From contig JAIBAM010000013.1 in the NCBI GenBank assembly GCA_019695175.1, positions 1-64,000 on the forward strand: a DNA stretch of 64,000 nt, read 5' to 3'. This DNA is from Bdellovibrionales bacterium. Lineage in GTDB: Bacteria; Bdellovibrionota; Bdellovibrionia; Bdellovibrionales; UBA1609. The position numbers and the translations under genes were made by a program. The notes beneath the pieces are model-generated. The model was not told the DNA's origin, made no database searches, and worked only from the letters and a program-made list of their open reading frames with translations. This document shows positions 1-64,000 of this stretch, piece after piece; within the stretch, counting starts at the first letter, position 1; each line of letters starts with the position of its first letter.

Positions 1-220
1 GCGGACAAACAAGAAATGATTCAGTCGCTAGTCCTTGACTTGTCAGCCGTTTAAGAATTAAACACCTAAAAACCTTCTGAAAGATTTATTCCAAAATAAA
101 TTTCTACCAAATCTGAGACGCCACCCCACCGAAGAATACTACTATGCTTTGTTGTTTCAGACCTTGAAGTAGACTATTCAAAAACCTATTGGGTAGACAT
201 GAAGCATTCAAAAGTAATAG

Positions 221-430
221 CTAGTCTAGCTTTAGGTTTATACCCATAGCTTTACAAATATAAATCAAAATTGGCAGACTCGGATACCTACGACCCTGCT
301 CAATAAATTGTATCGTTAATGGTGATAAATCCACTTGCTTAGCTAACTCCTCTTGTGAAAGCCTAAGAGATTTTCTTTGCGTCTGAATTTTCTTAGAAAT
401 AGCCTTTAACCGTTGTAGAACTGCTTTTCT
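221..430 (-). pseudogene. XRE-family helix-turn-helix regulator, 5'-truncated remnant
   Basis: Read on the minus strand this frame gives a compact helix-turn-helix domain of the XRE/Cro type, with the motif LSQEELAKQVDLSPLTIQ, then IEQGRRYPSLPIL, and a TAG stop at 221-223. The frame is closed upstream by a TAA at 431-433, and no ATG, GTG or TTG with a ribosome binding site precedes the domain. I therefore read it as a remnant or frameshifted copy of a small DNA-binding regulator. It lies back to back with the decayed O-antigen ligase. What it regulated cannot be told. Confidence 0.45.
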
Positions 431-498
431 TTATTTCGTTGGGATTTATTTTTGTCTGCTCTTTGTTTTTTCGATAATTAACGGATCAACTTTTTTAG

Positions 499-1806
499 AA
501 GAACGCTGGATACAAAGATACATTTTTAATTTTAACATTTTTTGTAAGCCTCCAATACTTTGGCTCCGAACAAAAAATAAATTCTTACTTAAAAATACCT
601 CTTTGTACTTTTTTGATATTTTTAACGATTGAGTCCTTATATCAATACATTTGGAAATGCCAATTTGACGATCCACTTGGTAGGTCGTGCTATTCCAGCA
701 GGTTATGGAATATCAATATGCTGGCTCAGGCATTGACTCTTTCGTTACCAGTTTTAATTCTTTTCTTAAAGTATTCAAAAAATAAAATTGATTTGGTTTT
801 TAATTATGCGTTTATCGTATTGTGTACGCTAGTAACACTCCTGACGGCTTGTCGATCAGCCATTCTTTCAATTATTATTTTTTACTCTATCGAATTTATT
901 TTTCCTCAGATTGTATCTAGAAAAAAATTATTATTAACTGGACTGAGCAGTTTAATTCTTTTTTTCAGCCTCAATAGTTTTAAAAAAAATTTATCGAATT
1001 CGGTTGGTGACGACAAAAAAGGTTCTGCGAGCTATCGTTTAGAAGTTTGGAAAAAATCAGTTGAAATGGCGACAGAAAATCCTCTAGGAATTGGCGTTAA
1101 TAAGTTTGAGTTTGGTTTTTTGCCTTACAAGATGAATTCCAATTTTGAAAATATGAAGACCGAAGTAGACAAGTCGCCGCACAACGAATTTGCCAGGATC
1201 TTATCCGAAGAGGGATGGGTTTTGATTTTAATTTTTTCTTGTTCGGTCATTATAGCCGCCCTCTACTGACTGCGCAATATTCAACAAAAACAGCCATCTT
1301 TTTTCTTTAAATTTCTTTTAGTTTTGCTTGCTGAATTATTTTTTCAATTCCCGACAGAAATGTTTTTCCCAGTTTTTTTATTTTGCATGGCTCTTGCCAC
1401 GACAGATAAAAGCAATTTTAAAATAGACTTTAGCCACTTTAAGTATATCGCTATGGTATTTCTATCGCTTTTTGTATTTTTACTGATTTATGTTAGAAAT
1501 GTAAAAATAGCCCCCAGAGAGTATTCTGGTTTTTACTGTCGTATATTCCCTGACAATTTGAAAATGTGCGGGGAATACTTTAAAGACCACTTTGAAATCG
1601 GAGATTTTCAGTTAGCCGACCAAACAATAAAACCAATTGTTAAAAGACAGCCGTTTAATTACATCGCATTACATTTTGATTATATGCTTGGAGATCCAAT
1701 TCATAATTCTAAAGTTGCTTGCAATTATTGGAACATTTTTAGAGGTAAAAACTCTCTCCCTGAGTCGGATATCTCCAACTGCACTAAGCTGAATAGGGCT
1801 GATTAA
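499..1806 (+). pseudogene. O-antigen ligase / polymerase (Wzy_C family), broken by an in-frame TGA
   Basis: The frame from 499 (possible TTG start at 613) encodes a hydrophobic multi-pass membrane protein with Wzy_C family signatures: a TACRSAILS segment near 840-870, ENPLGIGVNKFEFG near 1077-1118, then SPHNEFARILSEEGW. Such proteins join or polymerise O-antigen units in the inner membrane. A TGA at 1267-1269 stops the protein after IIAALY. The same frame continues at once with LRNIQQKQ, a further membrane stretch and a soluble tail ending at 1806, so the TGA looks like a nonsense change, perhaps of a TGG Trp codon. Upstream, a different frame from about 420 also encodes a membrane-like segment (VGIYFCLLFVFSIING), which suggests a frameshift near 500-540 and loss of the true start. 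Other genes here end in TGA, so recoding is unlikely. Confidence 0.6.
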
Positions 1807-1945
1807 TAAAAGATTTTAAACAATACGCCGAACAACGATAAAAATTAAATCCCGTTTCATTTGCGAGCACTTTAATTTTTTTTCTGGGCGCGTAATCCAA
1901 AGCGCGCGAAAATAAGAGCTGTAGACTTATTTTATAGGAGGCACG

Positions 1946-2059
1946 ATGACAACTATTTGTATTTATAAATTCAAAAATCCCGAGTCTGCAGATCAAGCTA
2001 TGGAAGCCCTCTGGCGAAGACTTTGCGATGGTTTTCCTGACTTCGTCGATTTGGAATGA
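1946..2059 (+). CDS. Small ORF of 37 residues, unknown or truncated
   Basis: An ATG follows a strong ribosome binding site (AGGAGG at 1937-1942). The 37-residue frame starts MTTICIYKFKNPESADQAME and ends in TGA. The beginning resembles the first strand and helix of a small ferredoxin-like domain, so it may be the truncated 5' part of a longer gene whose remainder is lost. The strong Shine-Dalgarno is the main support. It stands alone between the broken O-antigen ligase and the Cys-rich protein gene. No function is assigned. Confidence 0.35.
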   Translation: MTTICIYKFKNPESADQAMEALWRRLCDGFPDFVDLE

Positions 2060-2290
2060 ACTCAAGTTATTTCAATAGCTTAGGGACAATTTAGTTCTCT
2101 ACGTTTCGAGAAAGTAAGGGTCTACTTCAATAACGAGGGCAGTCAGGACTTTTGTTAGACGCAGAACCTTTTTGAAAATTGATATCAGATATCGGTATTT
2201 AATTTGGTAGGATGATTCGGGCCGAAAAATTTCTAGTGATTTCAACGGCCATTTTTATCAATCACTACGAACTAATACATTTGAAAATAA

Positions 2291-2548
2291 CTAAGGGCAG
2301 TCCGTACAAGTGTATTTATGCGCACAGTCACCAGCTGCCTTCCAATGTGCACAGCACTTGCCCTCTTTCGTACATCTTTTCTTTTCATCCTTGGGGGTGA
2401 TCAGCGAGCACTCAGTACAAGTGTATTCACTGGCACATTTTTTGTCAGCGCTCCAATGCGCACAGCACTTATTGCCAGAACACCTATCGCCCTTAGCAAA
2501 AGAATAAGGAGTTACTGCTAAAAGAATGAGCACCATAATTACTTTCAT
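2291..2548 (-). CDS. Small secreted Cys-rich protein with two internal repeats
   Basis: The 85-residue protein starts with a classic signal peptide (MKVIMVLILLAVTPYSFA, cleavage likely after Ala18). The mature part consists of two similar copies of about 27 residues. Each has six cysteines in the pattern C-x(4-5)-CCAHW-x5-C-A-x3-YTCT-x-C, and the copies are joined by a short charged linker. With twelve cysteines in under seventy mature residues it should be disulfide-bonded, or metal-binding through Cys and His, in the periplasm or outside the cell. I do not recognise the family. It is monocistronic, just downstream in minus-strand order of the tRNA gene, and its coding potential is clear from the repeat, which is visible only in this frame. 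Confidence 0.75.
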   Translation of the reverse strand: MKVIMVLILLAVTPYSFAKGDRCSGNKCCAHWSADKKCASEYTCTECSLITPKDEKKRCTKEGKCCAHWKAAGDCAHKYTCTDCP

Positions 2549-2590
2549 AAGGTAAAGGTAGCCTCTGTTTTAAATCTAGTCAAGTCGGGG

Positions 2591-2667
2591 TGGTAGGGGC
2601 TCCAGGACTTGAACCTGGGATCCTCCGGTTATGAGCCGGATGCTTTAACCAACTAAGCTAAGCCCCC
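2591..2667 (-). tRNA. tRNA with CAT anticodon (elongator Met or Ile2)
   Basis: The minus strand folds as a full cloverleaf of 77 nt including an encoded CCA (2591-2593). The acceptor stem pairs GGGGGCT with AGCCCCT (one G-U). The anticodon stem is TCCGG/CCGGA around the loop CTCATAA, and the T arm contains GGTTCAAGTCC. The anticodon is CAT. The acceptor end lacks the unpaired first base of initiator tRNA, so it is elongator tRNA-Met or the lysidine-modified tRNA-Ile2. Sequence alone does not settle which. Confidence 0.9.
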
Positions 2668-3066
2668 AAAAGTGAATGGGAAATGTCATTAAAATTTTAT
2701 TGGCCTAACTGCCTATAAATTGATGTAAATTTATGACGGAGCCCTTGATAACATAATTAAAGGCTTAGGCAAATTTGAAATTAACATTTTTTTAAGCCCT
2801 AGGGATTGTAAGGGTATTGTGCGTTAGTTTATCCAAGAGCCTATTAGCGCAGAAAAATAAATGAACCCATTTGGTCCTAAAGTCCTGGTCTGGGTTTTCC
2901 GACAAGACTAAGGACCCTGGGGTTAGAGTTGCATATCCCTTGAAGTAATTCAAATTGAAGTAGTTCAAAGGTGAAGCACTCAAAGCTTATTAATATACAC
3001 GTTCATTCGGAAAGCTTGAGTCGAAGCAAGGCTGAACTCCTCCGAGAAAACACCAAGGGAGAAACG

Positions 3067-3150
3067 TTGAATCGAAAATCATTTGTAGTTTTTTTGATGG
3101 GTTTATCTTCATTATTTATTGTGTATCATTTTTTTTCACCGTATTTTTAA
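3067..3150 (+). CDS. Possible 27-residue single-span membrane peptide
   Basis: A TTG codon preceded by AAGGGAG at good spacing opens a frame for a 27-residue peptide: a basic start (MNRKS), a hydrophobic span (FVVFLMGLSSLFIVYHFF), then TAA. It could be a small membrane peptide or the 5' end of a decayed gene. Support is limited to the ribosome binding site and composition. Confidence 0.25.
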   Translation: MNRKSFVVFLMGLSSLFIVYHFFSPYF

Positions 3151-3188
3151 ACTAACAGCACCTTTTTTTCTAAATAAGATTGGATTGC

Positions 3189-3216
3189 AAAATCCCAAAA
3201 TCCCAAAATCCCAAAA
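3189..3216. repeat. Short tandem repeat, 8-bp unit AAAATCCC
   Basis: Three perfect copies of AAAATCCC followed by a partial copy, in non-coding DNA about 70 bases before the RNase P RNA gene. It is a possible slippage site with no evident function. Confidence 0.7.
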
Positions 3217-3288
3217 TTACTAGAACTTGGTAGAATCTTTGATTTTTCATAGTATTAAATTTTAAGGCCTTGTGTTAAGGTTGTCCTC

Positions 3289-3689
3289 GGAATTACGGAT
3301 GGTTACGGCAGTACGGCAATTGTTTATGTTTGATTAAACAAGAGCTCCTGCTGAGGAAAGTCCGGACTACAAAGGGTGGCGCATGGGGTAATACCCCTCC
3401 ACGGCTTTAATAAGTTGTGAGGAACAGTGGAACAGAGAGAAGGTCCAGAGCTTTGATCCTAGAACCGGGAACGGGAGGTTTTAGGGGAGTTGCTGGAGTG
3501 AAAACAGCTAAACTCTGCGCGGAGCAAGATCAAATAGGAGGACACTTTTAAGTGCGACCCGCACGAAGTCCTCGGGTAGATCGCATGAGAGGCTCTAGTA
3601 ATAGGCCTCCTAGAGAAATGATCATCTCACTGTATAAGATGAGGACCATCATCATACAGGATAGACAGAATCCGGCTTATAGTAATTCC
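3289..3689 (+). ncRNA. rnpB: RNase P RNA, bacterial class A
   Basis: The RNA component of RNase P, which removes 5' leaders from tRNA precursors. The two universally conserved parts of helix P4 are present: GAGGAAAGTCCGGACT near 3352-3367 and ACAGAATCCGGCTTATAG near 3666-3683. Between them are family-typical segments such as GGAGCAAGATCAAATAGG and CTCGGGTAGATCGC. The terminal helix P1 is formed by GGAATTAC (3289-3296) and GTAATTCC (3682-3689), which fixes the ends to within a few bases. The length of about 400 nt is normal for class A. Confidence 0.95.
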
Positions 3690-3730
3690 AAATGGTCCTT
3701 TCATTTCAACTAATCAAAAGGGTTCAGATA

Positions 3731-3750
3731 ACTTCCCCAGATGGGGAAGT
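3731..3750 (+). terminator. Hairpin downstream of rnpB
   Basis: A perfect 8-bp stem ACTTCCCC/GGGGAAGT with an AGAT loop lies 42 bases after the RNase P RNA. It has no strong T tract directly after it, so it may be a weak terminator or a 3' processing barrier. Nothing else stands out in 3690-3996. Confidence 0.4.
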
Positions 3751-3996
3751 GGTGTCCTCATGTATTTTTGATAAGGTCTTAAGGTCTTTCAGTTGCAAAA
3801 AAATCCAGATTGAGACACAACATAAACGACAAATTTTAAATAATAAATTGAAACTTGTTCGAATTCGAAGTTGGTAATGCAGAAATACCTCAGGTGATTA
3901 GAGGTAAATTAAATTGCCATATTATTTGAAATAAAATGGTCACGAAAGAATCCAGTCTGGTATGATTTTAAACTTTTTAAGTTGAGGAGTTCTTCG

Positions 3997-4770
3997 GTGT
4001 TATCTTGCTATATTTTGACCCATAACAGTCAGAAATACTTACCTCAAATACTGAATCAAGTTCGTGAGTTTGCGGATGAAATTGTTATAATTGATTCAGG
4101 TAGTAAGGATAAAACACCTGAGATCGCCGGAGAATTTGGTGCTAAAATAATTTTCCGTGCACTCGATAATTTTCGAGATCAAAGAAATTTTGCTTTAGAT
4201 CAATGTCAATACAATTGGGTTCTTGCTTTGGATTCAGATGAAATTCCTGATCGAGATATGGTAGAACACCTAAAGAAGTTAAAACAGAATCAATTTTATC
4301 ACAACGGCTACACACCTGATGGTTTTAAAACGATGCGAAAATGGTTTATGTTTGGAAGGGAAATTCGTTGCTGCCTTCCCGTTTCAAGCCCTGATGGCCC
4401 CTTGCGCCTGTTTCAGAAATCCATTGTGAGATACAACACACTAATTCATGAAGAAGCCTCTGGAGCAAAATCAATAGAATTTATCGATGGATTTTTACAT
4501 CATTACAGTTGTGATTCAGTAAAAGACCTTGTTACTAAAATGAATATCTATACGTCTTTGGCTGCAGAAGAGATGCGGAACAAAAATAAAAAAGCCGGTG
4601 GTTGGTTTAATATATGGATTCATTCATTTGCTGCTTGGGGGAAGTGGTACTTCAAAAAAGGTGGGTGGCGTGATGGAAATGTGGGTGTCCTCTTAGGTAC
4701 TTATGCCTTTTTTTATACTTTTTTAAAGTATATTAAACGAAAGTTTGATTTTAAAGACCTGAATCATTAA
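3997..4770 (+). CDS. Glycosyltransferase family 2 (WaaE/KdtX-like LPS core type)
   Basis: Probably transfers a sugar from an activated donor to the LPS core or another envelope glycan on the cytoplasmic face. The N-terminus has the GT-A start (LSCYILTHNSQKYLP), then EIVIIDSGSKDKT and the metal-binding LALDSDEIPD segment, as in the WaaE/KdtX group. About 257 residues is the usual length for that group. The start is set at GTG 3997 because GAGGAG at 3984-3989 sits seven bases before it; an in-frame TTG at 3982 overlaps that site. It lies next to the KDO genes but on the other strand. The exact sugar is unknown. Confidence 0.8.
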   Translation: MLSCYILTHNSQKYLPQILNQVREFADEIVIIDSGSKDKTPEIAGEFGAKIIFRALDNFRDQRNFALDQCQYNWVLALDSDEIPDRDMVEHLKKLKQNQFYHNGYTPDGFKTMRKWFMFGREIRCCLPVSSPDGPLRLFQKSIVRYNTLIHEEASGAKSIEFIDGFLHHYSCDSVKDLVTKMNIYTSLAAEEMRNKNKKAGGWFNIWIHSFAAWGKWYFKKGGWRDGNVGVLLGTYAFFYTFLKYIKRKFDFKDLNH

Positions 4771-4864
4771 AAAATGACAAAGTTGTACTGAAATCCTGTG
4801 TCGGAGAGGCCTCATCAAAACCTACAATATAACCTACAATCGAATCTTGCGATGGTTGTCGAAT

Positions 4865-5842
4865 TTAGAAGACTTGTATTTTTAGCAAGTCTTGTAGATG
4901 GAGAACTCCAACAGGGTGGCTGGAACGTTCAGAGTTTTTATCTACGGCAAATAAAATTTGGATTTGAAACTGCTGCATTAAAAACAAGGCTTTTTCGGCA
5001 AGTTCTTCACAATCTATCGTTTTGGGAGACTGAGACATAATGTCTTGGGCAGAGTCAGTAAGAAGCGATTGTCCTTGTTCCAAACGACGTCGAATGTCCC
5101 CATCAGTAATAACTCCAACTAAAGTTCCATTTGTATCGATGACTCCAGTCACTCCACGAACCTCTTTTGAGGTCATAATAGTTAAAACTTTAGAAAAAGA
5201 ATCGTGAGTTGAAACCAGAGGAAGAGCCTCTCCTACATGCATCACATCGCGAACACGAGTGGTCAGTCTGCGTCCGAGACTTCCCGCAGGGTGAAACTCA
5301 GCAAAGTCCTCTTGGCGAAAGCCTCGTCTTTTTAATGTTGCCATAGCTAAGGCATCACCAAGTGCGAGTGTGGCTGTTGAACTTGAGGTGGGGGCAAGTC
5401 CCATGGGGCAGGCCTCTTCAGTGATACTTACTTGTAAACATATTTGACTAGACCGCGCCAAGGTACTGGTTTGTTGTCCTGTCATTGCAATCAGAGGGAT
5501 ATTTTTGCGAGCTACATATTTAAGTAAAGGGACCAACTCAGCTGCTTCACCACCATAGCTGATAGCTATGACAAGATCTCCTTTTGCAAGAACCCCTAAA
5601 TCACCGTGGGAAGATTCGGCAGGATGCAAAAAAATGGAGGGAGTTCCAGTAGAGCTTAAAGTGCTTGCAATTTTACGTCCCACAATTCCCGATTTTCCAA
5701 TGCCAGTTACAACCACTTTTCCACCACAGTGAATTATCATATCAACGGCCTGAGTAAAGTGAGAGTTGAGATGCTCAGCCATTTTCAGAAGGCTTTGAGC
5801 TTCAATATGCAAAACTCGGCGGGCTTCATCTAAATCATTCAT
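4865..5842 (-). CDS. kdsD: Arabinose 5-phosphate isomerase (KpsF/GutQ/KdsD family)
   Basis: Converts ribulose 5-phosphate to arabinose 5-phosphate, the first step towards KDO. The 325-residue protein has an SIS domain at about 35-180 (VVVTGIGKSGIVGRKIA, HPAESSHGDLG with the active-site His, AISYGGEAAE). It is followed by two CBS domains from about 200 to the end (VRDVMHVGE, VGVITDGDIRRRLEQG, AQDIMSQSPKTI). This is the full KdsD architecture and length. It is the last gene of engB-kdsB-pyrG-kdsD, starting two bases after the pyrG stop, so the two are very likely co-translated. Confidence 0.95.
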   Translation of the reverse strand: MNDLDEARRVLHIEAQSLLKMAEHLNSHFTQAVDMIIHCGGKVVVTGIGKSGIVGRKIASTLSSTGTPSIFLHPAESSHGDLGVLAKGDLVIAISYGGEAAELVPLLKYVARKNIPLIAMTGQQTSTLARSSQICLQVSITEEACPMGLAPTSSSTATLALGDALAMATLKRRGFRQEDFAEFHPAGSLGRRLTTRVRDVMHVGEALPLVSTHDSFSKVLTIMTSKEVRGVTGVIDTNGTLVGVITDGDIRRRLEQGQSLLTDSAQDIMSQSPKTIDCEELAEKALFLMQQFQIQILFAVDKNSERSSHPVGVLHLQDLLKIQVF

Positions 5843-5844
5843 AT

Positions 5845-8274
<2,430 letters not shown>

Positions 8275-8278
<4 letters not shown>

Positions 8279-8853
8279 TTTGATTCCTTTTGAACCCAAC
8301 TTTTATAAACAAAATCTTCCACTTCTTTAGCTGTGGTTTTTTTTTGTTTTGTGGTGGTAAACCAAGGGATTCTATCGGTGATTTTTTTAAATTCAACCAA
8401 CCGATTCTTAAGTTCCTTTTGATTGAGTTGATCCGTTTTTGTAAGAACAAGAGCTAAGGGTCTGTGGTGTTGGTTTAAAAAATAAACCAGTTGTTCTTCT
8501 TGGTTGGTCCAGGGTCTTCGAATGTCTAGAAACAATAAAACTCCACATAAATTGTTGCGTTGGCTTAAATATTCCTCCACCATTGGTCCCCAGGTGTCCA
8601 TTTCCTTTTGCGATCTGGAAGCAAATCCATAACCTGGCATATCTACAAAATAATACCGTTCATTGACATTGAAAAAATTTAAGAGCCGAGTTTTACCTGG
8701 AGTTTGACTTACTTTTGCAACAGGGCTTTGTGACACTAAATTAATAAATGTGGACTTTCCAGCATTTGAACGACCCGCTAAGGCCACTTCAGGTAAGGGA
8801 TTGTCCGGTAAGGTGTCTGAGGAAACTGCGGATTGGGTGTATTTGATTTTCAT
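8275..8853 (-). CDS. engB: Ribosome biogenesis GTP-binding protein EngB/YsxC
   Basis: A small GTPase of 192 residues that assists assembly of the large ribosomal subunit. The P-loop is GRSNAGKST, G3 is DMPGYGFA and G4 is LTKTD, all characteristic of the EngB/YsxC branch. The gene leads the engB-kdsB-pyrG-kdsD operon and overlaps kdsB by four bases, so it is translationally coupled to it. The promoter should lie in the divergent gap 8854-9054. Confidence 0.95.
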
Positions 8854-9054
8854 AATTAGGCTGCAATATAGGCTGAGTTTTCATTCTTGTCCAAGAACTA
8901 AGAGTTTTTATCCTGAATTCAAGAATTGTGTTTCATAAGTCGTGGTTCTATTTAAAGAAAAGCCATTTAAAACCATTTTTAATGGCATATTTCTTGATGA
9001 ATCCATTTTTTTAAAAGGTTTGTGTGGGTTTTTTAAATGGTTTGGGGGAAGAGT

Positions 9055-10344
9055 ATGGGAACTGAGTTATTACAAAAAAAAGCAAATCAATTGAATCGTG
9101 GATATTTAACCTGGAGGAATGCAAATGGTCGCCAGGTCACTGAATTATGTGATGGACTTACTTTGGGGCGAGATGGTTCTAATCATGTGGTCCTGAGCGA
9201 TTCATATGTTTCCCAACGACATTGCCGAATTGAACTTCGTTTTTCCCGCTTTATCATTCGTGATCTTCGTTCCAAAAATGGGGTTTTTGTAAATGGAACA
9301 CCCGTGATTGAAGCAGAATTAAAAGACGAAGACTGTATTAAATTGGGCCACAGTGAAATAACTGTAACAGTTACTCATGAGCTGAATAAAGAAAATCTTT
9401 TGACCCTTTCAAGTCTAAATTCAGAATGGCACCAGCAATTGCTTAAAATACCCTCTGTTGCCCAATCTGATTTACCTGTTCTTCTTACCGGGCCCTCGGG
9501 TGCAGGTAAAGAGGTAATAGCCAATGCTTTGCACAAGTCCTCGAAACGTAAACTATTCCCCTTGGTTTGTGTGAATTGTTCGGCATTAAATGAATCCTTA
9601 ATTGAAAGTGAACTTTTTGGGCATATTAAAGGGAGTTTTACGGGAGCTACTCATGATCGATTGGGAGCTTTTGAGGAAGCCCGTGGAGGAACTTTGTTTT
9701 TGGATGAGATTGGTGACTTGCCGCTCACTCTTCAGCCCAAGTTACTTCGTGCCCTTGAAAATGCCCAATTTAGGCCTGTGGGGTCTGATCAAACACGAAC
9801 TGCTGACGTGAGGATCATTGCAGCCACCCACCACAATTTGGGTCAACAAGTTCAAAATAATACCTTTCGCAGAGATCTTTATTTTCGAATTAATGTAATT
9901 CGTTTTCGTTTACCTTCACTTTTGCAACGCATGGAAGATTTTGAAGACTTACTTTATTACTTTGCCAAAATCCATCGTGTGGGATTTACCTATGCTGCCA
10001 TTGCCAAGCTTAAAGAACACTCTTGGCCGGGGAATGTGAGAGAGTTGAGAAATGTTGTAGCCAGAGCAAAAGCCTATTTTCCTAATGAAAGAATTGATGA
10101 AGTTCATTTGGAGACTCTTATTGAGAGAGATTCCCCTCAACAACAATCCTACGTTTCGCAGAATTCAAAACAAAAATCCGTTTTAAAAGATATTGAGTTG
10201 GAATTGATTCAATCCAGGTTGATTGCAAATTTAGGGAATCAAAGAATGACGGCTCAAGATTTGGGAATACCAAAAAGCACTCTTCATGACCGGATTAAAA
10301 CCTATGGTATCAATGTAAAGGAATTACTTCGGGAAAAATTTTAA
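9055..10344 (+). CDS. FHA-domain sigma54-dependent transcriptional activator
   Basis: A bacterial enhancer-binding protein whose sensor is an FHA phosphothreonine-binding domain instead of a receiver. Order: FHA at about 15-105 (LTLGRDGSNHVVLSD, SQRHCRIEL, RDLRSKNGVFVNG), AAA+ domain at about 125-340 (Walker A GPSGAGKE, sigma54 loop GSFTGA, Walker B GGTLFLDEIGD, WPGNVREL), and a Fis-type helix-turn-helix at the C-terminus (MTAQDLGIPKSTLHDRIK). The sigma54 loop has Ser where GAFTGA has Ala, a tolerated variant. The start is at ATG 9055 because GGGGGAAG lies just upstream; an in-frame ATG at 9037 is less well placed. It probably responds to a Ser/Thr kinase. Targets are unknown. Confidence 0.9.
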   Translation: MGTELLQKKANQLNRGYLTWRNANGRQVTELCDGLTLGRDGSNHVVLSDSYVSQRHCRIELRFSRFIIRDLRSKNGVFVNGTPVIEAELKDEDCIKLGHSEITVTVTHELNKENLLTLSSLNSEWHQQLLKIPSVAQSDLPVLLTGPSGAGKEVIANALHKSSKRKLFPLVCVNCSALNESLIESELFGHIKGSFTGATHDRLGAFEEARGGTLFLDEIGDLPLTLQPKLLRALENAQFRPVGSDQTRTADVRIIAATHHNLGQQVQNNTFRRDLYFRINVIRFRLPSLLQRMEDFEDLLYYFAKIHRVGFTYAAIAKLKEHSWPGNVRELRNVVARAKAYFPNERIDEVHLETLIERDSPQQQSYVSQNSKQKSVLKDIELELIQSRLIANLGNQRMTAQDLGIPKSTLHDRIKTYGINVKELLREKF

Positions 10345-10409
10345 GAGCTCAGCCTTAGGATGTTGGAATTAGGATTTTAGTCGGAGGTGTTGTGACCAAG
10401 TTAATTTTG

Positions 10410-11255
10410 TTAAAAACGAAATCCTAAACGAGCGCTGTAGGTTTCTTCAGGATATCGATCCATTTGTGCCGCTATAAATAAGTCATTAAGATGGTAGGTT
10501 GTTCCTACGTACATATGAAACTGAGTCATTTTGTGAATGACGGTTTGTGTGGCGATGTTCACCTCTGGATCTGAGTTATCAACTGTGGCATTAGCACCAG
10601 AAGAGGCCAAAAAAGTTCCTTTTGCCTGTAAAATGCCTCCTCCCAGATAAAAGGAAATATTATCCACATAAATCCCACTGACCAAATCGGCCCCCAAAGT
10701 AAGACATTGAAATTCATTGGAAAATGAAATGTTGTGGGCATTAAGAACCAGAGAAATATTTGCTGGAAAGAATTTTGCTTCAAAGAATGAATATCTTAAA
10801 GAACCGCCAAAACTGGAAAAATCAATTTGAGCTATTTGTGGAGTGAAGTGCATAAAGATGTCCACATTTTCATATAGACCCTTACCAATTATGAGTCTTG
10901 GGAGGACTAACTCTTCTTCGCCATTCCAGGTGTTTGGGCAGCCTGAGGTGGCGGGAGAACACCCCAATTTTGCAATTTTATGAATATCAATAAATTCTGC
11001 AGATAAACCGATCTCAAAACCACTGTATCCTCCTAAGGGAAAAGGGTTTGAGAGTAATTTTGTACTGGTATTGAGACCTAGTTGTCTTGTGATTTGTTCT
11101 CTATCGGAGTGATTTAATTGTTTGGGAAGTGTGAGTGCCCATGATGTGAAATTAAATGTGAATAACCCAATTAAAAATAGTGGCTTTAAATCAAAATAAA
11201 CTAATGGTTTTGGCAAGAGATTTATTATAAAAAAATTTAAATATTTTTGCTTCAT
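10410..11255 (-). CDS. Predicted outer-membrane beta-barrel protein
   Basis: This 281-residue protein has a long basic-hydrophobic N-terminus ending in a signal peptide (LFLIGLFTFNFTSWA). The mature part is rich in alternating aromatic strands (FEIGLSAEFIDI, VDIFMHFTPQI, FYLGGGILQAKG) and ends in ARLGFRF, whose terminal Phe is typical of barrels inserted by the BAM complex. No domain family is recognised. Possible roles are porin or surface barrel. It is convergent with the FHA activator gene and sits 64 bases downstream of the next minus-strand gene. Confidence 0.6.
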   Translation of the reverse strand: MKQKYLNFFIINLLPKPLVYFDLKPLFLIGLFTFNFTSWALTLPKQLNHSDREQITRQLGLNTSTKLLSNPFPLGGYSGFEIGLSAEFIDIHKIAKLGCSPATSGCPNTWNGEEELVLPRLIIGKGLYENVDIFMHFTPQIAQIDFSSFGGSLRYSFFEAKFFPANISLVLNAHNISFSNEFQCLTLGADLVSGIYVDNISFYLGGGILQAKGTFLASSGANATVDNSDPEVNIATQTVIHKMTQFHMYVGTTYHLNDLFIAAQMDRYPEETYSARLGFRF

Positions 11256-11319
11256 CTGAGTTTTTGTGTTGGTTTACGTAAACCATACATGATTCGCAAA
11301 AAAAAGTATTCAAATGATT

Positions 11320-12741
11320 TTAGGCCGCTTGGACGAGAAGACTTTGAAGACTTTGCAGGGTTTGTTCAGCCTTTGAGGCCTGTTCTTGATTTTTTCGTGT
11401 GGTGATTTCTTGTAAAAGGACGATAAAGCTTTGATAAGTGGAATTGTACGGATTTTTATTGGTGGTGGCATTATTAAATTTGGCGTCCAAATACTTTTTT
11501 GCAGAATCTTCAACTTGTTGAATCGCCCATACCACAGCAAAGGTGTCACTCGAACTACGAATCACCTGGGATAGTATATCCAAATTGTTAATTTGTTCGT
11601 AGGAGTTCAATTCCAGTTCTGCTTTTTTTCGAATCGGATTGCCAAAGCCATATTTTTTAAGCACTTCAATAAGGGTTGCAAAACTTTCTGGACTAGGTGT
11701 TCGACCTGCTGCAAGAATTCCCAGCTCTTTGATTTTGTCCACATTAGATTCCAGCATAAGTTGGATGATTTGGTAAAATACCGGGGAAGAGACAAGCCCC
11801 GATCGATAGCTATCTATGAAATTAAGTGTTTCTTTAAGGGAAGGACTATCAAGAAGGAGTGACTTCCATAGTTCTAACTGTTTTTCATCGCTTTTGTTTG
11901 CAGCAGGATCGGTATCTTTAGGCATAAGACCACCAAAAGTCGAAATGAAAGCAACAATGTCATTTTTATTGTCTATGTTTTTTGATTCGATATTAGGGGT
12001 GTTTTTTTGATTTTTATTTTTGTGTGTCAGTTTGTCTTCATCTTGAGCTGCAACTTGAGTGGAGGGTTCTTCAGGGCAGTCCTCTAAAACTTCTTCTACT
12101 GTGGATGAATTACTAGCTTGGGAGGGAGTATTTTTTGAATTCTCTTGGTCTCGGGAATCTGGGGTTATATTATCATTTCTAACGGATGTCTCTGGGTTGG
12201 CAGCATTGGGTTTATTTTGATTTTTTAAATTTTCTTCTTCCTGATAACTCGAGTCGAGGCTCTTTTTTACTTCAGAGTTTAAAGTAAAGTGAACACTCTC
12301 ATTATTTATAGGAACCACAGGAAGTCCCCCATTTTGGGACGATGAACTTTTTGGTTTGCACTTTTTTGCAATCATCTGCTTTTTATCACTAGCATTTGCA
12401 TGATTAGGGTCGGTGGGAGTTTGAGCTTGGGGTACATTGGAATCAAAAGACCCTGAGGTTTTTAAGTTTTGGTCCCCTTGCAATTTAGTTCCATTTTGAC
12501 CGTAAATAGGGGTTGGCCCTTTTTGTAATCTGGTATGTGGCAGCGGTGGGTCCTGATCCAAGGCAAGGATTTTTTTTCTTTGTTTAATAGAGTAAGGTAG
12601 TATTTCTTTTTTTAAGAGTTCACTGACTTCCCCGTCTCGGGATCTGTTTAATTGTGAAAGTTGCACTCGTTTGACGAGTTCAAAAGCACTTCCTATACAA
12701 AGTGCGGTCACAATCCAAAATTTAAATCCAAAGCGAGGCAT
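11320..12741 (-). CDS. Envelope protein with disordered linker and helical-repeat C-terminus
   Basis: I do not recognise a named family. The 473-residue protein begins with a membrane anchor or uncleaved signal (FGFKFWIVTALCIGSAF, residues 4-20). A long low-complexity stretch, about residues 30-255, follows; it is rich in Asn, Gln, Ser, Lys and Pro and is probably disordered. From about 265 the protein becomes helical, with HEAT-like segments (IKELGILAAGRTPSPESFATL, LDILSQVIRSSSDTF). A tethered protein binding through its C-terminal repeats in the periplasm fits this shape. It precedes the outer-membrane protein gene in the same direction. Confidence 0.6.
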   Translation of the reverse strand: MPRFGFKFWIVTALCIGSAFELVKRVQLSQLNRSRDGEVSELLKKEILPYSIKQRKKILALDQDPPLPHTRLQKGPTPIYGQNGTKLQGDQNLKTSGSFDSNVPQAQTPTDPNHANASDKKQMIAKKCKPKSSSSQNGGLPVVPINNESVHFTLNSEVKKSLDSSYQEEENLKNQNKPNAANPETSVRNDNITPDSRDQENSKNTPSQASNSSTVEEVLEDCPEEPSTQVAAQDEDKLTHKNKNQKNTPNIESKNIDNKNDIVAFISTFGGLMPKDTDPAANKSDEKQLELWKSLLLDSPSLKETLNFIDSYRSGLVSSPVFYQIIQLMLESNVDKIKELGILAAGRTPSPESFATLIEVLKKYGFGNPIRKKAELELNSYEQINNLDILSQVIRSSSDTFAVVWAIQQVEDSAKKYLDAKFNNATTNKNPYNSTYQSFIVLLQEITTRKNQEQASKAEQTLQSLQSLLVQAA

Positions 12742-13034
12742 AAATGTTTCTCCCTCACTTTTACTAAACGCATGATTTGTGCCGTTTTGAGAAAGAAAAC
12801 GGGGCTATTTCTAACCCAGTGAAATTATTTGCATTTTTTTGATATTAAAAAAGGAGGGGGCATGGCTCCGTGGCCTTGATCTTGTTTAAGAATTGTTCGT
12901 AAAAATAGGGTTCTAGTGTAAAAGTGAGTCTTTTCCGGTGATTAGGATTGTACTAAGTTGATACACGGCTTTGGCCGATTCAGGCATTAGATCCATCCTG
13001 AAAACAATAAATAAAATGAATAATGAGGGGACGA

Positions 13035-14072
13035 ATGGAAATGACACAAAAGAGGACACAAAAAAAATTGCGCCCGAAAAAGTTGCAACAAAAAATAAAA
13101 AATCCGAAAACAAAAAATCCAACGAAATTGCGTCTTAAAAAAGAAATATCAACTCTATTAACTCAAGCAAAAATGGGTCGTCAAAGTGCTTTAGCCAAGC
13201 TCCTAACTATAATGGAAAAAACACCCCTTACCCAATTGCCCTTAGATCGAGAATTACTCACGCCTAAACAATTTTCATTGCGTATAGGAATTACAGGACC
13301 TCCAGGGGCTGGCAAATCAACTTTAGTGGGTCAAATGATAAAACAACTACGGAAACAAAATCTTCGTGTGGGTGTCATTGCCATTGACCCATCCAGTCCA
13401 TTTACTCATGGAGCTATTTTGGGAGATAGAATTCGTTATTCAGAATTGGTTTTGGATCCAGGAGTATTTATTCGTTCTCTAGGCACTAGAGGAAGTTTGG
13501 GGGGGTTGAGTTCCTCTGCCTATCTTATGTTGAGAGTATTTGATGCGGTTGGCTTTGATGTTGTCCTTGTGGAAACAGTTGGAGTGGGACAAACCGAACT
13601 GGAAATAATGAACGTGGCAGATGAGATTGTGGTGGTTCTAGTTCCTGAAGCCGGTGATTCAGTTCAGGCCATGAAAGCGGGTTTAATGGAAATTGCCCAT
13701 GTATTTGTCGTCAATAAATCCGATCGACCAGGGGCGGGTCACATGAAAAGAGAGTTGGAGTTTATTGCTGAAACCACACCTGATCATAAAAAAAAACCTT
13801 TAGTTATTGAAACTATTGCCACGCAAGGGGAGGGGGTAAATCCATTAGTTCATTCATTATTGACCCTTGGAAAAGAGATCTTATCGTCTCAAGAACGCAA
13901 CTCTTATAAGCGTTTGCAGGCAGAGGCTTACTCACTTTTGCGACAAAGTTATGAGGATACGATTAGAGATCAGATCGCACAGATTAAAACAGTCGCAGAT
14001 CTGTTCACTTTGATTTCTTCAAAAAAATTCCACTCAGGGAAAAACTACTCAATGAAAAAAATAGGTAAATAA
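13035..14072 (+). CDS. meaB: MeaB/ArgK-type GTPase, methylmalonyl-CoA mutase chaperone family
   Basis: A G3E-class GTPase that guards and reloads the B12-dependent methylmalonyl-CoA mutase in better-known bacteria. Motifs: P-loop GITGPPGAGKST, VIAIDPSSPF, GDRIRY, VETVGVGQTE and VNKSD. The first 25 residues are an unusually basic Lys/Thr/Gln-rich extension. Several ATGs (13023, 13035, 13041) follow one another; AGGGG at 13027-13030 favours 13035 or 13041. No mutase gene is in the window, so the client enzyme is elsewhere or different. The gene stands alone and is followed by a probable terminator. Confidence 0.88.
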   Translation: MEMTQKRTQKKLRPKKLQQKIKNPKTKNPTKLRLKKEISTLLTQAKMGRQSALAKLLTIMEKTPLTQLPLDRELLTPKQFSLRIGITGPPGAGKSTLVGQMIKQLRKQNLRVGVIAIDPSSPFTHGAILGDRIRYSELVLDPGVFIRSLGTRGSLGGLSSSAYLMLRVFDAVGFDVVLVETVGVGQTELEIMNVADEIVVVLVPEAGDSVQAMKAGLMEIAHVFVVNKSDRPGAGHMKRELEFIAETTPDHKKKPLVIETIATQGEGVNPLVHSLLTLGKEILSSQERNSYKRLQAEAYSLLRQSYEDTIRDQIAQIKTVADLFTLISSKKFHSGKNYSMKKIGK

Positions 14073-14101
14073 AAAAACTATCTTATTGGTTTGGCGAACA
14101 G

Positions 14102-14132
14102 AAGGAGGCGCAAATCCGACTCCTTTTTTTTA
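14102..14132 (+). terminator. Probable rho-independent terminator of the meaB-like gene
   Basis: AAGGAG (14102-14107) pairs with CTCCTT (14120-14125) around a 12-base loop and runs into a long T tract, 30 bases after the stop codon. Confidence 0.55.
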
Positions 14133-14527
14133 ATCGTCTATTTTTTAATAAGATTGGTGGGTTGAAAGGGACCAGGTTGACCCTATGGTTAAAAAAAACA
14201 GAAATTTGAATTTCAAATGGCATAAATGATTCTAGATAAAAAGAATATTTTTTTGGTAAACGAAAAAATATAAAGAGAATGGTTTATTTTACCAAAGTAA
14301 AACCAAGAACAATGGAGGGTCTTTATGTTTTTTTTCTAAAAAAAGAGGGTTTCAGGATACTTCAGGGTACATTGGGAATTAAAAAACAAGAACTATCATT
14401 GGCTGCTATTTTCAAATATGTGAGGGAAGTGTTTTTTAAGTGATTGAGATCTTCCCCTCTGCTACAGTACTTTCTGAAAATTTTCATTAAAAACAATAGG
14501 TTCAATTTTTTTTCAAGGAAAACCAAA
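14133..14527. other. Intergenic region upstream of lysS
   Basis: AT-rich DNA with no protein-like frame. It should contain the lysS promoter, but I cannot single out a convincing -35/-10 pair. The in-frame TTG at 14444 would extend LysS by 28 residues that do not look like the family. Confidence 0.4.
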
Positions 14528-16027
14528 ATGGAAGATATTTATTTTGAAAAGCGTAAAGAAAAGCTTAAAAACTGGGAATCCAAACAGGTGGCTTATCCAG
14601 GTAAATTTGAACGTACCGGTTCTTGTATGGAAATTGGAAAACTTCTTGATGGTACAGGCGGTGTTTCGGTTTCAGGACGTCTTATGGCTTTCAGAGGGAT
14701 GGGTAAAATTGCTTTTGCCAATATTCAAGATGGCTCAGGGAGGCTGCAAATTTCCCTGCAAGTGGACCAGGTAGGCAAAGAAGAGTTCTCATTTATTTCA
14801 AGCAACCTTGATGTTGGGGATCATATCGGTGTTTCTGGAACAATGTACACCACTCGAAAAGGGGAAAAAACTTTACAAGTTGAAAAGCTCATTCTGCTTT
14901 CAAAATCTTTGCGAACTCTTCCTGAAAAATTTCATGGAATTCGGGACCCAGAGCTTAAAGCAAGGTATCGATTTCTGGACCTAATGATGAATTCAGAAAC
15001 GCGAAAGCGTTTTCAAGTTCGTGCAAATTTGGTTCGCTTTATTCGCAATTTTTTAAATAATCATCAGTTTATTGAAGTTGAAACTCCTATTCTTCAGGCG
15101 GCCTCATCAGGAGCTTCAGCTCGTCCCTTTATCACTCATCACAATGCACTTGATATGCCACTTTACCTTCGCATAGCCCCAGAAACCTATCTGAAACGAC
15201 TTATAGCCGGGGGTTATGATCGTGTTTTTGAAATTGGGAAGTGCTTTAGAAATGAGGGCATTGACCCGTCCCATTTGCAAGAGTTTACCATGTTGGAATT
15301 TTATGCAGCTTATTGGGATTATCGCGATAATATGAAATTCATCAAAAATTTAATCCAAGAGATGCTAATGGATTCCATCGGATCGCATCAAGTGGTTTTT
15401 GAAGACCAAACTCTTGATTTCTCAGGTGAATGGCCTGAAATAACTTATCGGGATTTAGTTCTTAAATACACCGGAATAGATCTAGATCAGGTCGACTCAT
15501 TGAAAACACTTCAAGCCAAAGTTTTAGAGAAAAACTTAGATTTGCCACTGGATAAATATGTGGGTTTAGGTGGTTTGATGGATGGTTTGTATAAACGTTA
15601 CTGTCGTCCCCATTTGATTCAACCAGTGTTTCTGACCAAACACCCTGCCGAATTAGTTCCGCTGGCTCGCCGTTCAGATGACAATTCAAAGACACTCGAT
15701 ATGTTTCAAGTCGTTGTTAACTCTTGGGAAGTTGTAAAAGCTTATTCTGAACTTGTGGATCCGATTGAACAGAAGGCTCGGATGCTCGAACAGTTGGAAC
15801 TCGCAAAAGCTGGAGATGATGAAGCCATGATGTTAGAAGAGGATTTCATTCTTGCTATGGAATATGGTATGCCGCCTATTTCGGGCTTGGGTTTGGGGAT
15901 CGATCGCTTTGCTGCTTTTTTAACGAATAGTCAAAATATTCGTGACTTAGTCTATTTCCCCTCTCTTCGTGCCTCTAAAGACTTTGAAAATCTTGAAGGT
16001 GATATCGAAGGGCAAACAGAAAAATAA
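14528..16027 (+). CDS. lysS: Lysyl-tRNA synthetase, class II
   Basis: Charges tRNA-Lys with lysine. The protein has an N-terminal OB-fold anticodon-binding domain (VSVSGRLMAFRGMGKIAFA) followed by the class II catalytic core. Motif 2 is FRNEGIDPSHLQEFTMLEFY and motif 3 is GLGLGIDRFAAFLTN, close to the usual C-terminus with RDLVYFPSLR. Starting at ATG 14528, preceded by AAGGAAA, it has 499 residues, the standard length. It is distinct from the EpmA-like paralogue at 42994. Confidence 0.97.
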   Translation: MEDIYFEKRKEKLKNWESKQVAYPGKFERTGSCMEIGKLLDGTGGVSVSGRLMAFRGMGKIAFANIQDGSGRLQISLQVDQVGKEEFSFISSNLDVGDHIGVSGTMYTTRKGEKTLQVEKLILLSKSLRTLPEKFHGIRDPELKARYRFLDLMMNSETRKRFQVRANLVRFIRNFLNNHQFIEVETPILQAASSGASARPFITHHNALDMPLYLRIAPETYLKRLIAGGYDRVFEIGKCFRNEGIDPSHLQEFTMLEFYAAYWDYRDNMKFIKNLIQEMLMDSIGSHQVVFEDQTLDFSGEWPEITYRDLVLKYTGIDLDQVDSLKTLQAKVLEKNLDLPLDKYVGLGGLMDGLYKRYCRPHLIQPVFLTKHPAELVPLARRSDDNSKTLDMFQVVVNSWEVVKAYSELVDPIEQKARMLEQLELAKAGDDEAMMLEEDFILAMEYGMPPISGLGLGIDRFAAFLTNSQNIRDLVYFPSLRASKDFENLEGDIEGQTEK

Positions 16028-16051
16028 CTTTAGATTCAAATCGTGTCCCTG

Positions 16052-16083
16052 GAAGCTTCTAGTGCCCCTTGAAGCTTCTAGTG
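16052..16083. repeat. Pair of direct repeats GAAGCTTCTAGTG
   Basis: Two perfect 13-base copies start at 16052 and 16071, 19 bases apart, in the convergent gap between lysS and the ABC transporter gene. The core GAAGCTTC is itself a palindrome. Function unknown; it may be a local duplication. Confidence 0.6.
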
Positions 16084-16212
16084 TCCGCTGCGAAGGGAGC
16101 TTGGATCTCTTGGAGATCTTTTGGGGTAGGGGGGGATGACTTTTTTCACTTGTTGTTTTAAGAGTTCTCATCAATAAATGTTGAGGTGTTATAAAGAAGG
16201 ACGGAGAGGTTT

Positions 16213-18219
16213 TTACTCACTACGCAAGGCCTCAATGACTTCTAGCTTTTGCGCTCGCAAGGCGGGAACCAAACCACTTAGAATTCCCACTGTGAAAATA
16301 CAACAAAAAGCGAAGAAAATTGAAGCCCAGTTGAAAACAAATTCGAACTGAACTTGCTTTAGAAATTTTGAAGCAAAAAAAAGTACTAAATGGTAACCCA
16401 CAATTCCAAATCCAATACCGATAATCCCAGCAATGCCGCAGATGAAAAGGGATTCTACTAAAAACTGATTTCTGATTTCATTTTCAGATGCACCCAGTGC
16501 CTTTCTAAGTCCAATTTCCTTAAATCGTTCGGAGACGGATACCAACATCATATTCGCAATTCCAATACCGCCCACAGTTAGAGATATTAAAGCTACCCCT
16601 GTGAGGAGCAGATTAAATAAATTCAAAAAATGGCGCATTTGTGCCACTAATATTTCATCCGAGTCCACATAAACCACTGCGGATTTGCCATATTTCCGTT
16701 GAAAATAATATTTAATTTTTTTTCCTAAAGTTTCAAGAGGTGTCCCCGGTTTGGTTGTAAGGTTAAACTCGTTAGAGCTAATATTCCAACGATCCCCCAT
16801 AAATAATAAAAAAGAAAAAGGAAGTAAAATTTGTTTATTTGGATCTTCCCAGTCATTATTACTTTTTTGTGAGTTCAGGACTCCAATAACACGACAAGAA
16901 AAATAGGATTGGTTACAACGGTTAATTTGAAGCCTTTGTTCTAAAGGAGAACGATGGCCGAAGATTTGTTTGGAGATTTCATATCCAATAAGGCAGACTG
17001 CACTGCGATTCTTTACGTGATAATGAGTAAAGGGTTGTCCTTGGAGAACGTTTCTGTTGGTGATTGAAAGGTATTCTCTATTAACTCCAAAGATACGAGA
17101 AGGTTCCACACTTTTTCCTGCGTAGGTGACGGATTGCACACAGTCACTTACTACAGGTGAAATGCGTATTATATCTCTAAATAATCGTCGTAAAGTTTCC
17201 AAATCTTTACCTTCGTCAAATCCGTCAAATATCGTGCCCACGGCTTCAGTGGCCTTGAGCTGCCAGTTGGGATAAGCTCTGACAACCAACTTATTGACGC
17301 CAAGACTTTCATAGGTTTCCAGAATTTTTTCTCTTGTATATGTACCTAAAGTCATTGTGGCTAGTACTGCGGCTACGCCAATGATAATTCCAAGCATAGT
17401 TAAAATGGAACGGGATTTGTTGCGTAAAATATTTTGCCATGCGGTTCTACAGTCTTCGTTCCATCTTGATCGGGACGATGAACGATGGGATAGGAGGGGA
17501 GCGGGAGAGCTCGATGACTCAGATCTTGTTTTGGGTGGAACTTTTTCAAACACTTTCCCATCTAGCACGTTGATCACTCGGTCACAACATTGCGAGACCT
17601 GCAAATCATGAGTAATAATAATAACGGTTTTTCCAGACCTATTGATGCTACGTAAAAGATCTAAAACATTGGCTGCATTCTTGGAGTCCAGGTTGCCAGT
17701 GGGCTCATCTGCAAGGAGGACGGAAGGATTATTAATTAAGGCACGCGCAATCGCAACACGTTGTTGCTGTCCTCCAGAGAGCTGGTGGGGATGATATTCT
17801 AAGTGGGATTCAAGACCCATTTGGTTTAAAAGATCAAGGGCACGATTTCTCCACTCTTTTTGAGAACGATTGTCCCAGTGGTTGTATCTTGTCCCCAGAA
17901 GAAGATTTTGAATTAAATTGGTGCGGGGAAGTAAATGGAATTGTTGAAAAATAAATCCGAAATGTTTATTTTTTAACTCGGCCAGTTCGATCTGATTTAA
18001 TTCAAAAACATCTCGACCTTGGAATTGATAGGATCCCGAACTGGGTTTTAGAAGACAACCAAGAATATAAAGAAGTGTGGGTTTACCCGATCCTGAAGGG
18101 CCTAAGATAGCGACCATTTCTCCGGACTCAATACTTAAATGAACCTCCCGTAGGACAGGAATGGCTTGTTCCTCCAGATAGTAATTAACGGAGAGATTAC
18201 GAAGTACCAGTTGACTCAT
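16213..18219 (-). CDS. macB: MacB-like ABC transporter, fused ATPase and permease, unusual Walker A
   Basis: An inner-membrane ABC mechanotransmitter of 668 residues. The N-terminal ATPase (1-225) has signature [15 protein letters not shown], Walker [14 protein letters not shown] and the H-loop in [11 protein letters not shown] linker leads to the first transmembrane helix ([20 protein letters not shown]), a large periplasmic domain, and three C-terminal helices of the FtsX type. The P-loop reads [11 protein letters not shown]: residue 47 is Pro (codon 18079-18081, CCC) where nearly all P-loops have Ser or Thr, although Thr48 follows. That may cripple Mg-ATP binding or be a single-base error. 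It is the last gene of the tolC-macA-macB operon and overlaps macA by four bases. Confidence 0.9.
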
Positions 18220-19097
18220 TCACTCATCACTTTGGAGGCAGATGAGAAGTCAATAATTTTTATTCTTTCACCTTCCTCCACTCCAGATTTGATTTCAGCT
18301 TCTTCTTCGGTTTGCAGTCCAAGGGTCACTTTTTTTCTATGATCAGAATAGGTAGTTACAAAGTAACTACCGTCCTGTTCATCAATATATTCGTGGGAGA
18401 GAACTAAAACATTTTGTGCACGATTTGTGATAACATCGATCAGGGTTGACATACCTGTAGAGAGTCGAGAGTCTCGTGACTCCATTTCGACTTTAATTTG
18501 AAATTCTGTTTTAGCTGATCCCCAACGGTCCTTCTCTTTTGCGGAGAGTGCAATTTCGCTCACTTTTCCAACAAAAGATTCCCCTATCAAGGAGGTCACT
18601 TGGATGGTCGCAGGTTGTCCGACTTTCAATTTGGTGATGTCAATCTCGGGAGCGTCTGCTAAGATAAACAGTTGACTTAAGTCCTCAACCCTTAGGACTA
18701 AATTTTGTTCACCTGACTCAGACACATACTCACCTTCCACCTTAAGAATTTGGGTTACAGTTCCATTGAACACAGCCCGAACAGGGTAGTTGGTTTCTCC
18801 TTTCTCTAAAGAGGCACTAAATGTGACTAGAGGTGAACCAGTTTTTACTTGATCACCGATTTTAACATATATTTTTTCAATATAACCATTGAAAGGTGGT
18901 TTAATGTCGAGGCGTTTGCGAGGCCAAAGTGTGCCGGCAATGGTAATTTTTTGCTCTAAATCTTGTCGTTTCACGGTTCCAATATTTTGATCAACTTCTG
19001 TCCCAGTGCTCAAAATTTTTGAGAGACCCCAATAACACAATAAAAAAAGAATAACACTGATCAGGGCTATAAATTTAATGGATTTTGAGAATTTCAT
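18216..19097 (-). CDS. macA: Periplasmic adaptor (MacA/HlyD family), short form
   Basis: Links the MacB transporter to the outer-membrane channel. The 293-residue protein has an N-terminal membrane anchor (FIALISVILFLLCYWGLSKIL) and then the lipoyl/barrel-sandwich half IKPPFNGYIEKIYVKIGDQV. The second lipoyl half (VRAVFNGTVTQILKVEGEYV) follows after only about 16 residues, and beta-barrel and membrane-proximal domains complete it. The long alpha-helical hairpin that lies between the lipoyl halves of MacA and docks on TolC is missing. It overlaps the end of the TolC-like gene and the start of macB, so the three are coupled. Confidence 0.85.
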   Translation of the reverse strand: MKFSKSIKFIALISVILFLLCYWGLSKILSTGTEVDQNIGTVKRQDLEQKITIAGTLWPRKRLDIKPPFNGYIEKIYVKIGDQVKTGSPLVTFSASLEKGETNYPVRAVFNGTVTQILKVEGEYVSESGEQNLVLRVEDLSQLFILADAPEIDITKLKVGQPATIQVTSLIGESFVGKVSEIALSAKEKDRWGSAKTEFQIKVEMESRDSRLSTGMSTLIDVITNRAQNVLVLSHEYIDEQDGSYFVTTYSDHRKKVTLGLQTEEEAEIKSGVEEGERIKIIDFSSASKVMSE

Positions 19098-20370
19098 CTA
19101 TTTTTCCTTGATTGTGAGCCCATTCAGTACGAATTTTTAATAAGCTAAAATGTAGGTTTAGGTTTTGTATTCGACTCGAATAAAGATCATTTAGTGTTGT
19201 TACTAGTTCTAAAAAATTTACTCTGCCGTTTTTGTATCCTTGATTTAAACTGCGAAAGGCCTCTTCATTTGTTTTGAGTATAAGATCACTGAGTTGCAAA
19301 GATTTCATTAACAAATGAGCTTGTTTTTTAATTGAAAATAAATTTTGTTTAACTTGAAGTCGCGATTGGTATTGCGAGGTTTCTTCCAATTTTTTTTGAT
19401 TTTCGGCGATCTCTATTTTTCTTGATGTTTGACCCCAGTCCCAAAGGGGATAATCCACGATCAGAAGAAAAGTAAAGTTCCAAAAGGGTTTATCATCAGA
19501 CACTGTTTTTGGACCAAAATACTGGGGTACAACATAGTTGTAGCTTCCCTTTAAACTAAGTCGAGGCCACTCGGTTCGACGAAAAGATTCGTATTTGAGA
19601 GCAGAAATTTCTGATTGAAAATGGGAGACTCTATATTCAAATGTAAGTTCTGGGTCTGTTGTTAGAGATTGTAAATGTTCTATATTTAATTTTTCCATAG
19701 TTAACGGAATAAAATCCGTTTGCTGGTCTTCGCCGATGGTGGTTCTTAAATTGGAGAGTAAATTTTCCAAGTTTATTTTTTGGGAAATAAAACCAATTTC
19801 TGCACTTTGTAGTTGAGCCTTAATTCGTAGAAAATCCCGACTGTTTTTCAAACCCTGTTGGTATCTAATTTCGATCGTATGAAATTGAACATTCAGAGCT
19901 TCAATTTGTTGCTTTTGCAACTCAAGGACTCCATAGGCTGAAGAAAAGTCATAAAAACTTTTAGCAACGTCAGCGAGAAGTCGACTTCGACCCCCCTCTA
20001 AATTTATTGCTTCTATCTTTTGTTTGAGACTAGAAACTTGCGCAAAGCGCCAAGAGTCTCCGTTGTCGTAAAGATTTTCTGTGAGGGAAAACCCCGCTTG
20101 ATTGGCCCAAGGGTTGTGCTGTGAGTTGGAGTTGTACAAACTTGTGTTTTGTTGAGTGTAAGTATGAGTGGCGTTTAGTTCTAAATTGGGAAAAAAAGAA
20201 GTCCAAGCATTTTTTTCACTCAAAACAGCATTTCGATCTGTCAATATTAATGATTTATATTGTGGGGACTTTTCCAGAGCCAGTTCTAAAGCTTGATAGA
20301 AACCTAATTTTTCACCAGCGCCACTTCGGGATATAATCACACTTAAAATCACCAGCTTTAAAAATTCCAT
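19075..20370 (-). CDS. TolC-family outer-membrane efflux protein
   Basis: Outer-membrane channel of the tripartite efflux system encoded with the next two genes. A signal peptide (MEFLKLVILSVIISRSGAG) is followed by the two TolC repeats, each long and helical. The start of the first is LGFYQALELALEKSPQYKSL, and later motifs include YDNGDSWRFAQ and VDYPLWDWGQTSRKI. About 431 residues is typical. I chose ATG 20370, after GGGACGA, over a TTG at 20382. Its 3' end overlaps the adaptor gene by 23 bases. Substrates are not shown by the sequence. Confidence 0.88.
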   Translation of the reverse strand: MEFLKLVILSVIISRSGAGEKLGFYQALELALEKSPQYKSLILTDRNAVLSEKNAWTSFFPNLELNATHTYTQQNTSLYNSNSQHNPWANQAGFSLTENLYDNGDSWRFAQVSSLKQKIEAINLEGGRSRLLADVAKSFYDFSSAYGVLELQKQQIEALNVQFHTIEIRYQQGLKNSRDFLRIKAQLQSAEIGFISQKINLENLLSNLRTTIGEDQQTDFIPLTMEKLNIEHLQSLTTDPELTFEYRVSHFQSEISALKYESFRRTEWPRLSLKGSYNYVVPQYFGPKTVSDDKPFWNFTFLLIVDYPLWDWGQTSRKIEIAENQKKLEETSQYQSRLQVKQNLFSIKKQAHLLMKSLQLSDLILKTNEEAFRSLNQGYKNGRVNFLELVTTLNDLYSSRIQNLNLHFSLLKIRTEWAHNQGKIDEILKIH

Positions 20371-20465
20371 TAGTCGTCCCAAAGGTTAAAACTCAAATCC
20401 GCAAAGTTATAATAAATTGTTTAACAAAGAGACATAAAAAATAATGCGATAGGTTAAAATATTAC

Positions 20466-20492
20466 TAAAGTAATAACGCGATAGGCCGAAAG
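20466..20492 (+). promoter_or_regulatory. Sigma28-type flagellar promoter of flagellin gene 1
   Basis: TAAAGTAA, an 11-base spacer, then GCCGAAAG closely matches the sigma28 (FliA) consensus TAAAGTTT-N11-GCCGATAA. It lies 154 bases before the GTG start of the first flagellin gene. A GCGATAGG repeat (20446, 20478) flanks the promoter. Confidence 0.7.
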
Positions 20493-20646
20493 TAAAAGAG
20501 ACTGCTGAAACGAATTTTAACGAATCCTAACTTAATGGGGAGGAAGTCTCCCCATTAACTTTTCTTAGGTTGTGGGCACTCATCAATAAACTCTTAGGAC
20601 TTAAGGCTTAAAGTCACAAGGGGGAAATTGGTTAGAGGGGGCCCAC

Positions 20647-21477
20647 GTGTCATTTCGAGTCAACTGTAATGTTATACCGACTCTCACTGCACAAAGGTTT
20701 TTAGCTAAAGCTCAAAGGGATACAGCCAAATCGCTAATTGCCCTATCCTCTGGATCACGGGTGACTCTGGCTGGGGATGATGCAGCTGGCTTTGCTATCT
20801 CTGAAAGTTTGCGGGGTCAATTAAGTGGTCTTAAACAGGCAAAATCAAATACAGGTAGTGCGATCTCCCTCATCCAAACTGCAGAGGGTGGTTTGAGCGA
20901 ACAAAATAATATTTTGGTGCGATTGCGGGAACTGGCGGTTTACGCTGCCAGCGATACGGTGGGAGAAGAAGAACGTGGTTTTTTAGATCATGAGTTTCAG
21001 CAGTTGGTAGCCGAATTCGATCGTATTGCCAAATCAACACGCTATGGGAATAAGTTTTTACTCACAGGGACTGGTGAAAAGTTTGAGTTTCAGGTGGGAC
21101 CTTATAAAGATTCAGAGAACCGCATTCATTTTAGTTTAGATGCGGATTCCACCTCTAGTGCTGTGGGAATTGATGGTCTGGCTGTGGACGATAAGGGAAA
21201 TGCCTTGGATGCACTTGAGTCTTTAGATGAGGCTTTAACCAAAGTGGCGGGAAATCGAACTGCTTTTGGTGCGATGCAATCTCGACTACAGTTTACTGCA
21301 GATACTTTGGGGGTTCAGGCAGAAAATATAGAAGCTGCAAGATCACAGATTGCAGATACGGATGTGGCGGAAGCTGTCAGTATTTTGGCAAAAAACCAAA
21401 TTCAGCAGGAAGCTGCTGTTTCTGTGCTAGCTCAGGCAAATAACGACCATCAACGTTTGTTACGTTTGATTGGATAA
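20647..21477 (+). CDS. fliC: Flagellin 1 (short, two-domain type)
   Basis: Filament subunit of 276 residues. The conserved N-terminal helices (SLIALSSGSRVTLAGDDAAG, AISESLRGQLSGL, TAEGGLSEQNNILVRLRELA) and the C-terminal helices (GAMQSRLQFTADTL, AARSQIADTDVAEAV) are present. The central part is short, so surface domains D2/D3 are almost absent, as in Bdellovibrio flagellins with sheathed filaments. It is the most divergent of the four: it starts with GTG, reads MSFRVNCNVIP instead of MGLRINTNV, and so has a Cys at position 7, rare in flagellins. The gene is single, with a sigma28 promoter before it and a hairpin after it. Confidence 0.95.
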   Translation: MSFRVNCNVIPTLTAQRFLAKAQRDTAKSLIALSSGSRVTLAGDDAAGFAISESLRGQLSGLKQAKSNTGSAISLIQTAEGGLSEQNNILVRLRELAVYAASDTVGEEERGFLDHEFQQLVAEFDRIAKSTRYGNKFLLTGTGEKFEFQVGPYKDSENRIHFSLDADSTSSAVGIDGLAVDDKGNALDALESLDEALTKVAGNRTAFGAMQSRLQFTADTLGVQAENIEAARSQIADTDVAEAVSILAKNQIQQEAAVSVLAQANNDHQRLLRLIG

Positions 21478-21497
21478 GGGGCATTTTAGGGCGGGCT

Positions 21498-21562
21498 GGG
21501 AGTGATCATCTTTGACGCGATTGGCTGAAGGGCTATGTGCGCAGGGAGTCACTCCCTTTTTC
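21498..21562 (+). terminator. Candidate terminator after flagellin 1
   Basis: GGGAGTGA (21498-21505) pairs perfectly with TCACTCCC (21549-21556), which runs into TTTTT. The loop is long, about 43 bases, so the fold is less certain. Confidence 0.45.
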
Positions 21563-21652
21563 TTTCATTAAAAAATTTTTTCAAAAAAATTTATCTTCAA
21601 AAACTCTCTTAAAATCCAATACAAGACGCAATTGGTTAGAAACTCGACTGGA

Positions 21653-21687
21653 CTTTGGTCTCAAGCTTCCTAGACCAAAGCCGAGAA
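21653..21687 (+). promoter_or_regulatory. Sigma28-type promoter of flagellin gene 2 overlapped by a dyad
   Basis: TCAAGCTT (21661-21668), an 11-base spacer and GCCGAGAA (21680-21687) form a good sigma28 promoter 204 bases before the ATG of flagellin 2. A perfect 9-bp inverted repeat, CTTTGGTCT (21653-21661) and AGACCAAAG (21672-21680), brackets the -35 element and touches the first base of the -10. That position suits an operator for a repressor, or an RNA hairpin. The rest of 21563-21891 is a long untranslated leader with no other feature I can name. Confidence 0.55.
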
Positions 21688-21891
21688 GTGTTTTGAACAC
21701 GTTGGAGTCAACTTCAGTTAAACCCGTTTCAGCAGTCACTGGATACGGAATTTTTCTGATGGAGGTGAAAAAGGTTCAGGGTCAGTCACCCCTGTTTTTT
21801 TCACCTTCGGGGTCTTAAATGATGAAGTGTTTTCATCAAAGTCCTTAACCTCCAGCATAAATAAATAACGTTTATAACGTTGGAGGGTTCT

Positions 21892-22719
21892 ATGGGCTTA
21901 AGAATCAATACTAACGTTGCCTCAATTGGAGCGCAGCGGGTTTTATCAAAACAGCAACAAAGAATGGAGCATGCGCAAATGGCGCTCGCTTCAGGAACTA
22001 AAATAGTCAAAGCTGCAGACGATGCTGCGGGGCTGGCGATTTCGGAAAATATTCGAGGACAATTAGTGGGTATTAAAATGGCCCGTAATAACTCTTATAA
22101 TGCCCAATCCCTTGTTCAAGTAAGTGAGGGTGGACTCAACGAAATCAATAATATTTTAATTCGATTAAGAGAACTGGGAGTACAAGGTGCCAGTGATACC
22201 GTCAGTGATGTGGAACGGGAATTTTTGGATCAAGAGGCACAACAACTTCGAGAGGAAGCCGATCGTATTGCTAAATCCACTCGATTTGGAAATAAAGCTT
22301 TGTTGGATGGTTCCGGAGAAGAATTAGAATACCACGTGGGTCCATTTGCCGATGAAAGTGAAAACGTGATTAGCTATAAGGTGTCAGCTGATGCGACCAC
22401 CGGAACTCTTGGAATTGATAGTGTCTCTGTTGCAGACAAAGGCTCCGCGCGGGATACTCTGGCCGCAGTGGATGACGCTATCGTTAAAATCAGTAAAATG
22501 AGAGCCGATTTTGGTGCGGTACAAAGTCGATTGCAAATGACGACTAGCAATTTGGACATTCAATATGAAAATTTATCTGCGGCACGTTCCCGTATCTCCG
22601 ATGCAGACGTAGCCTACGAGTCTTCTGAGATGACTTCTGCTCAGATCTTGCAGCAAGCTTCCGTAGCTGTACTGGCAAATGCCAACCAGAACGGTGGCTT
22701 TGCTTTGAAGTTGATATAA
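21892..22719 (+). CDS. fliC: Flagellin 2 (short, two-domain type)
   Basis: Filament subunit of 275 residues starting MGLRINTNVASIGAQR at ATG 21892, after GGAGGG. It carries the usual N-terminal core (DDAAGLAISENIRGQL, VSEGGLNEINNILIRLREL) and C-terminal core (FGAVQSRLQMTTSNLD, SAARSRISDADVAYE), with a very short middle. It is closer to flagellins 3 and 4 than flagellin 1 is, but is clearly a separate paralogue. It is monocistronic, with its own sigma28 promoter, long leader and strong terminator. Confidence 0.97.
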   Translation: MGLRINTNVASIGAQRVLSKQQQRMEHAQMALASGTKIVKAADDAAGLAISENIRGQLVGIKMARNNSYNAQSLVQVSEGGLNEINNILIRLRELGVQGASDTVSDVEREFLDQEAQQLREEADRIAKSTRFGNKALLDGSGEELEYHVGPFADESENVISYKVSADATTGTLGIDSVSVADKGSARDTLAAVDDAIVKISKMRADFGAVQSRLQMTTSNLDIQYENLSAARSRISDADVAYESSEMTSAQILQQASVAVLANANQNGGFALKLI

Positions 22720-22790
22720 ATATATTTAATTTGTTTTAGATTAGGGTCAGAGTTTTTGCCCACATAAAAAGTCTCTGATCCTTAAGCCCG

Positions 22791-22837
22791 CCCTGGGGGA
22801 AAACTGTCGCCCCACGACATCCCTCAGGGTTTTTTTG
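22791..22837 (+). terminator. Rho-independent terminator after flagellin 2
   Basis: CCCTG pairs with CAGGG, with an inner GGGG/CCCC stem, and is followed directly by seven or more T residues. Confidence 0.7.
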
Positions 22838-22854
22838 TTGAAGGGGAGCTATTC

Positions 22855-23388
22855 CTATTCAGGCAGAATAACTTGAATTTTATCAAGACCTTGTCTTACT
22901 AAGTAATAGCTTATGGTTGAGCCATTAGGGGTTGCTACCAAAACACCTATGAGACCGTCCTCTAGAGTTCTTACAATAGCAATAATTCTTGCTTCAGGAG
23001 GGAATTCGCCAAAATTCCACTCCTCTATTTTTTTAGGAAATCCAAATCCCATGATCGCCAATAATTCTGCATTATCTGAAGAACCTTGTTCTTTTGATGA
23101 TGGACGAAGAAGAGATACAGGGTATGTTCTCATACTTAAAAAGGTTAATATTAAGTTTTTACCCTGAAACATTTCTGCTAACACAGCAGTGAAATGGTCC
23201 TGATCTGCTACGGTAAGTTGATTTGCAGAGGTGACTAACGAACCACAATCAATCGCATAAGAATCATTACCCATACAAAGGAATAGACTTAGGGTTAAAA
23301 TAACAACTGGATAAATTTTCAATCGACTAAACAAAGTGAGTTCTCCATTATTTGTTTTTGTCATCTCATCTTGATGGGTTTGATCCAA
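22855..23388 (-). CDS. Secreted protein of unknown function
   Basis: I do not recognise this 177-residue protein. After about 25 residues it has a clear signal peptide (YPVVILTLSLFLCMGNDSYA), then a mature domain of about 130 residues containing AVLAEMFQGKNLILTFLSMR and ending in TISYYLVRQGLDKIQVILPE. The start is TTG 23388 after GAGG, or an ATG eight codons further in. It lies between the two flagellin pairs on the opposite strand, which is position only and not proof of a motility role. Confidence 0.6.
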   Translation of the reverse strand: MDQTHQDEMTKTNNGELTLFSRLKIYPVVILTLSLFLCMGNDSYAIDCGSLVTSANQLTVADQDHFTAVLAEMFQGKNLILTFLSMRTYPVSLLRPSSKEQGSSDNAELLAIMGFGFPKKIEEWNFGEFPPEARIIAIVRTLEDGLIGVLVATPNGSTISYYLVRQGLDKIQVILPE

Positions 23389-23711
23389 AATAAACCTCTA
23401 ACATTAGATAGAGAGGTTCAAAATTTTGAGGTTTTTAGAGTGACAATGTTTAAACTTAATTTATTTGATTTAACTTAATAATTAAAGCGTTCGTGTTTGT
23501 TATTAAATGAGGCTTGACTCTATTGCAATCGAATTTAGATGACCCAATAAAGTTTCTAAGATTGGTGCTATATTGGAACCAAGCACTGCATATAAATTTT
23601 TATTTACTAGTTTTTTGCCAATTCATTCCTTCTAAGAATCCGTAAGGGGGATACTGCATCTAAGCAATAGATGCAGTTGTGGTGCGGGATTTCTTGAACA
23701 AGATTCTAAAC
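23389..23711. other. Intergenic stretch without recognisable features
   Basis: AT-rich gap between two minus-strand genes. I see no protein-like frame, RNA gene or strong hairpin. It should hold the promoter for the upstream-facing secreted protein gene. Confidence 0.4.
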
Positions 23712-24407
23712 CTATTTTTTTAAAAGATGACCTTTCCAGACTCGATCCATTCTGCAGCCCAGTTCTGATTTTTTGAGGCGAGGAACTTTTATAAGTCCAA
23801 GGTGAAGGGGTTCTTCTTTGATAACCCTTATTTTTTCTGGACCAAGAAGTATTTTAAATCCGGGATCTACTTGACTGGGCAGCAGACGGAGGGGAACTAA
23901 ACTGTCGTCTTCAAGTACAATACTATTGCCTTCAGAATTTAGAGCCACATGGAGCACTGCGGTCGTGGTTGCAGAAGCACTTGGCAATATTTTGATTCCT
24001 TCTTTAACTAGGCTCTGTAGGCTCACAACTCCGCTGCTATTGTCGGGTAGTTTTACTGTAATGACTTTGTCACGATGGTCTCTACATTCTTCACTGATTC
24101 TTTCAAAACTCACAGATTTTATATTTAGAAGGACGTCTTTAGCATTTTCATAGCAATTTTGATTTGAGGGATCGCTGTCCTCTTTAGAAACATCAACCTC
24201 TTCTGATTCTGGTGGCGCGGACTCACTGGGATCAGGAACTGTGACAGGATCAGGTGAAGGGGTGATCGGATCGTCTAATTTTGTAACTAGCTGGGACTCC
24301 TCGGACCCATTAAAACCAATGGGTTGAGAGCAATTTTGCCAGAGCCCTAAAGTGAGCGCTGTTGTTAAAACGGTAAATATATACTGATTCTTTTTAAAAT
24401 TTTTCAC
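23712..24407 (-). CDS. Predicted lipoprotein, unknown function
   Basis: A 231-residue protein starting at GTG 24407 behind GAGGGGGAA. The N-terminus is basic then hydrophobic (FTVLTTALTLGLWQNC), with a likely lipidated Cys26 followed by SQPIGFNG. This non-standard lipobox is of a kind often seen in Bdellovibrio. Next comes an acidic, Pro-rich spacer (about residues 45-80) and a compact C-terminal region (VITVKLPDNSSGVVSLQSLV, IVLEDDSLVPLRLLPSQVD). It is probably tethered to a membrane with the C-terminal part in the periplasm or at the surface. No family is recognised. Confidence 0.6.
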   Translation of the reverse strand: MKNFKKNQYIFTVLTTALTLGLWQNCSQPIGFNGSEESQLVTKLDDPITPSPDPVTVPDPSESAPPESEEVDVSKEDSDPSNQNCYENAKDVLLNIKSVSFERISEECRDHRDKVITVKLPDNSSGVVSLQSLVKEGIKILPSASATTTAVLHVALNSEGNSIVLEDDSLVPLRLLPSQVDPGFKILLGPEKIRVIKEEPLHLGLIKVPRLKKSELGCRMDRVWKGHLLKK

Positions 24408-24744
24408 TGAAATTCCCCCTCATATCAAATCCCTTTAGAAATTATATACAATATCTATTGAGAGCAAGTTCAATGCCATTTTATAGGAGCTGGGGTTTCA
24501 TTTATTTTTATTTCACTTCTTTAAGTGTTTGAGTTTTAAATGTCGAAAAAAACATTTACGTCCTATTTTGAGAAACAAATTACTTTCCAAAATGTTAAAT
24601 TTAAAAATTTGAGACCACATTAAAATCCAAGCAAATAATACACTTAAAAGGTCTAATGATCCTTGGTGACACCTACCATAGGAGTCCTGGTGATCCTTCG
24701 CCAAGGGCTACACTTATAGTATTTGTAAACTAAAAAATTCAAAC
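24408..24744. other. Intergenic stretch before the flagellin 3 control region
   Basis: No convincing gene. The minus-strand open frame at 24513-24704 has a composition unlike neighbouring genes and no ribosome binding site. The informative DNA starts at 24745. Confidence 0.4.
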
Positions 24745-24832
24745 CAAAGTCCAGATATTTCCGGGTCAAAGTCCTTAAGTGGTCATACTAAAGTCTAGAA
24801 ATCATATTACCAAAGTCCAGATTCACTCGACC
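24745..24832 (+). promoter_or_regulatory. Array of four motifs phased at 22 bp upstream of flagellin 3
   Basis: [CT]AAAGTC starts at 24745, 24767, 24789 and 24811, exactly 22 bp apart. The fuller motif AGTC[CT]AGA[AT] is clear at 24748, 24792 and 24814 and degenerate at 24770. A reversed copy (GACTTTAG, 24834-24841) continues into the -35 element. Two helical turns per step would put bound proteins on one face of the DNA, so I read this as an activator or repressor array for the flagellin promoter. Confidence 0.6.
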
Positions 24833-24836
24833 CGAC

Positions 24837-24863
24837 TTTAGTTCAACTCGACCTGGCCGAATG
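24837..24863 (+). promoter_or_regulatory. Sigma28-type promoter of flagellin gene 3
   Basis: TTTAGTTC, an 11-base spacer and GCCGAATG, 230 bases before the ATG of flagellin 3. The -35 is weaker than consensus, which would suit dependence on the activator-like array just upstream. Confidence 0.55.
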
Positions 24864-25093
24864 AATAGTCACAACGATTGAGTTGTTTAGATTCTGAAAG
24901 CAATCGGGCTGAGAATTTTATGATCGTGTGACTGCGACATAAAATTTGTTTGAGGTTCGCTGCGAATAAAGTTTCCAAATAACTCCAACGTGTTCAACCA
25001 AACTTTGTGCAAGGTTGCATCCTTCAACAAGGGACTCTGAGGTCGAGACCCTTGTTGAAGAAGGAAGGATTCTTAAACAAAAAGGAGTGTACC

Positions 25094-25927
25094 ATGGGAT
25101 TAAGAGTTACCACCAATTTGGCTTCTATTAGTGCGCAACGGACAATGGCCGGTAGTCAAAGGGAGATACAAAAGAGTTTCGCTCAGTTGTCTTCTGGAAG
25201 TCGGATCACCAAAGCAGCTGATGATGCTGCTGGATTATCGATTAGTGAAACCTTAAGATCGACCATTCGCGGGTACACTCAGGCCCAAAGAAATGCGAAT
25301 GACGGAATTTCCATGGTTCAAGTTTCAGAGGGGGGACTGGGTGAGATTTCCAACATATTAACCCGAATGCGAGAACTGGGTGTTCAGGCAGCCTCTGATA
25401 CAGTGGGGGAAGTGGAACGGGGATTTATTGATAAGGAAGTTCAACAACTAAAAAATGAAATGGAACGAATCGCAAAGACCACTCGTTGGGGAACACAAAA
25501 TCTTTTGGATGGAAGTGGTCAAGAGTACGCTTTTCAAGTGGACATTAATAATGATGATTTTAATGATCGGATCAGCTTTGATGCCGGACAACAGGATGCA
25601 ACCATCGACACCCTGGGCGTTTCCGGTTTTGATTTTTCTAGTAAAGAAGGTGCCAGGGAAGCTCTGGAAAACTTGGAGACAGCACAACGAACCGTTAACG
25701 GCTATCGTGCCAACCTGGGAGCGATTCAAAACCGGCTGATTTCTACAGGAGAAAATCTAGGTGTAGCCATTGAGAATTTTTCTGCAGCCAACTCGCGAGT
25801 GCGAGACACAGATATTGCCCAGTCGTCTGCAGAATTGGCACGTAACAATATTTTACTCAATGCTTCTGTAGGTGTCTTGGCACAAGCCAATGCCCAACCA
25901 GCTGCGGCCTTACGATTGATTCAGTAA
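25094..25927 (+). CDS. fliC: Flagellin 3 (short, two-domain type)
   Basis: Filament subunit of 277 residues, starting MGLRVTTNLASISAQRTMAG at ATG 25094 after AAGGAG. An upstream frame extension to 25007 lies in the leader and is rejected. The core helices are nearly identical to flagellin 4 (SFAQLSSGSRITKAADDAAG, TIRGYTQAQRNANDGIS, ENFSAANSRVRDTD). They differ mainly in the short central part, which has an acidic DINNDDFNDRI segment in this gene. The pair looks like a recent tandem duplication that kept separate promoters. Confidence 0.97.
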   Translation: MGLRVTTNLASISAQRTMAGSQREIQKSFAQLSSGSRITKAADDAAGLSISETLRSTIRGYTQAQRNANDGISMVQVSEGGLGEISNILTRMRELGVQAASDTVGEVERGFIDKEVQQLKNEMERIAKTTRWGTQNLLDGSGQEYAFQVDINNDDFNDRISFDAGQQDATIDTLGVSGFDFSSKEGAREALENLETAQRTVNGYRANLGAIQNRLISTGENLGVAIENFSAANSRVRDTDIAQSSAELARNNILLNASVGVLAQANAQPAAALRLIQ

Positions 25928-25973
25928 TAAATAAATTAAATAGATAACTATTTTTAATTAAAAAATCAGTTTT

Positions 25974-26045
25974 CACTGAAAGATTTAAACTCCTTATCTT
26001 TCAGTGCGACCTACCCAGGGGGGAAACCCCTTGGGTTCCTTTTTT
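25974..26045 (+). terminator. Double hairpin terminator after flagellin 3
   Basis: The first stem is perfect over 11 bp (CACTGAAAGAT 25974-25984 with ATCTTTCAGTG 25996-26006). The second, CCCAGGGG/CCCCTTGGG with a short loop from 26014, runs into TTCCTTTTTT. The second is a typical rho-independent terminator; the first may stabilise the transcript end. Confidence 0.7.
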
Positions 26046-26116
26046 GATCTGTTGAATTTAAGTTCAGACTCGGACTCGACTCGATTTGGGTAAGATCGAC
26101 TGAGGTGGGGTGCAGG

Positions 26117-26204
26117 ACTTGAGCCTAAAAATGATACGCCTTAGATCTTGAAAATACAGCCAAGAGTCTAGAAATGTAACGACTTCAGTCTAGAACTGCT
26201 CGAC
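26117..26204 (+). promoter_or_regulatory. 22-bp phased motifs upstream of flagellin 4
   Basis: AGTCTAGAA occurs at 26165 and again at 26187, exactly 22 bp apart, with weaker forms about 22 and 44 bp further upstream (AGATCTTGAA near 26143, AGCCTAAAA near 26122). The last motif starts 42 bp before the -10 element, the same distance as at flagellin 3. Shared motif, period and register point to one regulator acting on both genes. Confidence 0.5.
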
Positions 26205-26209
26205 GAGAC

Positions 26210-26236
26210 TTCAGTGTGTGCTGGCCTCGCCGAATG
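26210..26236 (+). promoter_or_regulatory. Sigma28-type promoter of flagellin gene 4
   Basis: TTCAGTGT, an 11-base spacer and GCCGAATG. The -10 is identical to that of flagellin 3, and the leader is short (56 bases). Confidence 0.55.
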
Positions 26237-26292
26237 AAGAGTTGTCAGAAATAAAAAACAACCAAAGATGACAACATAAAAGGAGTTTCTTC

Positions 26293-27126
26293 ATGGGATT
26301 ACGAGTCGCTACCAACGTTGCTGCTATCAGTGCACAAAAAACAATGGCTTCCAGTCAAAGAGAAATACAAAAAAGTTTTGCACAACTTTCCTCTGGCAGT
26401 CGTATTACTAAAGCGGCTGACGATGCGGCCGGCCTATCGATCAGTGAAACTTTAAGATCAACGATTCGTGGTTACACTCAAGCCCAAAGAAATGCCAATG
26501 ATGGAATCTCCATGGCCCAGGTGGCAGAGGGAGGGTTGGGTGAAATTAGTAATATCCTGACTCGATTAAGAGAGTTGGGTGTTCAAGCTTCATCCGATAC
26601 CGTGGGAGCCACTGAAAGAACGTTTATTGATAAAGAGGTGCAACAATTAAAAAGTGAGGCTGAGCGTATTGCCCAATCCACTCGCTTTGGAAAATCCAAA
26701 TTATTAAATGGCGAAGGTGAAAATTTTTCATTTCAGATTGATATTAACAATGATGATTTTGAAGATCGAATTGCATTTGATGCCAGTCAATTGCAGGCCA
26801 CCAATTCGGCTTTGGGGATAGATGGTTTTGATTTTTCCGAGAAAGAAGGAGCTCAAGCTTCATTGGAAGTGCTGGAGGATGCTCAGCGCAGTGTCAATGG
26901 AATGAGGGCTACATTGGGAGCGATTCAAAACCGCTTGGTTTCCACTACTGAAAATTTAGGTGTTGCCATTGAAAATTTCTCTGCTGCGAATTCTCGTGTG
27001 CGCGATACAGATTTGGCCCAGTCTTCTGCAGAGTTAGCTCGAAACAACATACTTTTGAATGCTTCCGTGGGAGTTCTGGCCCAAGCCAATGCTCAACCAA
27101 ATATGGCTTTGCGCTTGTTACAATAA
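26293..27126 (+). CDS. fliC: Flagellin 4 (short, two-domain type)
   Basis: Filament subunit of 277 residues starting MGLRVATNVAAISAQKTMAS, preceded by AAAAGGAG. Most of the N-terminal 100 and C-terminal 50 residues match flagellin 3. The middle differs (GEGENFSFQIDINNDDFEDR; SALGIDGFDFSEKEGAQ). The gene is monocistronic. No strong terminator hairpin is visible in the 150 bases after it, so some transcription may continue into the CFI-box gene. Confidence 0.97.
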   Translation: MGLRVATNVAAISAQKTMASSQREIQKSFAQLSSGSRITKAADDAAGLSISETLRSTIRGYTQAQRNANDGISMAQVAEGGLGEISNILTRLRELGVQASSDTVGATERTFIDKEVQQLKSEAERIAQSTRFGKSKLLNGEGENFSFQIDINNDDFEDRIAFDASQLQATNSALGIDGFDFSEKEGAQASLEVLEDAQRSVNGMRATLGAIQNRLVSTTENLGVAIENFSAANSRVRDTDLAQSSAELARNNILLNASVGVLAQANAQPNMALRLLQ

Positions 27127-27278
27127 AGTTTGGTTTGATGTTTGATTTTTGGACCCATTAGCTGAACTGACTTTTTCATATCCTTCAAGGCAAAGTTGGG
27201 ACAAAATGAGATGGGTGGAGGGTTGTTCAAGGTGGAATAGCCCTCTCTGTGTAGTTTTAAAACTGGACGAAAGGGCGT

Positions 27279-28163
27279 ATGGAAAAAATGGCAGAAGGAC
27301 AAGGATGTCCCCGTTGTGGTGTGACCAATGTGAAAATGACCTCTGTAACTGTGGGGTTAAAGTTAGCGTTGGAGGGTACAGGACAACAGCATCAGTTGCC
27401 AAACCTTGTGTGCACCAATTGTTACAATGAACTTACGAGCTATGTTTCCCAAGGAATGAAGTTGAAATTGGAGCAAGAGGCTCGTGATAAAAACAAACTT
27501 ATTTTATGGAAATCTCGGACTCATCTTATCAAACAAGCTCGGGTTTTAATGTCCCATAGAGCTTATGCCGAAGCGGCTATCTTCTATGAAAAGTATTTGC
27601 GTGTGCTCGAAATCGTACATAATTTGGAAAAAGGGGAGTTATCCCCTCAAGTTTTTAATAACTCTAATCGGTCTAAAGAGTTAACCATAGTCGCTTCGAC
27701 TTATTGGGACCTGATGAGGATTTACGACACTTCTCCCCGTTTTTTAGATCGGATGGTTTTGGCTGCAAAAAAATTGTCCCAATTTCTTCCTCTGAGTCCT
27801 ATTTACTCAGACGTAATCAAAAGGGCAGATATTTTTGTGAAAACGGCCCACAACCCTCAGGTGGTCCACGAATTTTTAAAATCCAGTAAGATTTCACGTA
27901 TGGGTTGTTTTATTGCAACGGAAGTGTTTGAAAATAAAGATCATCCGACTGTGGAAATATTACGTCAGTTTAGGGATCAAATAATAATTCTCTCAGCACC
28001 AGGGCGACATTTTGTTTTATGGTACTACCAGTGGGGGCCCTACATTGCAGAACGACTTAAATCCAGAAATTGGACTAAAGTAGTGTTACGGTTGGGCTTT
28101 CGCCTCATTGCGGTGGTGATCAAGAAGAGCTTGAAAAGCAAGCCCGTCTCGGTCAAATCTTAA
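27279..28163 (+). CDS. Zinc-ribbon and CFI-box protein of unknown function
   Basis: This 294-residue protein has two recognisable parts. The N-terminus is a putative zinc ribbon (GCPRCG near residue 9 and VCTNCY near 44). The C-terminus is a CFI-box domain (GCFIATEVFENKDHPTVEIL, RQFRDQ, then a GRHFVLWYYQWGPYIAERL stretch), a module found at the ends of many otherwise unrelated bacterial proteins. The helical middle (about 70-200), with AYAEAAIFYEKYLRVLEI, looks like a TPR-type fold. No biochemical role is known to me. The next gene starts three bases after its stop, so they form an operon. Confidence 0.7.
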   Translation: MEKMAEGQGCPRCGVTNVKMTSVTVGLKLALEGTGQQHQLPNLVCTNCYNELTSYVSQGMKLKLEQEARDKNKLILWKSRTHLIKQARVLMSHRAYAEAAIFYEKYLRVLEIVHNLEKGELSPQVFNNSNRSKELTIVASTYWDLMRIYDTSPRFLDRMVLAAKKLSQFLPLSPIYSDVIKRADIFVKTAHNPQVVHEFLKSSKISRMGCFIATEVFENKDHPTVEILRQFRDQIIILSAPGRHFVLWYYQWGPYIAERLKSRNWTKVVLRLGFRLIAVVIKKSLKSKPVSVKS

Positions 28164-28166
28164 GCT

Positions 28167-29330
28167 ATGACACAAAATTTTTTAAGCCAAAAATCTAGTC
28201 CTTTTGATGTTCTTGTAATCGGTGCCAATTTTTCTGGTTTGCTTATCTGCGAATACCTTTACCGGAAAGGGCTTCAAGTTGCATTGCTTGAATCCTCCGA
28301 AAGGATTGGCGGGTCTTATTTACCCATGACTTCAATATCCTCTAAGAATTCGCTTCCTTCTCATTTGGAGGTCTATCCAAATCATCCCCTCATGATGCAA
28401 AATCTAAAGTGGTTGGAAGGACTCCTGCAAATGGAACTTAAAATTTCAGTGGTGGAGTCTCAGATTTTATATTCTTTGCAGGATTACCCTCGTCCTTGGC
28501 TTGGCTTTGGTGAGAAATTGCCTGACTGCTATCCAAGGATCAGCAGTTATTTATCTCCAAGTGTTTTGGTTACTAAATTCCCTTTGAGTGAGGTTATACA
28601 AAAAATCGGGGCTGAAGCGAAATTTAAAATTTTTAAACATAAAGAGGTTACAAAATTTATTTTGGGTCATGAGAACAGCATCGAGGTTGAGGTCAATGGC
28701 GAAGCTCTTTGGAAGTCTCAACAAATAGTATCTACTTTATCCCCGCAGCAAATGTTGCAGTTATTACCAAGCGAAGGACTCACTCCAACCCATCGTCAGC
28801 GCCTTATGAAAGCTGATTCATGGCACATGCTTTCTTTGTCTCTCCGACATCGTCATAAAATAAAGAGTCTGGAGTCCATGGATCAACAACCCTTATTGTT
28901 TTTGCTTCAAGGTGGCAATCAAGATTTTGAACCCACATTGGGTCGAGTCTTTCCACCCAATGAAGATGGGTCTCAAGACTCGGTATGGTTTAATCTTATC
29001 CATTTAAAGCATCAAGATGACCATGACTATGTAGGACAATTATTGCGACATATAAGAAAGCAACTCAAACGCTTGGATCCCCAATTGGGTGAAAACCTGG
29101 TGGAGGAGAAAATTATTTTAACAGAAAACTCCCACGGGAATTTGGATTTAAATTTTTCTAAAAGCAAAAATATATTGCCTGAATGGGACCATTTATTTTG
29201 GGCGACATCCTATCTGAGTGATTTTAATGGGCTTGCGGCTGAACTGCAGATGGCAGCTTTGTTCGCCCAAGAGTCAAAAGATTGCATAAAATTGAACAAA
29301 AACTTGGAGGGTGAAGCACAAGCCTTTTAG
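28167..29330 (+). CDS. FAD-dependent oxidoreductase, amine-oxidase-like
   Basis: A flavoprotein of 387 residues. It begins with the Rossmann FAD-binding motif (DVLVIGANFSGLLICEYLYR, ending in a conserved acidic residue at VALLESSERIGG). The remainder is divergent, with a second strand segment (QQIVSTLSPQQMLQLLP) and a C-terminal part that looks like the flavin-contacting end (LFWATSYLSDFNGLAAELQM). It resembles the protoporphyrinogen oxidase and amine oxidase superfamily but no substrate can be named. It is coupled to the CFI-box gene upstream. Confidence 0.7.
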   Translation: MTQNFLSQKSSPFDVLVIGANFSGLLICEYLYRKGLQVALLESSERIGGSYLPMTSISSKNSLPSHLEVYPNHPLMMQNLKWLEGLLQMELKISVVESQILYSLQDYPRPWLGFGEKLPDCYPRISSYLSPSVLVTKFPLSEVIQKIGAEAKFKIFKHKEVTKFILGHENSIEVEVNGEALWKSQQIVSTLSPQQMLQLLPSEGLTPTHRQRLMKADSWHMLSLSLRHRHKIKSLESMDQQPLLFLLQGGNQDFEPTLGRVFPPNEDGSQDSVWFNLIHLKHQDDHDYVGQLLRHIRKQLKRLDPQLGENLVEEKIILTENSHGNLDLNFSKSKNILPEWDHLFWATSYLSDFNGLAAELQMAALFAQESKDCIKLNKNLEGEAQAF

Positions 29331-29447
29331 AGCTTGTTAGTCCGTTGCCACTGTTACAGCAAATCCGAATCGATTCTTACTGCAGCCTATCCGAGCCAAC
29401 TCTTTATTTTTCATCTTGCTTTCGTCCGAGTAACAAAAATAAAATAA

Positions 29448-29474
29448 ATCTATCGTTGCCTAATAACGATAGAT
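29448..29474. other. Hairpin in the gap before the kinase gene
   Basis: A perfect 10-bp inverted repeat, ATCTATCGTT and AACGATAGAT, with a 7-base loop. It may be a weak terminator for the oxidoreductase gene or an operator. No T tract follows on the plus strand. The rest of 29331-29617 shows nothing I can identify. Confidence 0.4.
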
Positions 29475-29617
29475 AAAAATGCTTTAAATAAACAGACTCG
29501 GAGCTGGCTATTAGGTTCGGAGCAGGTATTAGGTGATGAACAATGGATTTCGAATTTGGAAAAGTTCGGATGGGATCCATTTATTAAACAAGGATGTTTT
29601 AAAAAACAATTTCTCAT

Positions 29618-29656
29618 GTTCAAGTTGAAAACTCTTGGCTTGATTTCAACTTGAAC
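29618..29656 (+). promoter_or_regulatory. Perfect 13-bp inverted repeat just upstream of the kinase start
   Basis: GTTCAAGTTGAAA (29618-29630) is matched exactly by TTTCAACTTGAAC (29644-29656), with a 13-base spacer, ending 27 bases before the ATG at 29684. As DNA it could be an operator. As RNA it would form a stable hairpin near the ribosome binding site. Both suit control of the kinase and diguanylate-cyclase-like pair. Confidence 0.55.
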
Positions 29657-29683
29657 ACAGGAAACGGCGACCAGGGAGGGAAA

Positions 29684-31645
29684 ATGCAGGTTCGACGCAA
29701 CGTCATCTGGGCAACCATTGCGCTCATGTTGTTTTTTACAGTGCTTTTGACATCGAGGTATCTGACTTTGATGCGTCAGGAACAAAACAACCAACTTTCA
29801 ATGCAGTCTGAGCAGCAAGTAAAAATGCTGAGAGAGTTGGTCAGAATTTCCACGGAAAATCTTAAAGACAAAATTGTAAACTTTATTGGTCAAGAACAAA
29901 CCTTAAGGCATCAGGGACTTAATGAAGCTCAAGAAGAAAGTTTAAAAAAGCAAATTCAATCCAGTCCCTATTGGGGAATGGGCTTACTTCGTATCAATAA
30001 GGGTCTTTGGGAACCACAATGGGTTCGACAAAAATCCTCTTGGCCTGAAGGTTTTGCGAAGGCCTTGATACAATCTGTAATAACAAAAGGGGAAATTGTT
30101 GGCGGGGAGGTTTGGATCCGTTTGGAGGACCCCAAAAGTCAACCGCTGTTTGCTTATGTTTTTGAAGTCAAAGATGGGAATGAAACCCTTTTAGCCTTTG
30201 CATTGACTTCCACTACGGATTTAAATTTTATCAATGAAATATATTTTCAAAGTGGTTCCAATGAAGTGGCGCTAATTAATGACAAGGGGTACGCTCTTGC
30301 TTTTAATGAAATGTCCTATGTGGGCTTTAATTTATTACCTTCACATCCGGTTTATGCAAAGATTTTACAAAACAATGAATCCTTTGCTCTTTTGGATTCA
30401 ACGCAAACTTCGTCCGCTTCTAAAATTACAGCAACAGCAAAAATACCTGGAACAAATCTTTTTGCTGTAGTTTCGGTTCCGCAGCAAAAATTGTTTATTT
30501 CAGGTCTGCAATTAAAATTTTACAGTTTATTTATAATACTTGCTTTGCTTGGATTTCTATTGGCCATGATTTCTTGGCTCTTTTTACCTATTGAGGAAGC
30601 CATTCAATATTTGAGTCAACAGTTGACCCGGGTAGCAAGTGGTCTGCCAGCCTTAGCCCATCCAAAAAGAAATCCCATTTTGCAACCTTTAGCAAAAACC
30701 ATTATGAAATTGACGGCCCATGAGGGTGTTGAAACTCCAGATTATATTAAGAAGGCCACAGAAAAACAGGTCGAAAATGAAAAAATCTTAGCTTACCAGA
30801 AAATGAGCTTAGGTTTTTCCCAAACTTTGCGCGATCCCATTGCGGCTATTTTAGCACAAACTCAATTGGCTCATAGTCATGAATACTATGACAAATTTAA
30901 AGAGCAGTTTATAACCATTGAAAATGAAGCCCGACGAGCACGAGGAACTATTGATCAACTCATTCAACTCACTGGAGCTGAAGAGTTTCCCAAAACTCAA
31001 GTGGACGTGTCCCAACTGGTAGAGCAAACCCTTGAGGAACTAAAAACCCTCCTTCAAATTAAAAAAATTCATGTACAAAAAAATCTTATACCTGGACAAT
31101 CAATCAAGGCCCATCCCGAACCATTTCGTGTTGCTTTAGAAGAAATTATAAAAAATGCCATCGACGCTATGGAAACTGCCGAGCACAAAATTCTTAAAAT
31201 TTATTCTATAGATGTGGAGGGTGAGGTTAAAATAATTATTGAGGACCATGGGGTAGGCATGGAAGATCACCAAATTCAAAAAGCCACGGATCCTTTTTTT
31301 ACTACCAAAAACCAGGACCAACATAAGGGGTTAGGATTGACGATTGCAAAAGGGATATTGTCGTCCATGAAGGGTCGTTTGAATTTTATCCCACAAAAAG
31401 AGGGTTTAAAAGTTGAAATCGATTTTACCCATCCTCAGCGTCTTGTTGAGAACCAAGCCGTACCAGCGATTTCCTCACTTTTTTCGCAGTTTGCTTTTGC
31501 TAGTAGAACAGAAGTCCAATTGGAGGAAACAAAAGAAAATGCTTTTTCCAATAAATCCACGGGCACCCCTTTAAAAGAAGAAAACCAATCACCGGAAAAG
31601 CTGTCTTTATTTCGTCGTCCGAAAGTTAAGGAGTCTGGATTGTGA
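29684..31645 (+). CDS. Membrane histidine-kinase-like protein lacking the phosphoacceptor His
   Basis: A 653-residue sensor: a transmembrane helix (VIWATIALMLFFTVLLTSRYL), a periplasmic region of about 240 residues, a second helix (FIILALLGFLLAMISWLFLP), a coiled region, a dimerisation region and an ATPase domain. The ATPase is complete, with N box EEIIKNAIDAM, G1 DHGVGM, F box PFFTTK and G2 GLGLTI. In the dimerisation helix the usual HE-x-x-NP is replaced by FSQTLRDPI. Gln380 (CAA, 30821-30823) stands where the phosphorylated His should be, and Thr follows where Glu or Asp is usual. It may bind ATP without phosphotransfer. The start at ATG 29684 is supported by GGGAGGG upstream. It overlaps the next gene by four bases. 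Confidence 0.85.
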   Translation: MQVRRNVIWATIALMLFFTVLLTSRYLTLMRQEQNNQLSMQSEQQVKMLRELVRISTENLKDKIVNFIGQEQTLRHQGLNEAQEESLKKQIQSSPYWGMGLLRINKGLWEPQWVRQKSSWPEGFAKALIQSVITKGEIVGGEVWIRLEDPKSQPLFAYVFEVKDGNETLLAFALTSTTDLNFINEIYFQSGSNEVALINDKGYALAFNEMSYVGFNLLPSHPVYAKILQNNESFALLDSTQTSSASKITATAKIPGTNLFAVVSVPQQKLFISGLQLKFYSLFIILALLGFLLAMISWLFLPIEEAIQYLSQQLTRVASGLPALAHPKRNPILQPLAKTIMKLTAHEGVETPDYIKKATEKQVENEKILAYQKMSLGFSQTLRDPIAAILAQTQLAHSHEYYDKFKEQFITIENEARRARGTIDQLIQLTGAEEFPKTQVDVSQLVEQTLEELKTLLQIKKIHVQKNLIPGQSIKAHPEPFRVALEEIIKNAIDAMETAEHKILKIYSIDVEGEVKIIIEDHGVGMEDHQIQKATDPFFTTKNQDQHKGLGLTIAKGILSSMKGRLNFIPQKEGLKVEIDFTHPQRLVENQAVPAISSLFSQFAFASRTEVQLEETKENAFSNKSTGTPLKEENQSPEKLSLFRRPKVKESGL

Positions 31646-33333
31646 TTCTTGATGCGATTCGTCCTCAATATGGCATTTGTATTTTGGACCCCATGACAGA
31701 ACGGGTACAAACTACAATGATGTCGCTACGGGATTCGGGTTACCATCCAGAACATTTTACCAATTATGAGGCGTTGTTGGATTATCTAGGTCAGAATCCG
31801 CCCCATCTAATCCTTTTTAATCGCAGTGATGAACAACATAAAATTCAAGATTTAATGTTAGAATTACGCGCCATTTTGCCGGAAACACATTTTGTTGTTT
31901 TGTCCACAGCTTCTGGGGTGGGTGCTGTTTGGCGTGAGTGGGGCGAATTCATTTATGATTGTATAATGTTTCCTCCAGTTCATACGTCACAATTGGTAAA
32001 AGCTATAGATCGTGCGGCAGAACGAGACGCTTGGATGTATCGCTCTGAAGGAGTTTTGCAGGGTCTACAAACGTCCCCACCAGAAAAAATTGAAGCCACA
32101 GAAGTCGTTCTTGGCGATGCAGTTCGAGGGGGGGTTGAAGGGGGACCTGAAAATTCCATCAATTCATTTCACGATAAGGCCCATTCTTCACAATTCTGGG
32201 AGCGGCAAGATAAGGATTTAGAATCCAGTCAATTTTTAGAGCAAGTCTTGAATCAGGCAACAAGTGGTACAAGTAAATCTTTTGTAGAAGCCAATGCCTT
32301 GGATTCAACATCTCCTGAATTGTTGCAAAAAAGTTCTTGCTTTGACTTGAGTCATTACTGGAAAGATTTAAATCAACAATCTCAGGTCGATACCATTATT
32401 TCAACGGCTTTATTGCACATGTCGGAGGTGAGTTCCCAGGCCCAGGGGGTGTTTTTAAGATATTTACCCCATCGCAGATGTTTGGTGATTTCCTGTGCAC
32501 ATAAGTTTTCCCAGGAACAATGGCATGGACTGGGTTTAAACTTAATAGAAGAAGCAGAATTTAAAACCCGAGACCTTTTAAATCCTGAAAAAATAATAGG
32601 GCTTAAAGAAATGGCTCAAACCCTGGTGCAACATGAAAGGTTTTGGACTCAACCCTTTAAATTGGGTGAATCTGTTTATGGACTGTTTATGCTCTTCAAA
32701 GATGAAAAAGAACTCGATGTCGAGGGCTTGCAAATTCTTTTGAAGATGGCTGAAGATCGAGCTCATTTACTTGAATCTAAGCGACACCTCCATTCTGTGG
32801 AAACTCGTGATAATGCTACTTTGCTATTGCAACAAGGGCATTTGGTTTCTCGTTTGAGAGTGGAAGTGGCGCGGGCCCGGAGGATCCTGAGACCAGTTTC
32901 TTTTTTAATTATTTCCATGGATCAATCTAAGAATATAAATGAAATTTATGGATATGAAGAACTCCAATTGACTTTGCGAGCTTTAGGTAAAATTATTGGA
33001 ACCCGAAGTCGGGTTAATGATATCTTGGGCCGTGTGGGTTCAGATGAATTAGGTTTGATTTTACCTCACACTCCCATTCAGGGGGCCAGTACCAAAGCAG
33101 AAAGGTTGAGACGTTTGATTGAGGCTGCAAATTTTTCCAAACTATTGCCGAAAATCCCGCAATTGACTATTTCCGTTGGAATAAGTGAATATCCGGGAAA
33201 TTGTCGTGACGGGGATGAGTTGTTTTCCCATGCCGATGATGCCCTTTGGCAGATTAAAAACAAAGAAAAAAATAAAATTTGTTTATATTCGCCAAAGCCA
33301 GGTTTTGAACCGGATTTTTTGACTCCATTATAG
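31642..33333 (+). CDS. Pseudo-receiver, GAF and divergent GGDEF protein
   Basis: A 563-residue cytoplasmic signalling protein that starts with GTG overlapping the kinase stop. Residues 8-125 look like a receiver domain (YGICILDPMTERVQ, PHLILFNRSDEQ), but the acceptor Asp is Asn60 (31819-31821) and the conserved Lys near FPPVH is missing. A linker leads to a GAF-like domain (about 235-375) and then a GGDEF domain from about 410. The active-site motif reads GSDEL (codons 466-470) instead of GGDEF. The inhibitory RxxD (RVND) and the end motif ISVGISEYP remain. It may be an inactive or altered cyclase, working as a c-di-GMP or GTP sensor partner of the kinase-like protein. Confidence 0.8.
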   Translation: MILDAIRPQYGICILDPMTERVQTTMMSLRDSGYHPEHFTNYEALLDYLGQNPPHLILFNRSDEQHKIQDLMLELRAILPETHFVVLSTASGVGAVWREWGEFIYDCIMFPPVHTSQLVKAIDRAAERDAWMYRSEGVLQGLQTSPPEKIEATEVVLGDAVRGGVEGGPENSINSFHDKAHSSQFWERQDKDLESSQFLEQVLNQATSGTSKSFVEANALDSTSPELLQKSSCFDLSHYWKDLNQQSQVDTIISTALLHMSEVSSQAQGVFLRYLPHRRCLVISCAHKFSQEQWHGLGLNLIEEAEFKTRDLLNPEKIIGLKEMAQTLVQHERFWTQPFKLGESVYGLFMLFKDEKELDVEGLQILLKMAEDRAHLLESKRHLHSVETRDNATLLLQQGHLVSRLRVEVARARRILRPVSFLIISMDQSKNINEIYGYEELQLTLRALGKIIGTRSRVNDILGRVGSDELGLILPHTPIQGASTKAERLRRLIEAANFSKLLPKIPQLTISVGISEYPGNCRDGDELFSHADDALWQIKNKEKNKICLYSPKPGFEPDFLTPL

Positions 33334-33379
33334 GGCTTTTTGGCCAATGAATTGTTTCTATGATTCCATGAAAGGGTAA

Positions 33380-34555
33380 GTGGTGATAAATTTTCGACCC
33401 ACCTATGCTGAAATCAATTTGGCGCACCTTAGCCAAAATGCGGCAGTCCTAAGGGCACTCAATCCTGGGGGGTGGTTTTGTCCCATGGTGAAATGTAATG
33501 CTTATGGTCATGGGGCCATTGAAATTGTTAAGACACTTGTCAGTCAAAAAGTTCCTGCTGTAGGCGTGGCTTTAACTGAAGAAGGCGTTCAATTACGTCA
33601 GTCTGGCATCCATGCTATTTCGATTTTGGTTTTTGGAATTTTTTCACCAGAAGCAGCTAAAGAATGCGCGGAAAAACAATTAACCCCTGTCGTGTCTCGA
33701 TGGGAAGATTTGCAATATTTTAGTTTGTTGCAAAACCCTATGGATGTTCACCTTAAGTTCAATACGGGGATGAATCGTCTGGGTTTTGGTTCTCAAGATG
33801 TGGAAAAATTAACACAATTTTTCCGTTCGAATCCACAATTGAAATTAAGAGGAGTCTGCACCCATTTGCTTCAAGGTGATGATTGGGGTAATGCGGGCGG
33901 TTTTAGCCACCACCAATTGGAATCGCTTTTATCCATCAATAAAAATTTTCAAAATTATAATCCAGATTACTTAAGCTTAAGACCGACTCTTCATATTTTG
34001 AACAGTGCTGCACTTTTGCGTTTACGATTGGAAGGTCGACAGGTTGGGATTAAACCGGGTGGTCCTCAGTTGGGTTGTCGACCGGGAATTGCACTTTATG
34101 GTGCTGGACGTACAGAGTCTGTCACTCTTCGTGTTCCTTTGAAGCCCGTCATGAGTTTGAGAACTGAGATTGTGACTGTACGTTCGCTAAAGATAAATGA
34201 GGTGGTCTCTTATAATGCGCAGTGGAAAGCTCAAACTCCATCTCGCATTGGTGTTTTACCCATTGGGTACGGGGATGGAATTTCAAGAGCCCTTTCCAAT
34301 AAAGGATTTGTATTGATTCGAGGACGAAGGACACCCATTATCGGTACGATCTGCATGGATTACCTCATGGTGGATTTAACTTCTTTACCTTTTGTTTCAT
34401 CTATTGAAGTTGGTGAGCCAGTCACACTCTTTGGTGAACAAGAGGGTGGTGAACTTAGTGTGGATGAATTGGCACCTTTAATAAATACCATTGGATATGA
34501 AATATTAACGTCCATTGGCGTTCGAATACCTAGACGGTACATTTATCCAGTTTAA
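33380..34555 (+). CDS. alr: Alanine racemase
   Basis: A PLP enzyme that makes D-alanine for peptidoglycan. The 391-residue protein has the PLP-lysine motif (MVKCNAYGHG), the second catalytic Tyr in EVVSYNAQW, and PIGYGDGISRALSNKG and GTICMDYLMVDLT in the C-terminal beta domain. Length is slightly above the usual 360-370. Either of two consecutive GTG codons at 33380 can be the start. It follows the receiver-GGDEF gene by 46 bases, and a gap separates it from the Mla operon. Confidence 0.95.
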   Translation: MVINFRPTYAEINLAHLSQNAAVLRALNPGGWFCPMVKCNAYGHGAIEIVKTLVSQKVPAVGVALTEEGVQLRQSGIHAISILVFGIFSPEAAKECAEKQLTPVVSRWEDLQYFSLLQNPMDVHLKFNTGMNRLGFGSQDVEKLTQFFRSNPQLKLRGVCTHLLQGDDWGNAGGFSHHQLESLLSINKNFQNYNPDYLSLRPTLHILNSAALLRLRLEGRQVGIKPGGPQLGCRPGIALYGAGRTESVTLRVPLKPVMSLRTEIVTVRSLKINEVVSYNAQWKAQTPSRIGVLPIGYGDGISRALSNKGFVLIRGRRTPIIGTICMDYLMVDLTSLPFVSSIEVGEPVTLFGEQEGGELSVDELAPLINTIGYEILTSIGVRIPRRYIYPV

Positions 34556-34657
34556 TCCGTAAAAAGTCCTTTAGCCTATTGGGGTTATAAAATTTTAACC
34601 CACGAATGATTTAATTCAGGATAAAATAATTATTACTCTAAAAAGTGCGATCATGAT

Positions 34658-35539
34658 ATGGCAACACCTTATTTTCGTAGAAAAAAGGATGAAATGCTGA
34701 GCTGGTGGAAAACAAACAGATTGGAGTTCAATCGCAAGTTGGATCAATTTTTTGGTTCCCTTGTCTATGGCTTGAGTCAGCTTTTTTTTGAAACGGGTCA
34801 GGCTTTTTTATTTGGAACTCAAAGCATTCGACTTATCTTTCAAAAGCCCTCCCGTTGGGATGAGGTCTTGCGCCATATGGAGTTCATAGGTAACAAATCC
34901 GTCATTATTATTTGTTTAACGGGTGGTTTTACGGGTTTGGCTTTGTCTTATCAAATCTATCTTGGATTTAAATTAGTGAATGCAACAAACTTGGTTGGAC
35001 CTACTGTAGCGTTGGGAATCACTCGAGAATTGGGGCCTGTTCTGACCGGGTTAATTGTCGCGGCAAGGGCGGGTGGAGCTATGGCTGCGCGCTTAGGGAC
35101 GATGCGAGTTTCAGAACAAATTGATGCTCTTGAGGTTATGGGTTTTGATTCCAAACAATATTTAGTGGCCCCAAGAATCTTGGCTGCATTTGTTTCCATG
35201 CCTCTTTTATGTGCCGTATTTGACTTTGTAGCCATGGTCTCTGCTGGGCTTCTGTGTGTCAAAGTTTTGGGAATTGATGAGGCCATCTTCTGGGACAAAA
35301 TTCAACAGTGGATAGAACCAGGTGACATTTATCAGGGGATGGTAAAAGCGGCTTTTTTTGGTTTAACTTTTGCCTCCATATGCACGAACAAAGGTTATTT
35401 TGCCAAAGGTGGTGCTAAAGGTGTGGGCGAGGCCACAAATCAGGGTGTGGTCAACAGTATGGTGCTTGTCATTATCTCCAATTATTTTTTGACCAATTTG
35501 ATTCGTTTCTTTTATGTCATCACAGGTCTCCGTTCATGA
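34658..35539 (+). CDS. mlaE: Phospholipid ABC transporter permease MlaE
   Basis: Inner-membrane permease of the Mla system, which moves phospholipids between the two membranes. The MlaE signature is clear: GGFTGLALSYQIYLGF, then TRELGPVLTGLIVAARAGGA and MRVSEQIDALEVMG, with five or so helices after it. The protein is 293 residues, about 30 longer at the N-terminus than usual, through a charged leader. It starts the mlaE-mlaF-mlaD-purH run and overlaps mlaF by four bases. Confidence 0.93.
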   Translation: MATPYFRRKKDEMLSWWKTNRLEFNRKLDQFFGSLVYGLSQLFFETGQAFLFGTQSIRLIFQKPSRWDEVLRHMEFIGNKSVIIICLTGGFTGLALSYQIYLGFKLVNATNLVGPTVALGITRELGPVLTGLIVAARAGGAMAARLGTMRVSEQIDALEVMGFDSKQYLVAPRILAAFVSMPLLCAVFDFVAMVSAGLLCVKVLGIDEAIFWDKIQQWIEPGDIYQGMVKAAFFGLTFASICTNKGYFAKGGAKGVGEATNQGVVNSMVLVIISNYFLTNLIRFFYVITGLRS

Positions 35540-36294
35540 TGGAAGTTGCCATTGATATTCAGAATTTAAGGAAAAGTTTTGATGGTAAAGATTTCGTGCT
35601 CAATGGAATCAATTTGACAATTCCTAAGGGAAAAATCACGGTGATCATTGGTTTTTCTGGAACGGGAAAAAGTGTTTTATTAAAGCATATTTTGGGGTTG
35701 ATCCGACCAACGTCGGGGAATATTCAAATTTTGGGTCGGGATCTTTGGTCTATGGAACAAAAGGAGATCAATCTTTTTCGCCGGAAAATGGGTGTCTTGT
35801 TTCAGTACGCTGCACTTTTTGACGATATGACAGCGTTAGAAAATGTTTGTTTCCCATTGCGAGAACATCGTCGGGATTTAAAGTTAAAAGAAATTGTAGA
35901 CATTGCAATGAATAAACTAAAAGTATCAGGGTTGGATCAAAAACATTTTAATAAAATTCCGTCAGAGATGAGTGGGGGAATGCGTAAAAGGGTTGGATTG
36001 GCCCGGGCACTGGCTTTGGATCCAGAGATTTTGCTCTATGACGAGCCTACCACGGGGTTAGATCCTATCCTGACGGAAATGGTGGATCACTTGATAAAGG
36101 AGACCCACCACGTTCACACGGGATCAACAACTGTGGTGGTTTCCCATGATTTGTTTGCAGCGTTCTCTATAGGGGAACACATTGTCATGCTCGACAAAGG
36201 TACAGTGCTACTGTCTGGGACTCCAGATGTTTTTAGAAACTCAGATATTGAATTAGTACAAAGATTTTTGGCGAAAGGTTTTAAAACAGGATGA
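35536..36294 (+). CDS. mlaF: Phospholipid ABC transporter ATPase MlaF
   Basis: ATP-binding subunit that powers MlaE. Walker A is GFSGTGKSVLLKH, the Q-loop segment VLFQYAALFDDMTALENV, the signature MSGGMRKRVGLARALA, and Walker B ILLYDEPTTGLDP, all typical of the MlaF branch. The 252 residues are of normal length. Overlaps of four bases with mlaE upstream and mlaD downstream indicate coupled translation. Confidence 0.95.
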   Translation: MMEVAIDIQNLRKSFDGKDFVLNGINLTIPKGKITVIIGFSGTGKSVLLKHILGLIRPTSGNIQILGRDLWSMEQKEINLFRRKMGVLFQYAALFDDMTALENVCFPLREHRRDLKLKEIVDIAMNKLKVSGLDQKHFNKIPSEMSGGMRKRVGLARALALDPEILLYDEPTTGLDPILTEMVDHLIKETHHVHTGSTTVVVSHDLFAAFSIGEHIVMLDKGTVLLSGTPDVFRNSDIELVQRFLAKGFKTG

Positions 36295-37640
36295 GTCTAT
36301 TTAATACACCTGAATTTAAAGTGGGGGCTCTTGTGATTGCGGTTTCCACGCTGATTGCGACCATGTCGTTGAAAGTGGCGGAAGGGCCAGGAATTTTATC
36401 TGGTGAGCACACTTATTGGTTCGCCATAAATGATGCCGGCGGTTTGGTCAAAAATAGTGCGGTCAAAATGGCTGGAATAAAAGTGGGAGTGATTGACGAT
36501 ATTGAATTATCTGGGAGTAAGGCTAAGGTAAAGATTCGAGTCAAGGACACAGCTCGGGTCACCCCTTCATCCCAAGTTGAGCTTAAGGCGGATGGAATTT
36601 TAGGAGATCGTCATGTGGAGTTAACCCCAGGTCCTGCACAAGAAGAAATTCTTGCTGACGGTGCTGAAATCCAAACGACCTTAGATCGTGGAAATATGGG
36701 CGATGTGTTGGCAGAAGTGAGCAAACTCACTAAATCCTTAAATCAATTGGCCACAACTTTTAACAAGGCCGCTATGGGGGATGGAGATCCAACAACTCCT
36801 ATTGGAAGGATTGTTTTAAACTTGGAAAAGTTAAGCCAAGATCTTACCCAGATCACTGGGAGAAACCGTGAGAAACTTAGTGAAATTGTGGACATGGTTC
36901 ATAGCTTGAGTCGAAATTTAAACACTTATGTAAGTCCTCAAACTTTGGCAAGATTGGACCAAACGGTCAAAAATATTGAGGAGGTCACAGATAAGATCAA
37001 TCGAGGGGAAGGCACTCTCGGGCGACTTATTAATGATGAACAAACGGTTCAAGAACTCAATTCTGCAATTACAAATGTTAACAAATTCCTTGGGGGTGCT
37101 GACAAGATGGAAACTTCCATCGATTTCCACTCGGAATATTTGACCAATGTGAGTTTAACTAAATCATATTTAGGAGTTAAAATTCAGCCCGGGTTGGATC
37201 GTTACTACGAAATTGCGGTGATCGATGATCCCAGAGGAGTTGTTAAATCCGAAAGGGAAGAAAAAACTACGGGTGGGTCAACAAATATTGTTGATACTAC
37301 GACGACATACAAAAACAAAGTTAAATTTACCGCCCTTTTTGCCAAGAATTTTTATGATTTTACAATTAAAGGTGGTTTGATTGAAAACTCAGGTGGAGTG
37401 GGGGTGGATTATCATCTTTTTGATCGCAAGTTGCGATTTTCAGTGGAGATGTTTAACTTCTCAAACCTTTATATGAGAGCTTTTGTGCGCTATAACTTTT
37501 TTAAGGGGGTGTATTTAATCGCAGGAGGAGATAACTTGACAGAATCCAACCATGATAGAGCAAGTGCGTTCATTGGGGGAGGAATATTTATTACCAATGA
37601 CGATTTGAAGCTGTTAGCATCAAAGGTTTCCATACGATGA
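36291..37640 (+). CDS. mlaD: MCE-domain protein MlaD with a C-terminal beta-rich extension
   Basis: Substrate-binding MCE protein of the Mla transporter. An N-terminal anchor (FKVGALVIAVSTLIATMSL) is followed by one MCE domain at about 35-120 (NDAGGLVKNSAVKMAGIKVG, GILGDRHVELTPG). A long helical region, about 130-260, comes next (DQTVKNIEEVTDKINRGEGT). Unlike the short MlaD of Escherichia coli, about 180 further residues form alternating aromatic strands (VDYHLFDRKLRFSVEMFNFS, LYMRAFVRYNFFKGVYLIAG), which look like a beta barrel or sheet for the outer membrane. So one chain may span from inner to outer membrane. It overlaps purH by four bases. Confidence 0.88.
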   Translation: MSLFNTPEFKVGALVIAVSTLIATMSLKVAEGPGILSGEHTYWFAINDAGGLVKNSAVKMAGIKVGVIDDIELSGSKAKVKIRVKDTARVTPSSQVELKADGILGDRHVELTPGPAQEEILADGAEIQTTLDRGNMGDVLAEVSKLTKSLNQLATTFNKAAMGDGDPTTPIGRIVLNLEKLSQDLTQITGRNREKLSEIVDMVHSLSRNLNTYVSPQTLARLDQTVKNIEEVTDKINRGEGTLGRLINDEQTVQELNSAITNVNKFLGGADKMETSIDFHSEYLTNVSLTKSYLGVKIQPGLDRYYEIAVIDDPRGVVKSEREEKTTGGSTNIVDTTTTYKNKVKFTALFAKNFYDFTIKGGLIENSGGVGVDYHLFDRKLRFSVEMFNFSNLYMRAFVRYNFFKGVYLIAGGDNLTESNHDRASAFIGGGIFITNDDLKLLASKVSIR

Positions 37641-39160
37641 AAAAATTTAAAAATGCGCTCGTCAGTGTATCGGATAAAACTGGTTTGGTTGAATTTTTAA
37701 AACCTTTAGTTGATTCGGGTCTAAGAATCGTATCAACAGGCGGCACAGCCCAACATTTAAAAAAACATGGCTTTGAAGTTGTAGATGTTTCTGAACAAAC
37801 GGGATTCCCAGAGGTCATGGATGGAAGAGTCAAAACTTTGCATCCTCGTATCCATATGGCCCTGCTATCCCGTGAAAACCATGCCCCTGATTTACAAATA
37901 TTACGTAATGAAAAGTTAGAACCATTTGATTTGGTTGTGGTCAATCTCTACCCCTTTGAAGAACAGTTGCAGCTGGGTAAAAGCGAAGATGAACTCTATG
38001 AGTATATCGATATTGGTGGTCCGAGTTTGCTAAGGGCTGCTAGTAAAAATTTTTCTAGAATCACCGTTGTGTGTGATCCAAAGGACTATGCTCAAGTTCA
38101 AGTGCAGGGTTTTGGGGATCTGTCCTGGCGAAAGTATTTGGCTAGTAAAGTATTCTCCCATGTTTCCAACTACGATGGAATGATTGCCCAAGAATTAGGG
38201 GCGAAACCTGGAGAATTTTATTGGGGTGCGCCTGGAAAATTGCATCAAACTTTGCGTTACGGGGAAAATCCCCATCAGCAAGCTTTTTGGTACGAAAGAC
38301 GTGGTGCTGACCGGGGAATTCATCAAGCTAAAATATTGCAAGGTAAAGAGCTGTCCTATAATAATTTACTCGACCTTGAGGCGGCATTTTCTCTTGTGAA
38401 CCAGTTTAGTGAACCCTGCGCTGTTGCGGTAAAACACAATAACCCATGCGGAGTGGCCGTGGGTAAATCCCCTTCTGAAGCATTAACGCGTGCCCTTCAG
38501 GCAGATCCTGTCAGTGTTTTTGGTGGAATCGTGGCAACAAATTTTCCTATTGATAGAATTGAAGCTCAGGAACTCAATAAGATTTTTTTGGAGTGCGTGA
38601 TCTCACCACAGTTTTCCGAATCCGCACTGGAGGCACTGAAAGCCAAGAAAAACTTAAGACTTTTGCAGTGGCCCAAGATGAATCAAGGTACAGATAATTG
38701 GAAGGTGCGTTCGGTGAGTGGTGGTTTTTTATGGCAGCAAACAGATTTTGTTGATGTATCAGGGGTTCATTGGACTTATTTTGGGGAAAGACCAAACCCA
38801 AAAATTCACCACAATTTAGAAATTGCGTGGCGAACGGTGGCGGCTTTAAAAAGTAATGCCATCGCTGTGGTTGGAGAGGGACAAACCATTGGCTTAGGTA
38901 TGGGTCAGGTCAATCGCATTGATGCTGTTTTACAGAGTTTGACCCGTTGGAAGCAATTCCACCCCCAAATATCTGCAAATGTGGTTTTGGCAAGTGATGC
39001 CTTTTTTCCTTTTGCGGACTCCATTCAACCAATTTACGATGCAGGAATTCGGTGGATCCTTCAACCGGGTGGTTCTGTTCGTGATCAGGAAGTGATTGCG
39101 GCGGTCAAGTCCTTGGGAATCAATATGATTTTCACAGGGCAGCGCCACTTTAATCATTAA
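37637..39160 (+). CDS. purH: Bifunctional AICAR transformylase / IMP cyclohydrolase
   Basis: Catalyses the last two steps of IMP synthesis. The N-terminal cyclohydrolase domain has VSVSDKTGLVEFL, VSTGGTAQHLKKHG and MDGRVKTLHPRIH. The C-terminal transformylase domain has LRYGENPHQQAF, AVKHNNPCGVAVG and, near the end, RWILQPGGSVRDQEVI. The 507 residues are close to the usual 510-530. The start overlaps the mlaD stop (ATGA), an unusual operon partner with no obvious pathway link. Confidence 0.97.
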   Translation: MKKFKNALVSVSDKTGLVEFLKPLVDSGLRIVSTGGTAQHLKKHGFEVVDVSEQTGFPEVMDGRVKTLHPRIHMALLSRENHAPDLQILRNEKLEPFDLVVVNLYPFEEQLQLGKSEDELYEYIDIGGPSLLRAASKNFSRITVVCDPKDYAQVQVQGFGDLSWRKYLASKVFSHVSNYDGMIAQELGAKPGEFYWGAPGKLHQTLRYGENPHQQAFWYERRGADRGIHQAKILQGKELSYNNLLDLEAAFSLVNQFSEPCAVAVKHNNPCGVAVGKSPSEALTRALQADPVSVFGGIVATNFPIDRIEAQELNKIFLECVISPQFSESALEALKAKKNLRLLQWPKMNQGTDNWKVRSVSGGFLWQQTDFVDVSGVHWTYFGERPNPKIHHNLEIAWRTVAALKSNAIAVVGEGQTIGLGMGQVNRIDAVLQSLTRWKQFHPQISANVVLASDAFFPFADSIQPIYDAGIRWILQPGGSVRDQEVIAAVKSLGINMIFTGQRHFNH

Positions 39161-39202
39161 TCCATGACTGATTACTAACATCGATTCAAAACTAATAACT
39201 AA

Positions 39203-42094
39203 TTAAAAACTATCACAACTGCAAACTAAGTTTTTATCACCGAAGGCGTTATCGATTCGCCCCACGCTGGGCCAGAACTTTTGCGAACGAACCCAATCTA
39301 AAGGAAAAGCAGCTTGTTCTCTGGTGTAACTATGATTCCATTGAGTAACGAGTAAACTTTCCACCGTATGAGGAGCATTTTTAAGTGGGTTGTCCAATGG
39401 ATCAAAGCTTCCTTCTTGAATGGCTCGAATTTCGGTCCGGATTTGTATCATGGCTTCTATGAATCGATCCAATTCCAATTGGCTTTCACTTTCTGTTGGC
39501 TCGATCATTAAAGTTCCAGCCACAGGCCATGACATGGTTGGGGCGTGAAATCCAAAATCCATAAGTCGTTTGGCCACATCATCGACGGATATTTGTGCCG
39601 AGTCTTTAAAGGAGCGTAAGTCGACAATACATTCATGGGCTACTCTACCGTTTTTGTTGGTGTAGAGTAGAGGAAAATGGGGTTCCAATTTTTTGGCAAT
39701 ATAATTGGCATTTAAAATCGCTGTTTCCGTGGCTTGTTTTAAACCATCGCCACCCATCATAGCAAGATAACCCCAGGAGATGGGAAGAATGTTGGCACTA
39801 CCCCAAGGAGCTGCGCTGACAGCAGGGATTCCACCGAGAGGTCCACATTCGGGAATAAAAACATGTTTAGGCAAAAATGGTTTAAGGTGAGCAGCCACTC
39901 CAATGGGCCCCACACCAGGGCCTCCACCACCATGGGGTATACAAAATGTTTTGTGAAGATTTAAGTGAGAAACATCCACACCAAATTTTGCAGGTTGGCA
40001 GAGTCCAACCATGGCGTTCATATTGGCACCATCCATATAAATTTGTCCTCCATGCTTGTGAATTAGGTCACAAATTTCTTTTATGGATTCTTCAAAAACA
40101 CCGTGAGTGGATGGATAGGTGACCATTAAGGCAGCAAGCTCAGAACTATGTTTTTCCGCCTTTTCTTTAAGATCCATTAAGTCAATATTACCTTGAGAGT
40201 CACATTGAACCACTACAACCTTAAATCCTGCCATGACGGCACTGGCAGGATTGGTACCATGGGCAGAGCTGGGTATAAGACAAACCTGTCGATGGATTTG
40301 ATCCTTTGTCTGTAAATATTTTTTAATGACTAAAAGACCAGCGTATTCTCCCTGGGACCCAGCATTGGGTTGGAATGAAATAGCACTGAACCCCGTAATG
40401 GCTTTTAGCCAAAACTCCAATTGATGAATCATCTCCATGTAGCCCTGGGCTTGGTTCAAGGGGGCAAAGGGGTGAATATTTGCAAACTCGGGCCAAGTGA
40501 TAGGGATCATTTCTGCGCTGGCGTTTAATTTCATAGTACAAGAACCCAAAGGGATCATGGAATGATTGAGACTTAGATCCTTCACCTCCAGGCGATGAAT
40601 ATAACGCAGAATTTCAGTTTCACTATGGAAGGAGTTAAATATTTTTTGTTGTAAAAAAGAGTCTTGTCTAAATAGTTCTTGCGGAATTTGTGCTGAAATT
40701 GAGCTTTTATCCACAAGTGGGTCTGTTAAATAAACCTGAGCTTCATATGCACTAGCTCCACTTCCATTTTTAGAAGAATTCCTTAAAGAACATTGTGCGA
40801 AAATATTCAGCAGATTTTTAAGATCTATTTGGGACTTTGTTTCATCCCAAGCCACATTTACAAAACCTGATTGGAAATAGCCTAAATTGATTTTTTGATC
40901 TAAACAAAGTTTACGGAGGTTTGAAATTTGTTCTTGAGTCACCGCTACTTGAACTGTGTCAAAAAAATGAGCTGTGGTGGTGTAACCAAACTCGCGCACT
41001 CCATTGGCGAAGCTTTGTGCAAGATGATGGATTTTTGTAGCAATTTTTTTAAGCCCTTTGGGGCCATGGTAAACAGCATACATGGAGGACATTACGGCCA
41101 ACAAAACTTGGGCTGTACATATATTGCTAGTAGCTTTTTCCCGGCGAATGTGTTGCTCACGAGTTTGCAATGAAAGTCTTAAAGCCGGCTGTCCTGAACT
41201 ATCTTTGGACACCCCTATGATTCGACCTGGCACTAACCGTTTATATTCCTCTTTGGTTGCGAAAAAGGCGGCGTGGGGTCCTCCATATCCCATGGGAACA
41301 CCGAACCTTTGTGTGCTTCCAATCGCAATGTCGGCCCCTAAATCTCCCGGCGATTTAAGCAGACACAAGCCAAGTAAGTCTGTGGCCATAATCACCAATA
41401 AACCGGCCTGGTGCGCTTTTTCTATCACGGGTTCCCAATTGTTAATGCAACCACGGGCATCCGGATATTGAAGTAGCAATGCAAAACAATTGGTGTCCAT
41501 TTGTTGTTCTAAACTTTCAAAAACACGAATCTCTAAACCCAGTGGTGCAGCGCGAGTGCGCAGAATATCTAAAGTCTGAGGATAAATATTCTTGTCGACA
41601 AGGAGAGTTTTTGCACTTTTATTTTTTTTTGCAGCATAACAAACCGACATGGCTTCCGCGGCGGCAGTGCCTTCATCAAGGAGAGAAGCATTAGCTAACG
41701 GGAGGCCCGTTAACTCCATGATCATAGTTTGAAAATTGAGTAAAGCCTCCATACGACCCTGGGATATTTCAGCTTGATAAGGGGTGTAAGCTGTGTACCA
41801 ACCAGGATTTTCTAAAATATTGCGTAAAATGACGGAAGGGGTATGACACTCATAGTAACCTTGACCGATGTAGTTTTTAAAAATGATATTTTTTTGAGCT
41901 ATTTTTCGAGCGTAGTTTAAATACTCGACTTCAGAGAGGGCCGGATCAAGTTCCAGAGGTTTCTCCATGAGAATACCGTTGGGTATGGTTTGTAAAATAA
42001 GTTCATCCATGGAGGCCACATTGAGGGTTTTCAACATGGATTCTTTTTGGTTTAAATCCGGACCTATGTGTCTTTGGGAAAAATTATCAGTCAT
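39203..42094 (-). CDS. gcvP: Glycine dehydrogenase (decarboxylating), P protein
   Basis: The PLP-dependent P protein of the glycine cleavage system, here a single chain of 963 residues, the fused form. The N-terminal half begins with QRHIGPD and [19 protein letters not shown]. In the C-terminal half the PLP lysine lies in [16 protein letters not shown]. The start is ATG 42094, preceded by GAGGTT; an in-frame ATG at 42106 is too close to that site. The partner genes gcvT and gcvH lie about 10 kb away on the same strand. Confidence 0.97.
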
Positions 42095-42263
42095 GAAGAA
42101 CCTCATTAAAAATCAAAATAAAAAACCATCGAGTGGAGGGCCTGAAGCGGGTGGAGTCTGAAATAAGCTCTCCGAACAGGCTTTGAGAAAAAGAAAAACC
42201 TTAAATCTGAACTCCTTCAGGGCACAAAAAAAATAATGGACATCAAGGAAGTTAGTTTCGTGT

Positions 42264-42293
42264 GCCTGAGATCTCCTTTTAGAGATCATAGGC
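42264..42293. other. Hairpin between the coiled-coil gene and gcvP
   Basis: GCCTGAGATCTC and GAGATCATAGGC form a 12-step stem with a 2-base internal mismatch and a 6-base loop. It has no T tract on the minus strand, so it may be a partial terminator of the upstream gene or a leader structure of gcvP. Confidence 0.35.
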
Positions 42294-42341
42294 TGTTTAT
42301 TAGATAGAGAGTTCTTAATAAAAAAAGGGTCCCCAGCAAAA

Positions 42342-42812
42342 TCAGTTGGATGATGTCCGGGTTGTTTTCTTCTTTGTGGGGGCCTTTTTGCTTACAGTTT
42401 TTGCTTTTCCTTTAACTTTTACCACAGGAGTTGCTGATTTTGTTTGGAACATTCTGTCTTTCAATTTTGCTCCAACCACTTCTAGTTTTTGTCTTTGCTC
42501 TAATGCTGTGGTTTTCACAAAAGCCAAACCTTTTTCCGCCAATTCCCGTTGCACTTTAAAATTTCTGAGGACTCGAGCCATTTCCCGATCCAATTGCCTT
42601 TGGGTCTTGCCCAAAGACTTAGTCACCTCTTGGTACTTAGCTTCTACGGCTTTGAGTCGCTGTTTTGCCTGAGGACTCAAGTGTGCATTGATATCAAATT
42701 TACGTAGTTCTTGTCCAAATCGCTGCACTTCTGTTTTTAACCGCTCAATGTAGGTTATTTTATTTAGTTCAGCTTTTAGTTTTGACCAATTGAATTGAAC
42801 TTGTGTAGACAC
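42342..42812 (-). CDS. Basic coiled-coil protein, histone H1-like tail
   Basis: A 156-residue protein of long helices with heptad-like spacing (KLKAELNKITYIERLKTEVQ, QAKQRLKAVEAKYQEV). It ends in a tail rich in Lys, Thr and Ala (KVKGKAKTVSKKAPTKKKT). The core resembles phasin or coiled-coil proteins and the tail resembles bacterial H1-like DNA-binding tails, so it may bind nucleic acid. I place the start at GTG 42812 because GAGGAG sits just before it; the open frame extends to 42887. No family is firmly recognised. Confidence 0.6.
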   Translation of the reverse strand: MSTQVQFNWSKLKAELNKITYIERLKTEVQRFGQELRKFDINAHLSPQAKQRLKAVEAKYQEVTKSLGKTQRQLDREMARVLRNFKVQRELAEKGLAFVKTTALEQRQKLEVVGAKLKDRMFQTKSATPVVKVKGKAKTVSKKAPTKKKTTRTSSN

Positions 42813-42993
42813 GGTGGACTCCTCTTTGACTTGAATGGAAGAAGGCACAATTATCTTCGGCCCTACAATCCGGGAAAATGCAGGCAAATGTCAAGTAGTT
42901 GAACAGGTTTAGAGTTTATTTACTTTTATACAAAGTGTTTTCTGAATTCGTTGAGATGTGAACGACTTGAATTTAATCTTTTACGGAGATCCT

Positions 42994-44385
42994 ATGTTAG
43001 ATGATTTAAGAAAAAGCTATTTGCAATCACAATGGTCCCCCTATCCATCAGCTCCGCCAAATACAGTTGCGGTTGAAAACAGCAGTGAAGTGGCTTTTTT
43101 TACAGGGGAAGCCCCTGGATGGATCGGTGGAAAAATCTTATCAGCTTTTGAAATGGGTGTTGCTGTAAAAGATTTTCGCAATCCCACTGCAGAGGAAACT
43201 GGAGATGCAGTGTGGAGCTCAATTTATTTGGGAAGTATCCGCGGGCAAAGGGAAATTAAGTATAAAAGTATGACTCTTGTGAGTTGGAAAAAAGGAACTC
43301 TAAGCCCTGAACCCTATAGTGCTCAAGAGGTTTTACGAACAGGTGATGACGTGGCGGTTCAGCTAATAAACCATGAATTAAAAATAATTTTATTAGCACC
43401 TAATCTCATTGCAGAACCTTTGCAACAAATGGTTACTTTAGAAAATGCTTTCCAATGGCAAAAATTTTTTTATCTCATCCGACAATATTTTGATGAACAA
43501 AACTTTCTTGAGGTTCAAACACCTCATCTTGTGTTGAGTCCGGGAACAGAGCTGCACCTTGAGCCTTTTTCTGTGGAATACGTGAAAGAACGATTCCAAC
43601 GGAAGCTTTTTTTGCCAACAAGTCCAGAGTTTCACCTTAAAAAATTAATGAGCCAAGGATGGGGTCGCATCTTCGAGTTAAGAAGTTTTTTTAGAAATGA
43701 TGAAGTCTCCTCAACCCATTGGCCAGAATTTACTTTGTGTGAATGGTACAGAAATTATCAAGAACTTAAGGATCTAGCCGCTGATTTTTTAGGAATTATT
43801 AGTTTATTAAAAAAATCTAATTTAATCGTTGGAGAAGTGAGTGAACCCGAAACATGGTCTGTGAGGCAATTATTTGCCAAAACAATGAATTTTAACTTAA
43901 CTCCAAACTCCACGAAGGAGGATTTACAGCTATTGGCGCAACGATTGAAAGTTTCATTTCGTGAGGACGATGATTGGAGTGATTTATTTCATCGACTGTT
44001 TCTGCAGTTTATTGAACCGTGGCTATCCCAAAGACAAGGTCCCCAGTTTATTGTGAATTGGCCCCCAGAACAGGCTGCATTATCGCGTATGACTGATGAA
44101 GGTTGGGCCGACCGAATGGAAATTTATTGGCGTGGTTTGGAGTTGGCAAATGGTTATGCGGAGCTCAATGATCCAGGAGAACAACAAAAGCGTTTTCAAA
44201 AGGATTTAAAGGAAAGGGATCGACTTTGTCGAACTCAAGTCCCAGAAGATAAAAGCTTAATTCAATCCTTTGAGCGAGGAATGTCACCTTGCTCTGGCAT
44301 TGCATTAGGGGTAGATCGACTTTTTATGGCTGCAAAAAAACTAAACTCCATTTCTGAAATTCGATTTTTTCCTTTTCAGGGTTGA
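42994..44385 (+). CDS. epmA: EpmA-like lysyl-tRNA synthetase paralogue with N-terminal extension
   Basis: Resembles EpmA (GenX/YjeA/PoxA), which attaches beta-lysine to elongation factor P. The catalytic core starts at about residue 140. Its motifs, in order, are FLEVQTPHLVLSPGTELHLE, LPTSPEFHLKKLM, motif 2 FFRNDEVSSTHWPEFTLCEW and motif 3 CSGIALGVDRLFM. EpmA has about 325 residues and no anticodon-binding domain. This protein has 463, because about 130 extra residues precede the core. The extension is not a clear OB fold and its role is unknown. The start at ATG 42994 follows CGGAGA. The 3' end overlaps hflX by ten bases, convergently. Confidence 0.85.
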   Translation: MLDDLRKSYLQSQWSPYPSAPPNTVAVENSSEVAFFTGEAPGWIGGKILSAFEMGVAVKDFRNPTAEETGDAVWSSIYLGSIRGQREIKYKSMTLVSWKKGTLSPEPYSAQEVLRTGDDVAVQLINHELKIILLAPNLIAEPLQQMVTLENAFQWQKFFYLIRQYFDEQNFLEVQTPHLVLSPGTELHLEPFSVEYVKERFQRKLFLPTSPEFHLKKLMSQGWGRIFELRSFFRNDEVSSTHWPEFTLCEWYRNYQELKDLAADFLGIISLLKKSNLIVGEVSEPETWSVRQLFAKTMNFNLTPNSTKEDLQLLAQRLKVSFREDDDWSDLFHRLFLQFIEPWLSQRQGPQFIVNWPPEQAALSRMTDEGWADRMEIYWRGLELANGYAELNDPGEQQKRFQKDLKERDRLCRTQVPEDKSLIQSFERGMSPCSGIALGVDRLFMAAKKLNSISEIRFFPFQG

Positions 44386-45797
44386 GGGGTTTTATTTTTA
44401 GAAACAGAGTGAAGCCATTCCTTGAGTTTCTGAATTTCAATAGCGCTGGCTCTGACTTTAAAAGAAATACCCTTTTCATCGTAGGCCTCATTTATGACTT
44501 TTGTTTTGGATCGAATTTCTCCTATAATTCCTTGAGTGGAGTAAGGGACAAAAAAATCTTCCTCAGAAAGGTTTTGTTCAAAAAAATCAATAAGTACTTG
44601 CCTTAAATAACTAATATCTTTTGGGTCTCGAGATGAAATAAATAGCGCCTGCGGAAATTGGTTTTTCAGAGCATCTAATTCTAAATTATTTAATCTATCC
44701 TTTTTATTTAAAATTAAAAAGGAAGGGATGTTGGCAGCACCAACCTCTGCCATGACCTCTTTGGTTGTGGACAATTGTGAGGGATAAGCTGGATCAGATG
44801 CATCTAAAACATAAAGTAACAAAGTAGCATTTAAAGCTTCATCGAGTGTGGATTTAAAGGAAGCCACTAAATTGTGGGGTAATTTATTGATGAAACCCAC
44901 AGTATCTGAGATCAAAATTTTGGGAGTTGTTTCAGGAGTGAGCGTTCGGATCGTAGTTTCTAAGGTAGCAAAAAGTTGGTCGGCAACAAGAACACTACTT
45001 CCGGTTAAGGCTCTCATTAACGAGGACTTTCCTGCGTTGGTATAACCAACGAGCGCAACAGTATTTTCTTGGGCTCTTTTTGACCTTCTTATGGTCTCCT
45101 CTTTGTGCAAATCAACCAGCTCCTCTTTAAGGGCTTTGATACGATCTCGAACCCGCCTTTTGTCCAGCTCTAAAGTTGTTTCCCCAGCACCTTTTCCACC
45201 AAGACCGCCCCCTTGTCTTTCGCTGCTTCCTTGGGATTCTCTGAGTCGTGGGGCCAAATAAGCCAACCTTGCAATTTCGACCTGAATTTGAGCCATTTTG
45301 GTTCGAGCATGTCGACCAAAAATTTCTATAATCACTCCTGTTCGATCTAAAACCGGGACGCCCAGGGCATCGGTTAATTTTTTAATTTGGGAGGGAGTGA
45401 GTTCGCAATCAAATAGCACTGTATCTGCTTTTTCATTTTGAGGTGAAAAATCAGAAGCTGAAGGTTCATCCCCCTCATTGCCGAATTCTGCATCAGGCAA
45501 TTCTTCTTGAGGCGGAATGTTTTGATCATTACGAAGAGCTGCTTTACTTAATTTATGAAATGAGGGTTTAGACACAACCCCTCTTCCACCCGTAAGTGTA
45601 GCTAGTTTTTGTAACCGTCCACCACCCAAAACAGTGGGCCCCCTCAAATGAGGTCTTTTCTGAGTAAATTGTCCTATAACGTCATATCCCAGTGTTGTGG
45701 CTAGTCGACCCAACTCCTGAAGAGAATTCTCAAAATCAAAATCCAAAACATTGGGTAGTTGAATTCCAACCAGGATAACCGACAACTTCTTTGTCAC
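44376..45797 (-). CDS. hflX: GTPase HflX
   Basis: A ribosome-binding GTPase that splits stalled ribosomes. The N-terminal HflX domain has LGRLATTLGYDVIGQ, then VLDRTGVIIEIFGRHARTK and the glycine-rich GGGLGGKGAGETTLELDKR. The G domain follows, with P-loop GYTNAGKSSLM, G3 DTVGFINKLPH and G4 NKKDRL. At 473 residues it is longer than the usual 420-430, largely because of an acidic low-complexity insert at about residues 80-125 in the N-terminal domain. The start is a GTG preceded by GGGGGAG. Confidence 0.95.
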   Translation of the reverse strand: MTKKLSVILVGIQLPNVLDFDFENSLQELGRLATTLGYDVIGQFTQKRPHLRGPTVLGGGRLQKLATLTGGRGVVSKPSFHKLSKAALRNDQNIPPQEELPDAEFGNEGDEPSASDFSPQNEKADTVLFDCELTPSQIKKLTDALGVPVLDRTGVIIEIFGRHARTKMAQIQVEIARLAYLAPRLRESQGSSERQGGGLGGKGAGETTLELDKRRVRDRIKALKEELVDLHKEETIRRSKRAQENTVALVGYTNAGKSSLMRALTGSSVLVADQLFATLETTIRTLTPETTPKILISDTVGFINKLPHNLVASFKSTLDEALNATLLLYVLDASDPAYPSQLSTTKEVMAEVGAANIPSFLILNKKDRLNNLELDALKNQFPQALFISSRDPKDISYLRQVLIDFFEQNLSEEDFFVPYSTQGIIGEIRSKTKVINEAYDEKGISFKVRASAIEIQKLKEWLHSVSKNKTPQP

Positions 45798-46043
45798 AAG
45801 CTCCCCCTCGATCTAAGGCATTGTCATCTTTTATTTAAATTGGGTCTAAATCCCAAAGTCATTTTACGAAAAATATAATTAGATGATGCACGAGATGTAT
45901 CAGTATAAATATATCTGTAAAGAATATTTTAATTGTTTTTTGGGGAAATAGTGAACTGTTGTTTGATTTCCCTTGAGTAACACCCTGAATGTATGGGTAA
46001 AATGGGTTTGGGGACCATGGATATACATTCTTAAGAGGGGATT

Positions 46044-46325
46044 ATGACCAAAGCAGAATTGGTTAATCTAATTGCAGAAAAGGCCAACATCACTAGGGTC
46101 AAAGCTGAGGCTGTGGTGAATACGATCTTTGACTCCATGGTGGAAGCACTTATGCGAGACGATCGTATTGAAATCCGCGGATTTGGTTCTTTTGTAAATC
46201 GAGGCTATGAGGCTTACAAAGGTAGAAACCCAAGAACCGGAGATGTTATAAACGTTCAATCTAAAAAACTTCCCTTTTTTAAAGTGGGCAAGGAACTTAA
46301 AGAGGAAATCAATCGCCAACGCTAG
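46044..46325 (+). CDS. HU/IHF-family DNA-binding protein
   Basis: A small nucleoid protein of 93 residues that bends DNA as a dimer. Signatures: MTKAELVNLIAEK at the start, the strand region IEIRGFGSFVNRGYEAYKG and the DNA-contact arm GRNPRTGDVINVQSKKLPFF. The start is preceded by AGAGGGG. Which of HU or the IHF subunits it corresponds to is not settled by sequence; Bdellovibrio-type genomes carry several. Confidence 0.95.
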   Translation: MTKAELVNLIAEKANITRVKAEAVVNTIFDSMVEALMRDDRIEIRGFGSFVNRGYEAYKGRNPRTGDVINVQSKKLPFFKVGKELKEEINRQR

Positions 46326-46449
46326 TTATTTTTTGAGGCGCATCGTTTCCAAAGTGGATCTAAAATTGCTGACAGAATGGATCCTACATTTTAAGTAATC
46401 CTGTGGCTCAACTGTTTCAATGCCAATCCATTTATCTGAAAGTGAAGCT

Positions 46450-46947
46450 ATGTCCTATATCATCGAGTTAGAAAAAGAATACTTTAAATTTTCCTGTGCA
46501 CATTTTACGATTTTTAGTGCAACGAATGGTGAACGACTGCATGGTCACAATTATTACATAAAAATCATTCTACAAATTGAGCCAAGGGAACTAAAGTTAG
46601 GACTTGTATTGGATTTGGAAAGAACAAAAAAAAATCTGCAAGAACTTTGTCAGTTCTTGGATGAATACATCCTTATTCCAACAAAATCCCCGCACTTACA
46701 AATTTTGAAATTGAAAAAAGAAAAAAAGGAATTGTTGCAAGTTGTTTTTAACCACAAAGAGTACTCGTTTCCTGTTGAAGACGTTAGGGAGTTGCCACTG
46801 GTGAATATTTCTAGTGAAGAGTTGGCCCGATACTTAGCAGAACAAATGAGTTTCAAACTCAAAGAATATGTAGAAGTGGAGAGTTTGACACTGATTTTGC
46901 AAGAAACAAAGGGTCAAAAAATTGGTTTTACAATTAGAAAAAATTAA
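46450..46947 (+). CDS. 6-pyruvoyl-tetrahydropterin synthase / QueD family protein
   Basis: A T-fold protein related to QueD (queuosine precursor synthesis) and PTPS. Zinc-binding histidines are visible in FSCAHF and RLHGHNYYI, and a family Glu may be that of QETKGQKIGF near the C-terminus. The middle has an inserted charged stretch (KLKKEKKELLQV). In QueD the catalytic Cys lies just before RLHGH (as CGRLHGH); here the text is ATNGERLHGH, with no Cys at that place. So the chemistry may differ from QueD. The start could also be 46420; neither has a good ribosome binding site. The end overlaps greB by 14 bases, convergently. Confidence 0.78.
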   Translation: MSYIIELEKEYFKFSCAHFTIFSATNGERLHGHNYYIKIILQIEPRELKLGLVLDLERTKKNLQELCQFLDEYILIPTKSPHLQILKLKKEKKELLQVVFNHKEYSFPVEDVRELPLVNISSEELARYLAEQMSFKLKEYVEVESLTLILQETKGQKIGFTIRKN

Positions 46948-47407
46948 TTTCTACAATTTCTAGGGAAATAGTTCCTGCCGGTCGGTTGATTTCTGTTTCT
47001 TCCCCTACTTTTTTTCCTAACAGAGCTTTTGCAAGAGGTGATTTCCACGAAATTTTGTTTTTAGCAGGTTCGGACTCATCCTCTCCAACAATTTGATAAT
47101 TTTTTTCTTCGCCACTTTCTTCAACAATTTTTACAGTAGCTCCAAAGACCACTTTGTCTGATTGCACATTTTTGGGGTCAATAATCTTGGCGCTTTCAAT
47201 TCGATCTCTTAAAAATTTAAGTCTTTTATCAATTTCTCTGAGCCTTCTTTTTCCGTAAATATAATCGCCATTTTCACTGCGATCGCCATTGCCTGCCGCC
47301 CAGGCAATAGTTTCTACTAATTTAGGTCTTTCGCTATAGTACAAAACTTTAAATTCATCTTGTAATTTGGAAAACCCGACGGGTGTTATATAATTGGGTG
47401 AATTCAC
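46934..47407 (-). CDS. greB: Transcription elongation factor GreB
   Basis: Rescues backtracked RNA polymerase by stimulating transcript cleavage. The 157-residue protein begins with ITPVGFSKLQDEFKVL, followed by the coiled-coil hairpin with the acidic tip (AAGNGDRSENGDYIYGKRR). The FKBP-like C-terminal domain has KISWKSPLAKALLGKKVGEE. Length and motifs favour GreB over GreA. The gene stands alone on the minus strand. Confidence 0.93.
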   Translation of the reverse strand: MNSPNYITPVGFSKLQDEFKVLYYSERPKLVETIAWAAGNGDRSENGDYIYGKRRLREIDKRLKFLRDRIESAKIIDPKNVQSDKVVFGATVKIVEESGEEKNYQIVGEDESEPAKNKISWKSPLAKALLGKKVGEETEINRPAGTISLEIVEINFF

Positions 47408-47507
47408 TTGGAGTTTCCTTTAAGAGCAAAAATAAGAAGTGACATCGAATTTCTTCATTATATATTTAATCGCCATGGAAAATACAAATACTTGAAAAAT
47501 AAAAAAA

Positions 47508-48830
47508 TTAATCGCAGATTTCGATACCCAATGGACCTTTACGACAAAATTCTGGGGAGATAAAGTTGGTTTGCATGGTCAGGTAAGGTGAGGTTCTTTC
47601 AGCTCCAGTTTCTGTCGTGAGGTTGGTTAAATAAGCTAATCTTATTTGAGCTGATTTAAACAAATATCCTATATTTATATTCATGCAAAAGTAACCCACT
47701 TTGGGATTGAAGTCTGGCATTCCACTGGCAGAGCACTGAGAATAGCCATAGGGGCTGCGGTTTAAATCACCGCAATCAATGCGATAAATTTGATCTACAG
47801 GAATATTTGTAAAATAACTTTTGAAAAAGGAGGTGGTACTATCTCCTAATGGGGTGTAAGTGGTGAGCTGACAAGAAGTTCCGTTTATTTGATAGACGGA
47901 AGAAACGATGTTTGAAGAAACACTGATACGAGCTGAACCAACCAGATCAAGTCTTGGATAATCGGGACTTACCATGAATAAACTAATTTTATTTTGATTG
48001 TACCAATCAATACGAGGGGTTAAAAAAACTTGTTTTGTTTCAATTCCATAGGCCTGAGTTAATTGCACCATTCCTTGACCCGAAATTTCCAGTTTAGCCC
48101 TCCACTTTAGGGTCATTTCTTCGTTCAGTGCTTGATCGAAGGAAAGAATCTTCGTTGCTTGAGCCGTAATAACTATACAGGAGCCTCCATTGGATTGAAA
48201 TCCTGGGTTGCAAGAGGCCGGTGTACAGTTATCATATCGGGAATTATTCCAATTCCAATACTGCACACCGGTTCCGTTGGTCATTGGGCATGATTTGGAA
48301 TCAGCCAAACAAGAAGCATTTTCTGGGTGGTAACCAATATTGCATTTTCGAGCTTGGCAAGAACCATAGTTCCCGCTGGACCAAGTTTCAACACCCTTAC
48401 CATTGGGAAGATTGCAAATTCTTTCATTTCCATAACACAGGTTATTTTCCAGATGTGTTGCTAATGGACAACCATTATTGATTGTGGAAGCTTGGCCTGA
48501 GGTCACTGGATTTGAAGGTGGCGGTACTGTGGGGAGTGTATTGGAGGAAGAGTTATTGTTACTGCCATTTTGTCCTCCGGAATTTGAACCTGAGTTGTTT
48601 CCGTTGGCTTGATTTTGGGTGGAAGAGGAAGAAAAGAGATCTTCCTCTTGAATACCACCTTGGATACTTGCTGACTGTAGTCCTCCACTGCATCCCAAAA
48701 GAGGTAAGCTGAAAACGACCCCACAAAGAATACCAAATTTAACTGTTAAATTTTGAAACACAAAGGAATTTTTTTGAAATTGTTTCGTATAAAAACAATT
48801 GAATTTTAAGAGTTTACTTATCTTCCCCAT
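47508..48830 (-). CDS. Predicted lipoprotein with Cys-rich repeats
   Basis: A 440-residue protein with a hydrophobic N-terminal segment ending in a lipobox (VVFSLPLLGC, lipid Cys at about 47) and an Asn/Ser/Gly-rich spacer to about 110. Next come two Cys-rich repeats of the form C-x3-NG-x-GVxxW-x(5-8)-YxxC-x3-CNxGxxxxxxxC (about 135-220), a pattern common in Bdellovibrio surface proteins. The C-terminal domain, about 220 residues, is probably beta-rich (LSFDQALNEEMTLKWRAKLE) with more cysteines. Likely a secreted adhesin or envelope protein. The exact start is uncertain, because the part before the signal is unusually long. Confidence 0.65.
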   Translation of the reverse strand: MGKISKLLKFNCFYTKQFQKNSFVFQNLTVKFGILCGVVFSLPLLGCSGGLQSASIQGGIQEEDLFSSSSTQNQANGNNSGSNSGGQNGSNNNSSSNTLPTVPPPSNPVTSGQASTINNGCPLATHLENNLCYGNERICNLPNGKGVETWSSGNYGSCQARKCNIGYHPENASCLADSKSCPMTNGTGVQYWNWNNSRYDNCTPASCNPGFQSNGGSCIVITAQATKILSFDQALNEEMTLKWRAKLEISGQGMVQLTQAYGIETKQVFLTPRIDWYNQNKISLFMVSPDYPRLDLVGSARISVSSNIVSSVYQINGTSCQLTTYTPLGDSTTSFFKSYFTNIPVDQIYRIDCGDLNRSPYGYSQCSASGMPDFNPKVGYFCMNINIGYLFKSAQIRLAYLTNLTTETGAERTSPYLTMQTNFISPEFCRKGPLGIEICD

Positions 48831-48999
48831 GCCATATTTGATTGCGAAGATGAAACCATATCTCCATAAATAAATTCAAGGTTTTGAAAAATGGAAATGG
48901 AATAGGATCTTAACACCCGTCAAAAGGGTGAACGGTGTCCAGGTTAAATTAAAAATAATATTTATTTATAATAAAAGAATATTTTAAAAATGAATCATC

Positions 49000-49047
49000 T
49001 CAAAATGAGATTAATCCTTTAAAATTAAAGAATTAATCTCATTTTGA
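49000..49047. other. Long AT-rich hairpin after rimO
   Basis: A 16-bp perfect inverted repeat (TCAAAATGAGATTAAT with its complement) plus an inner CTTT/AAAG step forms a stem of about 20 bp with a 6-base loop. On the minus strand it lies beyond the rimO stop and is followed by T-rich DNA, so it may end rimO transcription. Nothing else is seen in 48831-49225. Confidence 0.5.
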
Positions 49048-49225
49048 AAATTAAAAATATTTTAAAATAAAATTAATTTACTAGTACATTGACTACGAAA
49101 AATAGAACAACTGAAGTGACGAAAAGTATTACCAAATTTGCTGCAACCATAGGGCCCCCAAACGACCACGACAAAAAACTCAAAAAAAACCACTTCTCTA
49201 TTTCATCAAAAACAAGCACTTATTG

Positions 49226-50626
49226 TCAATTTATTGACTGCGAAATTTTTCCCACCAAATCATAGTCGTGGGAATCAGTGACTGTTACTTTTACTAAGTC
49301 GCCGATCTTAGCCGAACCTTCATTAATGTAAGTCACTCCATCAATTTCTGGAGCTTGTTGGGAATTTCTTCCAACAAGTAAAAGCTCGGTCTCTTCACTG
49401 TAGCCTTCCACTAAAACTTCAAATTCTTTGCCTATCTGATTTTTATGGCGTTTGCGGCTTATTTGCATCTGCACTTCCATGAGCTCGTCATGTCGTCGTT
49501 GTTTGGTTTTCAGATCTATTTGGTCGGGCATTATTCCTGCTTTGGTATTTTCCTCAGGCGAGTAGATAAAACAACCCACTCGATCCAACTGTTGTTCCTG
49601 GACAAAAGAGAGCAGTTCTTGAAATTGTTCTTCGGTTTCTCCGGGGAAACCCACAATAAACTGGGTGCGAATGACAGCGTCAGGAAGCGTGGTTCGGATT
49701 TGCTGTAAAACAAGTTCAATCTGCGACCTAGTCATTCGTCTATTCATTTTTTTCAACATCTCATTATTGATATGTTGAAGAGGCATATCAAAATATTTAA
49801 CAAGATTGTCTTTTTCTTTAATAAGCTGCAACAGTTCTGGAGATACTCCGTCCGGATAAAGATAGAGCACACGAATCCACTGCGCTCCTGATTGTTCAGC
49901 CAAAGCTTTAAGAAGTGAGTGGGAATTGGCTTGAGAGTCGATTTTATCTTTTCTCAGATCCCAGCCAAAATCAGTAAAATCGTGGGAAATAACAATAAGT
50001 TCTTTAACCCCACCAGCCACAAGTAGTTTGGCTTCGCTGACTATGGATTTTATTTGCCGGGACTGAAGATCGCCACGAATCAATGGGATGGCACAAAAAG
50101 CGCAGCGTTTTTTACAACCTTCAGAGATCTTTAAATAGGCCCGATGCTTGGGTTGGGAATTAATCCGCGGACTGCTATCTTCTTGTAAATAAGTCGGTAA
50201 ATGAAAAAATTTTTTTTCTTGGGACCCTTGATAAGAGGCTTTTAGGATAGTGGCAATATTTTGAAATTGACCTGAGCCAATAAAAAGATCGGCCTCAGGA
50301 AGCCCCTCAACTAAATCTTCTTTATAGCGTTGGGTGAGGCAACCCGCCACAACCAGTTTTTTTAAGGAAGAAGTTTTTTTCAGCTTGGCTAACTCCAGAA
50401 CTTTATCAATGGATTCTTTTTTTGCCTCTTCAATAAAACCACAGGTGTTGACCACAATAGTTTCGGCTTTGGTAGGATCATCTACGACTTGATAACCATC
50501 ATAGACGAGAGCCCCTAACATCATCTCCGTATCAACTAAGTTTTTAGGACACCCAAGACTGACAAAATGAACTTTCTTTTCTTGAGGTACTTTAGAAGAA
50601 TCAGATATTTTTTTTTCTTTTTCCAT
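49226..50626 (-). CDS. rimO: Ribosomal protein S12 methylthiotransferase RimO
   Basis: A radical SAM enzyme that adds a methylthio group to an Asp of ribosomal protein S12. The N-terminal MTTase domain has VHFVSLGCPKNLVDTEMMLG and the cluster cysteines in VNTCGFIEEA and VAGCLTQRY. The radical SAM cluster is CKKRCAFCAIP, followed by LIRGDLQSR. A TRAM domain ends the 466-residue protein. It is preceded by AGAGGAG and is the last of a minus-strand run (gcvT, gcvH, comF, lolA-like, rimO). Confidence 0.97.
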   Translation of the reverse strand: MEKEKKISDSSKVPQEKKVHFVSLGCPKNLVDTEMMLGALVYDGYQVVDDPTKAETIVVNTCGFIEEAKKESIDKVLELAKLKKTSSLKKLVVAGCLTQRYKEDLVEGLPEADLFIGSGQFQNIATILKASYQGSQEKKFFHLPTYLQEDSSPRINSQPKHRAYLKISEGCKKRCAFCAIPLIRGDLQSRQIKSIVSEAKLLVAGGVKELIVISHDFTDFGWDLRKDKIDSQANSHSLLKALAEQSGAQWIRVLYLYPDGVSPELLQLIKEKDNLVKYFDMPLQHINNEMLKKMNRRMTRSQIELVLQQIRTTLPDAVIRTQFIVGFPGETEEQFQELLSFVQEQQLDRVGCFIYSPEENTKAGIMPDQIDLKTKQRRHDELMEVQMQISRKRHKNQIGKEFEVLVEGYSEETELLLVGRNSQQAPEIDGVTYINEGSAKIGDLVKVTVTDSHDYDLVGKISQSIN

Positions 50627-50689
50627 TGCTCCTCTTAAATTCGACTTTTTTCGTCCACTTCGTTTTAACCTACTGAAACCCCTATGGTA

Positions 50690-51301
50690 TTAAAACTCTG
50701 TAACTTCTGATTCTTTTGGTGGAATGTATTTAAAAAGTTGATCTTGTGATTGGGTGAGTTTTTTGGGCTCGCCAAGGGTATATGTCACGGTATTTTCTTT
50801 GTCATCTTGATATTTAATTTTTTCTATTCTTTTGTTTTGTTGTGCGAGCCAAACCTCTAAATTTTGAATTTCATTCTTATTTGGAGTTTTTGGTAAATAG
50901 GTTAAGTGGAGTTGGCCATGGGGAAGTTTTTGTTTTTCTTTTTGCGTAAAATGTCGATTTATATTTTTTTCATTTAGGATGATCTCAAAAAGAGAGTCCT
51001 TACCTAGAACCCCTTTTTTTGATTTATTAACAATGATTTTTTCCCCTGAATCTTGAACCATTCGAGTTTCTAACCAAATGGTTGAAGCATCAATAACAAG
51101 GACTGTTTTTTCGGTACCGTTTAGCTCCATTCGCAACTTTCCCTTTTTTAAATAGAGAGTACCTTCGCTGACTTTAGTTTTACCACCCAACAAACTGTTC
51201 GTAGACTCCTTCTTAATTGACATGGAGAGGCCTTGAGGGTCTTGAAGAGAATTAAGAGCTACAAAGAGAACGCCAAAAAACTGATGTTTTAAATTTTTCA
51301 T
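50690..51301 (-). CDS. LolA-like periplasmic lipoprotein carrier
   Basis: Probably carries lipoproteins across the periplasm. The 203-residue protein has a short signal region (HQFFGVLFVALNSL). The LolA-fold motifs after it include LKKGKLRMELNGTEKTVLVI and STIWLETRMV, typical of the antiparallel sheet. Similarity is to LolA and its paralogues and not to one named member. It is the gene between comF and rimO. The signal peptide is weak, so the start may need checking. Confidence 0.7.
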   Translation of the reverse strand: MKNLKHQFFGVLFVALNSLQDPQGLSMSIKKESTNSLLGGKTKVSEGTLYLKKGKLRMELNGTEKTVLVIDASTIWLETRMVQDSGEKIIVNKSKKGVLGKDSLFEIILNEKNINRHFTQKEKQKLPHGQLHLTYLPKTPNKNEIQNLEVWLAQQNKRIEKIKYQDDKENTVTYTLGEPKKLTQSQDQLFKYIPPKESEVTEF

Positions 51302-51310
51302 TAAATATCT

Positions 51311-52027
51311 TTAGGTTTTTTTTGTTCTAAGGGCAAGGGTCCACACTTGAAAATACCGTGGTGATTTTAAGGTGAGCCAAGAAGAACGAATTGTAGCTCC
51401 CGTGGTTACAATATCATCTACTAAAATAATGGGACGATTCTTTTTAAGCAGAGTTCCTGTTCTTGCAACTTGGAGTCGGAATTGGGTTTGAAATCGTTCG
51501 GTTTTTTCTTGTTTTTTTTGTGGGAGTGAATTTGAACTTGGCTCCATTAGGTTGAGCACGCGATAGTGAAGCGGGTTGGCTAAAGCGTGTGCCCAAAGCT
51601 CGGCATGTTCTAAGGATCGATCCCTTAACCTCTTTTGTTTTTGAGATATTTTAACATTACTGCGTCCTGGGACAGGTACGACAACAGGCTTTCGTCGGGT
51701 TTTTGCCTCTTCGTGAATTTGATGCAATTGACTTAAATGATCTTGGTACAGTTGATGAAACCAACTGGCTAAAATATTCCAGCTGCCAATTCCACCCTGT
51801 CCTTTCAAGGAAAGAATAAAGTTACTGAGTAAATCGGAGTAACCTGGATGCCATAAAAACAATGGAAACACCCAGAGGTTCTCCACCTTATGGATTTGTG
51901 GCACTGACAGTTTTAACTCTTTCAACTGTATCCAACAAGAATGGCAAAGAGTTGTAGATTGAAAAATCGGGAATCCAGAACAATGTGAACAACCGGACAA
52001 CAAAAAGGATTCCCATTTAGATTTCAT
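51311..52027 (-). CDS. comF: ComF-family phosphoribosyltransferase-like protein
   Basis: The 238-residue protein has a putative zinc-binding start (CSHCSG and CHSCW) and a C-terminal phosphoribosyltransferase fold with the PRPP-binding loop PIILVDDIVTTGATIR. The middle holds the conserved KRLRDRSLEHAELWA region. ComF proteins take part in DNA uptake in some bacteria and recycle nucleotides or act in DNA repair in others. The role here is not shown by the context. It is followed ten bases later by the LolA-like gene. Confidence 0.85.
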   Translation of the reverse strand: MKSKWESFLLSGCSHCSGFPIFQSTTLCHSCWIQLKELKLSVPQIHKVENLWVFPLFLWHPGYSDLLSNFILSLKGQGGIGSWNILASWFHQLYQDHLSQLHQIHEEAKTRRKPVVVPVPGRSNVKISQKQKRLRDRSLEHAELWAHALANPLHYRVLNLMEPSSNSLPQKKQEKTERFQTQFRLQVARTGTLLKKNRPIILVDDIVTTGATIRSSWLTLKSPRYFQVWTLALRTKKT

Positions 52028-52067
52028 TTTTTAAAGGGCTCTTTAAACATTAAAAGAAAAAGGAACC

Positions 52068-52466
52068 CTATTTTTTCTGCGTTAATTTTTTGTACTCAGG
52101 CGATCGCATAAGATTAGCTAGTTCCTTTTCAGTATCCATCTCAATGCGCATAAGCCATCCTTCATTAAAAGGATCATCATTCAACACTCCGGGTTGATCC
52201 ACTACAGAGGTGTTAACTTCAATAACCGTACCAGAAACAGGTGCTAGTAAATCACTAACAGCTTTAACACTTTCCACAACTCCGAAGGGTTCTCCTTGGG
52301 TGACCTTTTGTCCCTCTTCTGGCAATTCAACATAAACTATTTCCCCAAGGGAGTCCTGGGCATAGTCGGTAATCCCTATGGTCACCACGTTTTCATCCAC
52401 CTGAGCCCATTCATGGTCTTTAGTGTAGTAGTTTTCTTCGGGAACGTTAAAGGATGGATTGGACAT
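52068..52466 (-). CDS. gcvH: Glycine cleavage system H protein
   Basis: The lipoyl carrier of the glycine cleavage system. Starting at ATG 52466 behind AAAGGAG, it has 132 residues, the usual length. The lipoylated Lys lies in GVVESVKAVSDLLAPVSGTV, and the start (YYTKDHEWAQVDENVVTIGI) is typical. It directly follows gcvT with a gap of one base, so they are translated together. Confidence 0.95.
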   Translation of the reverse strand: MSNPSFNVPEENYYTKDHEWAQVDENVVTIGITDYAQDSLGEIVYVELPEEGQKVTQGEPFGVVESVKAVSDLLAPVSGTVIEVNTSVVDQPGVLNDDPFNEGWLMRIEMDTEKELANLMRSPEYKKLTQKK

Positions 52467-52467
52467 G

Positions 52468-53571
52468 TTAGCTCCTTTTAATTGAAACAAATGGTGTTTT
52501 GACGACATTTACGGGAAGGCGACGACCACGAATTTCCACATCAAATTGGCTCCCCTCTTCGCTCCAAGCTGTATCCACATACCCTATACCTATGGATTCA
52601 TTTAATGAGGGGGACAATGTGCCACTGGTTACCCTGCCAATTTCCCTATTGTCAAAAGAAAACAGTGAGTAACCAGTTCTTGGGATTCCTCCTTTTGCTT
52701 GGGCTTTAAAACCAACAAGACGGCGGTTTAATCCAGCACTCTTTTTTTCCAAAATGGTTTTTTTTCCTAAAAAATCTTTTGCTTCAGGTTTGACCACCCA
52801 ACCTAATCCTGCTTCATAGGGATGGGTTGAATCGTCAATTTCATGACCGTAAAGTGAATACTTCATTTCGGTTCGTAGGGTGTCCCTGGCTCCCAGTCCT
52901 ACAGGGGTGACTCCAAAGAGCTCGCCTTGGGAAAGAAGAGTTTGCCATAAGCTGGCTGTGGATGTTTGTGGAACAAAAATTTCGACTCCATCCTCTCCGG
53001 TGTACCCAGTTCTTGCAACAAGAACCTGAGTGTGCGCAAAAGGAAGGGTTTTAAATTGAAAAGGTTTAAGTGAAGTAACAACAGAGGAAAAAACGCGGGA
53101 AACCAGCCCCAAAGCATTTGGGCCTTGAACGGCAATTTGTCCCCACTGATCACTTTCATTGGAAATCTCAGCCCCTTGATTGTGAGTTTGAATCCAAGCG
53201 AAGTCTTTTTCCACATTGGCCGCATTGACACAGACAAGATAATCTTTTTGAGGGTCTATGCAGTAGACAATAATATCATCCACAATTCCACCTTCCCTGT
53301 TTGTAAATAAACTATATTGAGCTTGGCCCGATCCCAGTCGACTCACGTCATTGGTGGTAAGCCATTGCAGTGAGGTTAAACTTTTAGGACCAGTGATGCG
53401 GATTTCGCCCATATGTGAAACATCAAAAAGGCCCACGTGGGATCGCGTGCGTAGGTGTTCGTACCTGAGACCCTGGTATTCGACGGGCATAAGCCAACCA
53501 GCAAAATCAACCATTTTGGCATTGAGCTTTATATGCTCTTCGACAAGAGGTGTGGTTCGAACTGAACTCAT
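52468..53571 (-). CDS. gcvT: Aminomethyltransferase, T protein of glycine cleavage
   Basis: Transfers the methylene group from the H protein to tetrahydrofolate. The 367-residue protein begins with TTPLVEEHIKLNAKMVDFAG and contains SHMGEIRITGP, DDIIVYCIDP, RTGYTGEDGVEIFVP and the folate-binding C-terminal domain ending GIGYVDTAW. It is the first of gcvT-gcvH. I looked for a glycine riboswitch in the leader (53572-53784) and found none. Confidence 0.96.
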   Translation of the reverse strand: MSSVRTTPLVEEHIKLNAKMVDFAGWLMPVEYQGLRYEHLRTRSHVGLFDVSHMGEIRITGPKSLTSLQWLTTNDVSRLGSGQAQYSLFTNREGGIVDDIIVYCIDPQKDYLVCVNAANVEKDFAWIQTHNQGAEISNESDQWGQIAVQGPNALGLVSRVFSSVVTSLKPFQFKTLPFAHTQVLVARTGYTGEDGVEIFVPQTSTASLWQTLLSQGELFGVTPVGLGARDTLRTEMKYSLYGHEIDDSTHPYEAGLGWVVKPEAKDFLGKKTILEKKSAGLNRRLVGFKAQAKGGIPRTGYSLFSFDNREIGRVTSGTLSPSLNESIGIGYVDTAWSEEGSQFDVEIRGRRLPVNVVKTPFVSIKRS

Positions 53572-53720
53572 AAAAAATCACCCTTCACGCATTTTTGCGG
53601 GTTTTGAAGATTTAAAAATTTGTTGGAGGATCACCTGAATTCTAATAATCCTTTCCTTTCCTAAGAACAACAGGGAACAGTAAAAATAAATTTCAGGAAT
53701 TTTTGAATCGATGTGCAGCT

Positions 53721-53750
53721 TTATTGCAATTAAATATAGTTCTGCAATAA
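53721..53750 (+). promoter_or_regulatory. Inverted repeat upstream of the alcohol dehydrogenase gene
   Basis: TTATTGCA (53721-53728) and TGCAATAA (53743-53750), a perfect 8-bp dyad with a 14-base spacer, ends 34 bases before the ATG. Its size suits a dimeric repressor or redox regulator at the promoter. Confidence 0.4.
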
Positions 53751-53784
53751 TGTGGTGACCAACTAAATAATTCAGAGGTTTTTC

Positions 53785-54828
53785 ATGAATAAAGTTAAAG
53801 CCTATGGTGCCACTTCAGCGACAACACCCTTACACCCCTTACAAATTGAAAGAAGAGAGCCTGGCCCTTACGATGTGTCCATTGAAATAGCCTATTGTGG
53901 AATATGTCATTCGGACATTCATACCGCTCGGGGTGAGTGGGGGCCTACTCAGTACCCTTGTGTGCCAGGTCATGAGATCGTGGGACGAGTGATCCAGCTG
54001 GGAAAACGAGTGAAAAAATTTAAAAATGGAGACGAGGTTGGAGTGGGGTGTTTCGTTGATTCCTGTGGAAAATGCTTTCAATGCAAAAATCATGAGGAAC
54101 AATTTTGTCAAAATCACACAGTTTACACCTACAACAGTATGGAACTGAACAACACAACACCAACCTATGGCGGTTATTCCACCCATATCGTCGTTCATGA
54201 AGACTATGTCTTGAAATTAAAAAAAGGGCTGCCTTTAGCACAGATTGCCCCTCTTCTTTGTGCGGGGATAACGACATACTCCCCACTGAAACGTTACAAA
54301 GTAAAAAAGGGTACAAAGGTTGGAGTCATTGGTTTGGGTGGACTGGGCCACATGGCGGTTAAAATTGCAAAAGCTATGGGCGCCCATGTGACTGTTTTCA
54401 GTACTTCTCCAGAAAAAAAAGAAGATGCTTTAAGGCTAGGTGCTAAAACATTTATTGTATCAACATCCAATGATCTAAACGACTACGAAGCGCAACTTGA
54501 CCTCATTCTGGATACGGTTTCTGCAAAACACGATTTTGCTCCGTATTTAAATACCCTAAAGATGGATGGAACTTTGGTATTGGTTGGAATTTCGCCTGAA
54601 CCAAATGAAGTTTCAGCGATGAGTTTAGTTTTTGGACGAAAAAAAATTACAGGCTCATTAATTGGGGGTATCAAGGAAACTCAGGAAATGCTTAATTTTT
54701 GTGCTCGAAAAAAAGTTTTCTCTGATATTGAATTAATTCAAGCGGCTGAAATCAATCAGTCCTATGAACGAACCATAAAGGGTCAGGTCAAGTTTCGTTT
54801 TGTTATTGATGCAAAGACGTTTACCTAA
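53785..54828 (+). CDS. Zinc-dependent alcohol/aldehyde dehydrogenase (cinnamyl alcohol dehydrogenase-like, YahK type)
   Basis: A medium-chain dehydrogenase of 347 residues. The catalytic zinc site is IAYCGICHSDIHTARGEW with VPGHEIVGRV. The structural zinc cysteines are in DSCGKCFQCKNHEEQFC, and the nucleotide-binding motif is VGVIGLGGLGHMAVKIAKAM. It matches the broad-substrate NADPH-dependent group that includes YahK and plant CAD, which reduce aldehydes. The physiological substrate is unknown. It is monocistronic, preceded by an inverted repeat. Confidence 0.93.
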   Translation: MNKVKAYGATSATTPLHPLQIERREPGPYDVSIEIAYCGICHSDIHTARGEWGPTQYPCVPGHEIVGRVIQLGKRVKKFKNGDEVGVGCFVDSCGKCFQCKNHEEQFCQNHTVYTYNSMELNNTTPTYGGYSTHIVVHEDYVLKLKKGLPLAQIAPLLCAGITTYSPLKRYKVKKGTKVGVIGLGGLGHMAVKIAKAMGAHVTVFSTSPEKKEDALRLGAKTFIVSTSNDLNDYEAQLDLILDTVSAKHDFAPYLNTLKMDGTLVLVGISPEPNEVSAMSLVFGRKKITGSLIGGIKETQEMLNFCARKKVFSDIELIQAAEINQSYERTIKGQVKFRFVIDAKTFT

Positions 54829-54928
54829 TCTGCCTCGACTTAAGAAACCCCGTGAGTTTGATTTCAAGGTCCAAGTCATGATAATTTGACTTAACCAAAA
54901 TCAATTTTTTGATTTAGAATTAATTGAT

Positions 54929-55879
54929 ATGGGAAATGACAATAAAAATGGCAATGATGGTGATACCAAGGATTTTTCGCCAGACAAAACCAGTATTATT
55001 CAAAGCGATACATTTAAACTAAGATTGGCCCAGGCGGGTCAAGCTCCGCCCAGTTTGGTTTTATTAGTGGGTCCAGTCAACTCTGTAGGGAGGCAGTGGC
55101 CCATTGAGGATACAGACCGAATTGTGGGGAGAGCTCCATCAAGTCACATTTATGTTGATGAAAGAAGTTTAAGTAAATCTCACGCAAAACTCGTGCTTTC
55201 TGCTGGAGACACTTCCATCGTGGATTTGGAGTCCACTAACAAAACATTGATCAATGGAAAACAGATCCCTCCTTTGCAACCGCAGAAATTAAAGAATAAC
55301 GATCAAATCAAAATGGGCAATGTGATTTTTAAATTTTTAGAACGAGGTAGTATTGAAACCGTTGCTTCGGCGCAAACCTATGATCGGAGCCAAACGGACG
55401 CACTGACAGGAATTGCTAATCGTGGGGCTTTGAATGCAAGGGCCGTAGAGTTATTTAAAAGATCTGCTTTATTAGGAATTCCTTTTAGTCTTATTGTTTT
55501 TGACATTGATAAATTTAAAAGTGTCAATGACACCTATGGCCACCCCGCAGGCGATTATGTTATTAAAGAAATTGCCACTGTAGTGCGTGATAAACTGATT
55601 CGCGAAAATGACTTTTTTGCTCGAATTGGGGGTGAGGAATTTATTCTCGTATTATTGGGCTCAACCTTGCAAACAGCCCAGGAAGTGGCCGAAAGAGTTC
55701 GTCATACCATCGAGGCGAATTTGTTCTTCTTCGAAAATCAGAAACTTACTATAACTGTTTCTGCTGGTGTGTCTTCCAATAAAGACAGTGATAAAAATTG
55801 GGAAGGTATTTATGATCGAGCCGATAAGGCCCTTTATCAAGCTAAAAATTCAGGTCGCAACAAAGTGATCGTATTTTGA
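54929..55879 (+). CDS. Diguanylate cyclase with N-terminal FHA domain, DgcB-like
   Basis: Makes c-di-GMP and resembles DgcB of Bdellovibrio bacteriovorus, which is needed for prey invasion. The 316-residue protein has a Ser/Thr-containing N-terminal tail (DKTSIIQSDTFK, residues 18-29), an FHA domain at about 45-135 (RIVGRAPSSHIYVDERSLSK, STNKTLINGK) and a GGDEF domain from about 150. The GGDEF active site (RIGGEEF) and the inhibitory RxxD (REND) are intact. In DgcB a phosphorylated N-terminal tail is bound by the FHA domain to control activity, and the tail here could serve the same way. Single gene; no terminator hairpin stands out. Confidence 0.9.
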   Translation: MGNDNKNGNDGDTKDFSPDKTSIIQSDTFKLRLAQAGQAPPSLVLLVGPVNSVGRQWPIEDTDRIVGRAPSSHIYVDERSLSKSHAKLVLSAGDTSIVDLESTNKTLINGKQIPPLQPQKLKNNDQIKMGNVIFKFLERGSIETVASAQTYDRSQTDALTGIANRGALNARAVELFKRSALLGIPFSLIVFDIDKFKSVNDTYGHPAGDYVIKEIATVVRDKLIRENDFFARIGGEEFILVLLGSTLQTAQEVAERVRHTIEANLFFFENQKLTITVSAGVSSNKDSDKNWEGIYDRADKALYQAKNSGRNKVIVF

Positions 55880-55964
55880 TTTGTGGGAAGTTTCTACGAA
55901 GATCCTGAGTGACAGAGATTGCCTCCTGATTTGGAGTGGGCTTTAATTTTTTTCAACGCTTTTT

Positions 55965-57014
55965 TCAAAGTGATATAAATTGCCGTAATTCTTCCTCCGC
56001 CTTTTGGCTCTTTTTATTTTGCAAAAAGTAGTTTCGGACAGAAGCAAAATCATTTTTTAATTTCGATCGGAGCTTTTGGAAGTCCTCTTGATTTTCAAAG
56101 TAAGCCCCTAAGGATAAAAGATAAGCGTTGTTAATTTTGGCCTTAGCAAATCCACTCCAAGAATCTGTTTGCAATTGAGGAAGGATTTTTTGTTGAAAAA
56201 GCATTTTGATTTCATCAAATTTTTTGTTTCGATCCGTTTCAGTGATTGGGCCGGTACGGGTTTTATACCATGTCCTTAATTGCGACATGGATTCTGAAAG
56301 GAACTGAGAAAATATTTTCTGATCTTGGTTTTCAGCTCGTATTTTTTTTAGAGTTGGTGAGGAATCCCCTTCTTTTTTTTGATAAAATAACTCCGTTCCC
56401 CAGTCACCTAAAAATGTGGCGAGTTTTTCATTAAAGTCAGCTTGCCCTTTGAGAAATATCGTTGCGTGAACTGTTTCGTGGATAATTGTATTTACAAGGC
56501 TGTGTTCTTCGTAGTTGAGCATGGAGGACCAAAGGGGATCTTGGAACCAACCTAAAGTGCTGTAAGCTGTCACTCCTCGTATGGAAGTGTCATAAATATT
56601 TTTATCAAACTTTTGCTCTTCTTCTTCAGCACCTTCCTTACTGAAGTATCCTTTGTAGGGTACAGAACCAACGATGGGGAACCACCACTTGTATGACTCC
56701 AGATCAAATTTGGGTGCGACATGTAAAATATAGGTGACGTAGGGGCGATTTAATTCCACAAACTGAGTATAGTTTTTGGTGGATTTGAGTCCGAGGTCTA
56801 TCTCGGCAAATCGATGTGCCTCTTTAGTAAGGAGTAATTTTTGTTTTTTTTCATTTGAAATTTGTGGTTTTTGAATTTCTTCGTCAATGGAAACTTTTTT
56901 TGCAAGCAACCGAGACTGATCCCAAGCATTTTTCATGATGTAAGGGATCTGACATCCACAACTTAACCCAATAATTGGAAGTAATATTATTTTTTTAAAA
57001 CAAAAATGAGACAC
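55965..57014 (-). CDS. Putative aminopeptidase lipoprotein (PF10023 family)
   Basis: A probable zinc metallopeptidase anchored as a lipoprotein. The family signature IIHETVHATIFLKGQADFNE contains the HExxH-type zinc site, and GVTAYSTLGWFQDPLWSSML precedes it. The N-terminus (KKIILLPIIGLSCGC) gives a lipobox with the lipidated Cys followed by QIPYIMK, as in related proteins. The length of about 350 residues is normal. The start is set at GTG 57014 because of the AGGTCGAG site before it; the longer frame from TTG 57035 is possible. The gene overlaps the barrel gene upstream. Confidence 0.82.
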   Translation of the reverse strand: MSHFCFKKIILLPIIGLSCGCQIPYIMKNAWDQSRLLAKKVSIDEEIQKPQISNEKKQKLLLTKEAHRFAEIDLGLKSTKNYTQFVELNRPYVTYILHVAPKFDLESYKWWFPIVGSVPYKGYFSKEGAEEEEQKFDKNIYDTSIRGVTAYSTLGWFQDPLWSSMLNYEEHSLVNTIIHETVHATIFLKGQADFNEKLATFLGDWGTELFYQKKEGDSSPTLKKIRAENQDQKIFSQFLSESMSQLRTWYKTRTGPITETDRNKKFDEIKMLFQQKILPQLQTDSWSGFAKAKINNAYLLSLGAYFENQEDFQKLRSKLKNDFASVRNYFLQNKKSQKAEEELRQFISL

Positions 57015-57564
57015 CGGCTCGACCTGCGTAATCAATGGTGACAGGGTTTTGTTTCAGCGGACTGGTCCAAGCATCCACTCCAGCTTTGATGCTAAAATTG
57101 GTGCTGAGTTTGATTCGAAAACCAACTCCTGCACTAGGCACTAGTCCTGCAGGACTGTCAATACGATCGGATCCCAGAGACTCAATGGTACGTACAATTT
57201 CCTTTTTAATGTAGGCCCCGCCCATTTTTACGTAGGGTTGAAAATCCGACTGTTTGTCTGCAAGAGTTATCACTAAATCTAATCCGATGAGCTCAAAAAA
57301 AGTGGTGGTGGTTGTTTTGTTATCTGAGGGGATTTGTAAAACAACAATTTGATTTCCTTGCGTGTAACTTAATTCCATGGCGCTCATTTCCCAAAAATAA
57401 TAGGAAAGCGATCCCGTATAAGACACCATTTCCTGGTAGTTATTACTATTAATTTTAGAAATCCGGTAGTTTCCGGACGCTCCAACCTCCATAAATCCAG
57501 CAAAAACTGAAGTAGATGGAATTAAAAACAAAAGTGGAAATAAATATTTTTGGTAAGTTCTCAT
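56995..57564 (-). CDS. Small outer-membrane beta-barrel protein
   Basis: A 189-residue protein with a signal peptide (YLFPLLFLIPSTSVFA) and an eight-strand-like pattern of alternating residues (EVGASGNYRISKINS, SLSYYFWEMSAMELSYTQGN, GVGFRIKLSTNFSIKAGVDA). It ends in AGVSFLF, with the terminal Phe favoured by the BAM complex. It resembles the OmpA/OmpW-type small barrels without a clear family match. Its 3' end overlaps the aminopeptidase gene, so the two are probably one operon. Confidence 0.65.
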   Translation of the reverse strand: MRTYQKYLFPLLFLIPSTSVFAGFMEVGASGNYRISKINSNNYQEMVSYTGSLSYYFWEMSAMELSYTQGNQIVVLQIPSDNKTTTTTFFELIGLDLVITLADKQSDFQPYVKMGGAYIKKEIVRTIESLGSDRIDSPAGLVPSAGVGFRIKLSTNFSIKAGVDAWTSPLKQNPVTIDYAGRAGVSFLF

Positions 57565-57876
57565 GATTCTCTTTTAGAATTATTTTAACAGAGAATCCAT
57601 TGTTGCAGAGTCTAGAAACGCAGGTTTGTTTCTTGTTTGGAAATTCTGCGTCAGCTATAGGAAGCCCTCAGAGGGAGAATTTATTTCATTTCTGCTCTTA
57701 ATTTTTTGAAGGGCGGGTTTTCAGTCTGGGTCTGGGCTTGGTTGGTTTCAAATTCCAAGCTCTATAAAAACTCACTTTTATGAACTGTAAGAAAACTTGA
57801 AATTTCCTGTGAATACATCGGTCAGGACTTTTCTTTGAGATTTTGAGATAAAGAGAAGGGTCAATTTCAAATAATT
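57565..57876. other. Intergenic stretch between two minus-strand genes
   Basis: No gene seen. A short repeat GATTCTCT/AGAGAATC lies near 57565-57597, close to the start of the barrel gene, and may be part of its control region. Nothing else is supported. Confidence 0.4.
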
Positions 57877-58866
57877 TTATAATAGCAGCTGACCCTGGTA
57901 GGCTTTTTCTTCACTCATAAAATCGAGAAAATCTTGGTAGGTCTTCATTTTCAATGAAGTCCACTGTGGAGCGACGAGCTCACCTGGTTTGTTAGATAAA
58001 GCAGCCAAACGATGAACGGCAATACGGGGATTCAGATGCTGCAAAAAAATTTTACAGCGTTGGAAGTAGTCTTCTTGAGAGATGGGTGTAAATTTTTTTT
58101 CAAGGTAATCTTGTTCCAATGGAGTGTTTCTTAACACGTGCAGGTTATGAAGTTTCACATTATCAACGCCAAGCTCATTACATTCTAGGGCGGTCTTAAT
58201 AATATCTTGATCTGTTTCACCTGGTAATCCGAACATGAGATGAATTCCAATATCCAATGTTTTAACTTTCTTTAATTTCATAATTGCCGATCGGGAACGG
58301 GCTGCCGAATGGCCTCTTCTCATCCATAATAATTGTTGTTCAGAAAAACTTTGCACTCCCAATTCCAAAGCCACAAAATATTTTTCTGCAAATTCTTGAC
58401 AGAGGTCGATCACTGCATCCGAAACACAATCTGGTCTTGTTCCGATGACAAAACCAACCACATCGGAATAAGTGCTGGCGATCTGTAGTTGCTCCCGCAA
58501 CTGAACGACTTTGGTAAAAGTTGTGGTGTAGGCTTGAAAATAAATCAAAAATTTTTTGCTCTTGTATTTTGTAATCATAATGTCTCGAACCCGATCGATC
58601 TGCTCACTAAGTGAGTGGGACTGAAACTCAGGGTATGCTGCCGACCCCCAAACGTCACAGAAATTACAAGTTTTCATTCCACGAAGTCCTTGTCGATTGG
58701 GGCAAGTTTGGGCGGTAGTTATGGATATTTTTCGAATCTTTTCGCCAAATTTATCTTTATAAAAATGACTGATGGGATAGTAAGGCAACCCAAGCCAATT
58801 TGGGCGATTTTCTTTGATTTCGGAGGGGGATTTTTCAGGCGAATATTGAGGAGATAAAATGATCAT
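57877..58866 (-). CDS. Radical SAM protein, TIGR01212 family (YhcC-like)
   Basis: A radical SAM enzyme of unproven reaction. The cluster cysteines are in TCPNRQGLRGMKTCNFC, the long-spaced form of this family. It is preceded by the conserved YKDKFGEKIRKISI and followed by FQAYTTTF and LELGVQSF. Length about 330 is normal. YhcC-type genes often lie near tRNA modification genes; here the MnmD-like gene is divergent from it, with start regions overlapping. I choose ATG 58866 because GGGGG lies five bases before it. Confidence 0.9.
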   Translation of the reverse strand: MIILSPQYSPEKSPSEIKENRPNWLGLPYYPISHFYKDKFGEKIRKISITTAQTCPNRQGLRGMKTCNFCDVWGSAAYPEFQSHSLSEQIDRVRDIMITKYKSKKFLIYFQAYTTTFTKVVQLREQLQIASTYSDVVGFVIGTRPDCVSDAVIDLCQEFAEKYFVALELGVQSFSEQQLLWMRRGHSAARSRSAIMKLKKVKTLDIGIHLMFGLPGETDQDIIKTALECNELGVDNVKLHNLHVLRNTPLEQDYLEKKFTPISQEDYFQRCKIFLQHLNPRIAVHRLAALSNKPGELVAPQWTSLKMKTYQDFLDFMSEEKAYQGQLLL

Positions 58867-58936
58867 AATCACCCCCTATAGACCAATTGAACATAAATTG
58901 ACAACCTGCAATTACTCCTCTAGTTGGTTTTTCCCT

Positions 58937-59698
58937 ATGATTAAGACTAAATTGCATTCAACATTTTCAAAATTAATCACTTTGGATGGAAGTCCCACTT
59001 TGATTTCCAATGAAGCCCAGGGGGTTCATGAGCCTATGCACAATATGAAAGGGGCTTTCAGTGAAACAATTTACGTCTATGAGCGTCCGTTACTACAAGG
59101 CTTAAATTATGCCGAATCTACATTTGCGGTCCTTTCTTTAGGTTTAGGTCTTGGTTATAACGAAATTTTATGTGCGGGAGTATTCCTTCTTCATGAAAAA
59201 AGGACATCAACTGCAAATTTTATAAAAAATGTTTATTTAAAGAGTTTTGAAATCAATCGCCTGCTTCGCGAATCTTTTTTGTTTTGGGTGCAAGATAAAT
59301 ATAGTGAGTTTAATTCAATTTATTCTGAGATAGCTCATTTAATGGCTTTACGGTACGACATACCTGAGCAAGAAATCAAGTCCTTACTTGGCCTTTGGTA
59401 TGATAAGGGAGATTGGGAACTTTGCGGAAAATTTCCTGATGAGTTAACCCAACGTGATCGTTTTAATGTCATTCTTTATGATGCTTACAGCTCTAGGACT
59501 CATCCCGAGGTTTGGGATGAAGATTTTTTGGATCACTTCCTAAGAGCGCATGCGATGGATCAATGTAGTCTGGGGACCTATGCAGCAAAGGGGTCTTTAA
59601 AAAGGGCACTCCTTGCAAACCAATTCCATGTTGAACAACCAAAAGGCTTTGGTGGGAAAAGATCATGTACCTACGCAACTAGAAAAAATCGCGACTAG
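58937..59698 (+). CDS. MnmD-like tRNA methyltransferase
   Basis: A probable SAM-dependent methyltransferase of the MnmC C-terminal/MnmD type, acting on aminomethyl-uridine at the tRNA wobble base. It has TLDGSPTLISNEAQGVHEPM, GLGLGYNEIL (SAM-binding motif), ILYDAYSSRTHPEVWDEDFL and, at the end, VEQPKGFGGKRSCTYATR, as in the family. About 253 residues. The frame is open from 58859, but the family-like part starts at ATG 58937, and the ribosome binding site is weak at both. It is divergent from the YhcC-like gene, and its stop overlaps the convergent TPM gene by four bases. Confidence 0.8.
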   Translation: MIKTKLHSTFSKLITLDGSPTLISNEAQGVHEPMHNMKGAFSETIYVYERPLLQGLNYAESTFAVLSLGLGLGYNEILCAGVFLLHEKRTSTANFIKNVYLKSFEINRLLRESFLFWVQDKYSEFNSIYSEIAHLMALRYDIPEQEIKSLLGLWYDKGDWELCGKFPDELTQRDRFNVILYDAYSSRTHPEVWDEDFLDHFLRAHAMDQCSLGTYAAKGSLKRALLANQFHVEQPKGFGGKRSCTYATRKNRD

Positions 59699-60342
59699 TT
59701 TTTTATAATGATATCGTTTGAAATTTCGTTTTCGTCTTCTTTTAATTGTGGAAAGTGAAATGCCAATAAATCGCCCACGAGATGGGTGGTTTCAATAAGT
59801 CCATTTTCCAGTTGATGGTTTTTTATAGAATTTATTATAATCTGAATTCCTTGCTGCCACGTAGATTGGGGAATCTTGCTGTTTATGGATTCGTCCGCAA
59901 GCAAGACCACTTGCCTTTCCATAAGTGAAATAAATATTAATATAGCTGTGGATCTTTTTGTTTTATTGACACCAGAACTGTAAAACTCTCTTTGTGCTCT
60001 GTAAAAGACTTGTTCGGCTCGTTCATTTTTTGCAATTAAAAACCTTTGTAATAATAAGCTTTTAGCTAAGAAATGTGAAATTCCATAAAATAATAAAATG
60101 CAGATTGGACTCAGCCATTGGGACCAAAAAAGGTTTTTATGAATTATTTGAGGGATTTCTAAATAGAGAAAAAGAACAGTGCAAAAAAGTGTGAGTAAGA
60201 GTGGAAGATGGGTGGTGGATGATGATTTCTTGACGAGCATTATCACAATCTCACCCGAAGTTTTCAGTTCATTAAAACGAATGGCCTCGCTAATTTTAGC
60301 GCAGTCACTTTGAGATAAGTATTTTAAGGCCCATTTTTCCAT
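59695..60342 (-). CDS. TPM-domain membrane protein
   Basis: A 215-residue protein of the TPM (YgcG-like) family with a reduced domain: SGEIVIMLVKKSS near residue 30, two hydrophobic spans (LPLLLTLFCTVLFLYLEIPQ; LSPICILLFYGISHFLAKSL), then a segment like AILIFISLMERQVVLLADES. It is the last gene of lemA-TPM-TPM, overlapping the previous gene by one base. In other bacteria paired LemA and TPM proteins are linked to the envelope. Its own job is unknown. Confidence 0.75.
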   Translation of the reverse strand: MEKWALKYLSQSDCAKISEAIRFNELKTSGEIVIMLVKKSSSTTHLPLLLTLFCTVLFLYLEIPQIIHKNLFWSQWLSPICILLFYGISHFLAKSLLLQRFLIAKNERAEQVFYRAQREFYSSGVNKTKRSTAILIFISLMERQVVLLADESINSKIPQSTWQQGIQIIINSIKNHQLENGLIETTHLVGDLLAFHFPQLKEDENEISNDIIIKN

Positions 60343-61079
60343 TACCAGTCTCCCGAGGCTCCGCCTCCACTAAATCCACCACCTCCGCCTGAGGACCACC
60401 CCCCTGATCCACCGCCAGAAGGCCAATTGCCACCGCCACCCCATGGCCCCCCTCGACCCATTCCACCCAAGAGACCCAGAGGATTAATGAATCCACCGAA
60501 AAAAAGAATAAATAAAATCAAAAGTATAATTTCTAGGGTTTTATTTTTTTGAGAACTGGGTGTGGATGACAGTTCCAATCCTGAAAAAGCACTTTGAAAA
60601 TCAAACTGGGGATCACTTCTTTTTGTGATTTCATAAAGCGTCAGTAAGATTCCTCCAGAATAGTCCTTTTGTTTGAAAAGAGGAACCAGAGTATGGTCAA
60701 TAATACGTTTTGCAATCACATCCGGAAGATCCCCTTCAAGGCCCCTTCCAACTTCAATCCGAGCCTTGTGTTCCTTCATGGCAATTAAGAGTAGGACACC
60801 GCGATCTGAACCTTTGTGGCCTAACTTCCATTCATCAACAATTTTAATTGAGGCTTCCTCGATAGGGAGATCATCCAGTTGTTTGAGAATGACAACCTGG
60901 ATTTGAGTTCCTTGATTGCGATAGAGTTGGGAGAGTCCTTCAGTTAGAAGCTGGATGTTTTTTTGAGGGAGCACACCCACGAGATCAACAACGGGACCTG
61001 TTAAAGGAGGAACAATAAAGGCAGACGCAGTTTTGGCAACAAAGAAACTAAAATAAACTAAGAAGATAAATCGACTCAT
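60342..61079 (-). CDS. YgcG-family TPM-domain protein with Gly-rich tail
   Basis: A 245-residue protein with a signal peptide (FIFLVYFSFFVAKTASA), a TPM domain at about 28-160 (VDLVGVLPQKNIQLLTEGLS, GSDRGVLLLIAMKEHKARIE, VGRGLEGDLPDVIAKRII) and a transmembrane helix (IILLILFILFFGG). The tail is made mostly of Gly, Ser and Trp (GGGSGGWSSGGGGGFSGGG). This is the usual YgcG plan. It starts one base from the lemA stop, showing tight coupling. Confidence 0.88.
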   Translation of the reverse strand: MSRFIFLVYFSFFVAKTASAFIVPPLTGPVVDLVGVLPQKNIQLLTEGLSQLYRNQGTQIQVVILKQLDDLPIEEASIKIVDEWKLGHKGSDRGVLLLIAMKEHKARIEVGRGLEGDLPDVIAKRIIDHTLVPLFKQKDYSGGILLTLYEITKRSDPQFDFQSAFSGLELSSTPSSQKNKTLEIILLILFILFFGGFINPLGLLGGMGRGGPWGGGGNWPSGGGSGGWSSGGGGGFSGGGASGDW

Positions 61080-61714
61080 CAGAAGTTAACTTTTGGAGCC
61101 TGTTCGTTTTGTTTTTTTTCTTCGCTTGAAACATCCCACTGCGGCATTTTTTCAAAATGGTAGAACAGTGAATTGGTCCAACTTGTTGGGGGAACAGTAA
61201 CCAGATTGTTGAACTCTTTAATAGATTCTATGTAGCGATTTCGAGATACAGTAATACGGTTTTCGGTTCCCTCGAGCTGAGCCTGAAGGTCTCTAAAGTT
61301 TTGATCGGCTTTGAGTTGGGGATAATTTTCGGTGATCATCATAAGGCGTCCTAAAGCTTGAGAAAGTTCACCTTCAGCCGCCTGATATTGCTTTAATTTT
61401 TCTGCAGTTATCTTCGAAGGATCTAGGGTCATTTGTGTGGCTTTGGCTCGTGCAGCAACCACTCCTTCTAAGGTTTGTTCTTCATGTTTGGCATATCCTT
61501 TCACTGTACTGACAAGGTTTGGAATGAGGTCAGCCCGTCGTTTGTATTGATTAGTGACATCCGCAAAGCTAGCTTCAACATTATTTTTTGATTGGGGGAT
61601 AGACTGCACCCCGCACCCGGAAAGAAATAGAGTTGCAGCGCCCAATAAAAAGAAAAACTTTAAGCTAAATTTTGAATTGTTGTTTCTGTGGATGGGATTT
61701 TGGTTTTGGTACAT
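61079..61714 (-). CDS. lemA: LemA-family lipoprotein
   Basis: A 211-residue protein, mostly four long helices, with family signatures YKRRADLIPNLVSTVKGYAK and LMMITENYPQLKADQNFRDL, then QLEGTENRITVSRNRYIESI. The N-terminus has a lipobox (LGAATLFLSGC). The start at ATG 61714 follows AAGGAG; the frame extends upstream to 61759 but without that site. It leads the lemA-TPM-TPM operon, a common arrangement. Function in the envelope is not known in detail. Confidence 0.9.
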   Translation of the reverse strand: MYQNQNPIHRNNNSKFSLKFFFLLGAATLFLSGCGVQSIPQSKNNVEASFADVTNQYKRRADLIPNLVSTVKGYAKHEEQTLEGVVAARAKATQMTLDPSKITAEKLKQYQAAEGELSQALGRLMMITENYPQLKADQNFRDLQAQLEGTENRITVSRNRYIESIKEFNNLVTVPPTSWTNSLFYHFEKMPQWDVSSEEKKQNEQAPKVNF

Positions 61715-61919
61715 GTGAGGTCTCCTTTTTTTTGCTAATGAGCTCCATGCTTTTGTCATTAACGATGAATTTTTATATAAAAACCTACTTTTTTTGCAAT
61801 GTTAAAGGGAATAGCCTACTCTGTCCACTAGGAAGAGTGATAAATGATTGTAGTTCCTTTATAAATTTTTACTAAATATATCGTGTAACCTTAATTTATT
61901 TTGGTAGGGCTCTTTTTTT

Positions 61920-63095
61920 ATGACTAACGTTGAAGATATGATTTCAAAACGTCTTAAACACACCCATGTTGCACAAATGGCTTTGTCCCGGGACTGGGGT
62001 GGCTTGGAAATGATGACCTTGAGATATGCAGTTGATTTGAAAGAACGAGGGTATAAATCATACATAATAACATTAACAGATTCACCCCTAGAAAAAAAAG
62101 CTTGGGAAGCAGGCTTGACTACCTTGAGTCTTCCAAAAAGTGTTTATTTTTCTCCGACTTCTACATATAAACTAAGAAAATTTATAAAAACCAATTGCAT
62201 CACCTTCGTGATGATTCATCATTTGCGAGATCTTTGGCTTGTATGCCCTGCAGTTCTTGGTTTGTCTGTTGAGTTGATGGGATTTTGTCATATGTTTTTG
62301 GACAATGTGAATAAAAAAGATTTTCTGCATCGTTGGCTTTACTCTCGACTTAAGAATGTCATTGCACTGACGGAAGTACAAAAAAGAAGTTTACTAAAGT
62401 GTCTTCCTCTAAACAGCATGCAGATTTCAGTGCTGCCCAACGGAGTGGATACCAAAAAATTTAACCCATCCAAAAGATCTCAAGCTTTAAGGCAATCCCT
62501 GTTTTCGGCGACGGAGAATCAGTTTGTTGTTGGAGTGATCGGGCGATTGGACCCGCAGAAGGGTCAATTGGAGTTTTTACAAAGCGCATGTTTAGTGATT
62601 AAAAAATACCCTCAAGTTATTTTTGCTTTGATTGGTAATCCAAATCGTGATGGTTTAGCCTATTTGGAAGAATTAAAAAGTTTTAGTAGGCATCAGGGGC
62701 TGACCGACTCTGTTCGATTCATCCCTCATCTTGAGGATGTGAGTAGTGCCTTGGCGAGTTTAGACGTGTTTGTTTTACCATCCTATCAAGAGACATTTGG
62801 AAATGTGGTTGTTGAAGCAATGGCAAGCGGTGTTCCTATCATCGCAACTGCAGCCGGGGGACTTTTACAAATGATCGATCAAAATGAAAATGGGCTGCTG
62901 GTACCTCCAAAAGATCCTGCCGCCATGGCCGAGGCAATTCAAAAGGTTATTGAAAACCGAACTTTTTCTGGATTGATCGCTCGAAAAAGTTTGGGGACAG
63001 TTCAAAAAAAATATTTACAAGAAAAAGTTTTAAATCAAATCGAAGCCGTGATGCAAAATCCCAACCAAAAAGTTTTCTTTACCAACCTTGGATAA
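61920..63095 (+). CDS. Glycosyltransferase family 4 (group 1)
   Basis: A retaining GT-B glycosyltransferase of 391 residues, probably adding a sugar to LPS or another glycan. The N-terminal domain opens with ALSRDWGGLEMM, a phosphate-binding Gly-Gly. The C-terminal domain has VGVIGRLDPQKGQLEFLQSA and the E-x7-E motif YQETFGNVVVEAMASGVP. Donor and acceptor are unknown. It is a single gene on the right side, well apart from the other LPS genes. Confidence 0.88.
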   Translation: MTNVEDMISKRLKHTHVAQMALSRDWGGLEMMTLRYAVDLKERGYKSYIITLTDSPLEKKAWEAGLTTLSLPKSVYFSPTSTYKLRKFIKTNCITFVMIHHLRDLWLVCPAVLGLSVELMGFCHMFLDNVNKKDFLHRWLYSRLKNVIALTEVQKRSLLKCLPLNSMQISVLPNGVDTKKFNPSKRSQALRQSLFSATENQFVVGVIGRLDPQKGQLEFLQSACLVIKKYPQVIFALIGNPNRDGLAYLEELKSFSRHQGLTDSVRFIPHLEDVSSALASLDVFVLPSYQETFGNVVVEAMASGVPIIATAAGGLLQMIDQNENGLLVPPKDPAAMAEAIQKVIENRTFSGLIARKSLGTVQKKYLQEKVLNQIEAVMQNPNQKVFFTNLG

Positions 63096-63340
63096 AAATT
63101 TAATCTTGAATGAGCATTCAATTTAAAGTTAATGATTTCAGGATATGATTTATTCAAAGTTTTTTTTAGAGCGTGTTTAAGAAGTGTTGTATCATGAATC
63201 TTGGATAAAAGTCTGATGCAATTTTGTGCTCGATGAGGCCTGTTTGTTGATTAGGATTTTAATTTTTATTTAAAAAATATAAACAAAAAAATGAAAAAAG
63301 TTGGCTTTTGTATGGATCAGATCGCTGCGACTGATACTCT
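63096..63340. other. Intergenic stretch after the glycosyltransferase gene
   Basis: No gene or RNA seen. The first clear structure is the palindrome starting at 63341. Confidence 0.35.
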
Positions 63341-63388
63341 GGTCTATGGTGGACCTCATTGTCTAGACAATGGGGTCCACTATAGACT
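63341..63388. repeat. Long imperfect palindrome
   Basis: The arms 63343-63363 and 63366-63386 are complementary over 21 bases except for two positions that would form G-U pairs in RNA, separated by two central bases. The outer bases extend it to about 23 pairs. It may be a terminator, an RNA hairpin or the end of a small mobile element. No T tract follows and no direct repeat flanks it that I could see. Confidence 0.6.
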
Positions 63389-63528
63389 TAGATCTAGAAG
63401 TAGCAGAAAAGTTTTATAAGACAGGTGTAGGTTAGGAGCTATAGGCCTTCACCGTAAGGAACATCTATCCTTGTCATCGCCGCCTGTTTGTAGAAGACAA
63501 AGCCAATGTTTGTGGCTCTCTATTTTCG

Positions 63529-63684
63529 ATGATATTTTGGAAAATTTTAAATTTAAGTGGGATAGTCTTCGCAGTTGTGGGGGGGGGTCTTTCTTGTTTC
63601 ACAAAGTACAATCCATGTAATTTTGGATCAGTCAAAATAACACCTTTAAAGGATAAAAGGTTTCATAAGGAAGTCACAGCTTAA
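63529..63684 (+). CDS. Small putative lipoprotein ORF with a poly-G tract
   Basis: A 51-residue frame from ATG 63529: MIFWKILNLSGIVFAVVGGG, then LSC, a possible lipobox, and a basic tail ending in TAA at 63682. It looks like a small membrane-bound or lipid-anchored protein. Inside the signal is a run of nine G residues (63579-63587); slippage there would shift the frame. The ribosome binding site is poor, so the gene may be a remnant or a contingency gene. Confidence 0.35.
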   Translation: MIFWKILNLSGIVFAVVGGGLSCFTKYNPCNFGSVKITPLKDKRFHKEVTA

Positions 63685-63815
63685 TTCAATCAGAGTCAAT
63701 GGCTGGAGTATTTTTCCAAATGAACTAAAAAGGTCTAGCTATTGTGTCTTCGATCCGACTTCAATGGTTGGAACTTTAAGTTGCTCACATCTATAAAATC
63801 CAGTTATCTTGAGGA

Positions 63816-64000
63816 GTGGGGAAAAGAAATAAAAAGTGGGTTATTAAAAATGAAGAAGGTTTAATTAAGGGTCCTTTTTCCACTGAAAAAGTGCTCAAAC
63901 TAATTAGTTTGGGTGACTTCACTGGAACAGAACTGATTTCAGAGTATCCTGGTTCTGATTGGTTTCCCATTTCTCAAGATCCGGAATTTTATGATCATTT
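63816..64000 (+). CDS. GYF-like domain protein, cut by the window end
   Basis: A frame from GTG 63816 runs off the right edge. The first 61 residues include KWVIKNEEGLIKGPFSTEKV, LISLGDFTGTELISEYPGSD, then WFPISQDPEFYD, which fits the GYF_2-type sensor-like domain seen at the start of many Bdellovibrio and Myxococcus proteins. The rest cannot be seen. A GAGGA stretch directly touches the GTG, so the exact start is uncertain. Confidence 0.6.
   Translation, partial: MGKRNKKWVIKNEEGLIKGPFSTEKVLKLISLGDFTGTELISEYPGSDWFPISQDPEFYDH

Follow-up and report, generated by a model that had tools for sequence, protein, structure and literature searches.

The flagellin locus and its promoter arrays

The window, the whole 64,000-nucleotide stretch of DNA analysed here, belongs to a draft genome (G000) of 2.6 Mb and 97% completeness and carries four flagellin genes (F1 to F4; Table 1). 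Upstream of flagellin 3, YAAAGTC starts at 24745, 24767, 24789 and 24811, in exact 22-bp steps; upstream of flagellin 4, AGTCTAGAA stands at 26165 and, 22 bp further on, at 26187. In both genes the last motif lies 42 bp from the -10 element GCCGAA (24814 to 24856; 26187 to 26229). An earlier note had read these coordinates and distances from the letters and all of them are right, with the refinement that the full AGTCYAGAW occurs in only three of the four units upstream of flagellin 3, the second unit reading AGTCCTTAA.

Pairs of YAAAGTC at 22 bp occur three times in the window and never in 100 shuffles of it. Taken singly, the motif is common: AAAGTCYAGAW with at most one mismatch is found 325 times genome-wide against 383 for the reversed pattern, and RGTCYAGWTT is under-represented (48 against 94 for the control). 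The signal therefore lies in the 22-bp register and the position.

Table 1. Features of the flagellin locus, in window coordinates; all promoter positions are counted from the -10 element, not from mapped start sites
Feature	Position	Strand	Basis or remark
Sigma28 promoter of flagellin 1, plain, TAAA-N15-GCCGAAAG, box-free	20466..20492	+	sequence; PWM scan
Flagellin 1 gene	20647..21477	+	Flagellin_N and Flagellin_C (Pfam)
Inverted box CTGGAC just 5' of the flagellin 2 -35	21648..21653	-	22 bp from next box
Probable sigma28 -35 of flagellin 2, GTCTCAAG	21658..21665	+	GYCTAAAG consensus among relatives
Inverted box CTAGAC between flagellin 2 -35 and -10	21670..21675	-	sequence and relatives
Sigma28 -10 of flagellin 2, GCCGAGA	21680..21686	+	conserved GCCGAGAAG
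Leader motif of flagellin 2, TGAACACGTTGGAG	21694..21707	+	exact reverse complement of flagellin 3 leader motif
Flagellin 2 gene	21892..22719	+	Flagellin_N and Flagellin_C (Pfam)
Four direct putative operator units of flagellin 3, 22-bp steps	24741..24823	+	sequence; shuffle test
GTC cores of the flagellin 3 array	24749, 24771, 24793, 24815		-107, -85, -63, -41 from -10
CTCGAC half-site just 5' of the flagellin 3 -35	24826..24831	+	CTSGAC conserved at -30..-25 in 43 promoters
Sigma28 -35 of flagellin 3, GACTTTAG	24834..24841	+	sequence and conservation in relatives
Sigma28 -10 of flagellin 3, GCCGAATG	24856..24863	+	sequence and conservation in relatives
Leader motif of flagellin 3, CTCCAACGTGTTCA	24983..24996	+	exact reverse complement of flagellin 2 leader motif
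Flagellin 3 gene	25094..25927	+	Flagellin_N and Flagellin_C (Pfam)
Two putative operator units of flagellin 4, 22 bp apart	26158..26196	+	sequence; register in relatives
GTC cores of the flagellin 4 units	26166, 26188		-63, -41 from -10
CTCGAC half-site 5' of the flagellin 4 -35	26199..26204	+	sequence and conserved CTSGAC
Sigma28 -35 of flagellin 4, GACTTCAG	26207..26214	+	sequence and promoters of relatives
Sigma28 -10 of flagellin 4, GCCGAATG	26229..26236	+	sequence
Flagellin 4 gene	26293..27126	+	Flagellin_N and Flagellin_C (Pfam)

Conservation across Bdellovibrionia

Promoters in relatives named Bdellovibrionales, Bdellovibrionaceae and Bdellovibrio were picked by a loose sigma28 pattern alone (GACT..RG, 13-15 bp, GCCGAW), with the box itself left out of the selection; four unrelated matches were dropped, leaving 43 promoters. 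Across these the box is nearly invariant, with G, T, C, A and G at -41, -40, -39, -37 and -36 in 42, 42, 43, 41 and 43 promoters, respectively. The flagellin 3/4-type consensus runs GAC-N4-GTCYAG-WTT, CTSGAC, N, C, GACTWAAG, N14, GCCGAAAGG, with a further GAC-N4-GTCYAG-WTT unit at -63 and weaker copies near -85 and -107. The sigma28 core of the 43 is recognisable from the -35 GACTNNAG, N14 and GCCGAA, as that of flagellin 1 is from its own -35 and -10 (Table 1). The resulting layout is class-wide: CTRGAC-N4-GTCYAGWTT at -41 and -63, a CTSGAC half-site, GACTNNAG as -35 and GCCGAA as -10.

In the sequence logo, the promoter-proximal unit has GAC at -48 and GTC at -41, giving the GAC-N4-GTC centre of a LuxR-type site; the right half of the unit is the strongest, and the left half is weak in the upstream units. 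Such a centre with outer CT...AG suits dimers of the CRP/FNR or LuxR type and is the geometry of the LuxR-type box. The next box stands exactly at -63 in 31 of 41 flagellin 3/4-type promoters, and over all flagellin upstream regions a box spacing of 22 bp was counted 34 times, any other spacing at most twice. When the regions upstream of flagellin genes, 144 in all, were scanned with a PWM, the box came out at offset 0 for the flagellin 3/4-type genes of Bdellovibrionales, and none was found before Bacteriovoracaceae flagellins.

When the 46-bp architecture was searched with up to two mismatches in 26 genomes, it matched at flagellins only; it is present in B. bacteriovorus kdesi (G128:C1:219074) and Bdellovibrio sp. 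qaytius (G129), and at the same threshold it has no match in five flagellin-less relatives. Two genomes outside the order and inside the class (G116, G117) have the array, which was not found in five other members of the phylum outside Bdellovibrionia. The earlier note had proposed relatives as a test of the 22-bp period and of the distance to the -10, and both are kept there. Because 22 bp corresponds to two helical turns, the units should lie on one face of the DNA, and the idea of a dedicated site, occupied side by side at a constant offset from a sigma28 promoter, is supported at the level of sequence.

Two contigs recorded as Streptomyces griseus (L049 and L094; CALQIT020000016.1 and CALQIT020000018.1) encode Bdellovibrio-type flagellins, that of L049 with the array; the species label of these contigs looks wrong.

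Flagellins 1 and 2: other promoter layouts

Flagellin 1 has a sigma28 promoter with no boxes, and a PWM scan likewise found none at flagellin 1-type sigma28 promoters of relatives. Flagellin 2 carries the box twice, inverted, over its core promoter. In relatives, flagellin 2-type promoters read CTRGACC, GYCTAAAG (-35), TTYC, CTRGACC, about AAA, and GCCGAGAAG (-10), the two inverted boxes again being 22 bp apart. The earlier statement that flagellins 1 and 2 lack the motif holds for the first of these genes and misleads about the second, and a division of flagellins 3 and 4 from flagellins 1 and 2 is not borne out, flagellin 1 alone being free. There is one box word, in three placements at three flagellin types.

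An orphan LuxR/GerE-type protein as candidate binder

A GerE domain is encoded in 57 of 59 genomes, and the top match is mostly one short orphan protein made up of MLRDVLIQKGLSNREAEVAELVTKGLSNKEVANQLFVTEKTVKFHLTNIYKKMNVKSRAQLIVWCLPHLGFVE and a variable tail. In the genome of the window it lies at G000:C16:20530-20748 and has about 130 amino acids. Pfam matches above cut-off comprise GerE alone, with no receiver, autoinducer-binding or ligand domain; classification as a quorum-sensing LuxR protein or a two-component response regulator was accordingly rejected. The nearest solved structures are VpsT, VraR, NarL and GerE, with DosR (1zlk) further down. The C-terminal tail is of low complexity and variable, with a recurring NTIPAG motif (L210 1456-1869; orthologues L190-L239). 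In one genome of the same order (G048; L218), the gene is divergent from a pair that looks cheY-like and cheX-like, as named from sequence.

The orthologue is restricted to Bdellovibrionia, which is also the range of the array; its identity is 83-100% in flagellate members and 57-92% in flagellin-less lineages, and in nearly all array-bearing genomes it is at least 83%. Three genomes (G021, G052, G114) have the array and no orthologue in their assemblies, which are drafts of 90-99% completeness; over some hundred genomes, three absences are about what such completeness would lead one to expect.

The luxR-type gene itself has the box upstream, as [AG]GTCYAGWTT; a conserved AGACTTTWAT core follows, in most cases 55-57 bp downstream of the box. 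A box lies within 200 bp upstream of 34 of 45 luxR-type genes, against a background at the same loci of 0.009 per 200 bp (about 80-fold); this frequency and the nearly fixed distance to the core are as one would expect of an autoregulatory box. The other 11 genes have no clean box. At this promoter the right half-site alone is conserved, with no palindrome, and the box is kept in four flagellin-less genomes (G003, G015, G020, G022). The luxR-type gene is the sole regulator found with a box conserved across the class. The earlier note had named no regulator; the dedicated site it proposed was upheld where its grouping of the flagellins was not, and the LuxR-type protein can now be put forward as a candidate.

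Weighing the binder

The units of the array are probably operators at which a sequence-specific regulator acts on sigma28 (FliA) flagellin promoters, and the LuxR/GerE-type protein is the best candidate for that regulator. The most serious competitor, to which we give clearly less weight, is that the operators are real and a different regulator binds them, with the luxR-type gene as its target, or a third protein binding both promoters. Conservation of just a half-site at the luxR-type promoter and the three array-bearing assemblies that lack the orthologue would agree with such an arrangement; however, no other regulator was found with a class-wide conserved box, the distribution of the LuxR-type protein matches that of the array with few missing cases, all of them draft assemblies, and a GerE dimer would suit the GAC-N4-GTC geometry. 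Operators of the CRP/FNR family would explain the resemblance of TRGAC-N4-GTCYA to the FNR box TTGAT-N4-ATCAA in symmetry and spacing, and 22 bp is the length of a CRP-type site, yet HTH_Crp_2 (PF13545) is absent from the 97% complete genome of the window and from three further array-bearing genomes (G009, G026, G038); a CRP/FNR protein was rejected as general binder on this ground, and the family is very improbable here.

It is also unlikely that the upstream sequence is read by sigma28 RNA polymerase itself, as an upstream promoter element or as repeated -35-like sequences. YAAAGTC does look like the -35 TAAAG, and GAC recurs through the promoter at -70, -48, -27, -22 and -6, but flagellin 1-type sigma28 promoters are entirely without the box, the box also occurs inverted (flagellin 2) and at a promoter with no sigma28 core (the luxR-type gene), and the published B. 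bacteriovorus FliA consensus, TTAAG-N16-CCGATA, has none (PMC3627812). A functionless repeat arising by chance or recent duplication would sit well with the lack of genome-wide enrichment of the single motif; it is refuted by the 22-bp register, identical in many families and genera despite diverged flanks, and we regard its probability as negligible.

Proposed action on the flagellin promoters

If the LuxR/GerE-type protein is the binder, this stand-alone protein would bind both the flagellin arrays and its own promoter, its dimers stacking side by side on one face of the DNA. Stacking would be nucleated at -41, because conservation decays outward from there. Bound beside the -35, the protein would most likely activate flagellins 3 and 4, judging from the position of the sites; by the same token, the inverted boxes over the flagellin 2 core would more likely repress flagellin 2. 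The space between -35 and -10 is a usual place for a repressor. Flagellin 1 would rely on FliA alone. The periodic GAC falls inside the flagellin 3/4 core as well (at -27 and -6), so that a repressing role is also possible at these two genes. On this model the LuxR-type protein may govern when each kind of flagellin is produced, and it would contribute to the sequence of their incorporation into the filament.

Published work bears on this picture at several points. FliA has been described as the master regulator of the attack phase (PMC3627812, PMC5430801), and the 140 attack-phase promoters mapped in one study, with 50 bases upstream of each start analysed, gave TTAAG-N16-CCGATA for FliA (PMC3627812). 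The promoters described here share with these a TAAG/GACTNNAG-like -35, a CCGA -10 and the spacing; the published consensus is of the core only, and the upstream operators of flagellin 3/4-type promoters are not in it. In E. coli, FliA alone suffices for strong activity of the B. bacteriovorus Bd0606 flagellin promoter (PMC5430801); the regulator would therefore not be strictly needed, if the Bd0606 promoter is of the array type. The tapered filament of B. bacteriovorus contains six flagellins in the fixed order FliC3-FliC5-FliC1-FliC2-FliC6, in a study that has no promoter analysis (PMC2791853). One sigma factor common to all flagellin genes cannot order the flagellins alone. With a further layer of control at particular sigma28 promoters, for which boxes are defined and a protein is proposed, flagellin ordering could be put to direct test in a predator amenable to genetics. 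In the non-subscription literature searched, including work on Bdellovibrio FliA promoters, we found neither the upstream box nor the LuxR-type protein described.

Relation to known systems

LuxR/NarL-type operators resemble the array in their palindromic GAC-N4-GTC with outer CT...AG and in the presence of several boxes 5' of the target promoter. DosR/DevR boxes of mycobacteria read GGGACTWWAGTCCC, and lux boxes CT-N12-AG. Unlike such operators, the array sits on sigma28 flagellin promoters, keeps an exact 22-bp register and has a dominant right half; the candidate protein, unlike the corresponding regulators, lacks any receiver or ligand domain. Bacillus GerE and cyanobacterial PedR likewise have a LuxR-type DNA-binding domain without a sensor domain, whereas the candidate belongs to another clade, would have other targets and carries the variable, low-complexity tail with NTIPAG. 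In enterics, FlhDC and FliA converge on hybrid flagellar promoters, a parallel in that a second regulator besides FliA would act at one flagellar promoter; here, however, the site is a phased array adjoining the sigma28 -35, and the boxes have no known relation to FlhDC sites.

Complementary leaders of flagellins 2 and 3

Leaders of flagellin 3 have CTCCAACGTGTTCA some 110 nt 5' of the start codon, and leaders of flagellin 2 have its reverse complement directly after the -10, a complementarity of 14-15 nt. In the nine genomes with both leaders, 132 of 135 positions match, whereas 20,000 re-pairings gave 118 on average and never more than 130, the mark of covariation. This suggests that the flagellin 2 and flagellin 3 messages pair in trans, RNA to RNA; alternatively, the leader motifs may be a single DNA site that occurs in opposite orientations and was copied through gene conversion. 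An Rfam search of the flagellin region returned no matches. One might speculate, with considerable reserve, on a class-wide circuit of two layers, in which the LuxR-type protein turns flagellins 3 and 4 on and flagellin 2 off and the flagellin 2 mRNA pairs through its 5' end with the flagellin 3 leader, tuning flagellin 3 post-transcriptionally. Such a circuit, if true, would account for the layered filament of Bdellovibrio.

Boxes outside the flagellin promoters

The notion of a dedicated flagellar site applies to the whole architecture, which is confined to flagellins; the box by itself occurs elsewhere, chiefly before the orphan luxR-type gene. A broad regulon was rejected on the under-representation of RGTCYAGWTT in the window's genome (48 against 94). 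The type II secretion gene gspC was rejected as a general target, a conserved site being found only in genus g33 among 50 gspC upstream regions; in one genome (G042; L289 1479-1510, also L400-L406 in g33), two boxes before gspC are exactly 22 bp apart. Boxes 80-90 bp 5' of methyl-accepting chemotaxis protein genes were seen in only two genomes (L154, G081; L291, G048). Three genomes have a reversed box some 140-160 bp 5' of a further flagellin paralogue (L249, G000:C15:77249; G048:C1:407252; G053:C1:1844456), in the first of them between the paralogue and a divergent gene that looks like a glycosyltransferase and has no Pfam match. Two sites of the window's genome (L241, C3:8465; L247, C9:13436) share a repeat around TTACAARGCACTTTTTTGATGGTCTAGTTTAACTTTATAAGTCATCAG with the box inside. 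Finally, a perfect 22-bp palindrome, AAACTAGACCATGGTCTAGTTT, stands 5' of an open reading frame at G097:C7:49196-49217 (L147) and has the form of an ideal full operator at a non-flagellin locus.
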